Below are positions 1 through 64,000 of a DNA stretch of 64,000 bases, piece by piece; position 1 is the first letter of the stretch, and each line of letters begins with the position of its first letter. Position numbers and translations under genes: made by a program. The notes beneath the pieces were generated by a model. The model ran no database searches. It had not been told where the DNA came from and worked only from the letters and a program-made list of their open reading frames with translations. The DNA is from Achromobacter spanius (GTDB lineage Bacteria; Pseudomonadota; Gammaproteobacteria; Burkholderiales; Burkholderiaceae_B), in contig NZ_CP121261.1 of NCBI RefSeq assembly GCF_029637605.1, forward strand, positions 2,108,001 to 2,172,000, given 5' to 3'.

Positions 1-441
1 GATCCCAAGACGCTGGTCTATGCCGAAAAGCTGGGCCTGGCGTTCCAGATGACCAACATCATCCGCGACGTCGGCGACGATGCGCGCCGGGGCCGTATCT
101 ATATTCCGGTCAACGACATGCAGCAGTTCGAGGTCAAGGCGTCGGACATCCTGAATGGCGAATACTCCGAGCGCTTCAGCGCCTTGATGAAGTTCCAGGC
201 CGACCGCGCCCGCGAACTCTATCGCGAGGCCATGAGCAACCTGCCCGAGGTGGATCGCCGTTCGCAACGCCCGGGCCTGATGATGGCCGCGATCTACCAC
301 GCGCTGCTTGATGAAATTGAACGCGACAACTGGCAGGTGCTGCATCAGCGCATCTCGCTGACGCCACTGCGCAAGCTGTGGCTGGCCTGGAGAACCTGGG
401 TGGGCGGTGGACGCGGACTGGTCCGCCGGTTGGCGCGGTGA
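1..441 (+). CDS. hpnD: Presqualene diphosphate synthase HpnD, C-terminal part
   Basis: The reading frame is open from base 1, so the 5' end lies outside the window; 146 residues are visible. The stretch DVGDDARRGRIYIP (about residues 23-36 of the fragment) is the second aspartate-rich motif of trans-isoprenyl head-to-head synthases, which binds diphosphate through Mg2+. HpnD-type enzymes condense two farnesyl diphosphates to presqualene diphosphate, the first committed step of squalene and hopanoid synthesis in many proteobacteria. The frame ends in a TGA that overlaps the GTG start of the next gene, which encodes the later pathway enzyme HpnE, and this supports HpnD over a phytoene synthase. 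Cytoplasmic or membrane-associated. Confidence 0.88.
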   Translation, partial: DPKTLVYAEKLGLAFQMTNIIRDVGDDARRGRIYIPVNDMQQFEVKASDILNGEYSERFSALMKFQADRARELYREAMSNLPEVDRRSQRPGLMMAAIYHALLDEIERDNWQVLHQRISLTPLRKLWLAWRTWVGGGRGLVRRLAR

Positions 442-1760
442 AGGCGGCGGTTATTGGTGCGGGCTGGGCCGGCTTGGCGGCCAGCATCGCCCTGCGTGAA
501 GCCGGCGCCAAGGTCACGGTGTTTGAAGCCGGCCACACACCGGGCGGCCGCGCCCGCCGCGTATTCCATGAATCATTCGACGCCCCGCTGGACAACGGCC
601 AGCACCTGCTGGCGGGCGCCTACCGGCAAACGCTGGCGCTGATGCGCCGCGTGGGCCGCAACCCCGACGCCCTGCTGATGCGCCGGCCGCTGCGGCTGGC
701 CAGCCTGGATGGCCGCTTCCGCTTGTCCGCCCCCCGGCTGCCCGCGCCCTTGCACATGGCGGTTGCCATCCTGCGTGCACGCGGCCTGACCTGGGCCGAC
801 CGCTATGCCGCGCTGCGCCTGATGCGCGGCCTGAAAGCCATGTCGTGGTCGCCTCCGCGCGACTGGACCGTGCTGCAACTGCTGCACTATCACGTGCAAT
901 CCGATGTACTGATCCGCCAGCTCTGGGAACCGCTGTGCCTGGCCGCGCTGAACACGCCTTGCGCCACCGCCAGCGCCGCGCTGTTTGCGCGTGTGCTGCG
1001 CGATAGCCTGGCGGGCGCCCGTGAAGACAGCGACCTTCTTCTGCCCTGCACCGATTTGTCGGCGCTCTGGCCAGACGCTGCCGCGCGCCAAGTCACCATG
1101 CGCTATGGCAACACAGTGCGCCAACTGCATCCCTCGGCTGACGGCATCGTCGTCAACCAGGAACGCTTTGATGCCGCCGTGCTGGCCGTGCCGCCCACCT
1201 ATGCCGCCCGGCTACTGGACGCGCCCTTGCGCGAGGCCGGCGCCATCGGCTTGCTGGAAGCGCTGAAGGCATTCGACTACCTGCCGATCGCCACGCTGAA
1301 CGTGCGCCTGGCCGAGCCCTGGCGCTTGCCGGAACCCATGATGATGCTGCGCGAGGAAACCGCGCGCGGGCACGTCGGGCAGTGGGTGTTCGACCGCGCG
1401 CAATTGGCGGGCGACACCAAGGCCGGCGAACTGGCCGTGGTGGCCAGCGCCGCCACCCGCATCGCGGAACGCAACCGGCGCCAGGTCATCGAAGCGTTGA
1501 TCGATCAGGTTGCCGAACAGGCGGCGCGCCACCCCGCGCGCCTGCCCGCCATGCCGGAAGTGACGGCCGCCGAACTCTTGATTGAAAAGCGCGCCACCTT
1601 TGCCGCGGTGCCGGGCCTGACGCGGCCGCTGAACACCACGCCGTGGCCCACCCTGGCGCTGGCGGGCGACTGGACCGACACGGGCTACCCCGGGGTATTG
1701 GAAGGCGCCGTGCAAAGCGGCCTGCAGGCGGCTCGCGTATTGAATCCCCGCGCGAATTGA
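438..1760 (+). CDS. hpnE: Hydroxysqualene dehydroxylase HpnE
   Basis: This is a 440-residue FAD-dependent amine-oxidase-fold protein. The N-terminus carries a dinucleotide-binding Rossmann motif G7-x-G9-x-x-G12, and the C-terminus has the second FAD contact around LALAGDWTDTGYPGVLEGA, as in phytoene desaturases and HpnE. The family reduces hydroxysqualene to squalene. I chose the GTG at 438 because it overlaps the hpnD stop by four bases (GTGA) and starts immediately before the Rossmann strand; the frame is open further upstream but that would add residues not expected in the family. Translational coupling with hpnD suggests one squalene operon, with hpnC presumably upstream of the window. 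Confidence 0.88.
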   Translation: MKAAVIGAGWAGLAASIALREAGAKVTVFEAGHTPGGRARRVFHESFDAPLDNGQHLLAGAYRQTLALMRRVGRNPDALLMRRPLRLASLDGRFRLSAPRLPAPLHMAVAILRARGLTWADRYAALRLMRGLKAMSWSPPRDWTVLQLLHYHVQSDVLIRQLWEPLCLAALNTPCATASAALFARVLRDSLAGAREDSDLLLPCTDLSALWPDAAARQVTMRYGNTVRQLHPSADGIVVNQERFDAAVLAVPPTYAARLLDAPLREAGAIGLLEALKAFDYLPIATLNVRLAEPWRLPEPMMMLREETARGHVGQWVFDRAQLAGDTKAGELAVVASAATRIAERNRRQVIEALIDQVAEQAARHPARLPAMPEVTAAELLIEKRATFAAVPGLTRPLNTTPWPTLALAGDWTDTGYPGVLEGAVQSGLQAARVLNPRAN

Positions 1761-1775
1761 GTCGCTGCTGTTCTT

Positions 1776-2168
1776 TCAGCGCAATACATGCACGGTGGCG
1801 ATGCCCGCCGCCGTCAACGCCAACGACCCCACCAGGCTGATGCCCGCATAGCCCAACGCGGTGCCGTAGGCGCCGCGCTCCAGCATGGACACGGTTTCGG
1901 CCGAGAACGTGGAGAACGTGGTCAAGGCGCCCATGAAACCCGTAATGACCCCCAGCCGAATCCACGTCGGCCATTCGGGATGGCCCGCCACCAGCGCCAG
2001 CGCCACACCCACCAGATAGCCCCCCGCCAGATTCACGGTGAACGTGCCCCAGGGCCAGGATTCAACGTTCAACCACATGCTGACCAGCCAGCGTGTCCAC
2101 GCGCCCAACACGGCACCCAGGCCCACGGCCAGGAAATTCAGCGGAATCAAGGTTTGGTATACGGACAT
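1776..2168 (-). CDS. crcB: Fluoride ion channel CrcB/Fluc
   Basis: A 130-residue four-helix membrane protein that as a dual-topology dimer exports fluoride. The signature GALTTFSTFSAE, with the phenylalanine and threonine/serine residues that line the fluoride path, is present, as is the conserved asparagine in TFTVNLAGGYLVG. The ATG at 2168 gives the usual family length; an upstream in-frame ATG would add a cysteine-rich, unlike-family leader. It converges on hpnE with 15 bases between stops. I looked for a fluoride riboswitch in the 240 bases upstream and did not find a convincing one. Confidence 0.9.
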   Translation of the reverse strand: MSVYQTLIPLNFLAVGLGAVLGAWTRWLVSMWLNVESWPWGTFTVNLAGGYLVGVALALVAGHPEWPTWIRLGVITGFMGALTTFSTFSAETVSMLERGAYGTALGYAGISLVGSLALTAAGIATVHVLR

Positions 2169-2334
2169 GAGCGTTGGGGCGTCAGGCCAAGCCGGACGCC
2201 AAGCAAAAGACCAGCAGCAGCATAACCCGCGCCTCCTCAAATCTGGCTGAAAAACTCAAGCCGCTCGACCCTGCCCGGCCCTTGATGCCCACGTTCTACG
2301 CGGCCGCGAAACGTCGAAATCAATTGAAATCACC

Positions 2335-2376
2335 TTGCGCGCGCGACCCTGCCTTTTATAAGAGTAATTCTCATTA
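2335..2376 (+). promoter_or_regulatory. Candidate promoter overlapped by a Fur box
   Basis: A TTGCGC hexamer at 2335-2340 and TATAAG at 2357-2362 are separated by 16 bases. A Fur-like site overlaps the -10: read on the minus strand, 2359-2373 is TGAGAATTACTCTTA, matching 10 of 14 arms of the 7-1-7 Fur consensus TGATAATnATTATCA. The predicted start lies about 40 bases before the ATG at 2412. Iron repression of the downstream redox operon is inferred from this site; it has not been tested here. Confidence 0.6.
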
Positions 2377-2411
2377 AATGTTAGAATCCGCCGCTTCAAA
2401 CCGAATCCCGC

Positions 2412-3038
2412 ATGGACAGTCAACCCACTCCGAAGCGTCGGGCCTACTGGCTCAAGACCTTGCATCAATGGCACTGGATCAGCTCCGCGCTATGCCTGCT
2501 GGGCATGCTGCTGTTTGCCATTACCGGCCTTACGCTGAACAACGCTTCGCACATTGAATCCAAGGCGGTGGTCACCACCCGCCAGGCGCAATTGCCCGAA
2601 CCTGTGCGGAAGCAGTTGACAGCGCCGCCCAAGCAGAAGAAGGCGGCCTTGCCGCCCCCCGTGGCGCAATGGCTGGACGACACCTTCGATGCCGGGGCAG
2701 CGGGCAAAACGGCCGAATGGTCGGCCGACGAGATCTATCTGTCCTTGCCCCGCGCGGGCGGCGACGCCTGGTTGTCCATCGACCTGGCCAGCGGCGACGT
2801 CGAATACGAACGCACCGATCGCGGCTGGATTTCCTACCTGAACGATTTGCACAAGGGCCGCAATACGGGCCTTGCCTGGAGCTGGTTCCTGGACATCTTC
2901 GCCGTTGCCTGTCTGGTCTTTTCGCTGACCGGTCTGGTGCTGTTGAAGATGCATGCCGGCAACCGTGGCGCGACCTGGCCCATGGTGGGGCTGGGCGTCG
3001 TGATCCCCGTCGTCCTGGCGCTGCTCTTCATCCACTGA
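2412..3038 (+). CDS. PepSY-associated membrane protein, first gene of flavin redox operon
   Basis: A 208-residue protein with a short N-terminal cytoplasmic segment, a first membrane helix at about residues 23-43, a periplasmic stretch of about 110 residues, and two closing helices at about 158-180 and 187-207. Histidines at the start of helix 1 (LHQWHW) and before helix 2 (LNDLHKGR) resemble the haem/metal positions of PepSY-TM ferric reductase-like proteins. The family is found with siderophore and iron reduction genes and with extracytosolic flavinylated proteins. Here it is followed by DUF2271, DUF4198, ApbE and a flavoreductase, so I infer that it passes electrons across the inner membrane. 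No strong ribosome-binding site precedes the ATG. A precise acceptor cannot be named. Confidence 0.75.
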   Translation: MDSQPTPKRRAYWLKTLHQWHWISSALCLLGMLLFAITGLTLNNASHIESKAVVTTRQAQLPEPVRKQLTAPPKQKKAALPPPVAQWLDDTFDAGAAGKTAEWSADEIYLSLPRAGGDAWLSIDLASGDVEYERTDRGWISYLNDLHKGRNTGLAWSWFLDIFAVACLVFSLTGLVLLKMHAGNRGATWPMVGLGVVIPVVLALLFIH

Positions 3039-3066
3039 TTCCTTCGATCCGCCCCTGGAGATTTCC

Positions 3067-3582
3067 ATGCGCAAACTGTTGTTGTCGGCCTTGCTGGCCG
3101 GCGCCATCGCCCGAACGGCCAATGCAGCCGACATCGGCCTGTCCATCGAGGTGCCGCGCCTGGATGTGGCCGAATACCACCGCCCCTACGTGGCGATCTG
3201 GATCGAAAACGCCGACCAGAGCGTGGCCGCCGACCTGGCCGTCTGGTACGACGTGGCCAAGAAGAACAACGAAGGCACCGAGTGGCTCAAGGACATGCGC
3301 CAGTGGTGGCGCCGCAGCGGCCGCAACCAGCAGTTTCCGGTGGATGGCGTCAGCGGCGCGACCAAGCCCGTGGGCAAGCATGCGCTGAACTTCGACGCAT
3401 CCTCCAAGCCGTTGGCCTCGCTCAAGCCCGGCCAATACGCCGTGGTGGTGGAAGCGGCGCGCGAAGTTGGCGGCCGCGAATTGCTGCGCATTCCTTTCCA
3501 GTGGCCGCCGCAAAAGGCTGAGCAACTGACAGCGCAAGGCGAACACGAACTGGGCGCCATCGCGCTCAACCTCAAACCCTGA
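3067..3582 (+). CDS. DUF2271 protein with predicted FMN-attachment site
   Basis: A 171-residue exported protein with a signal peptide ending about residue 20 (TANA-AD). After a beta-rich region with conserved tryptophans (WIENAD, WYDVAKKN) comes DGVSGAT at residues 93-99. This fits the ApbE recognition pattern D-x-x-(S/T)-G-A-T, in which the final threonine (here Thr99, codon 3361-3363) accepts FMN through a phosphodiester bond. An apbE gene lies two genes downstream, which supports real flavinylation. DUF2271 proteins have been reported among extracytosolic flavinylated proteins. The ATG is preceded by CTGGAG. The inferred role is a periplasmic flavin electron carrier fed by the PepSY protein and the flavoreductase. 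Confidence 0.78.
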   Translation: MRKLLLSALLAGAIARTANAADIGLSIEVPRLDVAEYHRPYVAIWIENADQSVAADLAVWYDVAKKNNEGTEWLKDMRQWWRRSGRNQQFPVDGVSGATKPVGKHALNFDASSKPLASLKPGQYAVVVEAAREVGGRELLRIPFQWPPQKAEQLTAQGEHELGAIALNLKP

Positions 3583-3613
3583 TGCCCACCCCTTGCCTTC
3601 AAGGAACACGAAC

Positions 3614-4414
3614 ATGAAATCCGCCGCCAAACTGGCCGCCGCCCTGGCGCTGTGCCTGCCTTTCGCCGCCCACGCGCATGATGTGTGGATGGTGCCGTCG
3701 TCGACCGTGCTGTCGGGAACCGATAGCTGGATCACCGTCGACGCCGCCGTCGGCAACGACAAGTTCTATTTCAACCACGCGCCGCTGCGCCTGGACGGCC
3801 TGGCCATCGTCGCGCCGGATGGCAGCACCGCCGACGCCGAAAACATCAACCGCGGCAAGCTGCGCAGCACCTTCGACCTGCAGCTCAAGCAAAGCGGCAC
3901 GTACCGCGTGGCGGTCGTCAACGACGGCGTGTTCGCGCGCTGGAAAGAAGACGGCAAGAACAAGCGCTACTTCGGCAAGGTGGAAGGCATGGCGCAAGCC
4001 GTGCCCGCCAACGCGCAAGAGCTTGAGGTATCGCAAAGCCTGGGCCGCGTGGAAACCTTCGTCACGGCGGGCAAGCCCAGCACCGTCAAGCCCGTAGGCC
4101 GTGGCCTGGAACTGGCGCCTGTCACGCACCCGAACGACTTGTTCACGGACGAGGCGGCCACCTTCCAGATGCTCCTGGATGGCCAGCCCGCCGCCAACCT
4201 GGAAGTGAACGTGGTGCCCGGCGGCAGCCGCTATCGCGACAAGGTCGGCGAGATCAAGCTCAGCACCGACAAGGACGGCAAGTTCTCGGTCAAGTGGCCG
4301 CAGCCTGGCTTGTACTGGATTGAAGCCGGCATGGAAGACGCCAAGGTCAGCGTGCCGCAGGCGAAGAAGCGCCGCCTGTCCTACGCCGGCACCGTCGAAG
4401 TGCTGCAACCCTAA
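3614..4414 (+). CDS. DUF4198 periplasmic protein
   Basis: A 266-residue protein with a clear signal peptide (about residues 1-20, ending HAHA or just before). The mature N-terminus starts with AHDVWMVPS, the histidine-containing signature of DUF4198, a beta-sandwich family related to periplasmic metal-handling proteins such as NikK-type components. The C-terminal half has a second Ig-like region that ends in WPQPGLYWIEAGME. AAGGA seven bases before the ATG at 3614 fixes the start. It lies between the flavinylated DUF2271 protein and apbE, 31 bases after the former. A role in binding iron or another metal for reduction is plausible but inferred from context only. Confidence 0.75.
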   Translation: MKSAAKLAAALALCLPFAAHAHDVWMVPSSTVLSGTDSWITVDAAVGNDKFYFNHAPLRLDGLAIVAPDGSTADAENINRGKLRSTFDLQLKQSGTYRVAVVNDGVFARWKEDGKNKRYFGKVEGMAQAVPANAQELEVSQSLGRVETFVTAGKPSTVKPVGRGLELAPVTHPNDLFTDEAATFQMLLDGQPAANLEVNVVPGGSRYRDKVGEIKLSTDKDGKFSVKWPQPGLYWIEAGMEDAKVSVPQAKKRRLSYAGTVEVLQP

Positions 4415-4427
4415 GCAGGACGATCGC

Positions 4428-5501
4428 GTGCCGGTTGCTCCGTCCTATGCGCCTGGCGGCACGGCGGCCCCCGTCGTGCGCGTGGCCTATGGCGCCATGC
4501 CCGCGCCGTTGCCCGCCCTGGCGGCGTTGGCGGGTGCGACCATGGGCACCACCTGGTCCGCGCGCATGGCCTTGCCCGCCGGGTGCCGCGAGGACGCAGC
4601 GCGGCGCGCCGTCCAGGCCGCGTTGGACGAGGTGGTGGCGCAGATGAGCACCTGGGAATCGGTGTCCGACATCACGCGCTTCAACCAGGCGGCGCCCGGT
4701 TGGCTGGCACTGCCGGATGGCTTCTTCCATGTGCTGCGCCATGCCATGGCGTTGGCCGAGGACAGCGGCGGCGCCTACGATCCCACGGTGGGCCCGCTGG
4801 TCAATGCCTGGGGCTTCGGCCCGCATCAGCGCGCCTTCGAGCCGCCCTCGCCCGCCGCCATCGACACTGCCCGCGCGCGCTGCGGATGGCAGCGCGTGCG
4901 GCTGGATACCGCGCGGCAGGCGGCGTATCAGCCGGGCGGCGCGTATCTGGACCTGTCATCCATTGCCAAGGGCTATGGCGTCGACCGCGCCGCGCTGGCG
5001 TTGGACGCGCTGGGCATCACGCAGTACCTGGTGGAAGTGGGCGGCGAACTACGTGCGCGGGGCAAGCGGCCCGACGGCCAGCCCTGGCGCGTGGCGATTG
5101 AAGTGCCCGATGCCAGCGACGACCACGCGCTGGCCTTGCCACTGCACGACCACAGCATCGCCACGTCGGGCGATTATCGGCGCCACGCCGGTAGCGGCGA
5201 CGCGCGCTATGCCCACACCATCGACCCGCGCACCGGGCGCCCGGTGCGCAATAACGTGGCGTCGGTGACGGTGCTGCACCGCGAATGCATGCAGGCCGAC
5301 GCGCTGGCCACCGTGCTGACGGTGCTGGGCGAAGCGGACGGCCTGGCCTATGCTCGCCGCCAAAACCTGGCGGCCCTGTTCATCCTGCGCGACGCCCACG
5401 ACTACCGCGTCGTTGCGACCCCGGCATTCGAGGCACTGGCCCAGCCCCAGGCCCAGGTCCAGACCCGGCCCCAGCCCCTGCCGCAGGCACAGGCGCGCTG
5501 A
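4428..5501 (+). CDS. apbE: FAD:protein FMN transferase ApbE
   Basis: A 357-residue ApbE-family enzyme that moves FMN from FAD onto a threonine of a target protein. The N-terminal GATMGTTWS, the central DLSSIAKGYGVDRAA and VEVGGELRARG, the HTIDPRTGRPV segment and the C-terminal ADALATVLTVLG are the standard family motifs for flavin and Mg2+ binding. I chose the GTG at 4428: AGCAGGA lies seven bases upstream, and the gene then begins 13 bases after the DUF4198 stop. Unlike most ApbE proteins, no lipoprotein or other signal peptide is evident from this start. The C-terminus ends in a proline/glutamine-rich tail. The likely target is the DGVSGAT site of the DUF2271 protein in the same operon. Confidence 0.9.
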   Translation: MPVAPSYAPGGTAAPVVRVAYGAMPAPLPALAALAGATMGTTWSARMALPAGCREDAARRAVQAALDEVVAQMSTWESVSDITRFNQAAPGWLALPDGFFHVLRHAMALAEDSGGAYDPTVGPLVNAWGFGPHQRAFEPPSPAAIDTARARCGWQRVRLDTARQAAYQPGGAYLDLSSIAKGYGVDRAALALDALGITQYLVEVGGELRARGKRPDGQPWRVAIEVPDASDDHALALPLHDHSIATSGDYRRHAGSGDARYAHTIDPRTGRPVRNNVASVTVLHRECMQADALATVLTVLGEADGLAYARRQNLAALFILRDAHDYRVVATPAFEALAQPQAQVQTRPQPLPQAQAR

Positions 5502-5505
5502 TCCG

Positions 5506-6879
5506 ATGAGCACTACCCGCCTGATCGCCGCCGCATGCGTCATCACGCTATGGCTGCTGCTGTGCCTGTGGGCATGGCGCCGGGCACAGCGGCATAAGGC
5601 GCGGCAGGCCCAGGCCCTGCAAACCCTGAACGCGCCCGCCGCCGACGATGCGCTGCTGGTCGCGTATGCAAGCCAGACGGGCTATGCCGAAACCCTCGCG
5701 GCGCAAACCGCCGAATCCCTGCGGGCGGGCGGCCTGACGGTGCGCGTGGCCGAGCTTGGCCAGTTGGATCTGACCCGCCTGTCCGGCTACCGCCGCATGC
5801 TGTTCGTGGTCAGCACCTATGGCGAAGGTGATCCGCCCGACTCGGCCGCCGCGTTCGCCAGCCAGATGCAGGCCGTGCACACACGCGCGCTGGCCGGCGC
5901 GCAAACCGCCGTGCTGGCGCTGGGCGACAGCGAATACGCGCAGTTCTGCGGCTTCGGGCATCAGCTTGATGACTGGCTGCATGCGCAAGGCGCCACGCCG
6001 CTGTTCGACCTGGTGGAAGTGGACAACGACGACCCCGCCGCGCTGCGCCACTGGCAACATCATCTGGGCCTGCTGGCGGGCCGAAGCGACCTGCCCGATT
6101 GGCAGGCCCCGGTCTACGAACCCTGGCGGCTGGCGGCGCGCACGCTGCTGAACCCCGGCAGCCAGGGCAACCCGTGCTACTTGCTGACGCTTGCGCCGCC
6201 AACCGGCCAACCCGCGCGCTGGCAGGCCGGCGATATCGCGGAAATTGGGCCGCGCCTGATACGCGGCGGCCCGCTGCAAACGCACCGCGAATATTCCATT
6301 GCGTCGCTGCCGCAAGACGGCGCCATCGACCTGCTGGTGCGCCTGATGCGCAGCGCGGACGGCGGCCTGGGCGTGGGCAGCGGCTGGTTGACGCACGTGG
6401 CGCAGGTCGGCGAGCAGATTGACCTGCGCGTGCGAAGCAACCGCAACTTCCATGCGCCCGAGGATGCGCGCCCGATGATCCTGGTGGGCAACGGCACCGG
6501 GCTGGCCGGGCTGCGTGCGCTGATCAAGGCCCGCCGCGCGGCGGGCCATCGGCGCAACTGGCTGATATTCGGCGAGCGCAACGCCGCGCATGACGACTTC
6601 TGCCGCGACGACATCACCGCCTGGCGCGAAGACGGCACGCTGGAACGGGTGGACACGGTCTATTCGCGCGACCAGCCCCAACGCCGCTACGTGCAGCACG
6701 TGCTGCGCGAAGAAGCCGCCACCTTACGGCAATGGGTGGCGGCGGGCGCCGCGATCTATGTCTGCGGCAGCCTGCAAGGCATGGCCGCCGGCGTGGACGC
6801 CGCACTGGAAGACATCCTGGGCATCGAGCCCCTGCAGGCAATGCTGCACGCCGGCCGTTACCGGCGCGACGTGTACTAG
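5506..6879 (+). CDS. Membrane-anchored flavodoxin/ferredoxin-reductase fusion (CysJ/CPR-like)
   Basis: A 457-residue diflavin reductase with an N-terminal membrane helix (about residues 5-23), a flavodoxin domain (about 46-190; FMN loop ASQTGYAE, then STYGEGDPPD and LGDSEYAQFCGFG), an FAD domain with the REYSIAS binding motif (about 265) and an NAD(P)-binding domain with VGNGTGLAGLRAL and VCGSLQGMAAG. Such proteins take hydride from NADPH and release single electrons through FMN. The start lies four bases after the apbE stop. It is the probable cytoplasmic electron donor for the operon. It is a sulfite-reductase flavoprotein relative, but no hemoprotein partner is nearby, so a cysJ name would be misleading. 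Confidence 0.85.
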   Translation: MSTTRLIAAACVITLWLLLCLWAWRRAQRHKARQAQALQTLNAPAADDALLVAYASQTGYAETLAAQTAESLRAGGLTVRVAELGQLDLTRLSGYRRMLFVVSTYGEGDPPDSAAAFASQMQAVHTRALAGAQTAVLALGDSEYAQFCGFGHQLDDWLHAQGATPLFDLVEVDNDDPAALRHWQHHLGLLAGRSDLPDWQAPVYEPWRLAARTLLNPGSQGNPCYLLTLAPPTGQPARWQAGDIAEIGPRLIRGGPLQTHREYSIASLPQDGAIDLLVRLMRSADGGLGVGSGWLTHVAQVGEQIDLRVRSNRNFHAPEDARPMILVGNGTGLAGLRALIKARRAAGHRRNWLIFGERNAAHDDFCRDDITAWREDGTLERVDTVYSRDQPQRRYVQHVLREEAATLRQWVAAGAAIYVCGSLQGMAAGVDAALEDILGIEPLQAMLHAGRYRRDVY

Positions 6880-6913
6880 CCCCGCTTTACCGGGTACTCC
6901 AGGCCGGCTGTTC

Positions 6914-7873
6914 TTACTGCAGCTTGATCTGCGCGCGGTCGATCACCGTCTTCCAGCGGTCGCGCTCGTTGCGGATCTGCTCGCCGAATTCAGCCGGGGT
7001 ATTACCCAGCGGAAATGCGCCCGTCTCTTCCATCTTGGCGGCCGTGGCCGGGTCCCGCATGGCTTGTGCGAAGGCTTGCGCCAACTTGTCGCGCACGTCG
7101 GCCGGCATGCCCGCTGGACCCACCACGCCATACCAGGCGGTAACGTCGTAGTCCTTGTAGCCTTGCTCGGCAAACGTCGGCACATCCGGCAGGCGCGGGT
7201 TGCGCTGCGCGCCCGTGATGGCCAGCGCGTGCAGATGCTTGCTCTTGATGTAGGGCAGCGACGACGGGAAGTTGTCGAAGATCACCGGCACCACACCGCC
7301 CACCGCGTCGGTCAGCGCGGGCGCCGAACCCCGGTAAGAAATGCTGTTCATCTTGCCGCCGATCAGTTGCAGAAACCAGATCATGCCCAGGTCATTCACA
7401 CCGCCCGCGCCGGCGTTGGCGTAGCCGTCCTTGTTCGGATTGGCGCGCACGTGCTCAACGAACTCGGCCAGGGTCTTCGCCGGGTAGCTCGGGTTGACGC
7501 TAAGGATGTTGGGGCTGGTGACCAGGTTGCTGATGGGCGTGAAGTCCTTGATCGGGTCATACCCCAGCTTGGGGAACAGGTGCGGCGCGGTGCCGTGGGT
7601 GCTGACGGTGGCCAGCCCCACGGTGTAGCCGTCCGGCTTGGCCCGCGCGGTAGCCATCATGCCGATGGTGCCGGACGCGCCCGTGCGGTTTTCCACCACG
7701 ATCTGCTGGCCCAGGATCTCGCCCGCTTTCGCCGCCGCCACCCGCCCGACGATGTCGGTGGGGCCGCCGGCCGAAAACGGCACGATCAAGGTAATGGGAT
7801 GGTCCGGAAACGCGGCGTGGGCGGTGGGCAGCACGGCGGCCAGCGCCATGGCAATCAGAGTCTTGCGCATCAT
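6914..7873 (-). CDS. Tripartite tricarboxylate (Bug) solute-binding receptor
   Basis: A 319-residue periplasmic binding protein with a signal peptide ending at about residue 20 (AHA-AFPDHPI). The family signatures are present: an N-terminal strand ITLIVPFSAGGPTDIVGR, then VVENRTGASGTIG, and a C-terminal EFGEQIRNERDRWKTVID helix. Bug receptors usually bind carboxylates or amino acid derivatives with ligand carboxyl groups held by loops and water. Its ATG overlaps the stop of the upstream N-acyl-D-amino-acid deacylase (ATGA), with AAGGAGAT upstream, so both form one operon. The ligand is probably an acylated or D-amino acid; no TctA/TctB membrane genes are present, so it may act with a distant transporter or in sensing. 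Confidence 0.88.
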   Translation of the reverse strand: MMRKTLIAMALAAVLPTAHAAFPDHPITLIVPFSAGGPTDIVGRVAAAKAGEILGQQIVVENRTGASGTIGMMATARAKPDGYTVGLATVSTHGTAPHLFPKLGYDPIKDFTPISNLVTSPNILSVNPSYPAKTLAEFVEHVRANPNKDGYANAGAGGVNDLGMIWFLQLIGGKMNSISYRGSAPALTDAVGGVVPVIFDNFPSSLPYIKSKHLHALAITGAQRNPRLPDVPTFAEQGYKDYDVTAWYGVVGPAGMPADVRDKLAQAFAQAMRDPATAAKMEETGAFPLGNTPAEFGEQIRNERDRWKTVIDRAQIKLQ

Positions 7874-9345
7874 GATGGGTTGATCTCCTTGGGGGTGTTG
7901 TTGTGAGCGGCCTCGCGCCGCAGTATCTTGCCGGGCCGCGTCATGCCCGGCGTCGCGGGAAACACCGGCTGGCCATTGACCAGCACGTGCTCAACGCCGA
8001 TAGAAGGCAGCGTGGGCGCGTCCCAGGTGGCGCGGTCGGCCACGGTATCCGCGTCGAACACCACCACATCCGCCCAAGCGCCCACGCTGAGTTGTCCGCG
8101 TCCGGCCAGGCCGAATACGCGCGCGGGCAAGGCCGTCATCTTGGCCACGGCTGCTTCCAGCGTCAGCAGTTGGGCTTCGCGCACATAGCGGCCCAGCACC
8201 CGCGTGAAGCTGCCCCACAGGCGGGGATGCGGATGCGCGTCGTTGGGCAGGCCGTCCGAACCAACCATGCAGCATTCGTGTTTGAAGATGCGCTGCACCT
8301 CGGCTTCGTCCATCGCGAAATAAATCGCGCCGGCAGGGCAAAGGCGCTGCGCGGCCTCGGTCTTGTCGCAGCCCCAGCGCGCGGCGATATCGGTCAGTGT
8401 TTCGCCGCTGCATTCGGGATGCGGCACCGACCACGTGATGCGGATGTCGTCGATGCTGTCGGCGCGTTCGGGGATCAGGATCGTTGAGCTGCCCGGATAC
8501 GGATAGATGTCCAGCGCCACGTCGATGCCCTCGGCGCGAGCCCGGTCGATGTTGGCCAGCGTGGCGCGGCTTTTTCCCCAGTTGCGCGGCATCATGCATT
8601 TGTGGTGCGACAGCACCGTGGCGCAACCCGTGTTGCGGCCCACGGACAGCACTTCGTCCACCGCGGCCTCGACCTCGTCGCCCTCGTTGCGGATGTGGCT
8701 GGTGTGCAGCGCGCCATGGACCGCGGCCACACGCGCCAGGCCGTCCAGTTCCGCTTGTTCGGCCACGCCGCCCGGCTGGTAGGCCAGCCCCGTGCTGAAG
8801 CCCACCGCGCCGGCCGTCAGCGCATCGGCCAGCATGCGCTGCATGGCGTCCTGCTCGGCCGGGGTGGGCGCGGCGGAGGGATCGCGCATGGCGGCCAGGC
8901 GCAGGTTGGCGTGGCCGACCAGCGCCGCCACGTTGATCATGGGCTGCTGCGCGCGCAAGGTGTCAAAGTAGGCGTGCATGTCGGCGAACAAGGGCGTTTC
9001 GCCCAGCAGCGCCAGCGCCGCCGCCGTGTTGCCGGGCAAGGGCGCGGGCGCGCCGCTGACCCCGCAATTGCCCACCACCACCGACGTGATGCCCTGGCTG
9101 GTCTTCCATTCCAGGCCCGGCTTTTCCACGAACATCAGGTCATCGTGGCCGTGCGAATCAATAAAGCCCGGCGCCACGATCTTGCCGTGCGCCGCCACTC
9201 GGCGCGCGGCGCTTGCGCCCGACAGGTCGCCAATGGCTGCGATGCGTTCGCCCGCCACGCCCACGTCCGCGCGTAGCCTGGGGCCGCCCAGGCCATCGAT
9301 GACCCAGCCGCCTTCAATGATCAGATCCAACTGTTCCTGCCGCAT
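7870..9345 (-). CDS. N-acyl-D-amino-acid deacylase (D-aminoacylase)
   Basis: A 491-residue amidohydrolase-superfamily enzyme. The N-terminal beta domain leads into the metal motif PGFIDSHGHDD at about residue 58-68, followed by GITSVVVGNCGVSGAP with the metal-bridging cysteine typical of D-aminoacylases, HTSHIRNEGDEV, SHHKC and the MVGSDGLPNDAHPHPRLWGSF signature. The family hydrolyses N-acyl-D-amino acids to D-amino acid plus carboxylate, using one or two zinc ions. It is transcribed with the downstream Bug receptor and lies divergent from a LysR gene, 89 bases away, which probably regulates it. The exact D-amino acid preference cannot be read from the sequence. Confidence 0.88.
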   Translation of the reverse strand: MRQEQLDLIIEGGWVIDGLGGPRLRADVGVAGERIAAIGDLSGASAARRVAAHGKIVAPGFIDSHGHDDLMFVEKPGLEWKTSQGITSVVVGNCGVSGAPAPLPGNTAAALALLGETPLFADMHAYFDTLRAQQPMINVAALVGHANLRLAAMRDPSAAPTPAEQDAMQRMLADALTAGAVGFSTGLAYQPGGVAEQAELDGLARVAAVHGALHTSHIRNEGDEVEAAVDEVLSVGRNTGCATVLSHHKCMMPRNWGKSRATLANIDRARAEGIDVALDIYPYPGSSTILIPERADSIDDIRITWSVPHPECSGETLTDIAARWGCDKTEAAQRLCPAGAIYFAMDEAEVQRIFKHECCMVGSDGLPNDAHPHPRLWGSFTRVLGRYVREAQLLTLEAAVAKMTALPARVFGLAGRGQLSVGAWADVVVFDADTVADRATWDAPTLPSIGVEHVLVNGQPVFPATPGMTRPGKILRREAAHNNTPKEINPS

Positions 9346-9385
9346 GATTGTCCCGCCTGGATGAAGCCCCTAGTATCGTCGGCGC

Positions 9386-9416
9386 GATCAATCTGGAAAA
9401 ATTGTTTTTATTGATC
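9386..9416. promoter_or_regulatory. Candidate LysR operator between deacylase and lysR
   Basis: GATCAAT at 9386-9392 and ATTGATC at 9410-9416 form a perfect inverted repeat with a 17-base spacer, and an inner CAAT-N8-ATTG pair lies at 9389-9404. This is in the 89-base divergent gap and is AT-rich compared with the surroundings. It fits the partly palindromic T-N11-A type of site bound by LysR proteins. Confidence 0.45.
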
Positions 9417-9434
9417 TATCTATCGTGATTTGAA

Positions 9435-10442
9435 ATGAATCGTCTGCCCAAGCATGTCACGTTGAAGCACCTGACCGCGTTCGTCGCGGTAGCGCAGGAA
9501 TCCAGTTTTACGCACGCGGCCAAGCGCTTGTTTCAGACCCAATCGTCCGTGACCAGCCTGGTGCGGCAATTGGAAGACGCATTGGCCACGCAGCTTTTTG
9601 CGCGCACCAGTCGGCGCGTGCTGCTGACGGCAGCGGGCGAAGAATTCCTGCCGCGCGTGATGCGCTTGCTGGCGGATTTTGATGGCGTGATCGAAGACGT
9701 GGTGCGCTTTGGCGCGCTGGAGCGCGGGCGCGTGGGCGTCGCGGCCGCGCCGTCCGCCATCACGCAGATCATCGCGCCCGCCGCCACCGCCTTCGCGGCG
9801 CAGTACCCCGCCGTGCGCCTTTACCTTAGCGACGACAATTCCGGCCGCATTCAGCGCAAGGTGGCCGCCCGCGAGGTGGACTTCGGCCTGACCAGCCGCT
9901 GGGCCGATGCGCCCGGGCTGCGCTTTGACCCCTTGCTGGAAGACCGCTTCGGCGTGCTCTACCGTGCCGATGACGACAGCCTGCGCCCGGGCCGCGACGG
10001 CACCATGCGATGGTCGGACCTGGCGGGGCGCAAGCTGGTGGGGGTGGTGGACGAAACCGGCATCATGGCGCTGCTGCGCGCCCGCGCCGACTTGCCGATT
10101 GAGGCGGGCGCGCCGTTCTATGAAGCGTCCAGCACCACCTCGCAGGCGGCGCTGGTCAAGGCGGGGTTGGGCGTGGCCCTGCTGCCCGCGCTGGCCGCTG
10201 AACGTGTACGGGAGCCCGGGCTGGCCTATGCGCTGCTGGCGCGCCCGACCGTCGTGCGCACCGTGTGCATCATCCGGCACAAGGAATATCCGTTAAGCCC
10301 GGCAAGCCAGGCGTTGATCCGCGCTATTCACGATTACCTGCGCACGGCGACGCTGCCGGCCGGCTGCAAGCGGGTGCGCGCCGGTCCCGCCGGGCCAAAG
10401 CCCGAGCCGGGTCTACATCAACGGCCTGAATCAACAGCCTGA
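9435..10442 (+). CDS. LysR-family transcriptional regulator
   Basis: A 335-residue LysR protein. The winged helix-turn-helix occupies about residues 8-66 (LKHLTAFVAVAQESSFTHAAKRL through LVRQLEDALATQLFART), followed by a linker helix and a periplasmic-binding-protein-like effector domain (about 95-295). The C-terminus has an extra 35-residue arginine/proline-rich tail, longer than usual for the family. It is divergent from the D-aminoacylase/Bug operon, the classic arrangement for autoregulated LysR control of neighbours. The last codons lie in a 13-bp tandem repeat, which may explain the tail. Confidence 0.88.
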   Translation: MNRLPKHVTLKHLTAFVAVAQESSFTHAAKRLFQTQSSVTSLVRQLEDALATQLFARTSRRVLLTAAGEEFLPRVMRLLADFDGVIEDVVRFGALERGRVGVAAAPSAITQIIAPAATAFAAQYPAVRLYLSDDNSGRIQRKVAAREVDFGLTSRWADAPGLRFDPLLEDRFGVLYRADDDSLRPGRDGTMRWSDLAGRKLVGVVDETGIMALLRARADLPIEAGAPFYEASSTTSQAALVKAGLGVALLPALAAERVREPGLAYALLARPTVVRTVCIIRHKEYPLSPASQALIRAIHDYLRTATLPAGCKRVRAGPAGPKPEPGLHQRPESTA

Positions 10443-10456
10443 CTCAACAACCCGAA
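10418..10456. repeat. Tandem repeat, three 13-bp units
   Basis: The units TCAACGGCCTGAA, TCAACAGCCTGAC and TCAACAACCCGAA follow one another. They span the stop codon of the LysR gene (10440-10442) and end at the base before the stop of the converging gene. Confidence 0.8.
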
Positions 10457-11287
10457 TCAAAAGCTCAGGTTCTTGAACTCGCGCGTGGCAGCGGTCAGCG
10501 CCTGTTCGGTGGGCAGGCGTTCCATGGAGCTGGCGCCGTAGAAGCCGTGGCAATGCTTGCAGGCGCGCAGCACGTGGGCGGCGTCTTCGGGCGTGGCGAT
10601 GGGGCCGCCATGGCACAGCACGATGATGTCGGGCCGCACCGCCAGCGCGGCGGCGGCGATGCGGTCGATGGCCGCCACGCAGCCGTCCAGCGTCTGCGCG
10701 GTTTCCGCCCCGATGGACCCGCCCGTCGTCAGGCCCATATGCGCCACGATGATGTCCGCGCCCGCCTGCGCCATGGCCACCGCATCGTCCTCGTTGAACA
10801 CGTAGGGCGTGGTCAGCATGCCCTTCTGGTGCGCCAGGCGGATCATGTCGACCTCCAGCGCGTAGCCCATGCCGGTCTCTTCAAGATTGGCGCGGAAGGT
10901 GCCGTCGATAAGGCCCACGGTGGGAAAGTTCTGCACGCCCGAGAAACCCTGGCGCTTCAGGTCATCCAGGAATACGTCGAAATCGCAGAACGGATCCGTG
11001 CCGTTCACGCCCGCCAGCACCGGCGTCTTCTTCACCACGGGCAGCACTTCGCGGCCCATGTCGACCACGATCTCGTTGGCGTTGCCGTACGCCAGCAGGC
11101 CGGCCAGCGAACCCCGACCCGCCATGCGGTAACGGCCCGAGTTATAGATGACGATCAGGTCGATACCGCCCGCTTCCTCGCACTTGGCCGACAAGCCCGT
11201 GCCCGCGCCGCCGCCCACGATGGGCGTGCGCGCGCGCACCATGGCGCGAAACTTTTCCAGCAGTTCATTACGGTCAAAACGCGGCAT
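10457..11287 (-). CDS. Phosphoenolpyruvate hydrolase-like TIM-barrel protein (Tm-1 C-terminal half homologue)
   Basis: A 276-residue single-domain TIM barrel of the phosphoenolpyruvate mutase/hydrolase-related family. Typical segments are [70 protein letters not shown] and [21 protein letters not shown] precedes the ATG. It begins 11 bases after the Tm-1-like gene, so both are co-transcribed. Plant Tm-1 carries this domain as its C-terminal half fused to the other protein. The bacterial biochemical function is not established; a catabolic or signal role is guessed by annotators. Confidence 0.8.
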
Positions 11288-11298
11288 GGTGGCAGTCC

Positions 11299-12519
11299 TT
11301 AGCGGGTAGCGATGTCAAGAAATTGGTCGACCGCCGTCTGGGCGAACAAGGGGTCGTTGATATGGCAGGGCACGCGCACCAGGCGGCGGTCCGGCGTCTG
11401 CACCACGTGCTTTTCCAGCGCGGCAAACAGCGCGGCATCCGCCTCGGGGTCCCAGAATGCCTGGCCCGGTGCGTCCAGCGCCGACACGCCGCCTTCCGGT
11501 ATCAAAAAGCGCACCGGCCCGTTGCATTGGTTCAGTTTCGCCGCAATCCATTCGCCCTGCCGGGTGTTCTCTTCGGCCGTGGTGCGCATCAGCGTCACCT
11601 GCGGGTTATGCGGGTAGAACGTACGGCCCTGATAGCGTTCGGGCACCGTGTCCATGCCGCCGAAGTTCACCATGTCCAAGGCGCCGCAAGAGCCCACATA
11701 CGGCGCACCGGTGCGAGCCACGGCGCCCAGGCGGTCTTCGGTGCAGGCCAGCACGCCGCCAAACAGGAAGTCGCAGACTTCGGTGGTGGTCAGGTCCAGC
11801 ACACCGGCAAGCAGGCCGCTGTCCAACAGCTTTTCCATCGACTGCCCACCCGTGCCCGTGGCATGGAACACCAGGCAGTCGTAGCGCGCGTCCAGCAGCG
11901 GCGTCACTTGCTGCACGCAAGCCGTGGTGACACCGAACATGGTGATGCCCACGGCCGGGCGGCTGTCGTCGTCGCCGGCGGCAGCGCTGGCGGCGGCCAT
12001 GCGATGCGCCCCCGCGATGGCGCCCGCCGCGTTGGCCAGCACGCGGCGCGATATGCGGTTCAGGCCGGCCACGTCCGTCACGGAATACATCATGGCGATA
12101 TCCGACGGGCCGACATAGGGCGCGACATTGCCCGAGGCCATCGTGGACACCATCACCTTGGGCGTGCCGATCGGCAGCGCGCGCATGGCGGGCGTGATCA
12201 GCGCGGTGCCGCCCGAGCCGCCCAGGCCCAACAGGGCGCCAATGCCCGCGTGGCTGGCCACGTAGCGTTCAAAGGCCAGCGCCATGGCCGCGATGGCCGT
12301 GCCCCGGTCGCCGGTGAACACGGCGTCCACCCCGCCCGGGTGGCTGGCCGCCACGTCGCGCGCCTGGACCCGCGCCGCGCTGGCAGCGCCTGTGGTGGAC
12401 ACGTCCACCGACACCACGTCCACGCCTTCGCGCTTGAGCAGGTCCACCACGTACTCGGCTTCCTGGCCCTTGGTGTCATAGGTGGCGGCAACAAAGACCT
12501 GCTGATTTGAATGCGTCAT
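11299..12519 (-). CDS. Tm-1-like ATP-binding protein (UPF0261)
   Basis: A 406-residue protein of the UPF0261/Tm-1-like family. The N-terminus [37 protein letters not shown] and the glycine-rich [23 protein letters not shown] loop are hallmark segments; a mid-protein [16 protein letters not shown] and [15 protein letters not shown] also match. The tomato Tm-1 N-terminal domain has this fold and binds ATP. I chose the ATG at 12519, which has GGAGGA just upstream; the frame is open for 26 more codons but those look non-coding. It forms an operon with the TIM-barrel gene and is divergent from a TetR gene 99 bases away. Confidence 0.85.
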
Positions 12520-12618
12520 GGCTCCTCCGCGGGCGGCTACACTCGGTGCGCGCCTCAATATGTGAGGCCAGAATGGAAGATCCAAAGAAAGGTCCAATCA
12601 GGCCTGTAGAATCAAGAA

Positions 12619-13344
12619 ATGAGACGAAAGAATCATACTGAGACACCAGTCTCACGTCAAACCTCGACCCCTGCCCGCCCGCCCTTGGCAGCGCGCCTGA
12701 TCGCGCCCGCCAGCCCGCAGGCCGCGGCCAGCGGCGAGCCGCCGCACGGCCCGCGCGCGCGCATGCGCAAAACCTTGCTCGACGCCGCCCAACAGTTGAT
12801 GGCGCAAGGCATCACGCCGTCTGTCGCGGAACTGGCTGAACACGCCCAGGTGTCGCGGGCCACGGCGTATCGCTACTTTCCCAGCCAAAGCGCGTTGATC
12901 GCGGCGGTGGTGGACGAAAGCCTGGGCCCCATCCTGGCTTGGGATTCCGACGCGCCCGACGCCGCCACCCGCGTCGACGAACTGCTGCGGTTTGCCTACC
13001 CCCGGCTGGCCTCGCACGAGGCGCCCTTGCGCGCGGCCATCATGGTGTCGCTACAGCAGCACGCCGAAGCCAGCGCAGGCAAGCCCGCCGCCGACCCCAG
13101 GCTGGTGCGGGGCCACCGCGTCGACATCCTGAAGCGCGCCATCGCGCCCTTGGCCAGCGAGCTGACACCGGCGCAGCAAGAGCGCGTGGCGCAAGCGCTG
13201 TCGCTGGTCTACGGCACCGAAGTGTTCCTGGTCTTGAAAGACATCTGGCACCTGGACCTGCCCGCCGTCACGGACGTGGTGCGCTGGACCGCCAACGCCA
13301 TCATCCAGCAAGCGCTGGCCGAGGCGCGCACACCGACTGCATAG
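12619..13344 (+). CDS. TetR-family transcriptional regulator
   Basis: The frame gives 241 residues from the first ATG. The helix-turn-helix of TetR proteins is at about residues 47-95 (MRKTLLDAAQQLMAQGITPSVAELAEHAQVSRATAYRYFPSQSALI), so about 48 proline/alanine-rich residues precede it. A perfect inverted repeat lies at 12639-12654 inside that leader, so a downstream start, such as the ATG at 12763, is a realistic alternative. The C-terminal helical domain would bind an unknown effector. It is divergent from the Tm-1-like operon and probably represses it and itself. Confidence 0.82.
   Translation: MRRKNHTETPVSRQTSTPARPPLAARLIAPASPQAAASGEPPHGPRARMRKTLLDAAQQLMAQGITPSVAELAEHAQVSRATAYRYFPSQSALIAAVVDESLGPILAWDSDAPDAATRVDELLRFAYPRLASHEAPLRAAIMVSLQQHAEASAGKPAADPRLVRGHRVDILKRAIAPLASELTPAQQERVAQALSLVYGTEVFLVLKDIWHLDLPAVTDVVRWTANAIIQQALAEARTPTA
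12620..12654. promoter_or_regulatory. Candidate TetR operator
   Basis: TGAGAC-ACCA-GTCTCA at 12639-12654 is a perfect 6-4-6 inverted repeat, and a further TGAGAC half-site lies at 12620-12625. It lies next to the divergent TetR/Tm-1-like promoters, the usual place for a TetR operator. It also overlaps the first codons of the longest TetR reading frame. Confidence 0.5.
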
Positions 13345-13506
13345 CAACGACACGTAGCGCCTGCGCATGGCAAGCACGCATAGCAATGGCACACAGCAAG
13401 TGCGTGCAGGCTGACGGCTTGCTGTCACGGCCGCGTCACCCGCCACGGGCATAGTTCGGCGTTTTGCGGCCAGCCTTCGCCGGCCGCGCGACGTTGGAGT
13501 GTGTCC

Positions 13507-15165
13507 ATGCAGTTCGAAGTATCCCGCTTGCGCCGGGCCATCATGCCCTTGTCCCTGGCTTGCGTCACCCTGTTGAGCGCCTGCGGCGGTAGCGATGACG
13601 ACGATGACGCCGTCGTCGAACCCACGCCCCCGGTCGTCACCGAACCCGCCCCGCCCGTGGACCCCAAGCCCGTCGAAACCGGCGCCTGGACCACGGGTGA
13701 CCTGCACGTGCACACCTACCAATCGGACGACGCGCAAGTCAGCCTGGAAAGCGCGCTGGACCAGGCGTTTGACCGCTACAAGCTGGACTGGGCCGCGCTC
13801 TCGAACCATCTGAGGCTGTCGGGTCGCGACCATACCGGCACGGCGCTGGCCGGCGGCGCCATTCCGTTTTCCACCGGCATGGCCTTGTATGAAGTGCCCT
13901 TCATCAAGACCGCGCAGGCTGCCGGCCGCTATGCCGGCAAGATCATTTTCTCGTCCTTCGAATGGGACATGCCGACGCATGACCACGTCAACATCGGCAT
14001 CGGCACGGACGACCCGCAGTCGGCCAAGTCGCTCACGGCCGTGGCTGAATTCGAATACCTGTTCACCAACCGCGACCCCGCCTTGTTCGACCCATTGCTG
14101 GTGTCGCGCCTGTCTGGCGAAACGCGCGCCTACACCACGCATGCCGATTCGCTGGCGGCGTTGAAGTGGCTGCGCGACAAGCATCCCGACAGCTACATGT
14201 TGTTGAACCACCCGTCGCGTTACGCGGGCAAGTACACCGTGGCGCAACTGCGCGAGATGAACGACCTGGCGCCCAACGTCTTCTTCGCCATCGAAGGCAT
14301 GGTCGGCAACCAGATGGAGCCGGACCGCGGCGGTTACGCCTCGGCCTACACCAACGCCTTCCTGCCCAACCGCACCTATGGCGGCGTGGACTACCTGGTG
14401 GCGCATCTGGGCGGCACCTGGGACGCGCTGCTGGGCGAAGGCCGGCGCATCTGGACGGTGGCCGATTCCGACTACCATTTCCGCACCGCCTCGGGCCTCT
14501 ACAGCTCGGGCTATGCGCCTGGCGAATATGCCAAGACACATGTGTGGAAAGACGGCGACAACATGGCGGCCGTGGTGGCCGGCTTGAAGAGCGGCCGCGT
14601 GTTCGGCGTGTTCGGCGACCTGATCGACGCCCTGGACTTCCAGGCGCAAGGCGCGTCCGGCACCGTGCACATGGGCGGCGAACTGCAAGCCACCAAGGGC
14701 GAAAAGGTGGAAGTCACCATCCGCTTTCGCAGCCCGGACAGCAACAACTATGAATACCCCATCGAAAGCGGCAACCCCACCTACGTCAAGCCCACCGTCA
14801 ACCACGTGGACCTGATCGTGGGTGACGTGGGCGCGCGCGCCGCCGCCGGCACGCCCGACTATGATGCCGACACCAACCCGTCCACGCGCGTGCTGGCCCG
14901 CTTTACGCGTGCCGACTGGACGGTGGATGCCGACGGCTACAACGTCATCAAGACCACGGTGACGGCGGACAAGAGCCAGTATCTGCGCCTGCGTGGCACC
15001 AACCTGGGCGTGGACGTGGCCGGCGAAACCGCCGCCGGCGAACCGCTGCCTGACGCCAAGGTGGATCTGGCCGATAACGTTGCGCGCTTCAACGCCATCA
15101 ACGCGCGCAACTACAACGACCTGTGGTTCTATTCGAATCCGGTGTTCGTGACCGTGGCACAGTGA
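13507..15165 (+). CDS. PHP-domain-like lipoprotein
   Basis: A 552-residue protein with a lipoprotein signal (lipobox LLSAC, cysteine about residue 26), an acidic GGSDDDDDA segment, and a proline-rich linker to about residue 58. Then comes GDLHVHTYQSDD, the first metal motif of PHP/metal-dependent phosphoesterase domains, with further histidines in WDMPTHDHVNIG, LLNHPSRYAGKY and VADSDYHFRTASG. The C-terminal third looks like a beta-sandwich. GGAG lies eight bases before the ATG at 13507; the GTG two codons upstream is less well placed. It is probably an outer-membrane-anchored hydrolase; the substrate is unknown. It ends before a bidirectional terminator. Confidence 0.72.
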   Translation: MQFEVSRLRRAIMPLSLACVTLLSACGGSDDDDDAVVEPTPPVVTEPAPPVDPKPVETGAWTTGDLHVHTYQSDDAQVSLESALDQAFDRYKLDWAALSNHLRLSGRDHTGTALAGGAIPFSTGMALYEVPFIKTAQAAGRYAGKIIFSSFEWDMPTHDHVNIGIGTDDPQSAKSLTAVAEFEYLFTNRDPALFDPLLVSRLSGETRAYTTHADSLAALKWLRDKHPDSYMLLNHPSRYAGKYTVAQLREMNDLAPNVFFAIEGMVGNQMEPDRGGYASAYTNAFLPNRTYGGVDYLVAHLGGTWDALLGEGRRIWTVADSDYHFRTASGLYSSGYAPGEYAKTHVWKDGDNMAAVVAGLKSGRVFGVFGDLIDALDFQAQGASGTVHMGGELQATKGEKVEVTIRFRSPDSNNYEYPIESGNPTYVKPTVNHVDLIVGDVGARAAAGTPDYDADTNPSTRVLARFTRADWTVDADGYNVIKTTVTADKSQYLRLRGTNLGVDVAGETAAGEPLPDAKVDLADNVARFNAINARNYNDLWFYSNPVFVTVAQ

Positions 15166-15185
15166 AGTAAACCCCGTCGGTAAAG

Positions 15186-15206
15186 CCCGCCGGTAAACCC
15201 GGCGGG
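15186..15206 (+). terminator. GC-rich hairpin after lipoprotein gene
   Basis: CCCGCCGG (15186-15193) pairs with CCGGCGGG (15199-15206) around a five-base loop. No T-run follows directly, so it may support the stronger terminator 20 bases downstream rather than act alone. Confidence 0.4.
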
Positions 15207-15220
15207 CCGAACGCGGCACG

Positions 15221-15256
15221 AAAAAAAGCCTGGCATCTTTCAATGCCAGGCTTTTT
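15221..15256. terminator. Bidirectional intrinsic terminator
   Basis: The nine-base arms GCCTGGCAT (15228-15236) and ATGCCAGGC (15243-15251) form a perfect stem with a six-base loop. They are flanked by seven A upstream and five T downstream, so the hairpin works in both directions. It lies between the stops of the lipoprotein gene and clpB. Confidence 0.92.
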
Positions 15257-15274
15257 GCTTACTGCAGGTTTTGC

Positions 15275-17881
<2,607 letters not shown>

Positions 17882-17942
17882 AATGGTCGTTTGGCTTGTT
17901 GAAGAGCCTGACCGATACGTGCCGGCTGGCTCGATATCCTGA

Positions 17943-17970
17943 ATATGCGGCCGGATGAGAAAATTTCAAC
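17943..17970 (-). promoter_or_regulatory. Heat-shock (sigma-32) promoter of clpB
   Basis: Read on the minus strand, GTTGAAA (17970-17964) is followed after exactly 13 bases by CCGCATAT (17950-17943). The E. coli sigma-32 consensus is CTTGAAA-N13-CCCCATnT, so both boxes and the spacer fit well. The predicted 5' untranslated region is about 55 bases. Confidence 0.75.
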
Positions 17971-17986
17971 ACCTGCCGCCCCATGG

Positions 17987-18045
17987 TTTGCTTCGACGTG
18001 CTGGGCTTCGACGTGCTGGGCTTTGACGTGCTGGGCTTCGACGGC
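17987..18045. repeat. 15-bp tandem repeat upstream of the cyclotransferase gene
   Basis: Units of CTGGGCTTCGACGTG run at 18001-18015, 18016-18030 (one change) and 18031-18045 (last bases changed), preceded by a partial copy from 17987. The array sits between the clpB promoter and the next gene's ATG. Because 15 is a multiple of three, it stays open as VLGFD repeats in the frame of the following gene. Confidence 0.85.
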
Positions 18046-18060
18046 TTGAATAACCGATCT

Positions 18061-18498
18061 ATGAGCATATACGTTTTTATCTACGGTACCCTACGCGCGG
18101 GCGAAATCAATGATCTGGCGCAAGCCGCCGCTCAGCGCGGCCTGCCCGCGGCCCAATGGGTGGGACACGCCACGGTGCCCGGCATGCTGGTGGATTTCGG
18201 CCAGTGGCCGGGGCTGATCCCCGTGGCTGACGGGCGCCGGGTGCGCGGCGATGTCTATCGCGTGGACCCGGCCCTGATCGCCCTGATGGACGAGATCGAG
18301 GAATACGTCCCCGGGCAGCCAGGCTGCTTTGTGCGCCGCGAAATCACCGCGCGGCTGGAAGCGCCGCTTGGCGGGTCTCTGGACCTGCCCTGCCAGTACT
18401 ATCCGATTGATCCGGCACACCGGGCGTCGGCCGTGGACGTATTCGAAGAAGACTGGATCGCCTACCGGCAAGCGCGTCTGTCGCCCCCCGGCGCGTAA
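18061..18498 (+). CDS. Gamma-glutamylcyclotransferase family (AIG2-like) protein
   Basis: A 145-residue protein whose N-terminus YVFIYGTLRAGEIND is the substrate-binding YGSL-type loop of the gamma-glutamylcyclotransferase fold. The acidic MDEIEEYVPG segment (residues 76-84) carries the probable catalytic glutamate. Family members convert gamma-glutamyl amines to 5-oxoproline or act on related compounds. The ATG at 18061 is preferred; the open frame upstream only translates the 15-bp tandem repeats. It is cytoplasmic. Substrate is not predictable. Confidence 0.8.
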   Translation: MSIYVFIYGTLRAGEINDLAQAAAQRGLPAAQWVGHATVPGMLVDFGQWPGLIPVADGRRVRGDVYRVDPALIALMDEIEEYVPGQPGCFVRREITARLEAPLGGSLDLPCQYYPIDPAHRASAVDVFEEDWIAYRQARLSPPGA

Positions 18499-18597
18499 GA
18501 CACCCGTAGTAACAACCGACTACAATGAATTTTGTCTTCACGCTTGTACACCCGTACTCGCCCTTCCCGGCGCGACGGGCACTATAAAGGTCATCGT

Positions 18598-19326
18598 ATG
18601 CAAAAACGGGTTCCTGTTGCCCCGGATGCCGCCCACTGTTCCACGTGTATGTTGGGTCACGTGTGTGTGCCCGTGGGCATGGCCGCCGCCGAAGTGGAAA
18701 AGCTGGACGAGCTGGTGCAAGAGCGCGTGCGCCTTGAAAAAGGCAAGATGCTGTACTCGCTGGACCACCCGCTTGACGCCGTCTACGGCGTGCGCTTTGG
18801 CAGCATCAAGACGCAACTGGAAGACGCCACCGGCCAGATCCAGATCACCGGTTTTCACCTGCCCGGCGAGATCGTCGGCATGGACGGCATGCTGGAAGGC
18901 AAGCACGTGTCGGCGGCCGTGGCGCTGGAAGACTCCGAGGTGTGCGTCATCCGCCTGAACGAAGTGGACCGCGTGGCCGCGCACCTGCCTTCGTTGCAAC
19001 AACAATTCCGCCGCCTGATGAGCCGCGAAATCACCCGCTCGCATCAAATGCTGGCGTCGCTGGGTTCGATGCGCTCGGAACAGCGCCTGGCGGCTTTCCT
19101 GCTGAACCTGTCGCAGCGCTATGCCTCGCTGGGTTATTCGTCGACCGAGTTCGTGCTGCGCATGAGCCGCGAAGAAATCGGCAATTTCCTGGGCCTCACC
19201 CTTGAGACCGTCAGCCGATTGTTCTCTCGTTTTGCGCGCGAGGGCCTGATCAAGATCAATCAGCGCGAGGTCCGCATCCTGGATCTGCCCGCCCTGAAGC
19301 AACTGCTGGGTCAAGAGAACTGCTGA
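18598..19326 (+). CDS. fnr: Oxygen-responsive Fnr-type regulator
   Basis: A 242-residue Crp/Fnr protein. Cysteines at 14, 17 and 23 follow the C-x2-C-x5-C spacing of E. coli FNR, and Cys116 corresponds to its fourth ligand, so a [4Fe-4S] oxygen sensor is expected. The cyclic-nucleotide-binding-like barrel (about 30-150) leads to a dimer helix and a helix-turn-helix (EEIGNFLGLTLETVSRLFSRF) with the E-x-x-S-R recognition residues that read TTGAT half-sites. It would activate anaerobic or microaerobic respiration genes. The start gives the expected length. Bordetella relatives have been called BtrR/Fnr. Confidence 0.92.
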   Translation: MQKRVPVAPDAAHCSTCMLGHVCVPVGMAAAEVEKLDELVQERVRLEKGKMLYSLDHPLDAVYGVRFGSIKTQLEDATGQIQITGFHLPGEIVGMDGMLEGKHVSAAVALEDSEVCVIRLNEVDRVAAHLPSLQQQFRRLMSREITRSHQMLASLGSMRSEQRLAAFLLNLSQRYASLGYSSTEFVLRMSREEIGNFLGLTLETVSRLFSRFAREGLIKINQREVRILDLPALKQLLGQENC

Positions 19327-19340
19327 ACGCCCGTTGCGCC

Positions 19341-20555
19341 ATGCTTTGCTCGCCCGCTCCTTGCTTGCCCCAGGTGGCGCCTGGCTCCACGCGCCCGGCG
19401 CGTGAGCGTCGGCTGGGCGCGGCCTGGGTGCTGACCGCGATGCTGGCCGCGATACAGATCCCCGGGGCCGTGCATGCCCAGACGCCGCTGCCCCCGCCCT
19501 ACGACTACGACGAGCCCGTCCCCACCCCCCAGCGCGCCGCGCCCCTGCGTTGGCAGACCGTTGAGCTGGGCAAACCGGGCCACCGCTACAACATGCCGGT
19601 CTACGCCAATCGCAACCTGGCCCGGGATGACCTGCGCGACATCAAGCAGGTCGTGATCGTCGTACACGGCGTCAAGCGGGATGCCGACAGCTACTACGAA
19701 ACCGTTGCCCAACTGCTTACGCACAACCCAGACCGGGCGCGCAACACGCTGATCCTGGCGCCGCGCTTCTCAGGCTCGATTGATTCCGGGTTCGGCGGCA
19801 TGGTGGCATGGCGTAAAGCCGGCTGGGAAGACGGCGGCGAGAGCGTCAAGGCCAGCGGCCGGCCCGCCCCGGTCACGTCCTTCCAGGTGCTGGACGATCT
19901 GCTGGGCAGCCTGGACGACCGCAAGCGCCTGCCCACCCTGGCCGGCATCGTGCTGGCGGGCCATTCGGCCGGCGCCCAGTTGGTACACCGCTACGCCATC
20001 TTGAACACGATCGACGGCACGCTGCGGCGCGACGGCCTGGCGCTGCGCTACGTGGTCGCCAACCCCTCGTCCTACCTGTACCTGACCAACGAGCGGCCAC
20101 GCGCCGACGGCAAGGGCTACGCCCGCTACGAACGCGGCATCTGCCCCACCTACAACCAGTACAAGTACGGCACCGACAAGCTGCCCGCCTACGCGCGCGA
20201 CACCGACGACAGCAGCCTGTTCGTGCGCTACGCCGCGCGCGAGGTCATCTACCTGTTGGGCGGCGCGGACAACAACCCCGAACACCGTCTGCTGGACAAG
20301 ACCTGCGGCGCCGAGGCGCAAGGCGCCACCCGCCTGGCCCGTGGCACCGGCTACGTGCAATACGAACATGTGCTGGCCGCTCGTGGCGCCAAGCCCGTGC
20401 CGCTGCATCACAGCAGCTTTGAGGTGGGCGGCGTGGGGCACGACAGCAAGCGCATGTTCGGCTCGGTCTGCGGCGCCCAGGCGCTGCTGGGCTTCGGCGC
20501 CCAGACGGGCGAGCGCGCAGCCGCCTGCGACATCATCAAGCCGCGCGGCAAATAG
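19341..20555 (+). CDS. Secreted alpha/beta hydrolase
   Basis: A 404-residue protein with a long N-terminal region holding a signal-peptide-like helix (about 26-46, ending AVHA-QTP). The hydrolase core has the oxyanion strand VVIVVHG (His109-Gly110) and the nucleophile elbow GHSAG with Ser209. A late histidine such as that in GVGHDSKRMFG could complete the triad. Family resemblance is to uncharacterised periplasmic hydrolases; the substrate is unknown. It starts 14 bases after fnr and may be read through from it, although there is no functional link that I can see. Confidence 0.72.
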   Translation: MLCSPAPCLPQVAPGSTRPARERRLGAAWVLTAMLAAIQIPGAVHAQTPLPPPYDYDEPVPTPQRAAPLRWQTVELGKPGHRYNMPVYANRNLARDDLRDIKQVVIVVHGVKRDADSYYETVAQLLTHNPDRARNTLILAPRFSGSIDSGFGGMVAWRKAGWEDGGESVKASGRPAPVTSFQVLDDLLGSLDDRKRLPTLAGIVLAGHSAGAQLVHRYAILNTIDGTLRRDGLALRYVVANPSSYLYLTNERPRADGKGYARYERGICPTYNQYKYGTDKLPAYARDTDDSSLFVRYAAREVIYLLGGADNNPEHRLLDKTCGAEAQGATRLARGTGYVQYEHVLAARGAKPVPLHHSSFEVGGVGHDSKRMFGSVCGAQALLGFGAQTGERAAACDIIKPRGK

Positions 20556-20620
20556 ACCTAGGGAAATTCCTGACGGCGTCGACTTGACGCCGGCTTTGTG
20601 GCGGGCGGATACTTAACCTT

Positions 20621-21094
20621 ATGGTTAACTTAAACAACGACACGCTGGATAGCGTTTTCTCCGCCCTGGCCGACGGCACCCGCCGCCGCGTCCTGGCGGA
20701 CCTGGAACAAGGCACCGCGACGGTGAGCGAATTGGCGCGCCCGCACGCCATGTCGCTGCCGGCCTTCCTGAAGCACCTGCGCGTGCTGGAAGACGCGGGC
20801 CTGATCGCCCGCGCCAAGGACGGCCGCGTGGTCAGTTGCACGTTATCGCCCGAACCCATGCAGGCGGCATCCGACTGGCTTGCGCGTTACGAGAAGTTCT
20901 GGACCGGCCAACTGGATTCGCTGGCCCGCTACCTGTATCACGACGAGGAGATCCACCCATGTCCACCGCCCCCAGCAACAACCGCCCCCCCAACTCCGCC
21001 CCCGGCAACACCCCCATCGAGCTCCGGCTTACCCGACGCTTCACCGCCACCGCCGACCGGCTCTGGCGCGCGTGGACCGACCTGCAAGCGCTGA
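20621..21094 (+). CDS. ArsR-family regulator with extended C-terminus
   Basis: A 157-residue winged-helix protein. The N-terminal 110 residues (DSVFSALADGTRRRVLADLEQGTATVSELARPHAMSLPAFLKHLRVLEDAGLIARAKDGRV) match the metal-free ArsR regulators usually paired with SRPBCC genes. From about residue 112 the frame continues for some 45 proline/threonine-rich residues that overlap the next gene in another frame by 136 bases. Family members normally stop near the position where the next gene begins, so the tail is an oddity. No cysteine metal-site is apparent. It probably controls the SRPBCC/DUF899 genes downstream. Confidence 0.85.
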   Translation: MVNLNNDTLDSVFSALADGTRRRVLADLEQGTATVSELARPHAMSLPAFLKHLRVLEDAGLIARAKDGRVVSCTLSPEPMQAASDWLARYEKFWTGQLDSLARYLYHDEEIHPCPPPPATTAPPTPPPATPPSSSGLPDASPPPPTGSGARGPTCKR

Positions 21095-21444
21095 TGAAAT
21101 GGTTTGGCCCCGCCGGCACCCAGCGGGTGCTGCAGGCCGACACCGACGTGCGCGTGGGCGGCGCCTATCAGGTGGGCTTTGTGACTGAAGACGGCCAGGC
21201 GCACTACGCCAGCGGCGAGTACCAGGAGGTCGAGCCGCAGCGCCGGCTGGTGTTCACCTGGGCCTGGCGCGATACCCCGGACGACACCTCGCTGATCACC
21301 CTTGAATTCACCCCCGTGCAGGGCGGCACCGAGCTGACCTTCCTGCAAACCCCGTTTGTCGACCAAGCCACCCGCGACGGCCACGAAACCGGCTGGGCGG
21401 GCGCCATGGACCGGCTCGCGGATCACCTGGCAAGCCCGGTCTGA
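20959..21444 (+). CDS. SRPBCC (AHSA1-like) domain protein
   Basis: A 161-residue helix-grip protein of the AHSA1/START superfamily, with the opening strand IELRLTRRFTATADRLWRAWTDLQALMKWFGP and the closing helix GWAGAMDRLADHL. The fold encloses a hydrophobic cavity; the ligand is unknown. GAGGAG lies eight bases before the ATG. It overlaps the 3' part of the arsR frame by 136 bases, and ArsR/SRPBCC pairs are very common, usually in one transcription unit. Confidence 0.85.
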   Translation: MSTAPSNNRPPNSAPGNTPIELRLTRRFTATADRLWRAWTDLQALMKWFGPAGTQRVLQADTDVRVGGAYQVGFVTEDGQAHYASGEYQEVEPQRRLVFTWAWRDTPDDTSLITLEFTPVQGGTELTFLQTPFVDQATRDGHETGWAGAMDRLADHLASPV

Positions 21445-21482
21445 CTTGCCGCTTGCCCCCCCGTGGGTCGCAAGGTCCCCTC

Positions 21483-21542
21483 GGGCCGAGCGGCCCCCAT
21501 GCGGATCGCACGCCCCCCCCTTTTCGCGGGCCGCCCGGCCCG
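21483..21542. other. GC-rich intergenic hairpins
   Basis: The 116-base gap between the SRPBCC and DUF899 genes is almost pure G/C. GGGCC-GAGC-GGCCC (21483-21496) and CGGGCCG-CC-CGGCCCG (21527-21542) can each fold into a hairpin. No T-run follows, so an effect on mRNA stability is more likely than termination. Confidence 0.4.
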
Positions 21543-21560
21543 TTACCCAGGAGACGCATC

Positions 21561-22262
21561 ATGCACACTGAGCACGCCGTTGTATCCCGCCCCGAATGGG
21601 AAGCCGCCCGCGAAGCCCTGCTGGCCCGCGAGAAAGCCCTGACCCACAGCCAGGACGCGCTGGCGCGCGACCGGCTCGCCCTGCCCTGGATGCGGGTCGA
21701 AAAACGCTACCAGTTTCAAGGCGAACACGGGCCGCTGGGCCTGGCCGACCTGTTCGGCGGCAACAGCCAGTTGATCATCTATCACTTCATGTATGCGCCC
21801 GAATGGGACGAAGGTTGCGTGGGGTGCTCATTCCTGGCCGACCACCTGGACGCCGCGCTGGTGCACCTGCGCCATCACGACGTGACCGTGGTGGCTGTAT
21901 CGCGCGCGCCGCTGGCCAAATTGAACGCCTTCAAGCGGCGCATGGGCTGGCGCTTCGCCTGGCTGTCTTCCGAAGGCTGCGACTTCAATGGCGACATGCA
22001 CGCATCGGTGCCCCAAGCCGACGGCAGCATCGAAGACCGGCCCGGCGCCAGCGCCTTTTTCCGTGATCCGGATGGCGACATCTTCCTGACGTATTCCGCC
22101 TTTGAACGTGGCGTGGAAAGGTTGGTGGGGGCCTATAACTATCTGGACTTCGCGCCGATGGGCCGCAATGAAAACGGTCCGAACTTCAACTTGGGCGATT
22201 GGGTGCGTCATCATGACCAGTACGATCACGCCACCAGCGCGAACTGCCACGCCTGCGGCTAG
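21561..22262 (+). CDS. DUF899 thioredoxin-like protein
   Basis: A 233-residue protein of the DUF899 family, which has a thioredoxin-like fold. Diagnostic segments are LPWMRVEKRYQFQGEHGP, IIYHFMYAPEWDEGCVGCSFLADH (with a C-x-x-C pair at about 94-97) and SAFERGVERLVGAYNYLDFAPMGRNE. The ATG at 21561 has AGGAGA upstream. Homologues are often found beside ArsR/SRPBCC pairs, as here. A redox or small-molecule role is possible but unproven. Confidence 0.83.
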   Translation: MHTEHAVVSRPEWEAAREALLAREKALTHSQDALARDRLALPWMRVEKRYQFQGEHGPLGLADLFGGNSQLIIYHFMYAPEWDEGCVGCSFLADHLDAALVHLRHHDVTVVAVSRAPLAKLNAFKRRMGWRFAWLSSEGCDFNGDMHASVPQADGSIEDRPGASAFFRDPDGDIFLTYSAFERGVERLVGAYNYLDFAPMGRNENGPNFNLGDWVRHHDQYDHATSANCHACG

Positions 22263-22677
22263 GCGGCTGCGGGAGATAGCCGGCCCATGGCTTGCCTGTG
22301 TAGCGGCCATGCTGATCGGCCTGCTGGTCGACACCCGCCACACGCCCGCCGCCTTGCTGGCCAGCGAATGCGGCGCGCCGGGCGGCTTGCTGGACATGGC
22401 GTGGCGGCATGCCGTGCTGATGCCCGCCACCAGCGCCGCCATGGCGCTGGCCGCCCTGGCGCCCTGGCCCGGCGCGCCGCCGTTGACCGAGCGGGTGCTC
22501 TGCGCCGGGTTCATGGTCGTCGGCATGATTCTGGGTGCGAGGTTGGGCGTGGCGATGGCGCTGGGCTTGGGCGCGCCGATAGTTGCCGGCCTGGTGCTGG
22601 GCATGGCGGCTGGGATGGCGCTTGGATCGGCGGCCGCGCTTTTGCCCCTGGCCCCACTTGGCCGCCGCCGTGATTAG
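22213..22677 (+). CDS. Hypothetical membrane protein
   Basis: A 154-residue alanine/leucine-rich protein with four or so hydrophobic segments (about 26-40, 60-80, 95-115 and 117-142). The ATG at 22213 overlaps the DUF899 gene by 50 bases; a later ATG at 22309 would give a shorter protein without overlap. Position suggests co-transcription with DUF899. I do not recognise the family. Confidence 0.6.
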   Translation: MTSTITPPARTATPAARRLREIAGPWLACVAAMLIGLLVDTRHTPAALLASECGAPGGLLDMAWRHAVLMPATSAAMALAALAPWPGAPPLTERVLCAGFMVVGMILGARLGVAMALGLGAPIVAGLVLGMAAGMALGSAAALLPLAPLGRRRD

Positions 22678-22711
22678 TGGTGCGCTTGGTGGCCCAGGAG
22701 GTGGCCCATCC

Positions 22712-22771
22712 AGTAACGCATCTAGTAACGCATCTAGTGACGCATCTGGTGGCGCATCTACTGACGCTGCT
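22712..22771. repeat. 12-bp tandem repeat, five units
   Basis: AGTAACGCATCT occurs perfectly at 22712 and 22724, then with increasing change at 22736, 22748 and 22760. The array lies between the membrane protein gene and the stop codon of the ferredoxin gene. Confidence 0.85.
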
Positions 22772-23102
22772 AGCGGCGCGCCCCAGTCAGCGGGCGCACG
22801 ACCGGCGCGGCGGGTTCTATCGGCGCGGCTAGCGGCGCCTGGATCGTCAGCGCGGACGTGGCCTGCGCCACGCAGGGCAAGATCCAGCCCTCTTCCTTTT
22901 CATCCCGCGACAACCCCGGCCAATCCACGCAATACGTCACGGAACCCTCCAGCATCAAGCACATGCAGGCCCGGCAGGTACCGTTGCGGCAAGAACTGGG
23001 CAGCTTGATGCCGGCTGCCTGCGCCGCAAGCAACACCGAACTGCCGGCTTCCGCGTCAAAACGCAGGCCCGCTGGTTCGATCAGAATGGAAAATGCGGCC
23101 AT
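22770..23102 (-). CDS. 2Fe-2S plant-type ferredoxin
   Basis: A 110-residue beta-grasp ferredoxin. Cys38, Cys43, Cys46 and Cys77 are arranged as C-x4-C-x2-C...C, the plant-type [2Fe-2S] ligand pattern. The C-terminus has about 25 alanine/proline-rich residues beyond the usual fold. It starts 24 bases after the Nudix gene on the same strand. The redox partner is not encoded nearby. Cytoplasmic. Confidence 0.87.
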   Translation of the reverse strand: MAAFSILIEPAGLRFDAEAGSSVLLAAQAAGIKLPSSCRNGTCRACMCLMLEGSVTYCVDWPGLSRDEKEEGWILPCVAQATSALTIQAPLAAPIEPAAPVVRPLTGARR

Positions 23103-23126
23103 GACGACGGATGTCCGAACGACGCC

Positions 23127-23723
23127 CTAGCCGGCGTTGTCCTGCCAGTCCAGCTTCCAGGCGCCCGACAGCACGTTCTGCATCCACAGCACGCAGGTCA
23201 GCGTCTTGGCGTCGGTGACTTCGCCCTTGCTGCATGCAGCAAGAAGCTCGGCGGGGTCCGCGCTGATCACATCCAGGAACTCGTCCTGATCCAACTGCCG
23301 TGGCCCGGCCCGCAAACCGCGTGCGAAGAAGATGTGGATGATCTCGGTGGAATAGGCGATGGCCAGGTGCAAGGCGCCGGCATGCGCCCACTGGTCGGCG
23401 GTGTAGCCGGTTTCTTCAAGCAGTTCGCGCTTGCCGCACACCAGCGGGTCTTCGCCCGGATCCAGCTTGCCCGCGGGAAACTCCGTCATCACGCGGCCAA
23501 TGGGATAGCGGAACTGGCGTTCAAGCAGCACCCTGCCGTCGTCCAGCAACGGGATCACCACGACAGCGCCCGGATGCACGATGTACTCGCGCGTGGCGGT
23601 GTTGCCGTTGGGCAGGCTGACGATGTCGCGGCGAACCTTCAGGAAACTGCCTTCAAACGGCGCTTCGCGGGTCACCAGCGTTTCAACAAGATGCTTATCG
23701 CTTTCAGCGGAGGGGCGGGTCAT
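23127..23723 (-). CDS. nudF: Nudix hydrolase, ADP-ribose pyrophosphatase type
   Basis: A 198-residue Nudix protein. The box G-x5-E-x7-R-E-x-x-E-E-x-G is intact from Gly85 through Gly106 (GKLDPGEDPLVCGKRELLEETG), giving the Mg2+-binding glutamates. The segments before (VLLERQFRYPIGRVMTEFPAGKLD) are those of ADP-ribose pyrophosphatases, which cleave ADP-ribose to AMP and ribose 5-phosphate. It probably shares a transcript with the ferredoxin gene. Confidence 0.88.
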   Translation of the reverse strand: MTRPSAESDKHLVETLVTREAPFEGSFLKVRRDIVSLPNGNTATREYIVHPGAVVVIPLLDDGRVLLERQFRYPIGRVMTEFPAGKLDPGEDPLVCGKRELLEETGYTADQWAHAGALHLAIAYSTEIIHIFFARGLRAGPRQLDQDEFLDVISADPAELLAACSKGEVTDAKTLTCVLWMQNVLSGAWKLDWQDNAG

Positions 23724-23815
23724 GACGGCGTCTTAGTCTATTGAAAGAGGCAAGCGGCAGGCCGCCCCGGGCAAGCCTTGCAGCTTACCATCGCCGACCG
23801 ATGCCGGCCGGTGGC

Positions 23816-25069
23816 TCAATCGAACTTGCGCCTGGCGTCCAGCGCCAGGCCGGCGCCAATGCTGCCGAACAGGTCACCTTCCACACTACGCGCGCCCGGC
23901 ACCAGCGCCGATACGGTCTCGCGCAAGCGCGGCACGCGGCTGGAGCCGCCCGTGAAGAACACCGTGTCCACATCCGCCGTGGCCACGCCCGCATCGCGCA
24001 GCAACGCGCCCACCGTGGTCTCGACCTTTTCGATCAAGCGGCCCACGCAGGCATCGAACGACGGGCGCGTCACGTCCACCGCCAATTCCGGCGCAATCCG
24101 CGACAGATCAATGCGTGCCGACGGGTTTTCCGACAGCGCGATCTTGGCCTCTTCCACTTGCACCGCCACCCAGTGGCCGGCGCGCTGCTTCACCAGGTTC
24201 AGCAACAGGTCGATCTTGTCGCGGTCGCCGGCTTCGGCACGGATATAGGCGAAATGTTCCGCAGCCTTGCGGGTGTACGCCTGGTTGATGGTGTGCCAGC
24301 ACGCCAGGTTGCCGTATTGCGTTGACGGCACATCCTTACCGCTGCGCAACTGGCTGCCCAAGCCCAGCAGCGGCATGACGTGCGCCAGGCTCAGTTGCTT
24401 GTCAAAGTCCACCCCGCCGATGTGCACCCCGCCATAAGCCAGGATGTCGTCGCGCCGATCGGCCTTGGCGGCGCGGCCCGGCCCCAGGCGGATCAAGGAA
24501 AAGTCCGACGTGCCCCCGCCGATGTCGATGACCAGCACCAACTCTTCGCGGTCAATCTGCGATTCATAGTCAAAGGCCGCAGCCAAGGGTTCAAACTGGA
24601 ATTCGATGTCGGTGAACCCCACGCTGCGCGCGATTTCACCCAGCGTGTCTTGCGCGGTCTGGTCGGCGGCCGTGTTGTCGTCGACGAAGAACACCGGCCG
24701 GCCCAGCACCGCCCGCGTGAAATCGCGACCAGCGGCCGTTTCGGCGCGACGCTTCAGTTCGGCGATGAAACGGGTCAAGAGCACGCGAAACGGAATCGAG
24801 CGCCCCTGGACTTCGGTGGACCCATCGATCAACGAACTGCCCAGCAGGCTTTTCATCGACCGCATCAAGCGCCCGTCATAACCCGCCAGATAGTCGGAAA
24901 TCGCGGCGCGGCCATAGCTGACCTCCGCGTCTTCATCGTGGAAAAAAATGGCCGACGGCAAGGTGGTCTTGCCGTCTTCCAGGGCGAGAAGCGCGCGCTG
25001 GTCGGGACGGCTCCAGCCTACGGTGGAGTTGGACGTGCCGAAGTCGACGCCGCATGCGGAGGAGATCAT
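23816..25069 (-). CDS. yegD: Hsp70-family chaperone-like protein (YegD type)
   Basis: A 417-residue protein holding an Hsp70/actin-type ATPase: phosphate-1 loop GVDFGTSNSTVGW at residues 6-18, VLVIDIGGGTSDFSL, and the adenosine motif VFFTGGSSRVP near the C-terminus. It lacks the beta-sandwich substrate-binding domain of DnaK, as YegD proteins do. I chose the ATG at 25069 because it starts just before the ATPase motif; the frame is open 18 codons further. The function of YegD is not settled. It stands alone, divergent from the vasI/tssM pair. Confidence 0.85.
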   Translation of the reverse strand: MISSACGVDFGTSNSTVGWSRPDQRALLALEDGKTTLPSAIFFHDEDAEVSYGRAAISDYLAGYDGRLMRSMKSLLGSSLIDGSTEVQGRSIPFRVLLTRFIAELKRRAETAAGRDFTRAVLGRPVFFVDDNTAADQTAQDTLGEIARSVGFTDIEFQFEPLAAAFDYESQIDREELVLVIDIGGGTSDFSLIRLGPGRAAKADRRDDILAYGGVHIGGVDFDKQLSLAHVMPLLGLGSQLRSGKDVPSTQYGNLACWHTINQAYTRKAAEHFAYIRAEAGDRDKIDLLLNLVKQRAGHWVAVQVEEAKIALSENPSARIDLSRIAPELAVDVTRPSFDACVGRLIEKVETTVGALLRDAGVATADVDTVFFTGGSSRVPRLRETVSALVPGARSVEGDLFGSIGAGLALDARRKFD

Positions 25070-25458
25070 GGAGAATTCTGGGGCTGAAAGCAAAACGGCG
25101 GACAAGTGTACTCGCTTCGCCAAGGCGGAGGCGTCATGCGCGCTTCAAGGGCATCCGTCCCTTCCACGAAGCGCGTTGCTGCGCTTGACTTGCCGCGCCG
25201 TCGCAATAGGACGAATTCGAAAATCGAAAAACATTCGTCAACACGCGCAATGGCGCTTGGAATTTGCCGCAGTTCACACCGCTTTCTGATTCTTCCTATG
25301 GATAAAAACGAAGTGGCATGGTCTTGTTGCTGATTACCACTTTGTTCGAAAGTGTGCGAATCATGATCGCAGGATGTCTTTCACTGCCTGAACATCCTCA
25401 AAAGTACGTAGGCGCGCCGCTGCCAGGCGTGAAATCTGGACGGGGAGGAACACACTTC
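25070..25458. other. 389-base intergenic region, no gene seen
   Basis: The gap between divergent yegD and vasI has only weak, short reading frames without ribosome-binding sites. Bases 25200-25350 are visibly richer in A/T than the flanks, fitting a promoter region for one or both genes. I could not pick a convincing -35/-10 pair. Confidence 0.5.
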
Positions 25459-26079
25459 ATGAAACCCGCAGCTACCCTGCTTATGCTGTTGATGACCGCG
25501 CCAGCCAGCCACGCCGCGCTGGCCGCCGATACCGCTTTGCGCCACTGCACACAACTCATCTCCAACGTCGAGCGGCTGGCATGCTTTGACGCCGCCATGG
25601 GCACACCCCCATCAGCGCGCCCGTCGGACCTCATCCGGCAGAACGAATCGTCGCGGCCCGAGGGCGACTCGACGTTCATGCTGACCGAGTCAAACGAGCC
25701 TCCTGCCGGGCAACAGCGCGTTGTGATGTCGGCGCCGGCGCTGAACACGCAGCCGCCCATCTATTTGGCAATCACCTGCCTGTCCAACATCTCTCGCCTG
25801 CAGTTGCTGGCGGATCGGCCCTTCGCGCGCCACCAGATGACGGTCCAGCTTTATATGGATGATCGGCCTTTGTCCGCCGCCCGCCCGTGGCGCGTGCTGC
25901 CCGAAGGCAACGTGGCCGACGCCGGACGCGGCCTGGTCGCCATTGATCAGTTGCGGCCTTTCGTGGCAGGGGAGCGCCTGCGGGTGGAGAGCGACTACGC
26001 GCTGTTCAACGGCTTGACCTTCAACGCCAGCGGCTTGCAAGTGCTGTTGTCGCGCCAACGCGAGGCATGCCATTGGTGA
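25459..26079 (+). CDS. vasI: Type VI secretion-associated protein VasI
   Basis: A 206-residue exported protein with a signal peptide (about 1-23). The start of the mature part, LRHCTQLISNVERLACFDAAMG, is the conserved C...R-L-A-C-[FY]-D motif of the VasI/VC_A0118 family, followed by the beta-rich YLAITCLSNISRLQLLADRPF core and the terminal GLQVLLSRQREACHW. GGGGAGGAA lies nine bases before the ATG. It overlaps the truncated tssM start by 13 bases, so both are translated from one mRNA. No other type VI genes are in the window. Confidence 0.85.
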   Translation: MKPAATLLMLLMTAPASHAALAADTALRHCTQLISNVERLACFDAAMGTPPSARPSDLIRQNESSRPEGDSTFMLTESNEPPAGQQRVVMSAPALNTQPPIYLAITCLSNISRLQLLADRPFARHQMTVQLYMDDRPLSAARPWRVLPEGNVADAGRGLVAIDQLRPFVAGERLRVESDYALFNGLTFNASGLQVLLSRQREACHW

Positions 26080-28391
26080 CCCGCCATGTCATGCGCAACA
26101 TTGAAGCCTTGCTGGCGCCGTTGCGGCGCAGGCGCAGGGTGCGCTTCGGCATCGCCGCGCTGGTTGGCCTGCTGATGGCCGGGTGCTGGTATCACACCCA
26201 TCGCGTGAACCGACCGCTAGCAATGCCGGTGCCGGAAAAGAACCCGGGGTTCAGCCTTGGCAAGATCGACGGCGGCGACGCATCCGGCCGCAAGCTCTTG
26301 CAGCCGCTGGACCAGATTCGCGGCGCCGTCGCCGCGGTCAGAGACTACCGCCTGGCTTGGCCCGTCCTCTCGGAACTGGGCTTCTACCAAGGCCACAAGA
26401 TCGAGTCGACAGTGGACGACGCGTACGTGCAGTGGTTGTCCAGGCGCTTTCTGCCGGAACTGGCAAACGGCGTCATGAACGCCATCAATGGCGCGCCTTC
26501 CGGCAGCAACCAGCAACTGGCGGCGCTGCGCGTCTACCGCATGATCGAAGACCGTCAGAACCGCCGCCCCCCCATTGTGGAAGACTGGATGAAGCAGCAA
26601 TGGCAAGCGGCTTTTCCCGGCCAACGGTGGGTGCAGAACGCGCTGATGCGCCACCTGGACTACGCCATGAAGCATGCCGATGCCGAACTGCCGCGCAACC
26701 AGGCACGCATTGCCGAGGTGCAGCAGCGCCTGCGGCAGGTTCCCATGCCGCAGCGCGTCTACATGACGATGCGCGAGCAGGCCGGCAAGATCCTGCATTC
26801 GCCGTTGGACCTGCGCAATGAAGTCGGCCCCGCGTTCGACATCGTCTACAAGGATCCCAGTGCAACATCGGGGCAGAGCGGTGCATCAACCCGCATCGAT
26901 CCCTTATTGACGGCGGCCGGGTATCACGGCTATTTCGTGGCGCATGGCAAGGAATACGTCGACCTGGCCATGATCGACCGCTGGACGCTGGGCGAACGCC
27001 AGAGGATTGATCCCTCAGAGGCAGACAAACAGGTGTTGGCCGAGCGGGTGCGCGCGCTGTACCGCAGCGACTACATCAATACCTGGCAACGGGGCCTGAA
27101 CCAGCTTGAGGTCGTCGACTTCAACGACCTGAACCAGGCCCTAACCGTATTGGGCACGGTGATCAGCCCCGCGGCGCCGCTGCGCCGGCTGGTCGAAACC
27201 GTGCGCGACAACGCCGGACCCATGGCGGCCATCGCCCGGCCCTTCGCGCCCTTGGCCGATCTGCTGGTGGCCAAGGGCGACAAGCCGTCCTACCTGGACG
27301 AAAGCATGGCCGCCATCGGCCGTGTCCACGACACCCTGAAGACCGTGCACGACAGCCCCGATCCCGGCAAGGCCGCGCTTGCGCTGGTGCTGGACCGCTT
27401 TGCGCTCAAGGGCGTGGACCCGATCAGCAACTTGCAGCGCATGGCCGTCGGCTTGCCCGAGCCCTTGAACCGGCAGGTGAAGAAACTGGCCGACGAATCA
27501 TCGCAAGTGCTGTTGATCGAAGCCCTGAAAGAGCTTGAGCGTCGCTGGGAGACGGACGTGTACCGCTACTACCAGGAACGCCTGGCCGGCCGTTACCCGT
27601 TCAACCCGAATAGCCGCATCGACGCATCGCTTGAGGATTTCACCGCGCTGTTCGGGCCGCAAGGCAGGCTGGCGCAGTTCAAGGAGCAATACCTGAAACT
27701 GTTCTTCGACGACAACCTCGAGGCCCTGTATTCAGAGCGCCGCGGCGGTTATCTGGTACGGATGGATGTGCTGGCGCAGCTTGAGGCCGCCGACCGCATC
27801 CGCGACGCCTTCTTCAACAACCGGGGCGCACTGGGCGTGCAGTTCAGTATCCAGCCCCTGGGGCTGACGTCCAGCCGCCGCAGCAGCGTCCTCAGCGTGG
27901 AAGGCCAGTTGATCAGCTACAGCCATGGCGCCAGCAACAGCGTGGGGCTGATCTGGCCGAACAACCTGGGCGACTCCACGGAAAGCCGCATCACGCTGGT
28001 CAGCGCGACCGGCACCAGCAGCGGCCTGGCGTATCGCGGATCGTGGTCGATGTTTCGCTTGCTGAGCCAGGCGCGGCTGGACAGCGCAACGGCCAATAGC
28101 GTTGATTTGAGTTTCTCGGCAAACGACGGCGCCATGCGCTACCGGATCACCGCCGAAAAAGCCAACAACCCGTTCACGCAAGCCAGCTTCAACGGCTTTG
28201 CGCTGCCCGACACCTTGCTGGCCGAAGCGTCCAAACCCAAGCCCGCCAAGCCCGAACCGGCCGCGGCGCCCCCGGCTCGTCCCCAAGCGCCGGCCTTCAA
28301 GGGCCCGCCCCGATCGCCACCGAAGGCCGGCGCGGCGGAACCCAGGCTGGCTGATGAGCCAAACGTCTTGCCGCACCATGCGCCCGCCTGA
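26067..28391 (+). CDS. tssM: TssM/IcmF periplasmic half, lacking the cytoplasmic domain
   Basis: A 774-residue protein. After a basic N-terminus comes a single membrane helix (about 27-43), then a long periplasmic region that matches TssM: helical ImcF-related segments and the beta-sandwich C-terminus (FFDDNLEALYS, LGVQFSIQPLGL, LSVEGQLISYSHG, IWPNN, GSWSMFRLL, final FNGFALPDTLL). Normal TssM is about 1,100-1,200 residues and begins with a two-helix hairpin and a roughly 300-residue GTPase-like cytoplasmic domain; both are absent here. The C-terminal 40 residues are lysine/proline/alanine-rich. Start coupled to vasI by ATG overlap. It is either a derived accessory TssM or a remnant; the intact frame favours use. 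Confidence 0.83.
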   Translation: MPLVTRHVMRNIEALLAPLRRRRRVRFGIAALVGLLMAGCWYHTHRVNRPLAMPVPEKNPGFSLGKIDGGDASGRKLLQPLDQIRGAVAAVRDYRLAWPVLSELGFYQGHKIESTVDDAYVQWLSRRFLPELANGVMNAINGAPSGSNQQLAALRVYRMIEDRQNRRPPIVEDWMKQQWQAAFPGQRWVQNALMRHLDYAMKHADAELPRNQARIAEVQQRLRQVPMPQRVYMTMREQAGKILHSPLDLRNEVGPAFDIVYKDPSATSGQSGASTRIDPLLTAAGYHGYFVAHGKEYVDLAMIDRWTLGERQRIDPSEADKQVLAERVRALYRSDYINTWQRGLNQLEVVDFNDLNQALTVLGTVISPAAPLRRLVETVRDNAGPMAAIARPFAPLADLLVAKGDKPSYLDESMAAIGRVHDTLKTVHDSPDPGKAALALVLDRFALKGVDPISNLQRMAVGLPEPLNRQVKKLADESSQVLLIEALKELERRWETDVYRYYQERLAGRYPFNPNSRIDASLEDFTALFGPQGRLAQFKEQYLKLFFDDNLEALYSERRGGYLVRMDVLAQLEAADRIRDAFFNNRGALGVQFSIQPLGLTSSRRSSVLSVEGQLISYSHGASNSVGLIWPNNLGDSTESRITLVSATGTSSGLAYRGSWSMFRLLSQARLDSATANSVDLSFSANDGAMRYRITAEKANNPFTQASFNGFALPDTLLAEASKPKPAKPEPAAAPPARPQAPAFKGPPRSPPKAGAAEPRLADEPNVLPHHAPA

Positions 28392-28400
28392 CGCGCCGCG

Positions 28401-28739
28401 CTACTGCTGGCGGCGCTGCTCCAGCTCTTTCAGGCACTGCGCCACGCCGGCCTGCATCTGCGCGTTGGACACCGCGGCGCGGTCGGACACTTCGCGGCAG
28501 CGGACGTATTGGGCCTGGCTTTCCGCCGAATCGCGAATCACCACGGGGCCGGAGCCTGGCGCGGGGGTGACCGTCATGCGCAGAGTCGACGGCGGCGACT
28601 GGCTGCCATCCTTGGACGGCTGGCTGGGAAACTGCATTTCCTGCGTGGCCGGCACGGCATTCTGCGCATGCGAAACGCTCATGACTCCCAAGGCGCACAC
28701 CGCGGCAAGCAGGCAAGCCGGAACGGAATATTTCTTCAT
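28401..28739 (-). CDS. Small secreted hypothetical protein
   Basis: A 112-residue protein with an N-terminal signal peptide (MKKYSVPACLLAAVCALGVMSVSHA-QN), then a serine/proline-rich middle and a helical, charged C-terminus with two cysteines that could pair (RCREVSD and VAQCLKELEQ). GAGAGG lies upstream of the ATG at 28739. It converges on tssM with nine bases between the stops. No family recognised; probably periplasmic. Confidence 0.65.
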   Translation of the reverse strand: MKKYSVPACLLAAVCALGVMSVSHAQNAVPATQEMQFPSQPSKDGSQSPPSTLRMTVTPAPGSGPVVIRDSAESQAQYVRCREVSDRAAVSNAQMQAGVAQCLKELEQRRQQ

Positions 28740-28949
28740 AAAGACCTCTCTCTTGAATGGGCTGGCGCCCAAGGGCGGCGAGCTTTCCGCGCCAGGCATC
28801 TGGAAGCGCGTAGCGTGGCATGCCCCCAGGGGCGCGCCGCTTATCGTAGCGCCGCCCACCCCCACCCGGCGTGCCAAGACGCAACCACCAACAGCAGAGA
28901 TGTTTCTCGCGGTTTCTTGCGGCCTGCCTGCGTGGCCAAGGCGGGCAGG

Positions 28950-29186
28950 CTATCGCTTGGGCGCCACGCCCGGCCGCGAGGCACGCAGCGGCGCCAACAA
29001 GGACGACAGACCGTTGTGGTCCAGTTCATGCATCAACGCCAGCAGGCGGCCCAGTTCCCCGGGCGGAAAGCCCTTGCGCGCAAACCATGCCAGGTACGGG
29101 CCGGGCAGATCGGCGATCAGGCGCCCCTTGTACTTGCCGAACGGCATGTCGCGGGTCACCAGCAGATTGAGCAGTTCGGGATCCAT
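28950..29186 (-). CDS. DUF3820 family protein
   Basis: A 78-residue protein carrying MPFGKYKGRLIADLPGPYLAWFARKGFPPGELGRLLALMHELDHNGL, the almost complete DUF3820 domain, which is found alone in many proteobacteria and in exonuclease-related proteins. Its function is unknown; one Pfam description links it to a quorum-sensing-regulated factor. Start and stop fit the family length. Confidence 0.78.
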   Translation of the reverse strand: MDPELLNLLVTRDMPFGKYKGRLIADLPGPYLAWFARKGFPPGELGRLLALMHELDHNGLSSLLAPLRASRPGVAPKR

Positions 29187-29320
29187 GGCGCGCAGTCTAC
29201 CTCAGCCCATTACCAGAGTGCCGCCCGCATGCCAAGGCGTCGCTGCGCACCTTACATCCCGTTTCAGCAGACCCCATTTACTGTCCGTATCGTGAACCCG
29301 TTTATCAACAGGAGCTCGCC

Positions 29321-29746
29321 ATGATGAAAACCACCCTGACCTGCACCCTGAGCCTTGCCTTGCTTGCCGGCTGCGCCCCCTTCTCGTCGCCTGACGCGCG
29401 CGACACGCCGGCCGATGGCCACACGGCGCGCAATGCGCTGGACTGGCCAGGCAGCTATGAAGGCACCCTGCCCTGCGCCGATTGCCCCGGCATCAAGACG
29501 CGGCTGACCTTGATGAAGGACGACCGCTATGAACGCCAGACCCAGTACCTGGACCGCGAGCCGCAACCGGAAATCGTTACCGGCACGTTCAGCTGGGAAT
29601 CAGACGGCAGCACCATCCGGCTGGACGCCTCGGGCGATAGCCAGCGCTACTTCGTCGCCGAAAACCAGGTGATCATGCTGTACCGCGACGGCACCCGCCC
29701 CACCGGCCCCTTGGCCTCTTACTACGTCCTGCGCCGCGCGCAATGA
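29321..29746 (+). CDS. nlpE: NlpE-like copper-resistance lipoprotein
   Basis: A 141-residue lipoprotein with lipobox LLAGC (cysteine about residue 18) and an NlpE N-terminal domain: WPGSYEGTLPCADCPGIKTRLTL contains the C-x-x-C motif, followed by beta-strands ending YYVLRRAQ. E. coli NlpE senses surface contact, copper and lipoprotein trafficking faults through Cpx; this protein has only the N-terminal domain. AGGAG lies before the ATG pair at 29321/29324. Confidence 0.83.
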   Translation: MMKTTLTCTLSLALLAGCAPFSSPDARDTPADGHTARNALDWPGSYEGTLPCADCPGIKTRLTLMKDDRYERQTQYLDREPQPEIVTGTFSWESDGSTIRLDASGDSQRYFVAENQVIMLYRDGTRPTGPLASYYVLRRAQ

Positions 29747-29818
29747 TTCCGTTCCGGCTATTCTTGAGGCGAACCGCGCCCTGGCACCCCACCCCGGCGC
29801 CCCACCCTCAAGGAAGCC

Positions 29819-30556
29819 ATGAAGACCGACCACGAGTTGCTTTCCGCTTTTGCCCCCACCGGCACGCTTCGCGCGTCCATCAATCTGGGCAACCCCATCC
29901 TGGCGAACACCGACCCGGCCACTGGCCAGCCCGGCGGCGTGTCGGTCGACCTGGCCACCGAACTGGCGCGGCGCCTGGACGTCAAGCTGGATCTGGTGGT
30001 GTTCAAGTCAGCCGGCGAATCCGTCAATGCCGTGGCCACGGAACAGGCGGACGTGGGCTTTTTTGCCATCGACCCGCTGCGTGGCGAGCAGATCGCATTC
30101 ACCGCCCCCTATGTCGTCATCGAAGGCGCGTACCTGGTGCGCCAGGACTCGCCGGTCACGGCCATGGACCAGGTCGATAACGAGGGCGTGCGCGTGGTGG
30201 TCGGCAAAGGCAGCGCCTACGACCTGTACCTGACGCGCGAGTTGAAGCAAGCCGAGATTTTCCGCGCCCCGACCTCGCCTGCCGTCGTCGACACTTTCCT
30301 GCAGCAAAACCTGGAAGTGGCGGCAGGCGTAAAGCAACAACTGGAAGCCGATGCCGCGCGCCTGGGCGGGCTGCGCCTCTTGGACGGCCACTTCATGCTG
30401 ATCCGCCAGGCCATGGGCGTGCCCAAGAGCCGTGGCGACAAGGCCAGCGCGTACTTGGCCGCCTTTGTTGAAGCCATGAAGAAATCCGGGTTCGTGGCTG
30501 AGGCCCTGGCGCGCCACAAGATCCAAGGCGCTGCCGTGGCGCCAGCCCAAGCCTGA
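29819..30556 (+). CDS. Family 3 solute-binding protein without signal peptide
   Basis: A 245-residue protein that aligns to amino-acid-type periplasmic binding proteins: TGTLRASINLGNPILANTDPATGQPGGVSVDLATELARRLDVKLDLVVF is the first lobe start, then QADVGFFAIDPLRGEQIAFTAPYVVIEGAYLVR. Such proteins are normally exported, but the frame starts directly at the domain with MKTDHELLSAFAP and no upstream in-frame signal sequence is visible before a stop. AAGGAA lies before the ATG. It may act in the cytoplasm or be mislocalised relative to its ancestors. No ABC permease genes are beside it. Confidence 0.78.
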   Translation: MKTDHELLSAFAPTGTLRASINLGNPILANTDPATGQPGGVSVDLATELARRLDVKLDLVVFKSAGESVNAVATEQADVGFFAIDPLRGEQIAFTAPYVVIEGAYLVRQDSPVTAMDQVDNEGVRVVVGKGSAYDLYLTRELKQAEIFRAPTSPAVVDTFLQQNLEVAAGVKQQLEADAARLGGLRLLDGHFMLIRQAMGVPKSRGDKASAYLAAFVEAMKKSGFVAEALARHKIQGAAVAPAQA

Positions 30557-30570
30557 AGCCAGCCACGCGC

Positions 30571-30609
30571 AAACAAAAAGCGCCGGCCGATGTCGCCATC
30601 GGCCGGCGC
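30571..30609 (-). terminator. Intrinsic terminator of the fmdAB operon
   Basis: Thirteen-base arms (30580-30592 and 30597-30609) pair perfectly around the loop TCGC. An A-run at 30571-30579 becomes a T-run after the hairpin for transcripts on the minus strand, so it ends the formamidase operon. The hairpin may also slow the converging plus-strand gene. Confidence 0.88.
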
Positions 30610-30631
30610 GTTGTCCGTCACCCAAACTTCC

Positions 30632-30964
30632 TCAATGGCTGATCATCCAGGGTCTTGCGCCCGCGAATGATTTCGCGCCGTCGGCACTGGTGCGCGTCTT
30701 GCCTGATGCGCGCCCGCCCCCACAACAACCGCAGTTCATGCCATGCCCCGACCGCGAACTGCGCGGCTCGTTCGCGCTGCGTTCGTTCACGGCACGCGCC
30801 CGGTTCACGGCGGACGACAGCGCCGAGATCGCCGGCGCCCCGCTGATGATGCGGCCCGACGCGGCGCCGCATTGCGGGCAGGCCGCCGGATCGCGCCAGT
30901 GCGCCAGCGGCCGCAAGGCGGCAAATTCGCCGCATGCGCCGCAGGAATAGTCATACATGGGCAT
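30632..30964 (-). CDS. fmdB: FmdB-family zinc-ribbon regulatory protein
   Basis: A 110-residue protein with an N-terminal zinc ribbon: Cys8, Cys11, Cys29 and Cys32 (YDYSCGACGEF and ACPQCG). FmdB was described as a putative regulator beside formamidase in Methylophilus. The C-terminal part is low-complexity with a second glycine/cysteine cluster (MNCGCCGGG). It begins 11 bases after the formamidase stop and ends before a strong terminator. Confidence 0.87.
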   Translation of the reverse strand: MPMYDYSCGACGEFAALRPLAHWRDPAACPQCGAASGRIISGAPAISALSSAVNRARAVNERSANEPRSSRSGHGMNCGCCGGGRASGKTRTSADGAKSFAGARPWMISH

Positions 30965-30975
30965 CGCGGCTCTCC

Positions 30976-32205
30976 TTAGCGATCGCGCGAGAGCGGCATG
31001 TCCACCCCGCCCTGGATGTGCTTGACCGGCCCCGACGCCGAGGGCTGGATGTCAAAGTCGAAGATCTCGGTGGGCAGCCACAGCGTGGCGCAAGAATTGG
31101 GAATGTCCACCACCCCGCTGATATGGCCCTGCACCGGCGCGCAGCCCAAGAGCGAATACGCCTGTGCGCCGGAATAGCCGAATTTCTTCAGGTATTCGAT
31201 GGCGTTCAGGCACGCCTGCCGATAGGCCACGTTCACGTCCAGGTAGTGCTGCTTGCCTTCTTCGTCGACCGAGATGCCTTCGAAGATCAGGTAGTCCTTG
31301 TAGGCGGGCGTGATGGGGCTGGGCTTGAAGATGGGATTCTTGATGGCGTATTTTTCCATGCCGCCCTTGATGAGCGACACGCGCATATGCACCCAGCCCG
31401 CCATTTCGATGGCGCCGCAGAAGGTGATCTCGCCATCGCCTTGCGAGAAGTGCAGGTCACCCACCGACAGGCCGCCACCCTGGACGTAGACCGGAAAGAA
31501 CACGCGCGCCCCGCGTGACAGGTCCTTGATGTCGCAGTTGCCGCCGTGCTCGCGGGGCGGCACGGTACGTGCGCCTTCGGCTGCTGCACGGTCACGGTCT
31601 GCGCCTTGCAAGGCGCCCATGTGGGCCGTCTTGGGCGCGGGCGGATTGGCCAGCGGCGGCACGCGATTGGGGTTGGTGTCGATCAGCGCCTGTTCGCGCC
31701 GGTTCCAGGTATCCAGCAGCTTTTTATCGGGCAGGCAGCCGATCAGGCCGGGATGGATCAGGCCCGCGAAATTGACGCCCGGAATATGGCGTGACGACGT
31801 GAACATGCCGTGGAAATCCCAGATGGATTTTTGCGCATGCGGGAAGTGCTCGGTCAGGAAGCCGCCACCGTTGTTGCGGCTGAAAAAGCCATTGAACCCC
31901 CACAGGCTGTCGGGCTTGGCGCCGATGTCCAGCAGGTCAACCACCAGCAAGTCACCGGGCTCCGCGCCTTCCACGCCCACCGGGCCGGAAAGAAAGTGGA
32001 CGGTGGACAGATCCACGTCGCGCACATCGTCGGCGCTGTCGTCGTTCTTGATCGCGCCGCCCGTCCAGTCATAGGTTTCCAATACGAAATCGTCGCCGGG
32101 CTTGACCCACACGGCCATCGGAATATCCGGGTGCCAACGGTTGTGGATGTGCGTGTTTTCGTAAGGGGACTGGTCCAGATCGACCTTGATGAGGGGTGTG
32201 GTCAT
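30976..32205 (-). CDS. fmdA: Formamidase (FmdA/AmdA family)
   Basis: A 409-residue acetamidase/formamidase that hydrolyses formamide or short aliphatic amides to ammonia and the acid. Features include the N-terminal ENTHIHNRWHPDIP, VEPGDLLVVDLLDIG-like region, PREHGGNCDIKDLSRGARVFFPVYVQGGGLSVGDLHFSQGDGEITFCGAIEMAG, and the C-terminal LGCAPVQGHISGVVDIPNSCATLWLPTEIFDFDI. These contain the metal/catalytic residues of the family. GGAGATGAAAGAG precedes the ATG. Nitrogen scavenging is the likely role. Operon with fmdB. Confidence 0.92.
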   Translation of the reverse strand: MTTPLIKVDLDQSPYENTHIHNRWHPDIPMAVWVKPGDDFVLETYDWTGGAIKNDDSADDVRDVDLSTVHFLSGPVGVEGAEPGDLLVVDLLDIGAKPDSLWGFNGFFSRNNGGGFLTEHFPHAQKSIWDFHGMFTSSRHIPGVNFAGLIHPGLIGCLPDKKLLDTWNRREQALIDTNPNRVPPLANPPAPKTAHMGALQGADRDRAAAEGARTVPPREHGGNCDIKDLSRGARVFFPVYVQGGGLSVGDLHFSQGDGEITFCGAIEMAGWVHMRVSLIKGGMEKYAIKNPIFKPSPITPAYKDYLIFEGISVDEEGKQHYLDVNVAYRQACLNAIEYLKKFGYSGAQAYSLLGCAPVQGHISGVVDIPNSCATLWLPTEIFDFDIQPSASGPVKHIQGGVDMPLSRDR

Positions 32206-32440
32206 TCTCTTTCATCTCCAACGTGACGTGTTGATAAAACAGAACTTCAGCCGGAAGGCAGGCGCCCGATACCGTTGCGGCTCGGGTCTTTTGAATCAGG
32301 GAACCGTGGTCGATGGTAGACCGGTTCCCGCGAATCGCCATACTGGTTTTCCATGCAGTGTCAGGCACGCGGCGCAACATGTCCGCGCACGCTTTTCGCA
32401 CCAGTTATGATGCACGCCACGCCACACCAGAGTTTTTCGC

Positions 32441-32809
32441 ATGGCAGCAAAGCACCGTCGGCCACTGGCCATTTGTTTGATCCTCGCGGCCTGCGCCGCC
32501 GCGCCTGCGCGCGCCGACAGCGACTGTGTTGCCCGCATCGACGCGGCAGAGGCCAGCTTGAAGCGCAAGCAAGACGTACAGCGCACGCATGAAGCGGCCA
32601 ACAATCTGGAGCTGAACCGGGATCTTTGCCAGGGCCGCCTGGACTTGCTGGATGCGCGCTACGCGCTTAGCGATGATTTCGAAGCGTGCCGCCGCCAGGG
32701 TGCGGCCTTTTCGGACGCCGTCGTGCGCAGGCTGACCCAGGCGTCCGAGGAACTCGCCGACATGAAAACCGCCTGGATCCGGACCTGCGCCAGGCAGATG
32801 CAAGACTGA
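32441..32809 (+). CDS. Small secreted hypothetical protein
   Basis: A 122-residue protein with a signal peptide (about 1-25, ICLILAACAAAPARA-DS). The mature chain is helical with four cysteines (SDCVAR, LCQGRL, FEACRR, RTCARQ) that could form two disulfides. I do not recognise a family. It converges with the aminotransferase gene across a hairpin. Confidence 0.62.
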   Translation: MAAKHRRPLAICLILAACAAAPARADSDCVARIDAAEASLKRKQDVQRTHEAANNLELNRDLCQGRLDLLDARYALSDDFEACRRQGAAFSDAVVRRLTQASEELADMKTAWIRTCARQMQD

Positions 32810-32820
32810 GGACTGGCGCC

Positions 32821-32843
32821 GCCACGCCACGGACAGGCGTGGC
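32821..32843. terminator. Hairpin between converging genes
   Basis: GCCACGCC (32821-32828) and GGCGTGGC (32836-32843) pair perfectly around a seven-base loop, 11 bases after the stop of the secreted protein and 15 before that of the aminotransferase. There is no T-run, so termination is uncertain. Confidence 0.45.
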
Positions 32844-32858
32844 AACACCCTGCCCTCA

Positions 32859-34346
32859 TCAGATGGACATTTCCATCTCGCTGTGTTGCGGGAAGAAGAT
32901 GGCGCGGCTGGGATCGAAGCCATAGCGCGTTTCGAATTGGCAGGCGTCATTCGCCAGCGCCAGGACCGACTCAAGAATGAAGTCGGCCTTTTCATCCGAC
33001 AGCAACACGCTGAAGTTCAGCCTGACAAAACCGGGCTTTTCGATTTCGCGGCCATCCAGAATGGCTTGGCGCATCTGCCGCGACTGGGCGGGGTCAATGT
33101 CCAGCAGCCGATGCACGTACGGCCCCGCGCATGCGCAGCCGCCACGCGCCTGGATGCCGAAGCGGTCGCTGAGCAGGCGGGTCACCAGTTGCTGATGCAC
33201 GAATCCGCCCTGGCTATTGCGCACGCGGAACGAAAAGATGGGCAAACGATTGGCGCTAAGCGAGCCCAGCAATTCCAACTGCTCTGAACCCTTCCAAGCG
33301 GCCAGCGCGCGCTGGACGAAGTGCGCGTTGCGCTGGCGCATGAAATCGGCGCCCAGCGCGTCCTTCACCAACAAGACCAGCGCCGCGCGGATATCGCCCA
33401 CCACGTTCGGCGTACCCGCTTCTTCGCGCGATTCCAGGCTGCCGCTGTAATCATGGCCCTCGGGCGACACGAATTTGACGGTGCCACCGCCCGGCCAGGT
33501 CGGCGTGGTGTCGAGCACCGCGTCGCGCCGTACGATCAGCACACCCGATGCGCCCGGCCCGCCGATGAACTTGTGCGGTGAAAAAACAATGGCGTCGATC
33601 TGCGCGTCCGTGGCGGGCGACATCTGGATGGGCAAGTAAGGCGCGCCGCCCGCGTAGTCCCACAGCATTTTCGCACCCGCCGCCTTGACCTGCCGGGTGA
33701 TGCCGGCCACGTCCGCCACGATGCCGGTCACGTTGGACGCGGCCGACAAGGCGCAGATCACCAGCGTGCCGGCGGGCGCGGCCAGCGCCGCATCCAACGC
33801 CGCCAGATCCGGGCCGCCTTGCGCGCTTTCAGGCACTTCGACGATGTCCGCGCCGCATTCGCGCCACGGCAGAATATTCGAGTGATGTTCGTACGGGCCG
33901 ATGATGACGCGAACGTTCTTGCCCGCCGCCACCGCCGCATCCACGCCGAACAGATGTACCAGGCGATTGATGCCCGCCGTTGCGCCCGACCCCGCAAAAA
34001 TCACCGCGTGCGCGTCGCTGGCGCCACAGCACCGGGCGATCACGGCGCGGGCCTCACGGCGCAAGCGCGTGATGAAGCCGCCGCAGTAGGACGCTTCGGT
34101 GTGGGAATTGGCGTAGTACGGCAGCACCTGTTCCAGGACAAAGCGCTCGACCTGCATCAGCGCGCGGCCGGATGCAACGTAGTCGGCGTAGACCAGGGGC
34201 TTGCGGCCAAAGGGGCCGTCGATAAAGGCATCCTTGCCGATCAGGCCGTCGGCAAGCGCAGCGGCGATATCGCCGGTTTTCAAGCTGTCTTGAAACTGCT
34301 GCAACGGTCCTGCGGAGTCGGAGGCCGTGGCGGTAAACGTAGTCAT
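32859..34346 (-). CDS. Class V (cysteine-desulfurase-like) aminotransferase
   Basis: A 495-residue PLP enzyme of fold type I. Lys259 in IVFSPHKFIGGPGASG is the Schiff-base lysine, Asp230 (MLWDYAGGAPY) contacts the pyridine nitrogen and the segment IIGPYEHHSNILPWRE supplies the stacking histidine. A C-terminal ARGGCACAGPYVH resembles the cysteine loop of desulfurases. The ATG at 34346 is chosen; 19 upstream codons are open but include the divergent control region. The Lrp-type gene 92 bases away, transcribed divergently, suggests an amino-acid-related substrate. Specific reaction is not determinable. Confidence 0.83.
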   Translation of the reverse strand: MTTFTATASDSAGPLQQFQDSLKTGDIAAALADGLIGKDAFIDGPFGRKPLVYADYVASGRALMQVERFVLEQVLPYYANSHTEASYCGGFITRLRREARAVIARCCGASDAHAVIFAGSGATAGINRLVHLFGVDAAVAAGKNVRVIIGPYEHHSNILPWRECGADIVEVPESAQGGPDLAALDAALAAPAGTLVICALSAASNVTGIVADVAGITRQVKAAGAKMLWDYAGGAPYLPIQMSPATDAQIDAIVFSPHKFIGGPGASGVLIVRRDAVLDTTPTWPGGGTVKFVSPEGHDYSGSLESREEAGTPNVVGDIRAALVLLVKDALGADFMRQRNAHFVQRALAAWKGSEQLELLGSLSANRLPIFSFRVRNSQGGFVHQQLVTRLLSDRFGIQARGGCACAGPYVHRLLDIDPAQSRQMRQAILDGREIEKPGFVRLNFSVLLSDEKADFILESVLALANDACQFETRYGFDPSRAIFFPQHSEMEMSI

Positions 34347-34403
34347 GATGGTCTTCCAAGTGATCCGAAATATCATACGATGGAAGCCAACAACGAACAT
34401 CAC

Positions 34404-34425
34404 CGTAATTTTGCGTAAATTAACG
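34404..34425. promoter_or_regulatory. Candidate Lrp-type operator
   Basis: The 92-base divergent gap is AT-rich and includes the imperfect inverted repeat CGTAATTT...AAATTAACG at 34404-34425. Lrp/AsnC regulators bind degenerate AT-rich palindromes of this kind. It would control both the aminotransferase and the Lrp gene. Confidence 0.4.
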
Positions 34426-34438
34426 AATATTGGTTCAT

Positions 34439-34924
34439 ATGAACGATCAATTGGAAAAAATAGACAAGCTTGATCTAAGCATCATTGCTTGCCTGCAAAA
34501 AGACGGTTCGCTGTCGCAGCGCGAGCTGGCCGATCGGGTGGGCCTTTCGCAAAATGCCTGCTGGCGCCGGCTTCAGCGCCTGAATGCCTGCGGCATCATT
34601 CGCGGCACCCGGGCGGAAGTCAGCCTGGTGGCACTGGGGCTGGACCTGACCGTTTTCGTCATGATCCGCACCAGCCATCACGCCAAGGCCTGGGCCGACG
34701 GCTTCCGCCAGCACGTAGAACGCCTGCCCGAAGTGACGGAGTTCTACCGCATCGGCGGCGACTGGGATTACCTGATCAAGGTAGTATGCCGAGGCATGGC
34801 CGGCTATGACCGCTTCTATCAAAAGCTGATCACGGATTTTGAACTGTCGACGGTCACGGGTTTCTTCAGCATGGAAGCCATTATCGAAAACCGCCCGCCG
34901 GATCTTCGTCTGCTGGACACCTGA
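34439..34924 (+). CDS. Lrp/AsnC-family transcriptional regulator
   Basis: A 161-residue protein with the AsnC helix-turn-helix at about residues 9-60 (LDLSIIACLQKDGSLSQRELADRVGLSQNACWRRLQRLNACGII) and a C-terminal RAM ligand-binding domain (about 70-150), including EFYRIGGDWDYLIKVVCRGMAGYDRF. It probably responds to an amino acid and controls the divergent class V aminotransferase. The ATG at 34439 is preferred to a TTG three codons upstream. Confidence 0.9.
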   Translation: MNDQLEKIDKLDLSIIACLQKDGSLSQRELADRVGLSQNACWRRLQRLNACGIIRGTRAEVSLVALGLDLTVFVMIRTSHHAKAWADGFRQHVERLPEVTEFYRIGGDWDYLIKVVCRGMAGYDRFYQKLITDFELSTVTGFFSMEAIIENRPPDLRLLDT

Positions 34925-35101
34925 TGCTGCCCGTCCGAAAACCGTCTTGCCGCGACAGCCGGGAACTTTGAAGCCCGATTCGGTTCGAAACCCCTCACCC
35001 TCACCGTGGAGACCCGCAAGGCCATGATTCTTTAAGCCCTCCTTCTGATCCCCCTTTGCCGCCCGCCGCGCAAAGCGTTTCATTATTTCGGAGAGCTATC
35101 C

Positions 35102-36844
35102 ATGGCCCGGTCTTCCAGCGCGCCGCCTTCGGCGCAATCCCCGACGCATCCGTCCTTCGCCACGTCCCATTCAGTGGCGTCCCATGCCGTTGCGTCCCAC
35201 TCCGTCCCGTCTGCCTTCCTCAGCTTGCAGCGCGTCCGCGTGGCGCTGCCCGACGGCCGCGTGCTGCTTGACGACGTCAGCCACGACTTCACCACCGCCC
35301 GCCACGGCGTCATCGGGCGCAACGGCGCGGGGAAATCGGTGCTGCTGCGAGTGATGCTTGGCGCCCTGCCCCCGCAATCCGGCCGCGTCGTGCGCCACGG
35401 GCACATGGCCCACGTGCCGCAGACGCCAAGCTGCTTCCCCGGCACCACCCTGGCCGATGTCGCGGGCCTGGGTGCCGTCGTCCGCGCCCTGTCCAACATC
35501 GAAGCGGGCAGCACAGATCGCGCCGATTTCGATCTGGCCGAAGACCATTGGCTGATCCATCACGACTGGGCGCGTATGCTTGCCGACGCCGGCCTGCCGG
35601 ATTGGTCGCTCGCGCACCCTGCCCACGTAGCTAGCGGCGGTGAACTGACCCGCGTGGCCTTGGCAGGCGCGCTACTGCAAGGCGGCGACGGCCTGCTGCT
35701 GGACGAACCCACCAACCATCTGGACACCCGTGCGCGTGATTGGCTGATCGAAAAAATCAGCGCATGGCGCGGCGCGCTGATCGTCGTCAGCCACGACCGC
35801 CGCCTGCTGGACGCCATGGGCAATATTGTTGAGCTGGACGGCGGCTCGCTGAGCGGGCACGCCGGCAACTACAGTGCCTGGCGCGCCCAGCGGGACAGAC
35901 AGGACGCTGCGGCCGACGCCGCCCTGGAGCACGCCCGCAACGAACGCGCAGCGGGCTTGCGCGCATTGCGGCAACAGCACGACGCGCAACAACAACGCAG
36001 CGCGCGCAATAGCCGCAACGCCCGCGAGACCAATCAAGCCCCGATCCTGCTTGGCGCAAAAAAAGCCAGTGCACAAGCTCATGCCGGGCGCGACCGATTG
36101 CGCCGCCTGCAAGCGGGCGCCGCGTTGGAAGACGCCGTCAGACAGGCCGCCTTGCGGGCACCCACGGCGCCGGGCGTGGCCTTGGCATTGCCCGACACCA
36201 CGGTGCCCGCCGGACGGCGCGTCCTGCATCTGGAAGACGCCCGGCTTCCCTTTCCGGAACAGGCGCAACCGTTCAACTTGAGCCTGGCCGGCCCTTTTCG
36301 GTTGGCGATCCAAGGGCCAAATGGCTGCGGTAAAAGCACGCTGCTGGCGATGCTGGCGGGCGATCTGCCCCTCCTTTCTGGCCGCTGCGATGTGCGCGTG
36401 CCCACCGCCATGCTGGACCAACGCGCAAGCGCATTGCCCGCGCATGCGTCGCTACTGCAAACCTTGGACGCCCTGGGCTCGCCGCTGTCGCAGGGTGAGC
36501 TGCGTAGCCGCCTGGCCCTGCTGGGACTGGGCCCGCCCCTGGTTCAGGCGCCCGCCGCCACCTTGAGCGGCGGCGAACGCATCAAGGCCGCGCTGGCCGC
36601 CGCGCTCTGGCGCAAGCAGCCCGCGCAATTGCTGCTGCTGGACGAACCCACCAACCATCTGGACATGGCGTCGACGCAGGCGCTGGAAGACGCGCTGGCG
36701 CAGTATCCCGGCGCCATGGTGGTGGTGTCGCACGATGCGGTGTTTCTGGAACGGATCGGCCCCACGCATTGGTTGACGTCCAACGACGATGGCACTTGGG
36801 TACTACGCGAAGGCGAATCGGAAGCGGATCGTTCACCGGCCTGA
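35102..36844 (+). CDS. ABC-F family ATPase
   Basis: A 580-residue soluble protein with two ABC domains and no membrane segments. Domain 1 has Walker A GRNGAGKS (about residue 75), signature SGGELTRVALAGALL and Walker B LLLDEPTNHLD; domain 2 has GPNGCGKS, SGGERIKAALAAAL and LLLLDEPTNHLD. The linker (about 250-340) is charged and helical, as in ABC-F translation factors that bind the ribosomal E site. The N-terminal 40 residues include three SHSVA-type repeats and are atypical for the family. GGAGAG precedes the ATG. It resembles the Uup/YheS/YbiT group; I cannot say which. Confidence 0.88.
   Translation: MARSSSAPPSAQSPTHPSFATSHSVASHAVASHSVPSAFLSLQRVRVALPDGRVLLDDVSHDFTTARHGVIGRNGAGKSVLLRVMLGALPPQSGRVVRHGHMAHVPQTPSCFPGTTLADVAGLGAVVRALSNIEAGSTDRADFDLAEDHWLIHHDWARMLADAGLPDWSLAHPAHVASGGELTRVALAGALLQGGDGLLLDEPTNHLDTRARDWLIEKISAWRGALIVVSHDRRLLDAMGNIVELDGGSLSGHAGNYSAWRAQRDRQDAAADAALEHARNERAAGLRALRQQHDAQQQRSARNSRNARETNQAPILLGAKKASAQAHAGRDRLRRLQAGAALEDAVRQAALRAPTAPGVALALPDTTVPAGRRVLHLEDARLPFPEQAQPFNLSLAGPFRLAIQGPNGCGKSTLLAMLAGDLPLLSGRCDVRVPTAMLDQRASALPAHASLLQTLDALGSPLSQGELRSRLALLGLGPPLVQAPAATLSGGERIKAALAAALWRKQPAQLLLLDEPTNHLDMASTQALEDALAQYPGAMVVVSHDAVFLERIGPTHWLTSNDDGTWVLREGESEADRSPA
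35164..35208. repeat. 15-bp repeat inside the ABC-F gene start
   Basis: Three in-frame units starting GTCCCA lie at 35164, 35179 and 35194; they encode the N-terminal SHSVA-SHAVA-SHSVP stretch before the first ABC domain. Confidence 0.7.
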
Positions 36845-36894
36845 CGCGGCGCTTGGCAGTTCGGCGTGAAAGGCCTTTCGTGCTGGCGCCGGCA

Positions 36895-37691
36895 GATGGG
36901 TTACGCGCGTTGTCCGGGCGTGTTCTATTGACCGGTCGTTCGCGCTGCACCCATCCTACGATTGACGTGCAGGAGGCCGTAGGATGGGTGCGGCGCGCAC
37001 GGCTACATAGAAGAACACAGACGCTCAACGCGCAAACCCATCAAGCAGCGCATCACAATGGCCGGGATCGATCAGATACCAAGGCCGGCCGATGGGTTAC
37101 GCGCGTTGTCCGGGCGTGTTCTATTGACCGGTCGTTCGCGCTGCACCCATCCTACGATTGACGTGCAGGAGGCCGTAGGATGGGTGTGGCGCGCAGGGCT
37201 ACATAGAAGAACACAGACGCTCAACGCGCAAACCCATCAAGCAGCGCATCCCAATGGCCGGGATCGATCAGATGCCAAGGCCGGCCGATGGGTTACGCGC
37301 GTTGTCCGGGCGTGTTCTATTGACCGGTCGTTCGCGCTGCACCCATCCTACGATTGACGTGCAGGAGGCCGTAGGATGGGTGTGGCGCGCAGGGCTACAT
37401 AGAAGAACACAGACGCTCAACGCGCAAACCCATCAAGCAGCGCATCCCAATGGCCGGGATCGATCAGATGCCAAGGCCGGCCGATGGGTTACGCGCGTTG
37501 TCCGGGCGTGTTCTATTGACCGATCATTCGCGCTGCACCCATCCTACGATTGACGTGCAGGAGGCCGTAGGATGGGTGTGGCGCGCAGGGCTACATAGAA
37601 GAACACAGACGCTCAACGCGCAAACCCATCAAGCAGCGCATCCCAATGGCCGGGGTCGATAAGATGCCAAGGCCGGCCGATGGGTCACACG
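36895..37691 (+). repeat. Array A: four tandem 196-bp REPIN-like units
   Basis: The motif GATGGGTTACGCGCGTTG recurs at 36895, 37091, 37287 and 37483 (exactly 196 bases apart), and the start of a fifth copy lies at 37679. Each unit, using 37091 as example, has half-element 1 (37091-37156), a 17-base linker, half-element 2 (37174-37238) in opposite orientation, and a 48-base linker. The two halves are diverged copies of one approximately 65-bp element bounded by GATGGGT and ACCCATCCTACG. Units 2 to 4 are nearly identical; unit 1 differs more. Reading frames of about 99 codons run through the units but have no ribosome-binding sites and shift frame every unit. The array starts 50 bases after the ABC-F stop. 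Confidence 0.95.
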
Positions 37692-37795
37692 CCGCTCAAC
37701 CCGTCAGGTTCATGTACACACTCAACCCGCCAGCTTCATACCCACACTCAACCCGCCAGCTTCATACCCACACTCAACCCGCAAGCTTCATATGC
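37692..37795. repeat. 26-bp tandem repeat copied from the 3' end of the GNAT gene
   Basis: Units starting ACACTCAACCCGCCAGC lie at 37718, 37744 and 37770, with a more diverged copy from 37692. The copy at 37770 is the real end of the acetyltransferase gene (codons for MKLAG and the stop, on the minus strand). The other copies lie downstream of the stop and each repeats the ATG-AAG-CTG-GCG-GG-TTGA tail. Confidence 0.9.
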
Positions 37796-38211
37796 ACGAT
37801 CGGAAACGGGCGGCCGGCGTCGTCGTGGGCCGAGCGGCCGGTGTCGACGAAACCATAGTGTTTGTAAAACCCGTGTGCTTGCGGATTCTGTTCGTTCACG
37901 TCCACCAGCAGGGTGCCGTGCAGCGAGCGCGCGAAATTCAGCAGGCGGCGGCCGGCGCCTTTGCCGCGCTTGCTGGCGTCCACGAACAGCATTTCGACCT
38001 TGTTGCCTGATAGCCCCATGAAGCCGGCGATCTCGCCGTCGCCGTCCTCACAGACCCACACCCGCACCGACGGCAGATAGGTGTTGAGGATCTGCGGGTA
38101 CATGGCCTGGATTTCCTTTTCCGTCAGGAAGGAATGCGTGGCGCGCACCGAGCGGAGCCAGATGTCCGCCAAAGCCAGGTCGTCGCCGTGGTTGCGTTCT
38201 CGGATATTCAT
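37774..38211 (-). CDS. yjaB: GNAT acetyltransferase, YjaB-like
   Basis: A 145-residue GCN5-related N-acetyltransferase closely resembling E. coli YjaB: N-terminal LADIWLRSVRATHSFL, central VEMLFVDASKRGKGAGRRLLNFA with the acetyl-CoA pyrophosphate loop R-G-K-G-A-G-R, and the C-terminal VNEQNPQAHGFYKHYGFVDTGRSAHDDAGRPFPIVHM. It transfers acetyl from acetyl-CoA to an unknown amine. It is the last gene of the peptide-transport operon, 14 bases after the M14 gene. Its stop codon lies in the first unit of a 26-bp tandem repeat. Confidence 0.88.
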   Translation of the reverse strand: MNIRERNHGDDLALADIWLRSVRATHSFLTEKEIQAMYPQILNTYLPSVRVWVCEDGDGEIAGFMGLSGNKVEMLFVDASKRGKGAGRRLLNFARSLHGTLLVDVNEQNPQAHGFYKHYGFVDTGRSAHDDAGRPFPIVHMKLAG

Positions 38212-38225
38212 GTTCTTGTTGGTGT

Positions 38226-39965
38226 TTACAGTCCCGAGCGATACAGGTCGGTCGCGGCCAGGACGGTTTCCATTTGCACAGTATGCGCGAAGACAAAGCG
38301 GTCGCCGTAGACGGTTTCATCCGGAAACTCGGAGATCAAAGCCAGCGGCAAATCCTCGCGATCCGTCTCCGTGATCTGTACCGGAATGCCGTTCATGACC
38401 TCGAAGCCGGTTTCCAGCGCATGCGCGTGAAAGAGTTCCAGTTGGCGGGCGTTGAATTCCACCAGCCCGGCCACCTTGTCGGCCAGGCGCGCGGTGACGC
38501 CTTTGATCAGCCGGTGCGCGCGTTCACGCCAGCCCGGATGATGGCGCAACACCAGGAAGAATCCCTTGGGTATGGTCCACAGCTCGAAATTGCGCGGCAG
38601 ATAACCCGACAGGGGACGCGTCCACTCATGCGCGGGGTAGCCGTGCAGGTTGATGTGCAACTGTGCGCCGCTGATCGCCTGCGCCTGATGACGCGCGTCG
38701 CGTTCAAAGAACGGTGCATGTTCGCGGTAGGCGATGTCGTCGCCCAGCGCGCTGTAGCGCGAGGCGTGCAGCATGTGGCGCGGATGATGTTCGCGCAGGC
38801 GGTTGAACAGCGCGTAGCCGTCAGGGTTTTCGGCGGCGACCAGCGCAAAGTGCGCGTTGCCGCGTTCGGCCAGCGTCTGCGCCGCGCGCAGCGCGCCCAC
38901 AATGCCCGACGTTTCATTGGCGTGCTGCGCGCCCGAGATGAAGACGGCCGGTCCGGGGCCGCGCACATACGTGCCCAGCACGGGGCGACCCTGGCGCGAT
39001 ACCGCCTGAAAGGCGTCGCCGCCAAACGCCGCCACACAGCCGGCGATCTGGGCAGCCGTCAACGGCTCGCGGCGTTGCGCCAGCGGCCCATCGGGTCGCG
39101 CGGGCGTAACCGGAGCGACGGGGGCAAACGGCTCTAGCGACATCTGCACACGCGCCGCGCCGTCATGGCGGCGGATGTCGGGAATGATCTGGCCCGGCTG
39201 CAAGCCACGGTCGCCCGACGGCCGGCCGGAGTGATGCTGAAAATGTTCCAGCAGCGTGAAGTACACGTCTTCGTGCAGGGCTTCAAAGGTGCTGACGATT
39301 TCTTCGTCCACCGGCAGCGCGAAGTCCATGCCGGGCAGGTCCACCCGAATTTCCAGGCGGTCGAAATAAGGCTCGTGCGCGCCCCAGGCATGGTTGCGCA
39401 CGGTGTCGACGATGCTGCGGAACACTTGCTGGTATTCGGTGGCTTGGGCGCCGTCGGTCTGCGTCACGCCGTCGGCATCGCGCACGCGCAGCCAGCCGGT
39501 GGGCGACAGTTCCGGTGTGCCGTCTTGCGCGGCGCCCAGCACGTTGGGCGCGAAAACGCGCGACTCGACCGTGCGGCCATCAGCGTAGTTCAGGGTGACG
39601 TCATAGTGCAGGTCGGACCCGCCTTCCTGCATCACGACGCGCACGCCTTCCAGCAGCGCGACCAGCGGGTAGGCTTCCAGCGTAAAGCGCTTGGCCAGCG
39701 CGTGTTCGTGCAGCGGATAGCGCACCAGCGCCGACACCAGGCCTTCGCGATCGACTTCTTCCAGGAAGTAATGCAGCAACGGCTTGTAGGCGCTGCGAAA
39801 GCGCGCCGTGACGCCGGCCTGCGCCAGCCGCGCCTCTGCCGCGCGGCGCGCATCAACGCCTTCAAACAGCCAGCCTTCCACCACCGCGCCACGCCACACG
39901 GGCGCCAGGTAGGAATGGGTCCAGGCGTCCAGCGTGCGGTCAAATGATTTTTCAAGCAAAGACAT
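38226..39965 (-). CDS. M14-family zinc carboxypeptidase-like protein
   Basis: A 579-residue protein without a signal peptide. The C-terminal half is an M14-type domain: GAQHANETSG gives zinc ligands His348 and Glu351, and INLHGYPAHEW the third histidine (probably His442). A later glutamate in LISEFPDETVYGDRF may be catalytic. The N-terminal 290 residues form a separate region of unknown role with PVDEEIVSTFEALHEDVYFTLLEHFQHHSGR. Placed after dppC, it could trim peptides imported by the adjacent transporter in the cytoplasm. Substrate unknown. Confidence 0.75.
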   Translation of the reverse strand: MSLLEKSFDRTLDAWTHSYLAPVWRGAVVEGWLFEGVDARRAAEARLAQAGVTARFRSAYKPLLHYFLEEVDREGLVSALVRYPLHEHALAKRFTLEAYPLVALLEGVRVVMQEGGSDLHYDVTLNYADGRTVESRVFAPNVLGAAQDGTPELSPTGWLRVRDADGVTQTDGAQATEYQQVFRSIVDTVRNHAWGAHEPYFDRLEIRVDLPGMDFALPVDEEIVSTFEALHEDVYFTLLEHFQHHSGRPSGDRGLQPGQIIPDIRRHDGAARVQMSLEPFAPVAPVTPARPDGPLAQRREPLTAAQIAGCVAAFGGDAFQAVSRQGRPVLGTYVRGPGPAVFISGAQHANETSGIVGALRAAQTLAERGNAHFALVAAENPDGYALFNRLREHHPRHMLHASRYSALGDDIAYREHAPFFERDARHQAQAISGAQLHINLHGYPAHEWTRPLSGYLPRNFELWTIPKGFFLVLRHHPGWRERAHRLIKGVTARLADKVAGLVEFNARQLELFHAHALETGFEVMNGIPVQITETDREDLPLALISEFPDETVYGDRFVFAHTVQMETVLAATDLYRSGL

Positions 39966-40011
39966 GCTTTGGTTTCCTTCGGGGTTCTTGCGGCATCTGG
40001 CAAAGAGACAA

Positions 40012-40029
40012 ATGCCCCTTGCGGGGCAT
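40012..40029 (-). other. Hairpin between dppC and the M14 gene
   Basis: ATGCCCC (40012-40018) and GGGGCAT (40023-40029) pair perfectly around TTGC. On the minus strand a T-rich but interrupted stretch follows, so it may partly terminate or protect the transport mRNA and so lower expression of the last two genes. Confidence 0.5.
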
Positions 40030-40037
40030 CTGATCTT

Positions 40038-40916
40038 TTACACCTTTCCAGTGGGGTCCAGGCGGTCTCGCAACCAATCTCCCAGCAGATTAAGGCCCAG
40101 CACGGTCAGCATGATCGCCAGGCCGGGGAAGACGCTGACCCACCACGCGGTCTGCATGTAGGTGCGGCCATCGGCCAGCATGCCGCCCCAACTGGGAATC
40201 ATCGGGTCCACGCCCAGGCCCAGGAAGGTCAGACTGCTTTCCAGCAGGATGTTGTTGGCCACGTTCAAGGTCATCAGGATGACCAGCGGACCCAGCAGGT
40301 TGGGCACGATGTGATGGCGAATCATGGCCAGGTCGCGCACGCCGAAGGCGCGGGCGGCCAGCACGAATTCGCGCTCACGCAGCGCCAGCACCTGGGCGCG
40401 CACCAGCCGCGCATACTGCACCCACTGCGAAACGATCATGAAGAAGATCACGTTGAACAGGCCGCCCCCCAGGATGGCGATGAACGTGATGGCCACCAGG
40501 ATGAACGGCAGCGCCAGTTGCACGTCGGCAAAGCGCATGACGACCATGTCCCAGAAGCCGCGGTAGTAGCCCGCGATCAGGCCCATGACGATGCCCAGCA
40601 GCGCGCCGCCGATAACGGACGCGAAGCCCACCATCAGCGAGATCTTGCCGCCCACGATCACGCGGGCCAGCACGTCGCGGCCCAAGGGGTCGGTGCCGAA
40701 GGGATGCGCGGCCGACGCGAACGGCGCCATCAGGCGCGAGGCCAGGTCCATGGATTCGCCGCCGTCGGGGAACAGCCAGCCAGATGTCAGCACCAGCAGG
40801 ATCATGGCGCCGGTGAGAATGGCGCCCAGCACGAATTCCAGCGAACGGTAGCGGCTGCGCGGCTTGACGGGCTTGGGCGTGGCGGCGATGGGGGAAGTTG
40901 TCTGCATAAGGCTCAC
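40038..40916 (-). CDS. dppC: Peptide ABC transporter permease DppC-like
   Basis: A 292-residue inner-membrane permease with an N-terminal helix (about 30-50), a periplasmic loop containing HPFGTDPLGRDVLARVI, which is characteristic of DppC/OppC, then five more helices. The EAA loop that meets the ATPases is seen at EFVLAARAFGVRDLAMIRHHIVPNL. The GTG at 40916 overlaps the dppB stop by four bases (GTGA); an ATG at 40907 is an alternative. It pairs with DppB to form the channel. Confidence 0.92.
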   Translation of the reverse strand: MSLMQTTSPIAATPKPVKPRSRYRSLEFVLGAILTGAMILLVLTSGWLFPDGGESMDLASRLMAPFASAAHPFGTDPLGRDVLARVIVGGKISLMVGFASVIGGALLGIVMGLIAGYYRGFWDMVVMRFADVQLALPFILVAITFIAILGGGLFNVIFFMIVSQWVQYARLVRAQVLALREREFVLAARAFGVRDLAMIRHHIVPNLLGPLVILMTLNVANNILLESSLTFLGLGVDPMIPSWGGMLADGRTYMQTAWWVSVFPGLAIMLTVLGLNLLGDWLRDRLDPTGKV

Positions 40917-41836
40917 CGCGTGCGGATACGGGGATCGACGATGCCGTAGGCAATGTCGACGATCAGGTTGACCAGGACGATGACGGCGGCCAGCACGGTG
41001 ACCGTGCCTTGCAGCACCGGGTAGTCGCGGCCCGAAATGGCGTCAAACGCCAGCGTGCCGAGTCCGGGCCAGTTGAAGACCATTTCAATCACGACGATGC
41101 CGCCGATCAGGCCGCCGAACTGCAGGCCCAGATAGGTGATGAGCGGAATCGCGCAATTGCGCAGCGCGTGCTTGTACAGCACCACGCGCTCTTTCAGGCC
41201 CTTGCTGCGCGCCACCATGATGTATTGCGCCGACAGCGTTTCCAGCATGGTGGTGCGCACCAGGCGGATGTTGGTGGCGCTAAGAATGATGGCCATCGTC
41301 AGGGACGGCAGCACCAGGCTGGCCGGGCCGCTCCAGCCCGAAGGCGGCAGCAGCGGGAAGGTGATCGACAGCAGCAACACCAGCATCAGCGCCAGCCAGA
41401 AGTTGGGGAACGACAACCCCACCAGCGACAGGATGCGGATGGCCTGGTCCATGGGCTTGCCGCGCTTGATGGCGGCCTGGATGCCCAGCGGCAGCGAAAT
41501 CAGAATCGACACGATCAGCGACGTGAACGCCAGCATCAGCGTGGCGGGCAAGGCGTCGCCGATCAGCTTGGACACCGACGTGCCGCCCATGAAGCTGCGG
41601 CCGAAATCGCCATGCAACAGGCCTTGCATGTACGACAGGTATTGCTCGTAAAAGGGGCGGTTCAGCCCCAGCGCCTGGCGAATGTTGGCCAGGTCTTGTT
41701 CGGTGACGCTGCCCGAACCCTGGCTGAGCATCAGCGCGGGGTCGCCGGTCAGGCGCACGGCATAGGAAACCAGCAGTGTCACGGCGACGATCACGAAGAC
41801 CGCCTGCAACACGCGTTTGATGAGAAATCCGGTCAT
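40913..41836 (-). CDS. dppB: Peptide ABC transporter permease DppB-like
   Basis: A 307-residue permease with six membrane helices. The N-terminal MTGFLIKRVLQAVFVIVAVTLLVSYAVRLTGDPA is the usual DppB/OppB first helix and TGDP motif, and YIMVARSKGLKERVVLYKHALRNCAIP is the EAA loop. It is translated 46 bases after dppA across a strong hairpin and overlaps dppC. Inner membrane. Confidence 0.92.
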   Translation of the reverse strand: MTGFLIKRVLQAVFVIVAVTLLVSYAVRLTGDPALMLSQGSGSVTEQDLANIRQALGLNRPFYEQYLSYMQGLLHGDFGRSFMGGTSVSKLIGDALPATLMLAFTSLIVSILISLPLGIQAAIKRGKPMDQAIRILSLVGLSFPNFWLALMLVLLLSITFPLLPPSGWSGPASLVLPSLTMAIILSATNIRLVRTTMLETLSAQYIMVARSKGLKERVVLYKHALRNCAIPLITYLGLQFGGLIGGIVVIEMVFNWPGLGTLAFDAISGRDYPVLQGTVTVLAAVIVLVNLIVDIAYGIVDPRIRTR

Positions 41837-41842
41837 GAGGCG

Positions 41843-41866
41843 CCGCCCCGGTTTTCACCGGGGCGG
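41843..41866 (-). other. Intercistronic hairpin between dppA and dppB
   Basis: CCGCCCCGG (41843-41851) and CCGGGGCGG (41858-41866) pair perfectly around a six-base loop. Similar stem-loops after solute-binding-protein genes of ABC operons stabilise the upstream mRNA and allow more binding protein than permease to be made; that role is inferred here. Confidence 0.7.
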
Positions 41867-41882
41867 ATCGTTGGGTTGATGC

Positions 41883-43415
41883 TTACTCGACGGTCGCGTT
41901 GAGGAAACGGAAGCGGATGTCGCCCGGGACTTCCAGATTCTTCACGCGCTTGTTCACGCCCACGATCGTGTTCAGGCTGTACAGCGGCATTTCCAGCGCC
42001 TGATCGGCAACGTAGGTGGCAATTTCCTGCAGCATGGCTTCGCGCTTCTTCACGTCGTAGACGGCGCGTTGCGCTTCCAACATGCCATTCAGCTTGGCGT
42101 CGTTGTCATACGGGTTCCACTTCTGGCCCGTGTGATACATCAGGTACGCGGTGTTGTCGTAGTCGTACGTCCAGCCGCCCCACTGGTTCTGCCACATCTC
42201 GCCCGTCTTGCCACCCGGGATGATGTCGTTCAACAGCACGCCGGTTTCATACGGCTTGATAGTGGCGCGCACGCCCACGCCTTGCAGGTAGCCCGACACG
42301 GCCTGGGCCACTTCGCGGAAGTTCGAATCGCTGCCGCGCACGTCGATCTGCACGGTGGCGCCCGGCTTCACGCCGGCGGCGGCCAGCAGCTTCTTGGCTT
42401 CAGCGGGGTTGAACGGAAGGGGCTTTTGCTCGGGGTTGAAGCCGAAGGATTGCGGGCCCTGGAAGCTGGCGATGACCTTGGCCTGGCCCAGCAGCAACTG
42501 CTTGACGATGGCTTCGCGGTCGACCGCCATGATCAGCGCGCGGCGCACGTCGCGGTTTTGCGTGATGCCGCCCTTGGTGTTGTAGCGCAGCGCGAAAGCG
42601 ACCGGGCCACCCGTCGAGATGACGTCGGCGTTGCCGGACTTCTTCACGGTCTCGATCAGGCCCAGCGGGATCAGCGTGGCGATGTCGATGCGGCCGGCTT
42701 GCAGCTCGGCCACTTGCGTGCCGGGCTCGCTGATGAAGCGGTACACGACCTTGTCCAGCTTGGGCTTGCCGCCCCAGTAGTCGTCGTTACGCGCCAGCGT
42801 CACGTTGACCTTGGGCTGGTAGCTTTCAAACTTGAACGGGCCGGTGCCGACCGGGTGCGTGTTGAAGTAGTCCTCGCCCTTTTCCTTGATGTACTTGGGC
42901 GGCACGATCATGGCGCCGTAGCCGGCCAGCTTGGTCAGCAGCACCGGATCGGGCTGCTTCAGGATGAAGTCGACGGTGTATTCGTCCACCACCTTGATCT
43001 CGCCGATGGAGTCGTAGTTGGACTTTTGCGGGCCCTTGGCGCCTTCCGCGCCCAGCAGGCGTTCAAACGTGAACTTCACGGCTTCGGCGTTGAAGGGCTC
43101 GCCGTTGTGGAACTTGACGCCTTCACGCAGCTTGAAGCGCAGGCGCTTGTTCTCGTCCAGGTATTCCCAACTGGTGGCCAGGCCCGGTTGCAGCTTCAGG
43201 TCGGCGCCGCGCATCGTCAGGCCGTCATACAGGTTGCCGCCCACCGAACCCCAGAAGGTCACGAAGGTGTCGATGGGATCCCAGCTACCCGGGTCCTGGT
43301 TGATGGCCACGCTGAGCGTGCCCGCGGCATGCGCGGTCGACAAGACGGCGGGCAGTGCGCCGCCCAGCGCCAGGGTCAGGGCGGTGGCGGTGAAGGTGGT
43401 GCGGAAGAATTGCAT
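41883..43415 (-). CDS. dppA: Periplasmic peptide-binding protein DppA-like (family 5)
   Basis: A 510-residue family 5 solute-binding protein. The signal peptide covers about residues 1-31 (ending THA-AGT). Mature motifs are SVAINQDPGSWDPIDTFVTFWGSVGGNLYDGL, LRFKLREGVKFHNGEPFNAEAVKFTFERLL (signature) and the C-terminal WGGWTYDYDNTAYLMYHTG. The ligand might be a di- or oligopeptide, glutathione or another peptide-like compound. The ATG at 43415 follows TGGAG; ten upstream codons are open. It is downstream of the fused ATPase, an unusual but known order. Confidence 0.9.
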   Translation of the reverse strand: MQFFRTTFTATALTLALGGALPAVLSTAHAAGTLSVAINQDPGSWDPIDTFVTFWGSVGGNLYDGLTMRGADLKLQPGLATSWEYLDENKRLRFKLREGVKFHNGEPFNAEAVKFTFERLLGAEGAKGPQKSNYDSIGEIKVVDEYTVDFILKQPDPVLLTKLAGYGAMIVPPKYIKEKGEDYFNTHPVGTGPFKFESYQPKVNVTLARNDDYWGGKPKLDKVVYRFISEPGTQVAELQAGRIDIATLIPLGLIETVKKSGNADVISTGGPVAFALRYNTKGGITQNRDVRRALIMAVDREAIVKQLLLGQAKVIASFQGPQSFGFNPEQKPLPFNPAEAKKLLAAAGVKPGATVQIDVRGSDSNFREVAQAVSGYLQGVGVRATIKPYETGVLLNDIIPGGKTGEMWQNQWGGWTYDYDNTAYLMYHTGQKWNPYDNDAKLNGMLEAQRAVYDVKKREAMLQEIATYVADQALEMPLYSLNTIVGVNKRVKNLEVPGDIRFRFLNATVE

Positions 43416-43469
43416 GGTCGCTCCAGGGACGGGAACTCGGATCACACCGAGAAAAAAAGGGGGCTGTCT

Positions 43470-45323
<1,854 letters not shown>

Positions 45324-45332
45324 CGTGGATTC

Positions 45333-45845
45333 TCACAGCGAGGTGGCGGCGCGGGCGGCTTGGTCGTACAGGCCCGAGAGGGCGCGCAAGGTGTTGGCCA
45401 ATTGGTGGCTGGCCTCGTCCGCCGCGGGGGAGTCGATGAACGATTGGACGAGGCATTGCTCGCGCACTTCGGCGTAGCGCGCAATGGCGGCGGCGCCGGC
45501 GTCGGTGGTGGTGTAGATCACTTCCTTGCCCGTCTTGGCGCTTTGCACCACACCCAGCCGTTCCAGCTTTTTCAGCGAGTAGTTCACCAGGTGGGTGTCT
45601 TCAACGTTCAACGTGAAGCAGATGTCGGCCAGCTTCTTGCCGCGTCCACGGTGGAACACGTGGTTCAGCACCAGGATGTCCAGCGAAGTCAGGTCGGGCA
45701 GGCCGGCGCACGCCATGCAGCGCACCATCCAGCGATTGAAGGCGTGGGACGCGATGATCAGGCCGAATTCCACCTCGGACAACTGCGGGGCGGACGTGGC
45801 GAGATGGGCGGAAGAAACGATGGCGTCCCGGATGGAAGCAGACAT
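45333..45845 (-). CDS. MarR-like winged-helix regulator of the peptide operon
   Basis: A 170-residue winged-helix DNA-binding protein of the MarR superfamily. Residues about 22-130 contain EFGLIIASHAFNRWMVRCMACAG, LTSLDILVLNHVFHRGRGKKLADICFTLNVEDTHLVNYSLKKLERLGVV and the wing KTGKEVIYTTTDAG. I chose the ATG at 45845; the frame is open for 73 more codons, but these run over the regulatory gap. It is the promoter-proximal gene of the operon and probably regulates it. Confidence 0.8.
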   Translation of the reverse strand: MSASIRDAIVSSAHLATSAPQLSEVEFGLIIASHAFNRWMVRCMACAGLPDLTSLDILVLNHVFHRGRGKKLADICFTLNVEDTHLVNYSLKKLERLGVVQSAKTGKEVIYTTTDAGAAAIARYAEVREQCLVQSFIDSPAADEASHQLANTLRALSGLYDQAARAATSL

Positions 45846-45998
45846 GACAGGCGTGGGTGGGCACGGTTCGATGACAAAACGTTGGCGAATTATTGACGAT
45901 TTGTTGTTATGGAGGCATTCGGGATAACCCTGGGAAATAAGCTTATGTGGCCGCCAGGCGCGATGTTTGCTGCCGTTTCCTAATGCCATCGATTTAGT

Positions 45999-46032
45999 AA
46001 TCGTCTGGTTCAGATCAGGAATCGTCTGATTC
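45999..46032. promoter_or_regulatory. Two operator-like sites 21 bases apart
   Basis: AATCGTCTGGTTC at 45999-46011 is repeated as AATCGTCTGATTC at 46020-46032, exactly 21 bases (two helix turns) downstream. The second copy, with the preceding G, is a perfect GAATC-N4-GATTC palindrome; the first is an imperfect version. They lie in the 270-base gap between the MarR-like gene and the methyltransferase-like gene, so they may bind that regulator. Confidence 0.5.
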
Positions 46033-46115
46033 TTCCCGGTCAGGCGCTCCCTATCATTTTTCAATCGCTTTGCTTCCGTCCGCGTCGAGCCGATCAGGAC
46101 GCCAAGCTCTTGAAA

Positions 46116-46796
46116 ATGAACCTATCAATGGAACAAGGGATGCGGAATCTGAACACGCTATTCAAGCGGGCACTGTTCAAGTTGTCTCCCAGAATCGCTG
46201 AACGCCTGAATATCGATTTCAGGCTTCGGGTGCCGAACCGCGTATTTCTCGAGGAATCGGTATTCGGATATCTGAATGAACTGGCCGCGGAATCGGACCA
46301 CGATATCAAGACCTTGTTCGTGGGCATCGACAAGCACAACTGGCATTACCCCAGGCTATTGCTCTGCCAGTTTCACTCGCTGGATATCGAGTCCCGCAAG
46401 GCGGTCTACGGGCCACCGGACAGGCATTGGACAGGTAGCGCCACCAGGATGGCCGATCACTATGGCCCGAACGCTTTTGATGTGGTGGTGGCCAATGGGT
46501 TGCTGGGCTTCGGCATCAACAGCGCGCCGGATTTCAGGCGCTTGATCACGCAATGCGAACGGGTACTGAAGCCCGGCGGCCTGCTGGTGCTGGGCTATAA
46601 CGACCGTCCTGATCGCGCGCCCTTTCCGGTTTTGCCCGTGGTGAGCGAGTTCTTTGAATTGTTCGTGCCACCCATTGCCGGCGTTGATCATCATCTTCAC
46701 CGGGTTGACGACGCTTTTCAGCACGTTTTTGTATTTCTTAGAAAGCCAAGGGCGTTGGCATCCGATCGATCTCAACTATCGCGATACGCGGTGTGA
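46116..46796 (+). CDS. SAM-dependent methyltransferase-like protein
   Basis: A 226-residue protein with a degenerate class I methyltransferase core: DIKTLFVGIDKHNWHYPRLL (motif I position, lacking the usual glycine trio), FDVVVANGLLGFGINSAPDFRRLITQCERVLKPGGLLVLGYNDRP (motifs II-III, with the typical VLKPGG turn). The base composition is visibly lower in G+C than the neighbours, which suggests acquisition. Starts at 46110, 46116 and 46128 are all possible. The stop codon TGA is the first bases of the 196-bp repeat array. The substrate is unknown. Confidence 0.68.
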   Translation: MNLSMEQGMRNLNTLFKRALFKLSPRIAERLNIDFRLRVPNRVFLEESVFGYLNELAAESDHDIKTLFVGIDKHNWHYPRLLLCQFHSLDIESRKAVYGPPDRHWTGSATRMADHYGPNAFDVVVANGLLGFGINSAPDFRRLITQCERVLKPGGLLVLGYNDRPDRAPFPVLPVVSEFFELFVPPIAGVDHHLHRVDDAFQHVFVFLRKPRALASDRSQLSRYAV

Positions 46797-47448
46797 TGGG
46801 TTTGCGCGTTGAGCGTCCGCTTTCTTTTATATAGCCGTGCGCGCCACACCCATCCTACGGCCATCTGCATGCCAATCGTAGGATGGGTGCAGCGCGAACG
46901 ACCGGTCAACAGAACACGCCAGGACAACGCGCGTAACCCATCGGCCGGCCTTGGCATCTGGTCGATCCCAACCATAGTGATGCGCTGCTTGATGGGTTTG
47001 CGCGTTGAGCGTCCGCTTTCTTTTATATAGCCGTGTGCGCCACACCCATCCTACCGCCATCTGCATGCCAATCGTAGGATGGGTGCAGCGCGAACGACCG
47101 GTCAACAGAACACTCCAGGACAACGCGCGTAACCCATCGGCCGGCCTTGGCATCTGGTCGATCCCAACCATAGTGATGCGCTGCTTGATGGGTTTGCGCG
47201 TTGAGCGTCCGTGTTCTTTTATATAGCCGTGCGCGCCACACCCATCCTACGGCCATCTGCATGCCAATCGTAGGATGGGTGCAGCGCGAACGACCGGTCA
47301 ACAGAACACCCCAGGACAACGCGCGTAACCCATCAGCCGGCCTTGGCATCTGGTCGATCCCAACCATAGTGATGCGCTGCTTGATGGGTTTGCGCGTTGA
47401 GCGTCCGTGTTCTTTTATATAGCCGTGCGCGCCACACCCATCCTACGA
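46795..47448 (-). repeat. Array B: inverted array of the 196-bp REPIN-like unit
   Basis: GATGGGTTTGCGCGTTGAG recurs at 46795, 46991, 47187 and 47383, again 196 bases apart. The array holds three full units and one final half-element ending with ACCCATCCTACG at 47447. Read on the minus strand it matches array A along the whole unit with scattered changes, so the two arrays are inverted with respect to each other. It sits exactly between two converging genes, both of whose stop codons fall in the outermost repeat motif. Confidence 0.95.
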
Positions 47449-47625
47449 ACCTTCCGCTTCATGCCGTTTCCGCCACGCTTTCAAAGCCTGGCGGTAATTG
47501 TCCATGGCTTCGTCGTACATGTCGTACACGCAGGGGATGCAGCCGCTGTTGCAGCACTCTTCCGGCGCGGGGCGTTCGGGAGGGACCGGCTGGGGGTCGT
47601 CGTCGGGAATCTTGGTGGTACTCAT
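47443..47625 (-). CDS. Oxidoreductase-like domain protein
   Basis: A 60-residue protein with the cysteine motif PEECCNSGCIPCVYDMYDEAMDNYRQALKAW, which is the core of the small 'oxidoreductase-like' family found in bacteria and mitochondria. The four cysteines suggest metal or Fe-S binding; the biochemical role is unknown. Its TAG stop is supplied by the terminal CGTAGGATGGGT of repeat array B. Confidence 0.75.
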   Translation of the reverse strand: MSTTKIPDDDPQPVPPERPAPEECCNSGCIPCVYDMYDEAMDNYRQALKAWRKRHEAEGS

Positions 47626-47634
47626 AGCCGAATG

Positions 47635-48249
47635 TTAACGCCGTGGCTGTCGCGTGTTGTCGTCTGCGAGCCCCTGACGCGCCGGCCTCGTGTCGTCGTG
47701 CGCGGGGTCCTGTAGCACCCGCCAATCCGCGCGTCGGATCTCGTAGCGCACTTTCACCGTGTCGCCGTTGCCCGCCGCTTTGCTCACATAACGCATGCCG
47801 CTCTTTTCCAGCACGCGGCGTGACGCGGTGTTGGATTGGATTGCCACCCCGCACAGCACGTCGACCGGCAGCAGCTTGAACCCCAGCGTGATCAGCGCCC
47901 CTGAAATCTCCATGGCATAACCACGGCCCCAGCATTCCGGTTCAAACGCATAGGCAAGCTCAATGGCGCCCTGCTCGTCAGACACCGTGTACTTCAACCC
48001 CGCGCGTCCGGCCAGCCTGCCCATTTCCCGATCTTCCAGCACATACATGCCGTAGCCGTGGTCCATCCAATGGGCCTCGTTCTGCGCCAGGTACAGCCGG
48101 CTGGCGGCCGCGTCGCGCGTACCGCCCATCGTGGCCATCACATCGGCATTGGCGTGCATCTTCTCGATGAACGGCAGGTGCGCTTGGCTCATGCGCTGGG
48201 CGCGCAGCCGAGGTGTCAGGAAAACATCAGGAAAACCAGCGGACGACAT
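47635..48249 (-). CDS. GNAT acetyltransferase, RimJ/RimL-like
   Basis: A protein of about 204 residues with a ribosomal-protein-acetyltransferase-type GNAT fold: LTPRLRAQRMSQAHLPFI, GMYVLEDREMGRLAGRAGLKY, IELAYAFEPECWGRGYAMEISGALI (acetyl-CoA loop WGRGYA) and VAIQSNTASRRVLEKSGMRYV. Starts at 48249 and 48285 are both possible; neither has a strong ribosome-binding site. The C-terminal 25 residues are charged and variable. The acceptor is unknown. Confidence 0.82.
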   Translation of the reverse strand: MSSAGFPDVFLTPRLRAQRMSQAHLPFIEKMHANADVMATMGGTRDAAASRLYLAQNEAHWMDHGYGMYVLEDREMGRLAGRAGLKYTVSDEQGAIELAYAFEPECWGRGYAMEISGALITLGFKLLPVDVLCGVAIQSNTASRRVLEKSGMRYVSKAAGNGDTVKVRYEIRRADWRVLQDPAHDDTRPARQGLADDNTRQPRR

Positions 48250-48385
48250 GACATTCTTTACGCGGAAAGGACGGGGATCCATCATAGCGGCGCTAGGCCG
48301 CGTATGGCATCCGCCGCCCCATCATTGGCGAATGCCGCGCCGGTCAGACGCTGACATTCGCCTTGCCCAGATGCAGGCGGCAGAC

Positions 48386-49855
48386 TTAGTTGGACGGGCG
48401 CGCACGCAACGCGTCGGGCTTGTCGGCGCGCAAGGCATCCAGGATGCGCTTGCCCACGCGACCGTCTTGCGGCAAGCCGCGGCGCTCTTGTTCGGCGCGC
48501 ACGGCATCGCGGGTTTTTGCGCCGGGAATGCCGTCTGCTTCGCCCACGTCGTAGCCCCGTCCGTAAAGCGCCTCTTGCAATTCCTTGATCTCGGCACGCG
48601 ACAGCCCCGGGTCATCGGTAGGCCAGGCGGCGATGATGCCCGGACGGCCCTGCAAGCGGTTCAACAACAGCGACACCGCCAGGCCGTAACGGCGCGACTG
48701 GTTGTAATGCAGGATGGCGTCGAAGTTGACCGTAGCCAGAAACACCGGCCCCTTGGCGCCGGTAGGCGCAAACAGATAGGCTTTTTCGTCGTTGCCCGAC
48801 GGCAGCTTCAAGACCGAACCGTCACCCTGCTTCAAGCCGGCTTGCGCCCATTGCGCAATGGTGCGGCGGTCTTGCGAGCCCACGTATTCCGCGTCGGGTT
48901 CAGGCGGGATCGCGGCGGCCACGTCAGCCGGCACCCGCACTTCCACGACGGCAGGCAGGCCGTGCGTCCACTTGGCGCGGCGCTTGCGCAGGTGATTGGC
49001 GGTGGAGGCCAGCGCGTCGGGCAGCGAATGATAAAGGTCGATGCGGCCATCGCCATCACCGTCTGCCGCCAATTCATAGAAAGACGTCGGGATGAACTGC
49101 GTCATGCCGAACGCACCGCTCCAGGAGCCAACGAAGCTGTCGGCCGGCACGGTACCGTCACGCAATAGGCGCACCGACGCGTAGGCGTTCTTTTCCCACA
49201 GGGTCTTGTTTTCAGTGCAGGCGCGCGTCAGCCAGGCGTTCAGCACGTCGGTCTTGCCGACCTGCCGGCCATAGTTGGTTTCGATACCGAAGATGGCGAC
49301 CAGCGTCGCGGGGTCCACCTGGTATTGCCGGCCAATGGCGGACAGTTGCGGCCCCGCCTTCTTCATCACGGCCAGACCATCGTTGACGCGCTCATCGTCC
49401 ACGGTCTTGGCAATGTAGTCCCACCAGCTTTCGCGTCCTTCCGGCTGGCCCTTGGCGGACGCCACGGTCGTGGGCAGCAGCTTGGCGTTGGCGGTGTACT
49501 TGTCCCAATCCGCAACGGTCAGGCCATTGGCGGTGGCGCCGTTGCGCAATTTGGCGATACACGCCTTGGTGTCAAGCTCGGTCGGAATGATGACGGTGGG
49601 GGCTGCGGCGGCAGGGGTAGCAGTGGGAGCCGCCGACTTTGCCGCTTCCTGCGCGGCGACCACATCGTCAAAGCTGCGCTTGGGAGTCAAAGCCGGTTGC
49701 GGCTGTGCCGGCGCGGGCGTTGTCTGCACGCGCGATCCCGTGGCGGACGCGGGCGATTGCGCCTGAGCGGCGCCTGCGGCCGCGGCCGTGATGCACGCCG
49801 CAAGCACAACACGGGAAAGGGAATCGATTCGAGGGCGTGATGAACGCTGACGCAT
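48386..49855 (-). CDS. Lytic murein transglycosylase (MltB family) with peptidoglycan-binding domain
   Basis: A 489-residue exported enzyme that cleaves the MurNAc-GlcNAc bond to form 1,6-anhydro ends. The signal peptide ends near residue 32 (QAQ), followed by a low-complexity alanine/proline linker to about 90. The SLT_2 domain (about 95-395) has the catalytic Glu192 in FGIETNYGR and the GAFGMTQFIPTSFYELA motif. A C-terminal peptidoglycan-binding module (about 415-485; LQEALYGRGYDVGEADGIPGAKTRDAVRAEQ) anchors it to the wall. It is monocistronic as far as can be seen. Confidence 0.9.
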   Translation of the reverse strand: MRQRSSRPRIDSLSRVVLAACITAAAAGAAQAQSPASATGSRVQTTPAPAQPQPALTPKRSFDDVVAAQEAAKSAAPTATPAAAAPTVIIPTELDTKACIAKLRNGATANGLTVADWDKYTANAKLLPTTVASAKGQPEGRESWWDYIAKTVDDERVNDGLAVMKKAGPQLSAIGRQYQVDPATLVAIFGIETNYGRQVGKTDVLNAWLTRACTENKTLWEKNAYASVRLLRDGTVPADSFVGSWSGAFGMTQFIPTSFYELAADGDGDGRIDLYHSLPDALASTANHLRKRRAKWTHGLPAVVEVRVPADVAAAIPPEPDAEYVGSQDRRTIAQWAQAGLKQGDGSVLKLPSGNDEKAYLFAPTGAKGPVFLATVNFDAILHYNQSRRYGLAVSLLLNRLQGRPGIIAAWPTDDPGLSRAEIKELQEALYGRGYDVGEADGIPGAKTRDAVRAEQERRGLPQDGRVGKRILDALRADKPDALRARPSN

Positions 49856-50017
49856 GGTATTCCTGAAAAATCGAAGTCAGCCCGGATCGTACCGCGACCG
49901 GCTGCTGAAATCGAACGCGCAGGTTCGAACCTGCAGCCAGTCGTAACGTTGCGCTACCTCTCCCTACTCAAGGCGACGCGTCGGAAGAACTCAGCCCGCG
50001 CGCCATCCCACGCACGC

Positions 50018-50380
50018 CTACCGAGCCGCTGCTTGCCCGCGCAATTGCGTCAGGCGCTCGATGGAAGCCTCATGGCCCTGGGCTGCGGCCGTCTCGTACC
50101 AGCGCAGCGCCTCTTTCATGTCCACCTGTTCCAGCATCAGGCCCTGCATGAACTGCGCCTCGGGGTTGCCGCGTTGCGCGTCTGCCAGCAAGGCTCGCAG
50201 CGCCTGGGCGTCCTCGCGGGGTGACTCGCCGTAGACGTGCGCGTTGCTGCCCACGGGGTCTTCGATCATCCCGCGTAGTGATGGCGGCGTGTGGGCGAAC
50301 TGGTGGCGCCAGAACAATGCCACAAGCGCCGTGAACAGGATCAGGAGCAGGGTCGAGATAAACAGGTTTTTACGTGTCAT
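50018..50380 (-). CDS. Membrane-anchored Sel1-repeat protein
   Basis: A 120-residue protein with an N-terminal membrane helix (about 6-24) and, in the C-terminal half, Sel1-like repeat features (GNPEAQFMQGLMLEQVDMKEALRWYETAAAQGHEASIERL). Sel1 repeats mediate protein contacts. Periplasmic orientation is likely. No partner is evident; 12-bp tandem repeats lie just upstream of its ATG. Confidence 0.72.
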   Translation of the reverse strand: MTRKNLFISTLLLILFTALVALFWRHQFAHTPPSLRGMIEDPVGSNAHVYGESPREDAQALRALLADAQRGNPEAQFMQGLMLEQVDMKEALRWYETAAAQGHEASIERLTQLRGQAAAR

Positions 50381-50400
50381 GAGTCACTAGGCGGTAAGAG

Positions 50401-50448
50401 GTATCAGCGCGGGTATCAGCGCAGGTATCCGTGCAGGTATCCGTGCAG
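50401..50448. repeat. 12-bp tandem repeat, four units
   Basis: GTATCAGCGCGG, GTATCAGCGCAG and two GTATCCGTGCAG units follow directly, with a decayed copy after 50448. They lie between two minus-strand genes, where they would be in the leader of the Sel1-repeat gene. Confidence 0.85.
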
Positions 50449-50473
50449 ATACCGCACAGATATCTACGAAATT

Positions 50474-51193
50474 TCAGCGGACGACCGGCGCGAACCAGTA
50501 TTGCGACACGCTGCTGTCGTTGGAATACCAGGGCAACAGGCCGATGCTGTCCGACTCGCGCTGCACGGTCACCAGCAGGCCGCCCGCTTGCGGACGGAAT
50601 ATTGCCACGTGGCGCGTGACGCCCATGGATTCATGCTGGCGCCAGTCGTGCCGCACGCTGACCCACAGCCGGCCTTGCGTGCAACCCGTATAGCGGCGGA
50701 TGTCGTCGGGTAGATAGAACCCACCATCGCCGGACATGGCCGCCGGATCCGGGCCACCATCCAGCATGGGCAAGCGCGCTGCGGAACGCGCGCCCTGCCC
50801 GTCCAGGGCCAGCACGTTCCACCCCTTGCCGTCTGCCGACAGCGACACCGTCGCGGCGGGCGTCGAGCGCCATTCCGGCAAGACCGTGTCACGCATGCCC
50901 GGCAGCGCCAAGGGGTATAGGAAAAACGTGCGCAGGTCCTTCAGGGAGTACGAGGGTTCGCCCGAGCGGAACTCGCCCTGGGCGCGGTAGATACCGCCCA
51001 AGCCCGGGCATTGAGCCGGGTCCGACGCCAGCACCACCGGCGCTGCGCTCTTGAAAGACGGCCATTTCACCGACACCTCATCCACGCGGGAAACGCCGCA
51101 GCCGCTCAGGGCAAGCGCCATCAGCCCGGCCCCCGCATACAGGGCCGGCCGCCGCGCACGGGGTGAGTGAATGGCAGATAAGAATGGATTCAT
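50474..51193 (-). CDS. Hypothetical lipoprotein
   Basis: A 239-residue lipoprotein with lipobox ALSGC (cysteine about residue 32). The mature part is beta-rich and acidic with conserved-looking CPGLGGIYRAQGEF and YTGCTQGRLWVSVRHDW segments, including two cysteines. I do not recognise the family. The ATG at 51193 gives a normal signal sequence; eight further codons upstream are open. Outer-membrane location likely. Confidence 0.7.
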   Translation of the reverse strand: MNPFLSAIHSPRARRPALYAGAGLMALALSGCGVSRVDEVSVKWPSFKSAAPVVLASDPAQCPGLGGIYRAQGEFRSGEPSYSLKDLRTFFLYPLALPGMRDTVLPEWRSTPAATVSLSADGKGWNVLALDGQGARSAARLPMLDGGPDPAAMSGDGGFYLPDDIRRYTGCTQGRLWVSVRHDWRQHESMGVTRHVAIFRPQAGGLLVTVQRESDSIGLLPWYSNDSSVSQYWFAPVVR

Positions 51194-51351
51194 GTTGTGC
51201 CTTTCTTGCCGCCGCACACGCGGTCAACGCAGTGCGCGGCGCGGTGGGTTCGAGGCCTCGCTTGGCGACGAACTATATCTGAATCCCGCATCGCCGTTGC
51301 CAAGCGTTGCGGGGCGGAGAATAATCGGCACATCGCCACCGGCCGCTTCCC

Positions 51352-52287
51352 ATGACACCGTTTCGAGGCAAACTCCGCATCCGGCACCTGGAAATCGTGC
51401 TGACCGTCTCCGAATTGGGCAACCTGTCCAAAGCGGCGGCGCAGTTGCACAGCACGCAATCGGGCTTGTCGCGCGCCATCGCTGAAATCGAAGAGTTGGT
51501 CGGCGCGCGCCTGTTCGAGCGCACCGCCAAGGGCACGACCTGCACGCCGCTGGGCGACGCCATGTGCCGCCATGCCCGCCTGCTGCTGACCGATTTCCGC
51601 AAGGCCGAGATTGATCTGGCCGCCGTGTCGCGTGGCGACGAAGGCAGCCTGACGGTCGGCTGTTTTTCCATGTTCGCGGGCTGGCCGGTGGCCGAAGCCG
51701 CGCGTTCGTTCCGGCAGGCTTATCCGCGCATCACGCTTACCATCGAGATCGGCACGCACGAGCGCCTGATCGAAGACCTGGACGCGGGCGCGTTGGACGT
51801 GCTGATCAGCCGTTTTTCGTCCACCGTCAATCCGCAGGTATACCGGTCCACCACCTTGCTGGAAGATCCCGTCGTGCTGGGCTGCGCCACGGATCATCCC
51901 TTGGCGGGGCTGCCGGACACCACGCTGGCCGACTACGTGGCTTACCCCTGGATTACCGCGTTGCCCGGCAGCCGCATCCGTGGCGAACTGGAAATGTCGC
52001 TGCGCCAGGCGGGTTTGGCAATTCCGGATATGATCGGCGCCCTGTCCCTGGAGTTCGGCCGCGAAATGCTGCTGGACGGGCACTACTTGTGGATGCTGCC
52101 CGGCAGCGTGGCCGCCGTCCGCCAGGCGCGCGGCGAACTCGTCGTGCTGCCCGCGCGCCCCGCCATCAAGAAATCGCCCCTGGCCGCGATCTGGCGGCGC
52201 GACCGCCCCAGCACCCGCCAGGCGCGCGCCTTTGCGGCGCACCTGGAGCAAGCCATCCAGGCGGATCAGATCGCGCTGGCCGCTTAG
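51352..52287 (+). CDS. LysR-family transcriptional regulator
   Basis: A 311-residue LysR protein. The helix-turn-helix lies at about residues 10-68 (IRHLEIVLTVSELGNLSKAAAQLHSTQSGLSRAIAEIEELVGARLFERTAKGT), and the effector domain at about 92-295. The N-terminus resembles GbpR/CbbR-like members. The next genes on the same strand are adenine deaminase, carboxylesterase and a Bug receptor, but none is divergent, so the target is uncertain. Confidence 0.88.
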   Translation: MTPFRGKLRIRHLEIVLTVSELGNLSKAAAQLHSTQSGLSRAIAEIEELVGARLFERTAKGTTCTPLGDAMCRHARLLLTDFRKAEIDLAAVSRGDEGSLTVGCFSMFAGWPVAEAARSFRQAYPRITLTIEIGTHERLIEDLDAGALDVLISRFSSTVNPQVYRSTTLLEDPVVLGCATDHPLAGLPDTTLADYVAYPWITALPGSRIRGELEMSLRQAGLAIPDMIGALSLEFGREMLLDGHYLWMLPGSVAAVRQARGELVVLPARPAIKKSPLAAIWRRDRPSTRQARAFAAHLEQAIQADQIALAA

Positions 52288-52327
52288 GGCACACGCTTAA
52301 CCTCCGCGCTGAAGCCCTAGCGCTTAA

Positions 52328-53314
<987 letters not shown>

Positions 53315-53321
53315 GGCGGTA

Positions 53322-53342
53322 GCCATGCGTATTCCGCATGGC
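53322..53342 (+). terminator. Hairpin after adenine deaminase gene
   Basis: GCCATGCG (53322-53329) and CGCATGGC (53335-53342) pair perfectly around a five-base loop just after the stop at 53314. No T-run follows, so it may only partly stop transcription before the esterase gene. Confidence 0.5.
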
Positions 53343-53450
53343 ATTGATCAAATCCGGCATGCCCTTCCTGCCCCGATCGTCCCTACCATTAAGCCTTCCG
53401 GCGACAGCGCCCTACGCGCCAGCCGCATCACAACAAGGCAAGGGGCAGAT

Positions 53451-54722
53451 ATGGGTCAACCCGTCCAGGCGGTGCTGCAAGCGGGCACGCTGACCGGCGT
53501 GCAGGAAGCCAGCGGCGTGTGCCGCTACAGCGCCATTCCCTATGCGCAGGCGCCCGTGGGCAGCCTGCGCTTTGCGCCGCCGCAGCCGCCCACGTGGCGC
53601 GGTAAGCGCGACGCCACCCGGCCGGGGCCGGTATCGCCACAACTGCCTTCGCGGCTGCGCGAGGCCATGGGCGATTTCGACACCCCGCAATCCGAAGACT
53701 GCCTGCACCTGACGGTGTGGACGCCCGCCGCGGACCAACAGCGTCGGCCGGTGGTCGTGTGGTTGCATGGCGGCGCGTGGCAAAGCGGCGGCGGCGCGCT
53801 GGACTGGTACGACGGGGCAGGCCTGGCGGCGCGCGGTGACCTGGTGGTCGTGGCCGTCAACTATCGCCTGGCCGCGTTGGGCTGGCTGTATGTGCCGGGG
53901 CAGACCGCCAACGTGGGCCTGCTGGACCAGGAGGCCGCCATTGATTGGGTGCTGGACAACATCCAGGACCTGGGCGGCGACCCCGAACGCATCACGGTCA
54001 TGGGCCAATCGGCCGGCGCGTCGTCCATCTGCGCGATGTTGGCGCGCCGTCCGCGCTTCTCGCGCGCCATTCTGCAAAGCGCCGCGCTGGGTCGGGGGTT
54101 TCGTACCGCGTCCCAAGCCGAGACGCTGGGACGTGCCTTTCTACAGGCAGCCGACGCCGATACCCTGGACGCCGCGCGCGCGCTTCCCGTGTCCGCATTG
54201 CTGGCCGCGCAGCAGGCGCCCGCCGTGGCCGACGCGCTACGCGCCGAGGGCAGCAGCCGCAGCCAATTCGGCCCCGTCCTGGACGGGCAAGTGTTGCCGG
54301 AAGACATTGCGCCGGCACTGCGCCAGGCCGCGTCTCGCGCGGATGTGCTGGTGGCGTACACCCGCGACGAAATGGCCGCGTTTCCTGGCCACGCCGTGGA
54401 TGCGGCCAGCAACAAGATGGGTGACGAGGTCTTCGGCGCGCCTTCCCGCCAGTGGGCGCAAGAGGCGCTTGCGCAAGGCCGCCTGGCCTGGCTGGCGCGC
54501 TTTGACGTGGCGCCTTCCACGCGCTTTGGCGCCTGCCACTGCATTGAATTGCCCTTCGTGTTCGGCACGCTGTCGGCCTTTGCCGATGCGCCCATGCTTG
54601 CCGGGCTGAGCCGGGGCGACGCTGAACAACTGGCCGCGCAGACCCAGCGGGCATGGATAGCGTTCATACGCGGCGAGGCGCCCGACTGGCCGATGGCGCC
54701 GCACCAGCAACTGCTGGCCTGA
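53451..54722 (+). CDS. Carboxylesterase, type B (para-nitrobenzyl esterase-like)
   Basis: A 423-residue alpha/beta hydrolase, somewhat shorter than the usual 490-550 of the family. Motifs are the oxyanion region PVVVWLHGGAWQSGGG, the EDCLHLTVWTP signature and the nucleophile VMGQSAGASSI. The ATG at 53451 follows AAGGGGCAGAT; an earlier in-frame ATG adds 42 unlikely residues. No signal peptide is seen. It hydrolyses an unknown ester, perhaps to the ligand of the Bug receptor encoded 75 bases downstream. Confidence 0.85.
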   Translation: MGQPVQAVLQAGTLTGVQEASGVCRYSAIPYAQAPVGSLRFAPPQPPTWRGKRDATRPGPVSPQLPSRLREAMGDFDTPQSEDCLHLTVWTPAADQQRRPVVVWLHGGAWQSGGGALDWYDGAGLAARGDLVVVAVNYRLAALGWLYVPGQTANVGLLDQEAAIDWVLDNIQDLGGDPERITVMGQSAGASSICAMLARRPRFSRAILQSAALGRGFRTASQAETLGRAFLQAADADTLDAARALPVSALLAAQQAPAVADALRAEGSSRSQFGPVLDGQVLPEDIAPALRQAASRADVLVAYTRDEMAAFPGHAVDAASNKMGDEVFGAPSRQWAQEALAQGRLAWLARFDVAPSTRFGACHCIELPFVFGTLSAFADAPMLAGLSRGDAEQLAAQTQRAWIAFIRGEAPDWPMAPHQQLLA

Positions 54723-54797
54723 AAACTTGGGCGACGCAGCCAGGCGAATCGGCAAAGCAAAGCAAACAAACCAAGCAACAACAACAAGGGGAATTCC

Positions 54798-55757
54798 ATG
54801 TTCAAGCAAACCGTACTGGCGCTTGCGCTGCTGGCGCCATTGGCCGTACAGACCGCGCAGGCCACCTATCCCGACAAGGCGGTGAAGATCATCGTGTCCA
54901 ATCCGCCGGGTGGGCCAGTGGACGTGATGCTGCGTGTCCTGGCCAGCAAGCTTGGCACCGCCTGGGGCCAGCCCGTGGTGGTGGAGAACCGCCCCGGCGC
55001 GTCCGGCATCATCAGCACCAGCGCGCTGGTCAAGTCCGCGCCCGACGGCTACACGCTGGGCATGGTGGTGGCCTCGTCCGTCACCATCGTGCCCTTCGCG
55101 GTGGAGAGCCTGCCCTTCGATACCGAGAAAGACCTGCAACCCATTTCATTGGTGGCGCGTACGCCGTTCATTTTCATCGTGCCCAAGGACAGCCCCATCA
55201 AGACCTGGGACGACTTCGTGCGCGAGAGCAAAACGCGCAGCTTGAGCGTGGGTTCGTTCTCGATCGGCACCGCATTTCACCTGGTGTGGGAACAGACCGC
55301 GCGGCGCGCGGGGATCACGGCGTTGTACGTGCCGTCGTCATCCTCGGGCAAGACGCAAAATGACCTGATCGGCGGCCAGCTCGATGTGGGGCTGGATGCC
55401 CCTTCCAGTTCCAAGGGATTGATCGACAGCGGCCGGCTGCGCGCCTTGGCCATCACCAGCCCGCAACGGTTTGGCGGCTTGCCCGACACGCCGACGCTGA
55501 AGGAATCCGGCTTGAAGGACTACGCGCCGCAACCCTGGATTGGTCTGATGGCGCCTGCCGGCGTGCCGAAGGATCGCGTGGCGCTGATTCAGAAAACCGT
55601 GTCCGACATCCTGAAGCAGCCCGAGATGCGCGCGCAAATGGAAACGTTGGGGATGATACCGATCGGCAGTACGCCGGAAGAACTCGCGGCCACGATCAAG
55701 GCGGATCGCGCCGACATGGCGCCCCTGATCAAGGAGTTGGGAATCAAATTGCAGTAG
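54798..55757 (+). CDS. Tripartite tricarboxylate (Bug) solute-binding receptor
   Basis: A 319-residue periplasmic receptor with signal peptide (about 1-22, ending TAQA-TYPDKAV). Family motifs are KIIVSNPPGGPVDVMLRVLA, VVVENRPGASGIISTSAL and LPDTPTLKESGLKDYAPQPWIGLMAPAGVP. It is probably co-transcribed with the esterase and ends before a terminator at 55828. No membrane subunits are near. Confidence 0.87.
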   Translation: MFKQTVLALALLAPLAVQTAQATYPDKAVKIIVSNPPGGPVDVMLRVLASKLGTAWGQPVVVENRPGASGIISTSALVKSAPDGYTLGMVVASSVTIVPFAVESLPFDTEKDLQPISLVARTPFIFIVPKDSPIKTWDDFVRESKTRSLSVGSFSIGTAFHLVWEQTARRAGITALYVPSSSSGKTQNDLIGGQLDVGLDAPSSSKGLIDSGRLRALAITSPQRFGGLPDTPTLKESGLKDYAPQPWIGLMAPAGVPKDRVALIQKTVSDILKQPEMRAQMETLGMIPIGSTPEELAATIKADRADMAPLIKELGIKLQ

Positions 55758-55827
55758 CGCTTTCCTTGCGATAGTGCCTTGCTGCCATCCCGCATTGACG
55801 CCCGGCCTGGGCCTGGATACATTGGCC

Positions 55828-55867
55828 GGCAACCCTGCGCCATCGACATCGATGGCGTTGCCTTTTT
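55828..55867 (+). terminator. Intrinsic terminator after the Bug gene
   Basis: GGCAAC (55828-55833) pairs with GTTGCC (55857-55862), enclosing a second stem GCCATCG/CGATGGC (55839-55845 and 55850-55856) with a four-base loop and a small bulge; five T follow. This should separate the Bug gene from the aspartate dehydrogenase gene. Confidence 0.85.
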
Positions 55868-55872
55868 ACCCC

Positions 55873-55902
55873 GTGTGCGTGTGCGTTTGCGTTTGCGTTT
55901 GC
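55873..55902. repeat. 6-bp tandem repeat upstream of nadX
   Basis: GTGTGC twice, then GTTTGC three times, follow each other directly; another GTGCGTTTGC lies at 55911. They lie 55-84 bases before the ATG of the dehydrogenase gene, in the area where its promoter is expected, so copy number change could affect expression. Confidence 0.75.
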
Positions 55903-55956
55903 CTACGAGCGTGCGTTTGCGCCGCGGGGCCAATCCGCATCAACCCAGGAATTTCC

Positions 55957-56760
55957 ATGAACAGCTACCGCGTCGGCATCGCCGGCTTCGGCGCCATCGG
56001 CCAGGCCGTGGCGCAATCCCTGGATGCCGGGCTACCCGGCCTGACCCTTGCCGCCGTTGCGGTGCGCGACCCCAAGGCCCCGCCCGACTTTGCGTGGACC
56101 CAGGCAGCACCGGTCTTCACCACCATCGACGCGCTGCACGAGCATTGCGATGTGGTGGTGGAATGCGCGCCCGCCTCGGTGTTTCGCAACATTGCCGAAC
56201 CCGTGCTGCGCGCCGGCAAGAAGATGGTGGTGCTGAGTTCCGGCGCGCTGCTGCAAAACGATGACCTGATCGAACTCGCCCGCCAGCACCATGGGCAGAT
56301 CCTGGTGCCGTCGGGCGCCATCCTGGGGCTGGACGCCATCACTGCCGCGGCCGAAGGTGTCATCCACTCCGTCACGATGATGACGCGCAAGCCGCCGCGC
56401 GGCCTGATGGGCGCCCCCTACCTGATCGACAACAACATCAATCTTGAAGGCCTTGCCGAACCGCGCCTGATCTTCCGGGGATCGCCGCGCGAAGCCGCCA
56501 CGGGCTTTCCGGCCAATTTGAACGTGGCGGTCAGCGTGTCGTTGGCGGGCATCGGGCCCGACAAGACCACGCTGGAAATCTGGGCCGACCCGTCCTTGGA
56601 ACGCAACGTGCACCGCGTGGAAGTCGTGTCCGATGCCGCCATGTTCTCGATGGAAATCCAGAACATTCCATCCGCCAACCCCAAGACCGGCCGCATCACC
56701 GCGCAAAGCGTCATCTCGGCCTTGCGCAAGCTGACCGGGCCGTTGCGCGTGGGGACCTGA
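55957..56760 (+). CDS. nadX: L-aspartate dehydrogenase
   Basis: A 267-residue NAD(P)-dependent enzyme with an N-terminal Rossmann fold (VGIAGFGAIGQAV, residues 6-18) and the catalytic domain carrying VPSGAILGLDAITAAAEG, MMTRKPPRGLMGAPY and FPANLNVAVSVSLAGIGPDKTTLEIWADP. The family oxidises aspartate to iminoaspartate/oxaloacetate, in NAD synthesis or aspartate use. CAGGA precedes the ATG. It follows a terminator and so probably has its own promoter. Confidence 0.9.
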   Translation: MNSYRVGIAGFGAIGQAVAQSLDAGLPGLTLAAVAVRDPKAPPDFAWTQAAPVFTTIDALHEHCDVVVECAPASVFRNIAEPVLRAGKKMVVLSSGALLQNDDLIELARQHHGQILVPSGAILGLDAITAAAEGVIHSVTMMTRKPPRGLMGAPYLIDNNINLEGLAEPRLIFRGSPREAATGFPANLNVAVSVSLAGIGPDKTTLEIWADPSLERNVHRVEVVSDAAMFSMEIQNIPSANPKTGRITAQSVISALRKLTGPLRVGT

Positions 56761-56766
56761 GCCGAA

Positions 56767-58605
56767 TCACGCCGCCTCGCGCAGCGCGGCCTCGTCCTGC
56801 GGCGGCGCAATCGGGCCCGTCGTCCACCCTCCGGCGCCATCCAGAGCCAGCCGATGCGTATGGAACGGGTCGAGCGTGCTGCGATGCCCCACGCTGACCA
56901 GCATGCACTCAGGCAAGGCGCTGCGCAGCAGACCGTACAGCATGTGCTCCAGCCCTTCGTCCGTGGCGGACGTGGCTTCATCCAGGAACACGATGGCCGG
57001 GCGGTTGAACAGCACGCGCGCGAAGGCCACGCGCTGCTGCTCACCAATCGACAGGATGCGCGACCAATCCGCTACCTCGTCCAGCCGTTGGCTCAGATGC
57101 CCCAGGTTGACCAGTCGCAGCGCATCCGCCACCCGCGCCTCGTCTTGCGGCAGCGCTTGGCCCGGATAGGCCACCGCGCTGCGCAGGTCACCCAGCGGCA
57201 GGTAGGGCCGCTGCGACAGGAACAAGGCCGACGTTCCCTCCGGCCGCCGCACGTGGCCTTGCGCATAGGGCCACAGCCCCGCTAGCGCACGCAACAAGGT
57301 GGTCTTGCCGCTACCGGACGGCCCCTTGATCAGCAGGGTCTGCCCCGGACGCAAACGCAGGTTCAAGCCCTGCAGCAAGGCGTGGCCGTCGGGCCGCCTG
57401 ACCGTCACGCCATTGATGTCCAGGCCATCGGGCAAGGGTTCCGTATGCACCGAGGGCAGCGCACGGGCAGCTTCGTTGGCGTCCAGAAAGCCATTCAGCC
57501 GGTCCAGCGTGGCGCGGTACTGCGCGAAGCTGTCGTAAGACGTACGAAAGAACGACAGCGCGTCCTGCACCTGCCCGAACGCCTGTGAGGTTTGGATGAC
57601 GTCGCCCAGCTTGATTGCCCCGCTGAAAAAACGCGGCGCTTGCAGGATGAAGGGAAACACCACCGCCACCTGGCTTACCGACAGGTTGAAGCCGTCGAAC
57701 TTCAGGCCCCGATAGACGCGCGCCCACAGGTTGGCGATGTAGGCGGTAAAGCGCGTCCACAAGTTGCCGCGCTCAACCGCTTCGCCTTGGTAAAACGCCA
57801 CGTTTTCAGCGTTCTCGCGCAGCCTCACCAGCGCATAGCGGAAGTTGGCGGTCAGCCGTTCAGACAGGAAATTCAGCTTGATCAGCGGCCGGCCGATCTT
57901 GAAGGCGAACCACGTGGCGACGATGACGTACAGGAACACCACGAACACCATGGCACGCGGAATTTCCACGCCCGCCACCATCAAGGGGCCGGACAAGCCC
58001 CACAAGATGCCGGTGAACGCCACCAAGGACACAATCGCGCTCAACGCGCCGATGGCAAGCGTGCGCGACCCGGTCACGAACATCGAGATGTCTTGTTCGA
58101 TACGTTGGTCGGGGTTGTCCACGGGCTCATCCACGAAGTGGCCCCGGTAGTACGCGCCCGCGCCCAACCAGTCCCGCGTGAGGCGGTCGTTAAGCCACAC
58201 GCGCCAATGGATGTCGAAGGCCTGTCCCACGTAGCTGTCGGCCAGCGTGCGCACCACGTGCACACAGGCCAGCACCGAAAAAATGCCCAGAAAGCGCCAG
58301 AACGCGGTCTGGTCCAGCGCTTGCAGCGCGCTGTAAAAGCCGTTGTACCAAAACGAGAACAGCACCGTCATGCGCACGGCGGCCATGGCCAACAGCAGCA
58401 GCAAGGCCAGCGTCAGCAAGGGCCGCCAACTGCGCCGGGGCGTCAGATACGGCCAGGCCAGGCGCCAGAATTTGCGCCCCCAATCGGTCGTGCGCGCCAG
58501 CACCACGGCCACCACCGCCAGCACCACCGCCGTGATGCCAAACGCGCTCGCCAGCCAGATGGCACTGTCCACCAATTGCTGCTGCCAGTTCAGATCCATC
58601 GACAC
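56767..58605 (-). CDS. YddA/SbmA-type ABC transporter with fused ATPase
   Basis: A 612-residue half-transporter: five to six membrane helices of the SbmA/BacA-like domain (about 1-340; FSFWYNGFYSALQALDQTAFWRFL and QDISMFVTGSRTL are typical) followed by an ABC ATPase domain (about 395-600) with Walker A GPSGSGKTT, signature LSIGEQQRVAFARVL and Walker B IVFLDEATSATD. The peroxisomal ABCD and bacterial YddA proteins share this layout. Substrate could be a vitamin, fatty acyl or peptide compound; unknown. Starts at 58605 and 58599 are both possible. Confidence 0.85.
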   Translation of the reverse strand: MSMDLNWQQQLVDSAIWLASAFGITAVVLAVVAVVLARTTDWGRKFWRLAWPYLTPRRSWRPLLTLALLLLLAMAAVRMTVLFSFWYNGFYSALQALDQTAFWRFLGIFSVLACVHVVRTLADSYVGQAFDIHWRVWLNDRLTRDWLGAGAYYRGHFVDEPVDNPDQRIEQDISMFVTGSRTLAIGALSAIVSLVAFTGILWGLSGPLMVAGVEIPRAMVFVVFLYVIVATWFAFKIGRPLIKLNFLSERLTANFRYALVRLRENAENVAFYQGEAVERGNLWTRFTAYIANLWARVYRGLKFDGFNLSVSQVAVVFPFILQAPRFFSGAIKLGDVIQTSQAFGQVQDALSFFRTSYDSFAQYRATLDRLNGFLDANEAARALPSVHTEPLPDGLDINGVTVRRPDGHALLQGLNLRLRPGQTLLIKGPSGSGKTTLLRALAGLWPYAQGHVRRPEGTSALFLSQRPYLPLGDLRSAVAYPGQALPQDEARVADALRLVNLGHLSQRLDEVADWSRILSIGEQQRVAFARVLFNRPAIVFLDEATSATDEGLEHMLYGLLRSALPECMLVSVGHRSTLDPFHTHRLALDGAGGWTTGPIAPPQDEAALREAA

Positions 58606-58669
58606 GCCCCTATCAACACCGATCCTGGTTAGACGGGGACTTTGTGCCGGGTTCCACGAAAAATGCGGT

Positions 58670-58686
58670 CTTAAGCGTCGCTTAAG
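58670..58686. promoter_or_regulatory. Perfect palindrome upstream of the ABC transporter gene
   Basis: CTTAAGCG-T-CGCTTAAG is a 17-base perfect inverted repeat in the gap between the divergent transporter and immunity-like genes. It is not followed by a T-run, so an operator is more likely than a terminator. The binding protein is unknown. Confidence 0.45.
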
Positions 58687-58758
58687 CGTTCTGGCTGGGT
58701 AAGTGAAGGCGGTTTGAAAGGATGGGGATCTTCGGGAATTGGTAAGGCACTGCCATGG

Positions 58759-59496
58759 ATGAGCCGTTTAATATCGGACATGCTCATCACATGCCAATTT
58801 AAAGACCCAACGCATCAGTCTGGCGATTTTGCGGAAATGCTGCGTCGAATGCACATCATCACGAAGCTACTGGCGCAGAAGTCAGAGGGGTTGACGCAGT
58901 GGTTCTCGCAGGGTGAGTCCATTGACGATGCCAGGTTGTATCCAGCCTTCGACGGTGCCGAAGCATCGACCGCATTGCTCGCGGTTTTGAATCAGGAATA
59001 TCGGCTTGATAAGTCGTTTACTGCTATTTCGATCTGGAATGGGGCTGACGAGCAACGCGACAGCGTGGTCCTGGAGCTGCAAGGCAACAATCGGAACAGA
59101 CCATGTAGCCTTACCATCTCCTACCACAAACGCCGCGATGACCGCTTCGGCGGTGCGGACTCGGTAAAGGACATCGTGACAACGATGGCTCACTTATTTT
59201 CCGCCCAGTATATTTCCGTCTCTCCACGCTATTACGACGAGAAGCAAGTCTTCGACGACAAGCCTGGCGTAGGCTGGATGCTGTACCTGCCCCAAGTAAT
59301 CACCGCCAATCAGGTTCCAGAAGCCCAGGCTCTGATCCCAGTCCCGGCTGCCGGAAAGAAGCAGACCGGGACCATCATCGTCAGCGTATCGGATGAAGTC
59401 TTTTCGCTGGATAATCCCCGTCACGTCGAGTCGGCGAACCATATCGAGATGCGCCTGGTGGACCAGGATTTGTTGCCACGCTACGCAGACCTATAG
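58759..59496 (+). CDS. Imm52-like immunity protein, orphan
   Basis: A 245-residue cytoplasmic protein. The opening ITCQFKDPTHQSGDFAEMLRRMHIITKLLAQK, followed by LTQWFSQGESIDDARLYPAFDG, resembles the Imm52 family of immunity proteins to polymorphic toxins; this is my recognition without a search. G+C content is visibly below that of neighbours, which fits mobile toxin-immunity genes. Starts at 58759 and 58780 both work. No toxin, Rhs or VgrG gene is next to it. Confidence 0.62.
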   Translation: MSRLISDMLITCQFKDPTHQSGDFAEMLRRMHIITKLLAQKSEGLTQWFSQGESIDDARLYPAFDGAEASTALLAVLNQEYRLDKSFTAISIWNGADEQRDSVVLELQGNNRNRPCSLTISYHKRRDDRFGGADSVKDIVTTMAHLFSAQYISVSPRYYDEKQVFDDKPGVGWMLYLPQVITANQVPEAQALIPVPAAGKKQTGTIIVSVSDEVFSLDNPRHVESANHIEMRLVDQDLLPRYADL

Positions 59497-59525
59497 TTCT
59501 TGGTTCATGCGCGAACTTAACCGCA

Positions 59526-60413
59526 TCAGCGCGTGCCCAGGTCCAGATTGGCGAACACATCGGCCAAGGTAGGCACCGAGCGCGCGGGCCAGATGGCGCT
59601 CAGGTCGAAGCTGGGTAGCGCCTGGCCGTCGCGCACTTCGCAAAAGCGCACGCCGCCAAAGTTCATCGTGCGGATCCAACTGGGCAGCAAGGCCACGCCG
59701 CATCCACCCGCCACGCAGGACAGCACCGTCAGCGTGCGGTTGGCCTCTTGCGCCACTTGCGCGTCGTGGCCGCCCTTGCGCATGGCGTCCAGGATGCCCG
59801 CATAGAACGCCGGCAGTTGCGCCTGCGGATACATCACCAGCCCGGCTTGCGCGATCTGCGCCATGGATACCGTGCCGTCGTCAGCCACGTCGAACTCATC
59901 CGGCACGGCGGCCACCAAGCGGTCGCGCAGCAGTTGCCGTTCGCGCATGCGCCCGCCCACCGCTACCGGCGTGTGCATCAGGCCGATATCGATCTCGCCC
60001 GTTTGCAGGGCATCGGCCTGTTCGGCGTTGCTCATCTCGCGCAAGATCACGCGCACGCCGGGCGCTTGCCGCCGCATTTCGCGCAGCGCGCGCGGCAAGG
60101 TGTCGAACAGTGCCGACGACACCAGGCCCACCGTCAGTTGCCCCGCGCTGCCGCGCCCAATCTCTTGCGCGCGGTGCGCCGCTGCGTCGATACGTGCCAC
60201 GCTGATGCGCACGTCTTCCAGAATGGCCAGTGCGGCCGGCGTGGGTGCGGCCCCCAGGCGCGACCGTTCAAAGAGACGCACGCCCAGGTCTTTTTCCATG
60301 CGGCTTAGCGCCTGGCTCAGGGCGGGTTGGGCAATGCCCAGCCATTCAGAGGCGCGGCTCACGCTGCCGTGATCCACCACCGCCAGGAAATACCGCAGGT
60401 GCCGGGTTTCCAT
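59526..60413 (-). CDS. LysR-family transcriptional regulator
   Basis: A 295-residue LysR protein with N-terminal helix-turn-helix (METRHLRYFLAVVDHGSVSRASEWLGIAQPALSQALSRMEKDLGVRLFERS) and effector domain (about 90-290). The ATG at 60413 matches the family start; the upstream open frame covers the divergent promoter. It is divergent from the amidohydrolase/Bug operon 116 bases away and probably controls it. Confidence 0.9.
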   Translation of the reverse strand: METRHLRYFLAVVDHGSVSRASEWLGIAQPALSQALSRMEKDLGVRLFERSRLGAAPTPAALAILEDVRISVARIDAAAHRAQEIGRGSAGQLTVGLVSSALFDTLPRALREMRRQAPGVRVILREMSNAEQADALQTGEIDIGLMHTPVAVGGRMRERQLLRDRLVAAVPDEFDVADDGTVSMAQIAQAGLVMYPQAQLPAFYAGILDAMRKGGHDAQVAQEANRTLTVLSCVAGGCGVALLPSWIRTMNFGGVRFCEVRDGQALPSFDLSAIWPARSVPTLADVFANLDLGTR

Positions 60414-60436
60414 ATTGATCCGATATATAAATAGCA

Positions 60437-60458
60437 GTTTTACACGATAGAAAACTAT
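60437..60458. promoter_or_regulatory. Candidate LysR operator
   Basis: GTTTT-N9-AAAAC (60437-60455) overlaps ATAG-AAAA-CTAT (60447-60458) in the AT-rich 116-base gap between the LysR gene and the amidohydrolase gene. Overlapping dyads of this size are usual for LysR sites. Confidence 0.45.
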
Positions 60459-60529
60459 ACCTCGACTCCCTAGAATCCGGCCTATAGAAGAGCGCGCGGC
60501 CATGCCCGCGCCACGGACAGGAGACTGCT

Positions 60530-61366
60530 TTGCCCCCGCTTTCGAACGGCGCCGCCGTCGACACCCATGCACACGTATTCCGGCAAGGCCTGGCGCTGGC
60601 CGGCACGCGCCGCCATACGCCGGACTATGACGCGCCGCTGGCCGAGTACCTGGCCCTGCTGGACGCGCAGGGCTTGAGCCATGGCGTGTTGGTGCAACCC
60701 AGCTTCCTGGGCACTGACAACAGCTACATGGTGCAAGCGCTGCGCGCGGCGCCCGAGCGCTTGCGCGGGGTGGCCGTGGTGGCGCCGGACATCACGGATG
60801 CGCAGCTACAAGCGCTGGCCGACGCCGGCGTGGTGGGTATCCGCTTGAATCTGATTGGCCTGCCCGCCCCCGCGCTGCATGACTCGCCCTGGCAGGCCTT
60901 GCTGGCCCGTGTCAATGCGCTGGGCTGGCACGTAGAAGTCCACCTACAGGCCGCGCGCCTGCATGAAGTCTTGCCTGCATTGCTGGCGGCGGGTTGCCGC
61001 GTAGTGGTTGACCATTTCGGCCGCCCCGATCCGGCGCTTGGCGTGTCCGACCCCGGCTTTGCCTACCTGCTGCAACACGCCGACAACGGCCAGGTCTGGG
61101 TGAAGCTGTCCGCGCCCTACCGCAACTGGGCGGGTGCTGACTGCGCCGCGTCTGGTCGGCAGGCCACGCAGCTTTTGCTTCAGGCCTACACGGCCGAACG
61201 TCTGATGTGGGGCAGTGACTGGCCACACACCGAACATCGCGACGTGGCTTCCTACCCCGCGGCAACGCAATGGCTGGACGCCTGGATCGACGACCCAACG
61301 CAACGGCGCGGCGTGCTTGCGGATACGCCGTTGCAATTATTCCAATTCCAAGGAGACAAACCATGA
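60530..61366 (+). CDS. TIM-barrel amidohydrolase (2-pyrone-4,6-dicarboxylate lactonase-like)
   Basis: A 278-residue amidohydrolase-superfamily enzyme. Motifs are VDTHAHVFRQGL (residues 10-21), VGIRLNLIG, VEVHLQAARL, VVVDHFGRP and the C-terminal MWGSDWPHTEH with the catalytic aspartate. Members hydrolyse lactones such as 2-pyrone-4,6-dicarboxylate or other cyclic acids. The start is a TTG at 60530 with AGGAGA upstream; no ATG fits. Its stop overlaps the Bug receptor ATG (ATGA). Confidence 0.85.
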   Translation: MPPLSNGAAVDTHAHVFRQGLALAGTRRHTPDYDAPLAEYLALLDAQGLSHGVLVQPSFLGTDNSYMVQALRAAPERLRGVAVVAPDITDAQLQALADAGVVGIRLNLIGLPAPALHDSPWQALLARVNALGWHVEVHLQAARLHEVLPALLAAGCRVVVDHFGRPDPALGVSDPGFAYLLQHADNGQVWVKLSAPYRNWAGADCAASGRQATQLLLQAYTAERLMWGSDWPHTEHRDVASYPAATQWLDAWIDDPTQRRGVLADTPLQLFQFQGDKP

Positions 61367-62352
61367 ACGCATTCTTCAAACGACTGGCCCGCCGTGGCAG
61401 CGTGCTGATGGCGGCAGGCCTGCTGGCGGGCGCTGCCGGCACCGCATCGGCGGCCTATCCCGAACGCCCTGTCACGCTGGTGGTGACGTACCCGCCTGGC
61501 GGCACCGTGGATGTGGTCGCCCGCCTGATCGGCCCGAAGCTGGCCGCCGAACTGGGCCAGCCCGTGGTGATTGAAAACCGGGGCGGCGCGGGCGGCATGA
61601 TCGGCGGCGCGGTCGTGGCCAAGGCACAGCCCGACGGCTACACCTTGATGCTGGACGCCTCCAACCACGCGCAGAATCCCGCGCTGCATTCCAAGATGCA
61701 GTTCGACACGCTGACCGCCTTCGCGCCCGTTTCCTTGCTGCTGCGCGTGCCCAACGTGCTGGTCGTGACACCGTCGTATGAAGTGAAATCGGTGGCAGAC
61801 CTGATCCGGCTGGGTCAGGCCGACGCCAAGGAACCGGTGTACTACGCATCGGCCGGCCCCGGCTCGGCGCAGCACCTGGCCGGCGAGCTGTTCAACCTGC
61901 TTGCCAAGACGCATCTGCAGCACGTGGCCTACAAGGGCGGCGGTCCGGCCATGATCGACGTCATGTCGGGCCAGGTGCCCGTCATGTTCGCCAGCATGGG
62001 TTCGTCGTGGCAGCACGTGAAGAACGGCAAGCTGCGCGCGGTGGCTGTCGGCGGCTCGGAGCGTTCCAAGGCCGCCCCCGATCTGCCCACCATCGCCGAG
62101 TCGGGCGTGCCGGGCTACGAAACCTATGAATGGAATGCCGTGTTCGCGCCGGCCGGCACGCCGCCCGCCATCGTGGATCAGGTGTCGCAAGCGCTGGCCA
62201 AAGTGTTGAAGGATCCCGCCATTGCCGCGCAGTTGGCCGGCATCGGGGCGGAACCCATCGGTTCGACCCCGGCCGAGCTGGACACCTTCCGTCGCGCCGA
62301 AATCGCCAAGTGGCAGCGCGTCGTCAAGGAAGCGAATCTGAAGCTGGATTAA
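61363..62352 (+). CDS. Tripartite tricarboxylate (Bug) solute-binding receptor
   Basis: A 329-residue periplasmic receptor with a long signal peptide (about 1-32, ending ASA-AYPERPV). Motifs are VTLVVTYPPGGTVDVVARLIGPKLAAELGQPVVIENRGGAGGMIGG and APDLPTIAESGVPGYETYEWNAVFAPAGTP. AAGGAG precedes the ATG, which overlaps the amidohydrolase stop. The ligand is probably a carboxylate processed by that enzyme. Terminated at 62413. Confidence 0.88.
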   Translation: MNAFFKRLARRGSVLMAAGLLAGAAGTASAAYPERPVTLVVTYPPGGTVDVVARLIGPKLAAELGQPVVIENRGGAGGMIGGAVVAKAQPDGYTLMLDASNHAQNPALHSKMQFDTLTAFAPVSLLLRVPNVLVVTPSYEVKSVADLIRLGQADAKEPVYYASAGPGSAQHLAGELFNLLAKTHLQHVAYKGGGPAMIDVMSGQVPVMFASMGSSWQHVKNGKLRAVAVGGSERSKAAPDLPTIAESGVPGYETYEWNAVFAPAGTPPAIVDQVSQALAKVLKDPAIAAQLAGIGAEPIGSTPAELDTFRRAEIAKWQRVVKEANLKLD

Positions 62353-62412
62353 GACCTGCCTGGCCAGCCGGCACATTGCCGGGCTGGCCGGGTTGGCGGA
62401 AAGCCGGACTTG

Positions 62413-62440
62413 CGGCGTCTTTCGGGGCGCCGTTTTTTTT
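62413..62440 (+). terminator. Intrinsic terminator of the amidohydrolase/Bug operon
   Basis: CGGCG (62413-62417) pairs with CGCCG (62428-62432), with possible extension inside the ten-base loop, followed by eight T (62433-62440). It lies about 60 bases after the Bug stop. Confidence 0.85.
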
Positions 62441-62537
62441 GGAGTGCGCCCTACGCCAACGGAGGGCTGTTTTTCTTCGATGCGCGCTCGGGGCTATCAT
62501 TGCGGCTTGGGCAAAACACATCGCAAAGCGCTTCAAA

Positions 62538-62918
62538 ATGGACAAGATTCGACTCGACAAATGGCTGTGGGCCGCGCGCTTTTACAAGACGCGCAGCCTG
62601 GCCGTGCAAGAAATCGGCAAGGGTCGGGTCTTTGTCAACGACCAGGCCGCCAAACCGTCGCGCGAAGTCTCGGCCGGCGACCGCGTCACCATCCGCAAGG
62701 AAGACCCTGCGCTTCAAGTGCGGGTCGTTGCGGTCAGCGGCGTGCGTGGCCCCGCGCCGGTTGCGCGCCTGTTGTACGAAGAAACGCCCGACAGCATTGC
62801 CGCGCGCGAACGCGCGGCGGAAATGCGGCGCCTGGCGCCGGAACCCGCGTTGGGCATTGAAACCGGCCGCCCCACCAAGCGCGACCGCCGGCTGATCGAC
62901 CAGATGCGAGGCAAGTAG
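62538..62918 (+). CDS. hslR: Ribosome-associated heat-shock protein Hsp15 (S4 domain)
   Basis: A 126-residue protein with an N-terminal S4 RNA-binding domain (IRLDKWLWAARFYKTRSLAVQEIGKGRVFVNDQAAKPSREVSAGDRVTI). The C-terminal tail (TKRDRRLIDQMRGK) is that of Hsp15, which binds free 50S subunits carrying nascent chains. The ATG at 62538 gives the family N-terminus. It is followed after five bases by the SUI1-family gene. Confidence 0.9.
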   Translation: MDKIRLDKWLWAARFYKTRSLAVQEIGKGRVFVNDQAAKPSREVSAGDRVTIRKEDPALQVRVVAVSGVRGPAPVARLLYEETPDSIAARERAAEMRRLAPEPALGIETGRPTKRDRRLIDQMRGK

Positions 62919-62923
62919 GCATC

Positions 62924-63286
62924 ATGAAACGCAGCTCAAGCGGTGGCCTGGTCTATTCCACTGAAACCGGCCGCATGTGCCCGACATGCCGCCAGGCGCT
63001 CGCGCAATGCCTATGCAAAGCCGCCGCTCGCGCCGTGCCTGCCGGCGACGGCGTGGCGCGCGTATCCCGCGAAACCAAGGGGCGTGGCGGCAAAAGCGTA
63101 ACCGTCGTGCGCGGGCTGGCGTTGAACCCGATAGCGCTTGCTGCCCTGGGCAAGCAACTGCGCACGGCATGCGGCTCGGGCGGCACCACCAAGGATGGCG
63201 TGATCGAGGTACAAGGCGATCACTGCGAACGCATCATCAACGCCCTGACAAGCAGCGGCCATCGCGCCAAGCGCGCGGGCGGCTGA
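62924..63286 (+). CDS. yciH: SUI1/eIF1-family translation factor (YciH)
   Basis: A 120-residue protein with the SUI1 fold in the C-terminal two thirds (RVSRETKGRGGKSVTVVRGLALNPIALAALGKQLRTACGSGGTTKDGVIEVQGDHCERIINALTSSGHRAKRAGG). The N-terminus has Cys19, Cys22, Cys29 and Cys31 (MCPTCRQALAQCLCK), which may bind zinc. E. coli YciH can discriminate in initiation like eIF1. It probably shares a transcript with hslR. Confidence 0.88.
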   Translation: MKRSSSGGLVYSTETGRMCPTCRQALAQCLCKAAARAVPAGDGVARVSRETKGRGGKSVTVVRGLALNPIALAALGKQLRTACGSGGTTKDGVIEVQGDHCERIINALTSSGHRAKRAGG

Positions 63287-63302
63287 ACCTGACGAGACTC
63301 TC

Positions 63303-63656
63303 ATGAATGATCTGGCAATAAGCAGCGTGGCCAGCTGGCACGCGCATGTGTACTTCGACGCGGCCAGCCGCGACGCCGCGTTTGCATTGCGTGAACAGGT
63401 GCTTGCGCAGTGGGACGGCAAGATGGAAATGGGGCGCTTCCATGAGCGCCCCGTCGGCCCGCATCCGCTATGGAGCTACCAGATTGCGTTCGCGCCCGAG
63501 CACTTCGCCGGCATCGCCACCTGGCTCACCTTGAATCACGGCGCGCTGGACGTGTTCATGCATCCGAACACGGGCGATTCACTGCGCGACCACCGCGATT
63601 GCGCGGTGTGGATCGGGCACAGCCATGTGCTGAACCTGCACGCGCTGGGCGGCTGA
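63303..63656 (+). CDS. DOPA 4,5-dioxygenase-like protein
   Basis: A 117-residue protein of the small DOPA 4,5-dioxygenase family. It has the HxH motif WHAHVYFD (His13, His15), MGRFHERPVGPHPLWSYQIAF, and DVFMHPNTGDSLRDHRDCAVWIG. Fungal and plant relatives open the ring of dihydroxyphenylalanine using Fe(II); bacterial substrates are mostly unknown. It ends four bases before the stop of the converging PPK2 gene. Confidence 0.85.
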   Translation: MNDLAISSVASWHAHVYFDAASRDAAFALREQVLAQWDGKMEMGRFHERPVGPHPLWSYQIAFAPEHFAGIATWLTLNHGALDVFMHPNTGDSLRDHRDCAVWIGHSHVLNLHALGG

Positions 63657-63660
63657 CTCT

Positions 63661-64000
63661 TTACAGCGCACGACCCACGATCAGCGGGTCCAGCGCCAAG
63701 CCGGGTTCACCGCCTTTACCTTCATAAGGCAGGCGGTTCAGCACATAGCGCATGGCGTTCAGGCGTGCGCGCTTCTTGCAGTCCGACTTCACCACGATCC
63801 ACGGCGCGTCGGCGGTATCCGTGTGCGCGAACATTGCTTCTTTGGCGCGCGTGTAGTCGTCCCATTTATCCAAGGACGCCAGGTCCACCGGGCTCAGCTT
63901 CCACTGTTTCAACGGGTGCACCTTGCGCTGCAAGAAGCGGCGACGCTGCTCTTCACGGCTGACCGAAAACCAGAACTTCACCAGGTGGATGCCGCTGGAT
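63661..64000 (-). CDS. ppk2: Polyphosphate kinase 2, C-terminal part
   Basis: The frame is open to the window edge, so only the last 112 or so residues are visible. KFWFSVSREEQRRRFLQRKVHPLKQWKLSPVDLASLDKWDDYTRAKEAMFAHTDTADAPWIVVKSDCKKRARLNAMRYVLNRLPYEGK is the C-terminal half of the PPK2 domain (lid region and YTRAKEAMF motif). PPK2 enzymes transfer phosphate between polyphosphate and nucleoside diphosphates. Whether it belongs to class I, II or III needs the missing N-terminus. Confidence 0.9.
   Translation of the reverse strand, partial: SSGIHLVKFWFSVSREEQRRRFLQRKVHPLKQWKLSPVDLASLDKWDDYTRAKEAMFAHTDTADAPWIVVKSDCKKRARLNAMRYVLNRLPYEGKGGEPGLALDPLIVGRAL

Follow-up and report, generated by a model that had tools for sequence, protein, structure and literature searches.

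A five-gene operon with the same gene types in the same order as the one described here is known from Caulobacter crescentus (CC_3059-3063, or CCNA_03155-03159), where low iron and a fur mutation induce expression (lacZ), Fur binds the promoter (EMSA), and transposon mutants have lower fitness in EDTA (PMC3751524, PMC12004947). Meheust et al. (2021; PMC8238504) reported 3220 PepSY-like clusters, 2833 of them with DUF2271 and 1500 with DUF4198, in which PepSY_TM, DUF2271, DUF4198 and ApbE come together, and demonstrated that the DUF2271 protein of A. ursilacus is flavinylated by its ApbE. They searched for export signals and treat flavinylation as extracytosolic; their text does not appear to discuss a signal-less ApbE beside an exported DUF2271 protein, nor was a signal-less ApbE in such operons found in open-access text, although the figures and supplements of PMC8238504 may show some. 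A cytoplasmic ApbE is predicted in Paracoccus denitrificans (Pden_3291; PMC7660919).

The operon analysed here lies in a window (the whole stretch of DNA studied, 64,000 nucleotides) of an Achromobacter-like genome and is a further member of this already described flavin redox system; its gene set is not new. Its odd feature is that the flavin-attaching enzyme, judging by its N-terminus, appears to remain inside the cell, whereas the carrier is exported.

The operon and its products

The sequence-only reading had proposed a tightly spaced five-gene operon with an FMN-attachment motif and a membrane-anchored diflavin reductase, and this outline is borne out (Table 1). Pfam identifies the products as PepSY_TM_like_2 (295 bits), DUF2271 (175), DUF4198 (201), ApbE (295) and a protein with Flavodoxin_1 and NAD_binding_1, and the intergenic gaps are 28, 31, 13 and 4 bases from 5' to 3'. 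The locus thus has what marks a PepSY-like flavinylation cluster, namely PF16357/PF03929 beside ApbE and DUF2271 genes with at least one export signal. Pfam analysis of its two neighbours found no adjoining TonB receptor or transporter.

Table 1. Features of the operon and their positions in the window
Feature	Position	Strand	Basis
Possible sigma70-type promoter (TTGCGC 2335-2340, 16-base spacer, TATAAG 2357-2362)	2335..2362	+	Read from sequence
Fur-like operator TATAAGAGTAATTCTCATT, overlapping the possible -10	2357..2375	+	Pattern match, genome-wide control, other loci
PepSY_TM_like_2 membrane protein, 208 aa, three long predicted helices	2412..3038	+	Pfam, alignment, helix prediction
DUF2271 protein (171 aa) with a Sec-type signal; predicted to be a flavin-bearing carrier in the periplasm	3067..3582	+	Pfam, signal score, alignment
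FMN-attachment motif DGVSGAT, residues 93-99 (Thr99 codon 3361-3363)	3343..3363	+	Sequence, alignment
DUF4198 protein (266 aa); signal peptide ends in AHA, and the predicted mature protein begins at His22 (codon 3677-3679)	3614..4414	+	Pfam, signal score, alignment
ApbE FAD:protein FMN transferase, GTG start, 357 aa, signal peptide not recognisable	4428..5501	+	Pfam, start scoring, homologues
CysJ-like diflavin reductase of 457 aa, shorter than CysJ, with a hydrophobic anchor at its N-terminus by reading	5506..6879	+	Pfam, alignment, sequence

In the PepSY protein, His21, His147, His181 and His208 are invariant in 37/37 aligned rows and would make up two likely bis-His haem sites. The PepSY reductases FoxB and VciB likewise have a periplasmic PepSY domain and conserved histidines placed for haem at both membrane faces, but the present protein has a single PepSY-type domain and three helices; FoxB was not among the structures listed when the PepSY model was compared with solved structures. 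The DUF2271 motif fits the conserved [S/T]GA[S/T] pattern of ApbE-flavinylated DUF2271 proteins, with Thr99 invariant in 39/39 aligned proteins. Variants with Pro before Thr occur naturally elsewhere.

The signals on the DUF2271 and DUF4198 proteins are of the Sec type. His22, which follows AHA, is conserved in 93% of 163 aligned DUF4198 rows and places the protein in the published N-terminal-His family, a point that the sequence-only reading had missed, along with the lack of a recognisable signal on ApbE. IsDUF4198, the characterised protein with this conserved mature N-terminal His, binds Ni2+ (PMC12537917, whose main text does not contain "apbe", "pepsy" or "duf2271"), and by analogy the present protein is likely metal-binding. 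The reductase resembles the CysJ sulfite reductase flavoprotein in its flavodoxin and FAD/NADPH modules and SRDQ motif, aligns with CysJ structure 6efv, and keeps R261, Y263, S264, S387, R388 and Y457 at 98-99% conservation (126 rows), but it is shorter, carries an apparent hydrophobic anchor at the N-terminus and scores 231 bits against a cut-off of 668 for the CysJ equivalog TIGR01931; it is CysJ-like and not CysJ. ApbE is matched by PF02424 over its full length (294.9 bits, 1-266 of 266), as expected of an FMN transferase, and D175, K181, D186, H263, D291 and T295 are present in 99-100% of 135 rows.

Survey of related loci

We surveyed 204 loci: 46 from the organism's own family, 78 phylum-wide and 80 named DUF2271 loci (the best 80 of 510 confirmed). 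Some of the named loci duplicate unnamed ones (L157 and L041, L177 and L050), so distinct genomes are fewer than loci. The identical five-gene order was found in 27/46 own-family, 24/78 phylum-wide and 58/80 named loci (best 80 of 510). The counts below refer to the 134 loci with PepSY, DUF2271 and ApbE scoring >200. N-termini were graded with a home-made signal score, with thresholds of >=2.2 (strict) and >=1.6 (loose).

Promoter and Fur-like operator

The claim of a Fur-type promoter held for its Fur part. A sigma70 consensus scan of positions 1700-7000 returned no promoter, and the -35 and -10 elements are a reading by eye. The Fur-like site at the possible promoter differs from AATGAGAATNATTCTCATT, a pattern picked with the site already in view, at 3 of 18 specified bases. 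The classic Fur 19-mer fits it badly, with 7 mismatches, a level that 70 of 1000 null draws reach; that 19-mer by itself would have missed the site. Across the organism's own genome (6.47 Mb) there are 10 Fur-like sites at <=3 mismatches and none for a reversed-pattern control, and of the 9 others, 5 lie next to genes for two TonB receptors, two ECF sigma factors and one Nramp protein. Upstream of related operons, a site at <=4 mismatches is present in 26/32 own-family, 12/34 phylum-wide (leaving 22/34 without one) and 47/68 named loci (from the best 80 of 510), compared with rates of 0.000, 0.003 and 0.000, respectively, in simulated upstream sequence. A chance origin was rejected on the genome-wide control and the other genera, and the Fur-like site is well supported by sequence. 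In Caulobacter, too, the Fur site overlaps promoter elements (PMC3751524, PMC12004947).

Electron path and metal

The genes, the motif, the conserved histidines, the Fur-like site and their conservation are read in the sequence; haem binding, flavinylation of this carrier, which way electrons flow, which metal is reduced and how it is taken up are inferred. We consider it probable that this is a Fur-repressed operon for an inner-membrane electron path to periplasmic metal reduction, with ferric iron the most likely metal. The operon is probably induced by iron shortage, with electrons carried out across the inner membrane to reduce the metal. Fur would repress the operon until iron starvation relieves repression; the anchored reductase would then pass electrons from NADPH through FAD to FMN, the PepSY protein would take them across the membrane via two predicted bis-His haems, and DUF2271 would accept them on FMN bound to Thr99, with DUF4198 probably holding the metal by its N-terminal His close to the site of reduction.

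The sequence-only reading had drawn the same route, ending on ferric iron. The route is plausible and agrees with what has been proposed in print for clusters of this kind; the choice of iron rests on the Fur-like site and on homologues and not on the proteins' chemistry, since the characterised DUF4198 protein binds nickel. The narrower remark of that reading, that the complete pathway lacks a biochemical description, is uncontradicted in the literature consulted, but the gene set itself is known in Caulobacter (Fur, iron, fitness) and DUF2271 flavinylation is published. Caulobacter has feoAB, whereas the present genome has no match to FeoB_C; its candidates for Fe(II) uptake are a P19-type protein and the Nramp gene with a Fur-like site. 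The missing FeoB_C match counts against the preferred explanation, as do the lack of a TonB receptor or transporter next to the operon, the other metals linked to relatives of its proteins, the phylum-wide loci without a Fur-like site, and the fold comparison that did not list FoxB.

Might the operon serve nickel, cobalt, copper or zinc instead? We regard this as decidedly unlikely. Besides the nickel bound by IsDUF4198, the related PepSY_TM protein CrpH is linked to copper, and two genes of the Caulobacter operon, CC3060 and CC3061, are among those listed as less expressed in a zur mutant. Against these stand the Fur-like site, its genomic company of TonB, ECF sigma and Nramp genes, and the induction of the Caulobacter operon by iron limitation under Fur repression (PMC3751524, PMC12004947).

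Compartment of flavinylation

The label "extracytosolic", given earlier to the whole operon, suits DUF2271, DUF4198 and the PepSY loop and does not suit the reductase or ApbE; the latter most likely starts at GTG 4428, where the home-made score recognises no signal peptide or lipobox of the kind typical of extracytosolic ApbEs. A wrong start masking a signal was rejected: all in-frame ATG, GTG and TTG codons up to 75 codons upstream were scored, and public gene calls agree.

One refinement of the main explanation, not opposed to it, is that ApbE works in the cytosol and flavinylates DUF2271 while it is still a precursor, ahead of export by Sec; the carrier would then reach the periplasm with its FMN in place, and FAD export would be unneeded. 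We put the chances of this at about even. A strict signal occurs on 9/134 operon ApbEs (2/32 own-family, 2/34 phylum-wide, 5/68 named, from the best 80 of 510), compared with DUF2271 signals at >=1.6 in 32/32, 28/34 and 64/68 (best 80 of 510). Of the 10/134 DUF2271 proteins scoring <1.6, 9 were judged by eye to have signal peptides and L100 was mis-anchored. The anchoring motif is found in 113 of 120 ApbE homologues (the best 120 of 4884, all close relatives), and 0/113 with public gene calls reach 2.2. By comparison, the N-terminus is of the export or lipobox kind in 27/27 control ApbEs outside this context (22 judged by score, 5 by eye); these controls are the 30 top-scoring entries of a longer list minus our own locus and two DUF2271-operon loci. 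The operon's ApbE is the sole one in 10/11 genomes checked, including the present genome, which has no match to FMN_bind or NQR2_RnfD, other ApbE substrate families. In addition, a DUF2271/ApbE pair without signals, co-expressed in E. coli, yielded flavinylated protein (PMC8238504).

Several points weigh against attachment before export. Sec takes unfolded chains, and an FMN adduct might not pass. The score is home-made, and its loose threshold yields 25/134 positive ApbEs (4/32 own-family, 5/34 phylum-wide, 16/68 named, from the best 80 of 510). An RVLIP-like hydrophobic stretch is seen in 4/32, 16/34 and 33/68 operon ApbEs, respectively (best 80 of 510); L080 is score-positive (2.27), yet looks RVLIP-like and was labelled signal-less in the tree. 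RR falls within the first 25 DUF2271 residues in 16/134 loci, 13 of them with leaders starting MRR, for which Tat is conceivable; in L122, L126 and L226 it lies in text upstream of the likely start. Tat export of DUF2271 in general was rejected, with a Tat-like motif in just 1/134 loci.

It seems unlikely that ApbE instead gets into the periplasm through a non-classical pathway, or with an N-terminus of unusual type, and acts on DUF2271 there in the textbook manner. Clear signals do occur within the same clade (L050, L051, L097, L187, L188, L190 and L205; L050 shares its genome with L177), and in 4/4 genomes checked whose PepSY-DUF2271 locus lacks apbE, the only ApbE encoded is a lipoprotein, which makes periplasmic flavinylation of DUF2271 likely possible. 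However, most loci have no hydrophobic core behind any start up to 75 codons upstream of the domain, and we know of no non-classical export route for such an ApbE. Very improbable is a different cytosolic target for ApbE with DUF2271 left without flavin, which the compartment mismatch and cytosolic ApbEs with cytosolic targets (e.g. in Klebsiella) would favour and which the invariant Thr99, the unmatched substrate families and the shared operon argue against.

Implications

In the ApbE tree (138 rows, FastTree only, excluding the two DUF2271-operon loci and four controls that scored under 250), signal-bearing and signal-less members, labelled by eye, are intermixed inside one operon clade, so the compartment in which flavin is attached may have changed repeatedly. 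As a rule, Sec substrates acquire cofactors after export, and loading inside the cell is confined to Tat substrates. Cytosolic attachment of FMN before Sec export, if true, would break that rule, and in many bacteria periplasmic proteins could then receive flavin with no need of an FAD exporter. The present genome would be a clean test case, since it has a single ApbE and, in the families searched, a single recognisable substrate.

The operon is a well-conserved betaproteobacterial addition to the published iron-linked flavinylation system and, if FMN is indeed attached in the cytosol, the iron-starved cell would build a haem and flavin path for reducing metal without exporting FAD.

Operon layout and precedents

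The five genes are separated by gaps of 28, 31, 13 and 4 bases, and all have Pfam matches. The operon, FMN motif and Fur-like site of the sequence-only reading are confirmed. By Pfam, both flanking genes (CrcB-like and TctC-type receptor) lie on the minus strand, and neither neighbour is a TonB receptor gene. The TctC-type gene and the adjacent frame 7870-9345, which on sequence reading looks like an amidohydrolase, both point towards the operon's end. An Rfam search gave no match, and so no riboswitch match, anywhere in the window.

Features of the operon and its surroundings (window positions)
Feature	Position	Strand	Basis
CrcB-like fluoride exporter gene	1776-2183	-	Pfam
Fur-like site	2357-2375		3 mismatches to AATGAGAATNATTCTCATT
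PepSY_TM_like_2 protein ORF	2412-3038	+	Pfam, 295 bits
DUF2271 protein ORF	3067-3582	+	Pfam, 175 bits
DUF4198 protein ORF	3614-4414	+	Pfam, 201 bits
ApbE ORF	4428-5501	+	Pfam, 295 bits
Reductase ORF	5506-6879	+	Pfam, Flavodoxin_1 + NAD_binding_1
TctC-type receptor gene and frame 7870-9345	6914-9345	-	

The gene set is already described and the system is of a known kind. One ApbE has been shown to flavinylate its DUF2271 partner at an [S/T]GA[S/T] motif, and PepSY-like clusters (3220, 2833 with DUF2271 and 1500 with DUF4198) have been linked to Fur and iron reduction (PMC8238504). CC_3059-3063 of Caulobacter, identical in gene order to the operon here, is induced both by low iron and by fur mutation and has a promoter bound by Fur (PMC3751524); transposon insertions in this locus lower fitness in EDTA (PMC12004947), and CC3060 and CC3061 are listed among the genes altered in a zur mutant (PMC4176598). 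The earlier proposal, of electrons passing from NADPH through the reductase and PepSY protein to a flavinylated carrier that reduces ferric iron or ferric siderophore, is partly supported, within a known kind of system; its remark that the full path lacks a biochemical description stands, as no reconstitution was found in the literature examined.

DUF2271 is present in 46 of 121 own-family genomes (45 above cut-off) and 81 of 397 phylum-wide (75 above cut-off), and the five-gene order occurs in 27/46 own-family, 24/78 phylum-wide and 58/80 named loci (best 80 of 510). The genome studied is one contig of 6.47 Mb, and its nearest named relatives among the matches listed are Achromobacter (DUF2271 identity up to 96%). 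A second layout, seen at loci L065-L078 and at most of the loci L139-L156, places a divergent DUF2271 gene close to a signal-less ApbE and a reductase-like gene; the frame of this last gene is longer (about 720-910 codons at loci L065-L078) and matches the reductase model.

Fur-like site

The pattern AATGAGAATNATTCTCATT was chosen with the site already in view; at up to 3 mismatches it finds 10 sites in the genome, versus 0 for a reversed-pattern control. Judged from 17 flanking proteins scanned, two of the other nine lie next to TonB receptors and another two next to ECF sigma genes, in one case with FecR; one adjoins an Nramp transporter gene (L241, site at C1:2037609-2037627), one more is near a FecR gene, and three have no obvious iron gene. 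The Nramp product is a candidate Fe(II) importer, and a profile search of the genome gave no FeoB_C match.

At up to 4 mismatches, a site lies upstream of the operon in 26/32 own-family, 12/34 phylum-wide and 47/68 named loci (from the best 80 of 510), with rates of 0.000, 0.003 and 0.000 in simulated upstream sequence. It is therefore common, though not universal, for this operon type. A consensus promoter scan found no match to promoter hexamers for the operon.

Carrier, membrane protein and reductase

Thr99 within DGVSGAT is invariant in 16/16 and then 39/39 aligned DUF2271 proteins. Some relatives have Pro in place of Ala before the acceptor Thr (DGVTGPT, DGVTSPT; L081, L083, L086, L087, L174 and others). 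His21, His147, His181 and His208 of the PepSY protein are invariant in 37/37 aligned rows, and its model (mean pLDDT 87.6) shows three long helices, spanning residues 7-47, 153-182 and 186-207, the first and second of which flank a mixed domain. By analogy with FoxB, we infer two bis-His haem sites; FoxB is absent from the fold-comparison list for this model, an outcome neutral for these sites.

The reductase aligns with CysJ across both modules at a score far under the CysJ cut-off, and begins with a hydrophobic stretch, as read from the sequence. Its electron donor is probably NADPH, since R261, Y263, S264, S387, R388 and Y457 are 98-99% conserved (126 rows). The signal peptide of the DUF4198 protein ends immediately before His22, a residue conserved in 93% of 163 rows, and this predicted mature N-terminal His is shared with a DUF4198 protein found in 2025 to bind Ni2+ (PMC12537917).

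ApbE without a recognisable signal peptide

The operon ApbE has no recognisable signal peptide. With a permissive hydrophobicity score, for which every upstream start codon was tried, ApbE reaches at least 2.2 in 2/32 own-family, 2/34 phylum-wide and 5/68 named loci, and at least 1.6 in 4/32, 5/34 and 16/68 (named loci being drawn from the best 80 of 510 throughout). At the same loci DUF2271 reaches at least 1.6 in 32/32, 28/34 and 64/68 and at least 2.2 in 19/32, 7/34 and 33/68, and DUF4198 at least 1.6 in 32/32, 32/33 and 63/68; the two thresholds are to be read jointly, because alanine-rich leaders score lower. Public gene calls agree, with 0/113 close ApbE homologues reaching 2.2 (from the best 120 of 4884). 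In many signal-less ApbEs an RVLIP-like N-terminal stretch replaces the signal peptide (4/32, 16/34 and 33/68, named loci again from the best 80 of 510; L079, L080, L185, L197, L210, L228 and others).

The 29 control loci (30 best matches minus our own) include two DUF2271 operons, with ApbE unsigned in both; in the remaining 27/27 the N-terminus is hydrophobic or carries a lipobox, as judged by a score of at least 2.2 for 22 of them and by eye for 5. ApbEs fused in one frame with DUF2271 score at least 1.6 in 6/6 cases. In the tree, the operon ApbEs group into a single clade of 81 rows (support 97), and the second-layout ApbEs into a separate one of 28 rows (support 100); the operon ApbEs we labelled signal-bearing fall inside the first of these clades, and the tree overall needs 5 changes of signal state. 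The topological puzzle of this ApbE is conserved.

Where is FMN attached?

The genome has one ApbE, and no match to FMN_bind or NQR2_RnfD. Among genomes with an operon ApbE that appear in both phylum-wide searches (DUF2271 and ApbE), 10/11 hold only that ApbE and one (G265) holds two. The sole ApbE is a lipoprotein in 4/4 genomes (G143, G186, G271, G283) with no apbE within the stretch fetched at their PepSY-DUF2271 locus and with the ApbE locus read; a fifth of this type, G244, also has one ApbE. Given these two groups, DUF2271 may be served from either side of the membrane in different bacteria.

The usual rule is that proteins loaded with cofactor inside use Tat, others using Sec with cofactor supplied outside, and that external ApbEs require external FAD (PMC9973259); cytosolic ApbEs are known, their examples having cytosolic targets (2025 review, PMC12052999). 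A Sec-type substrate served by an ApbE that lacks a recognisable signal matches neither case. The simplest reading, to which we give about an even chance, would be that FMN is attached to DUF2271 in the cytosol, before export. A signal-less ApbE beside an exported substrate is the one conserved puzzle in an otherwise known kind of system.
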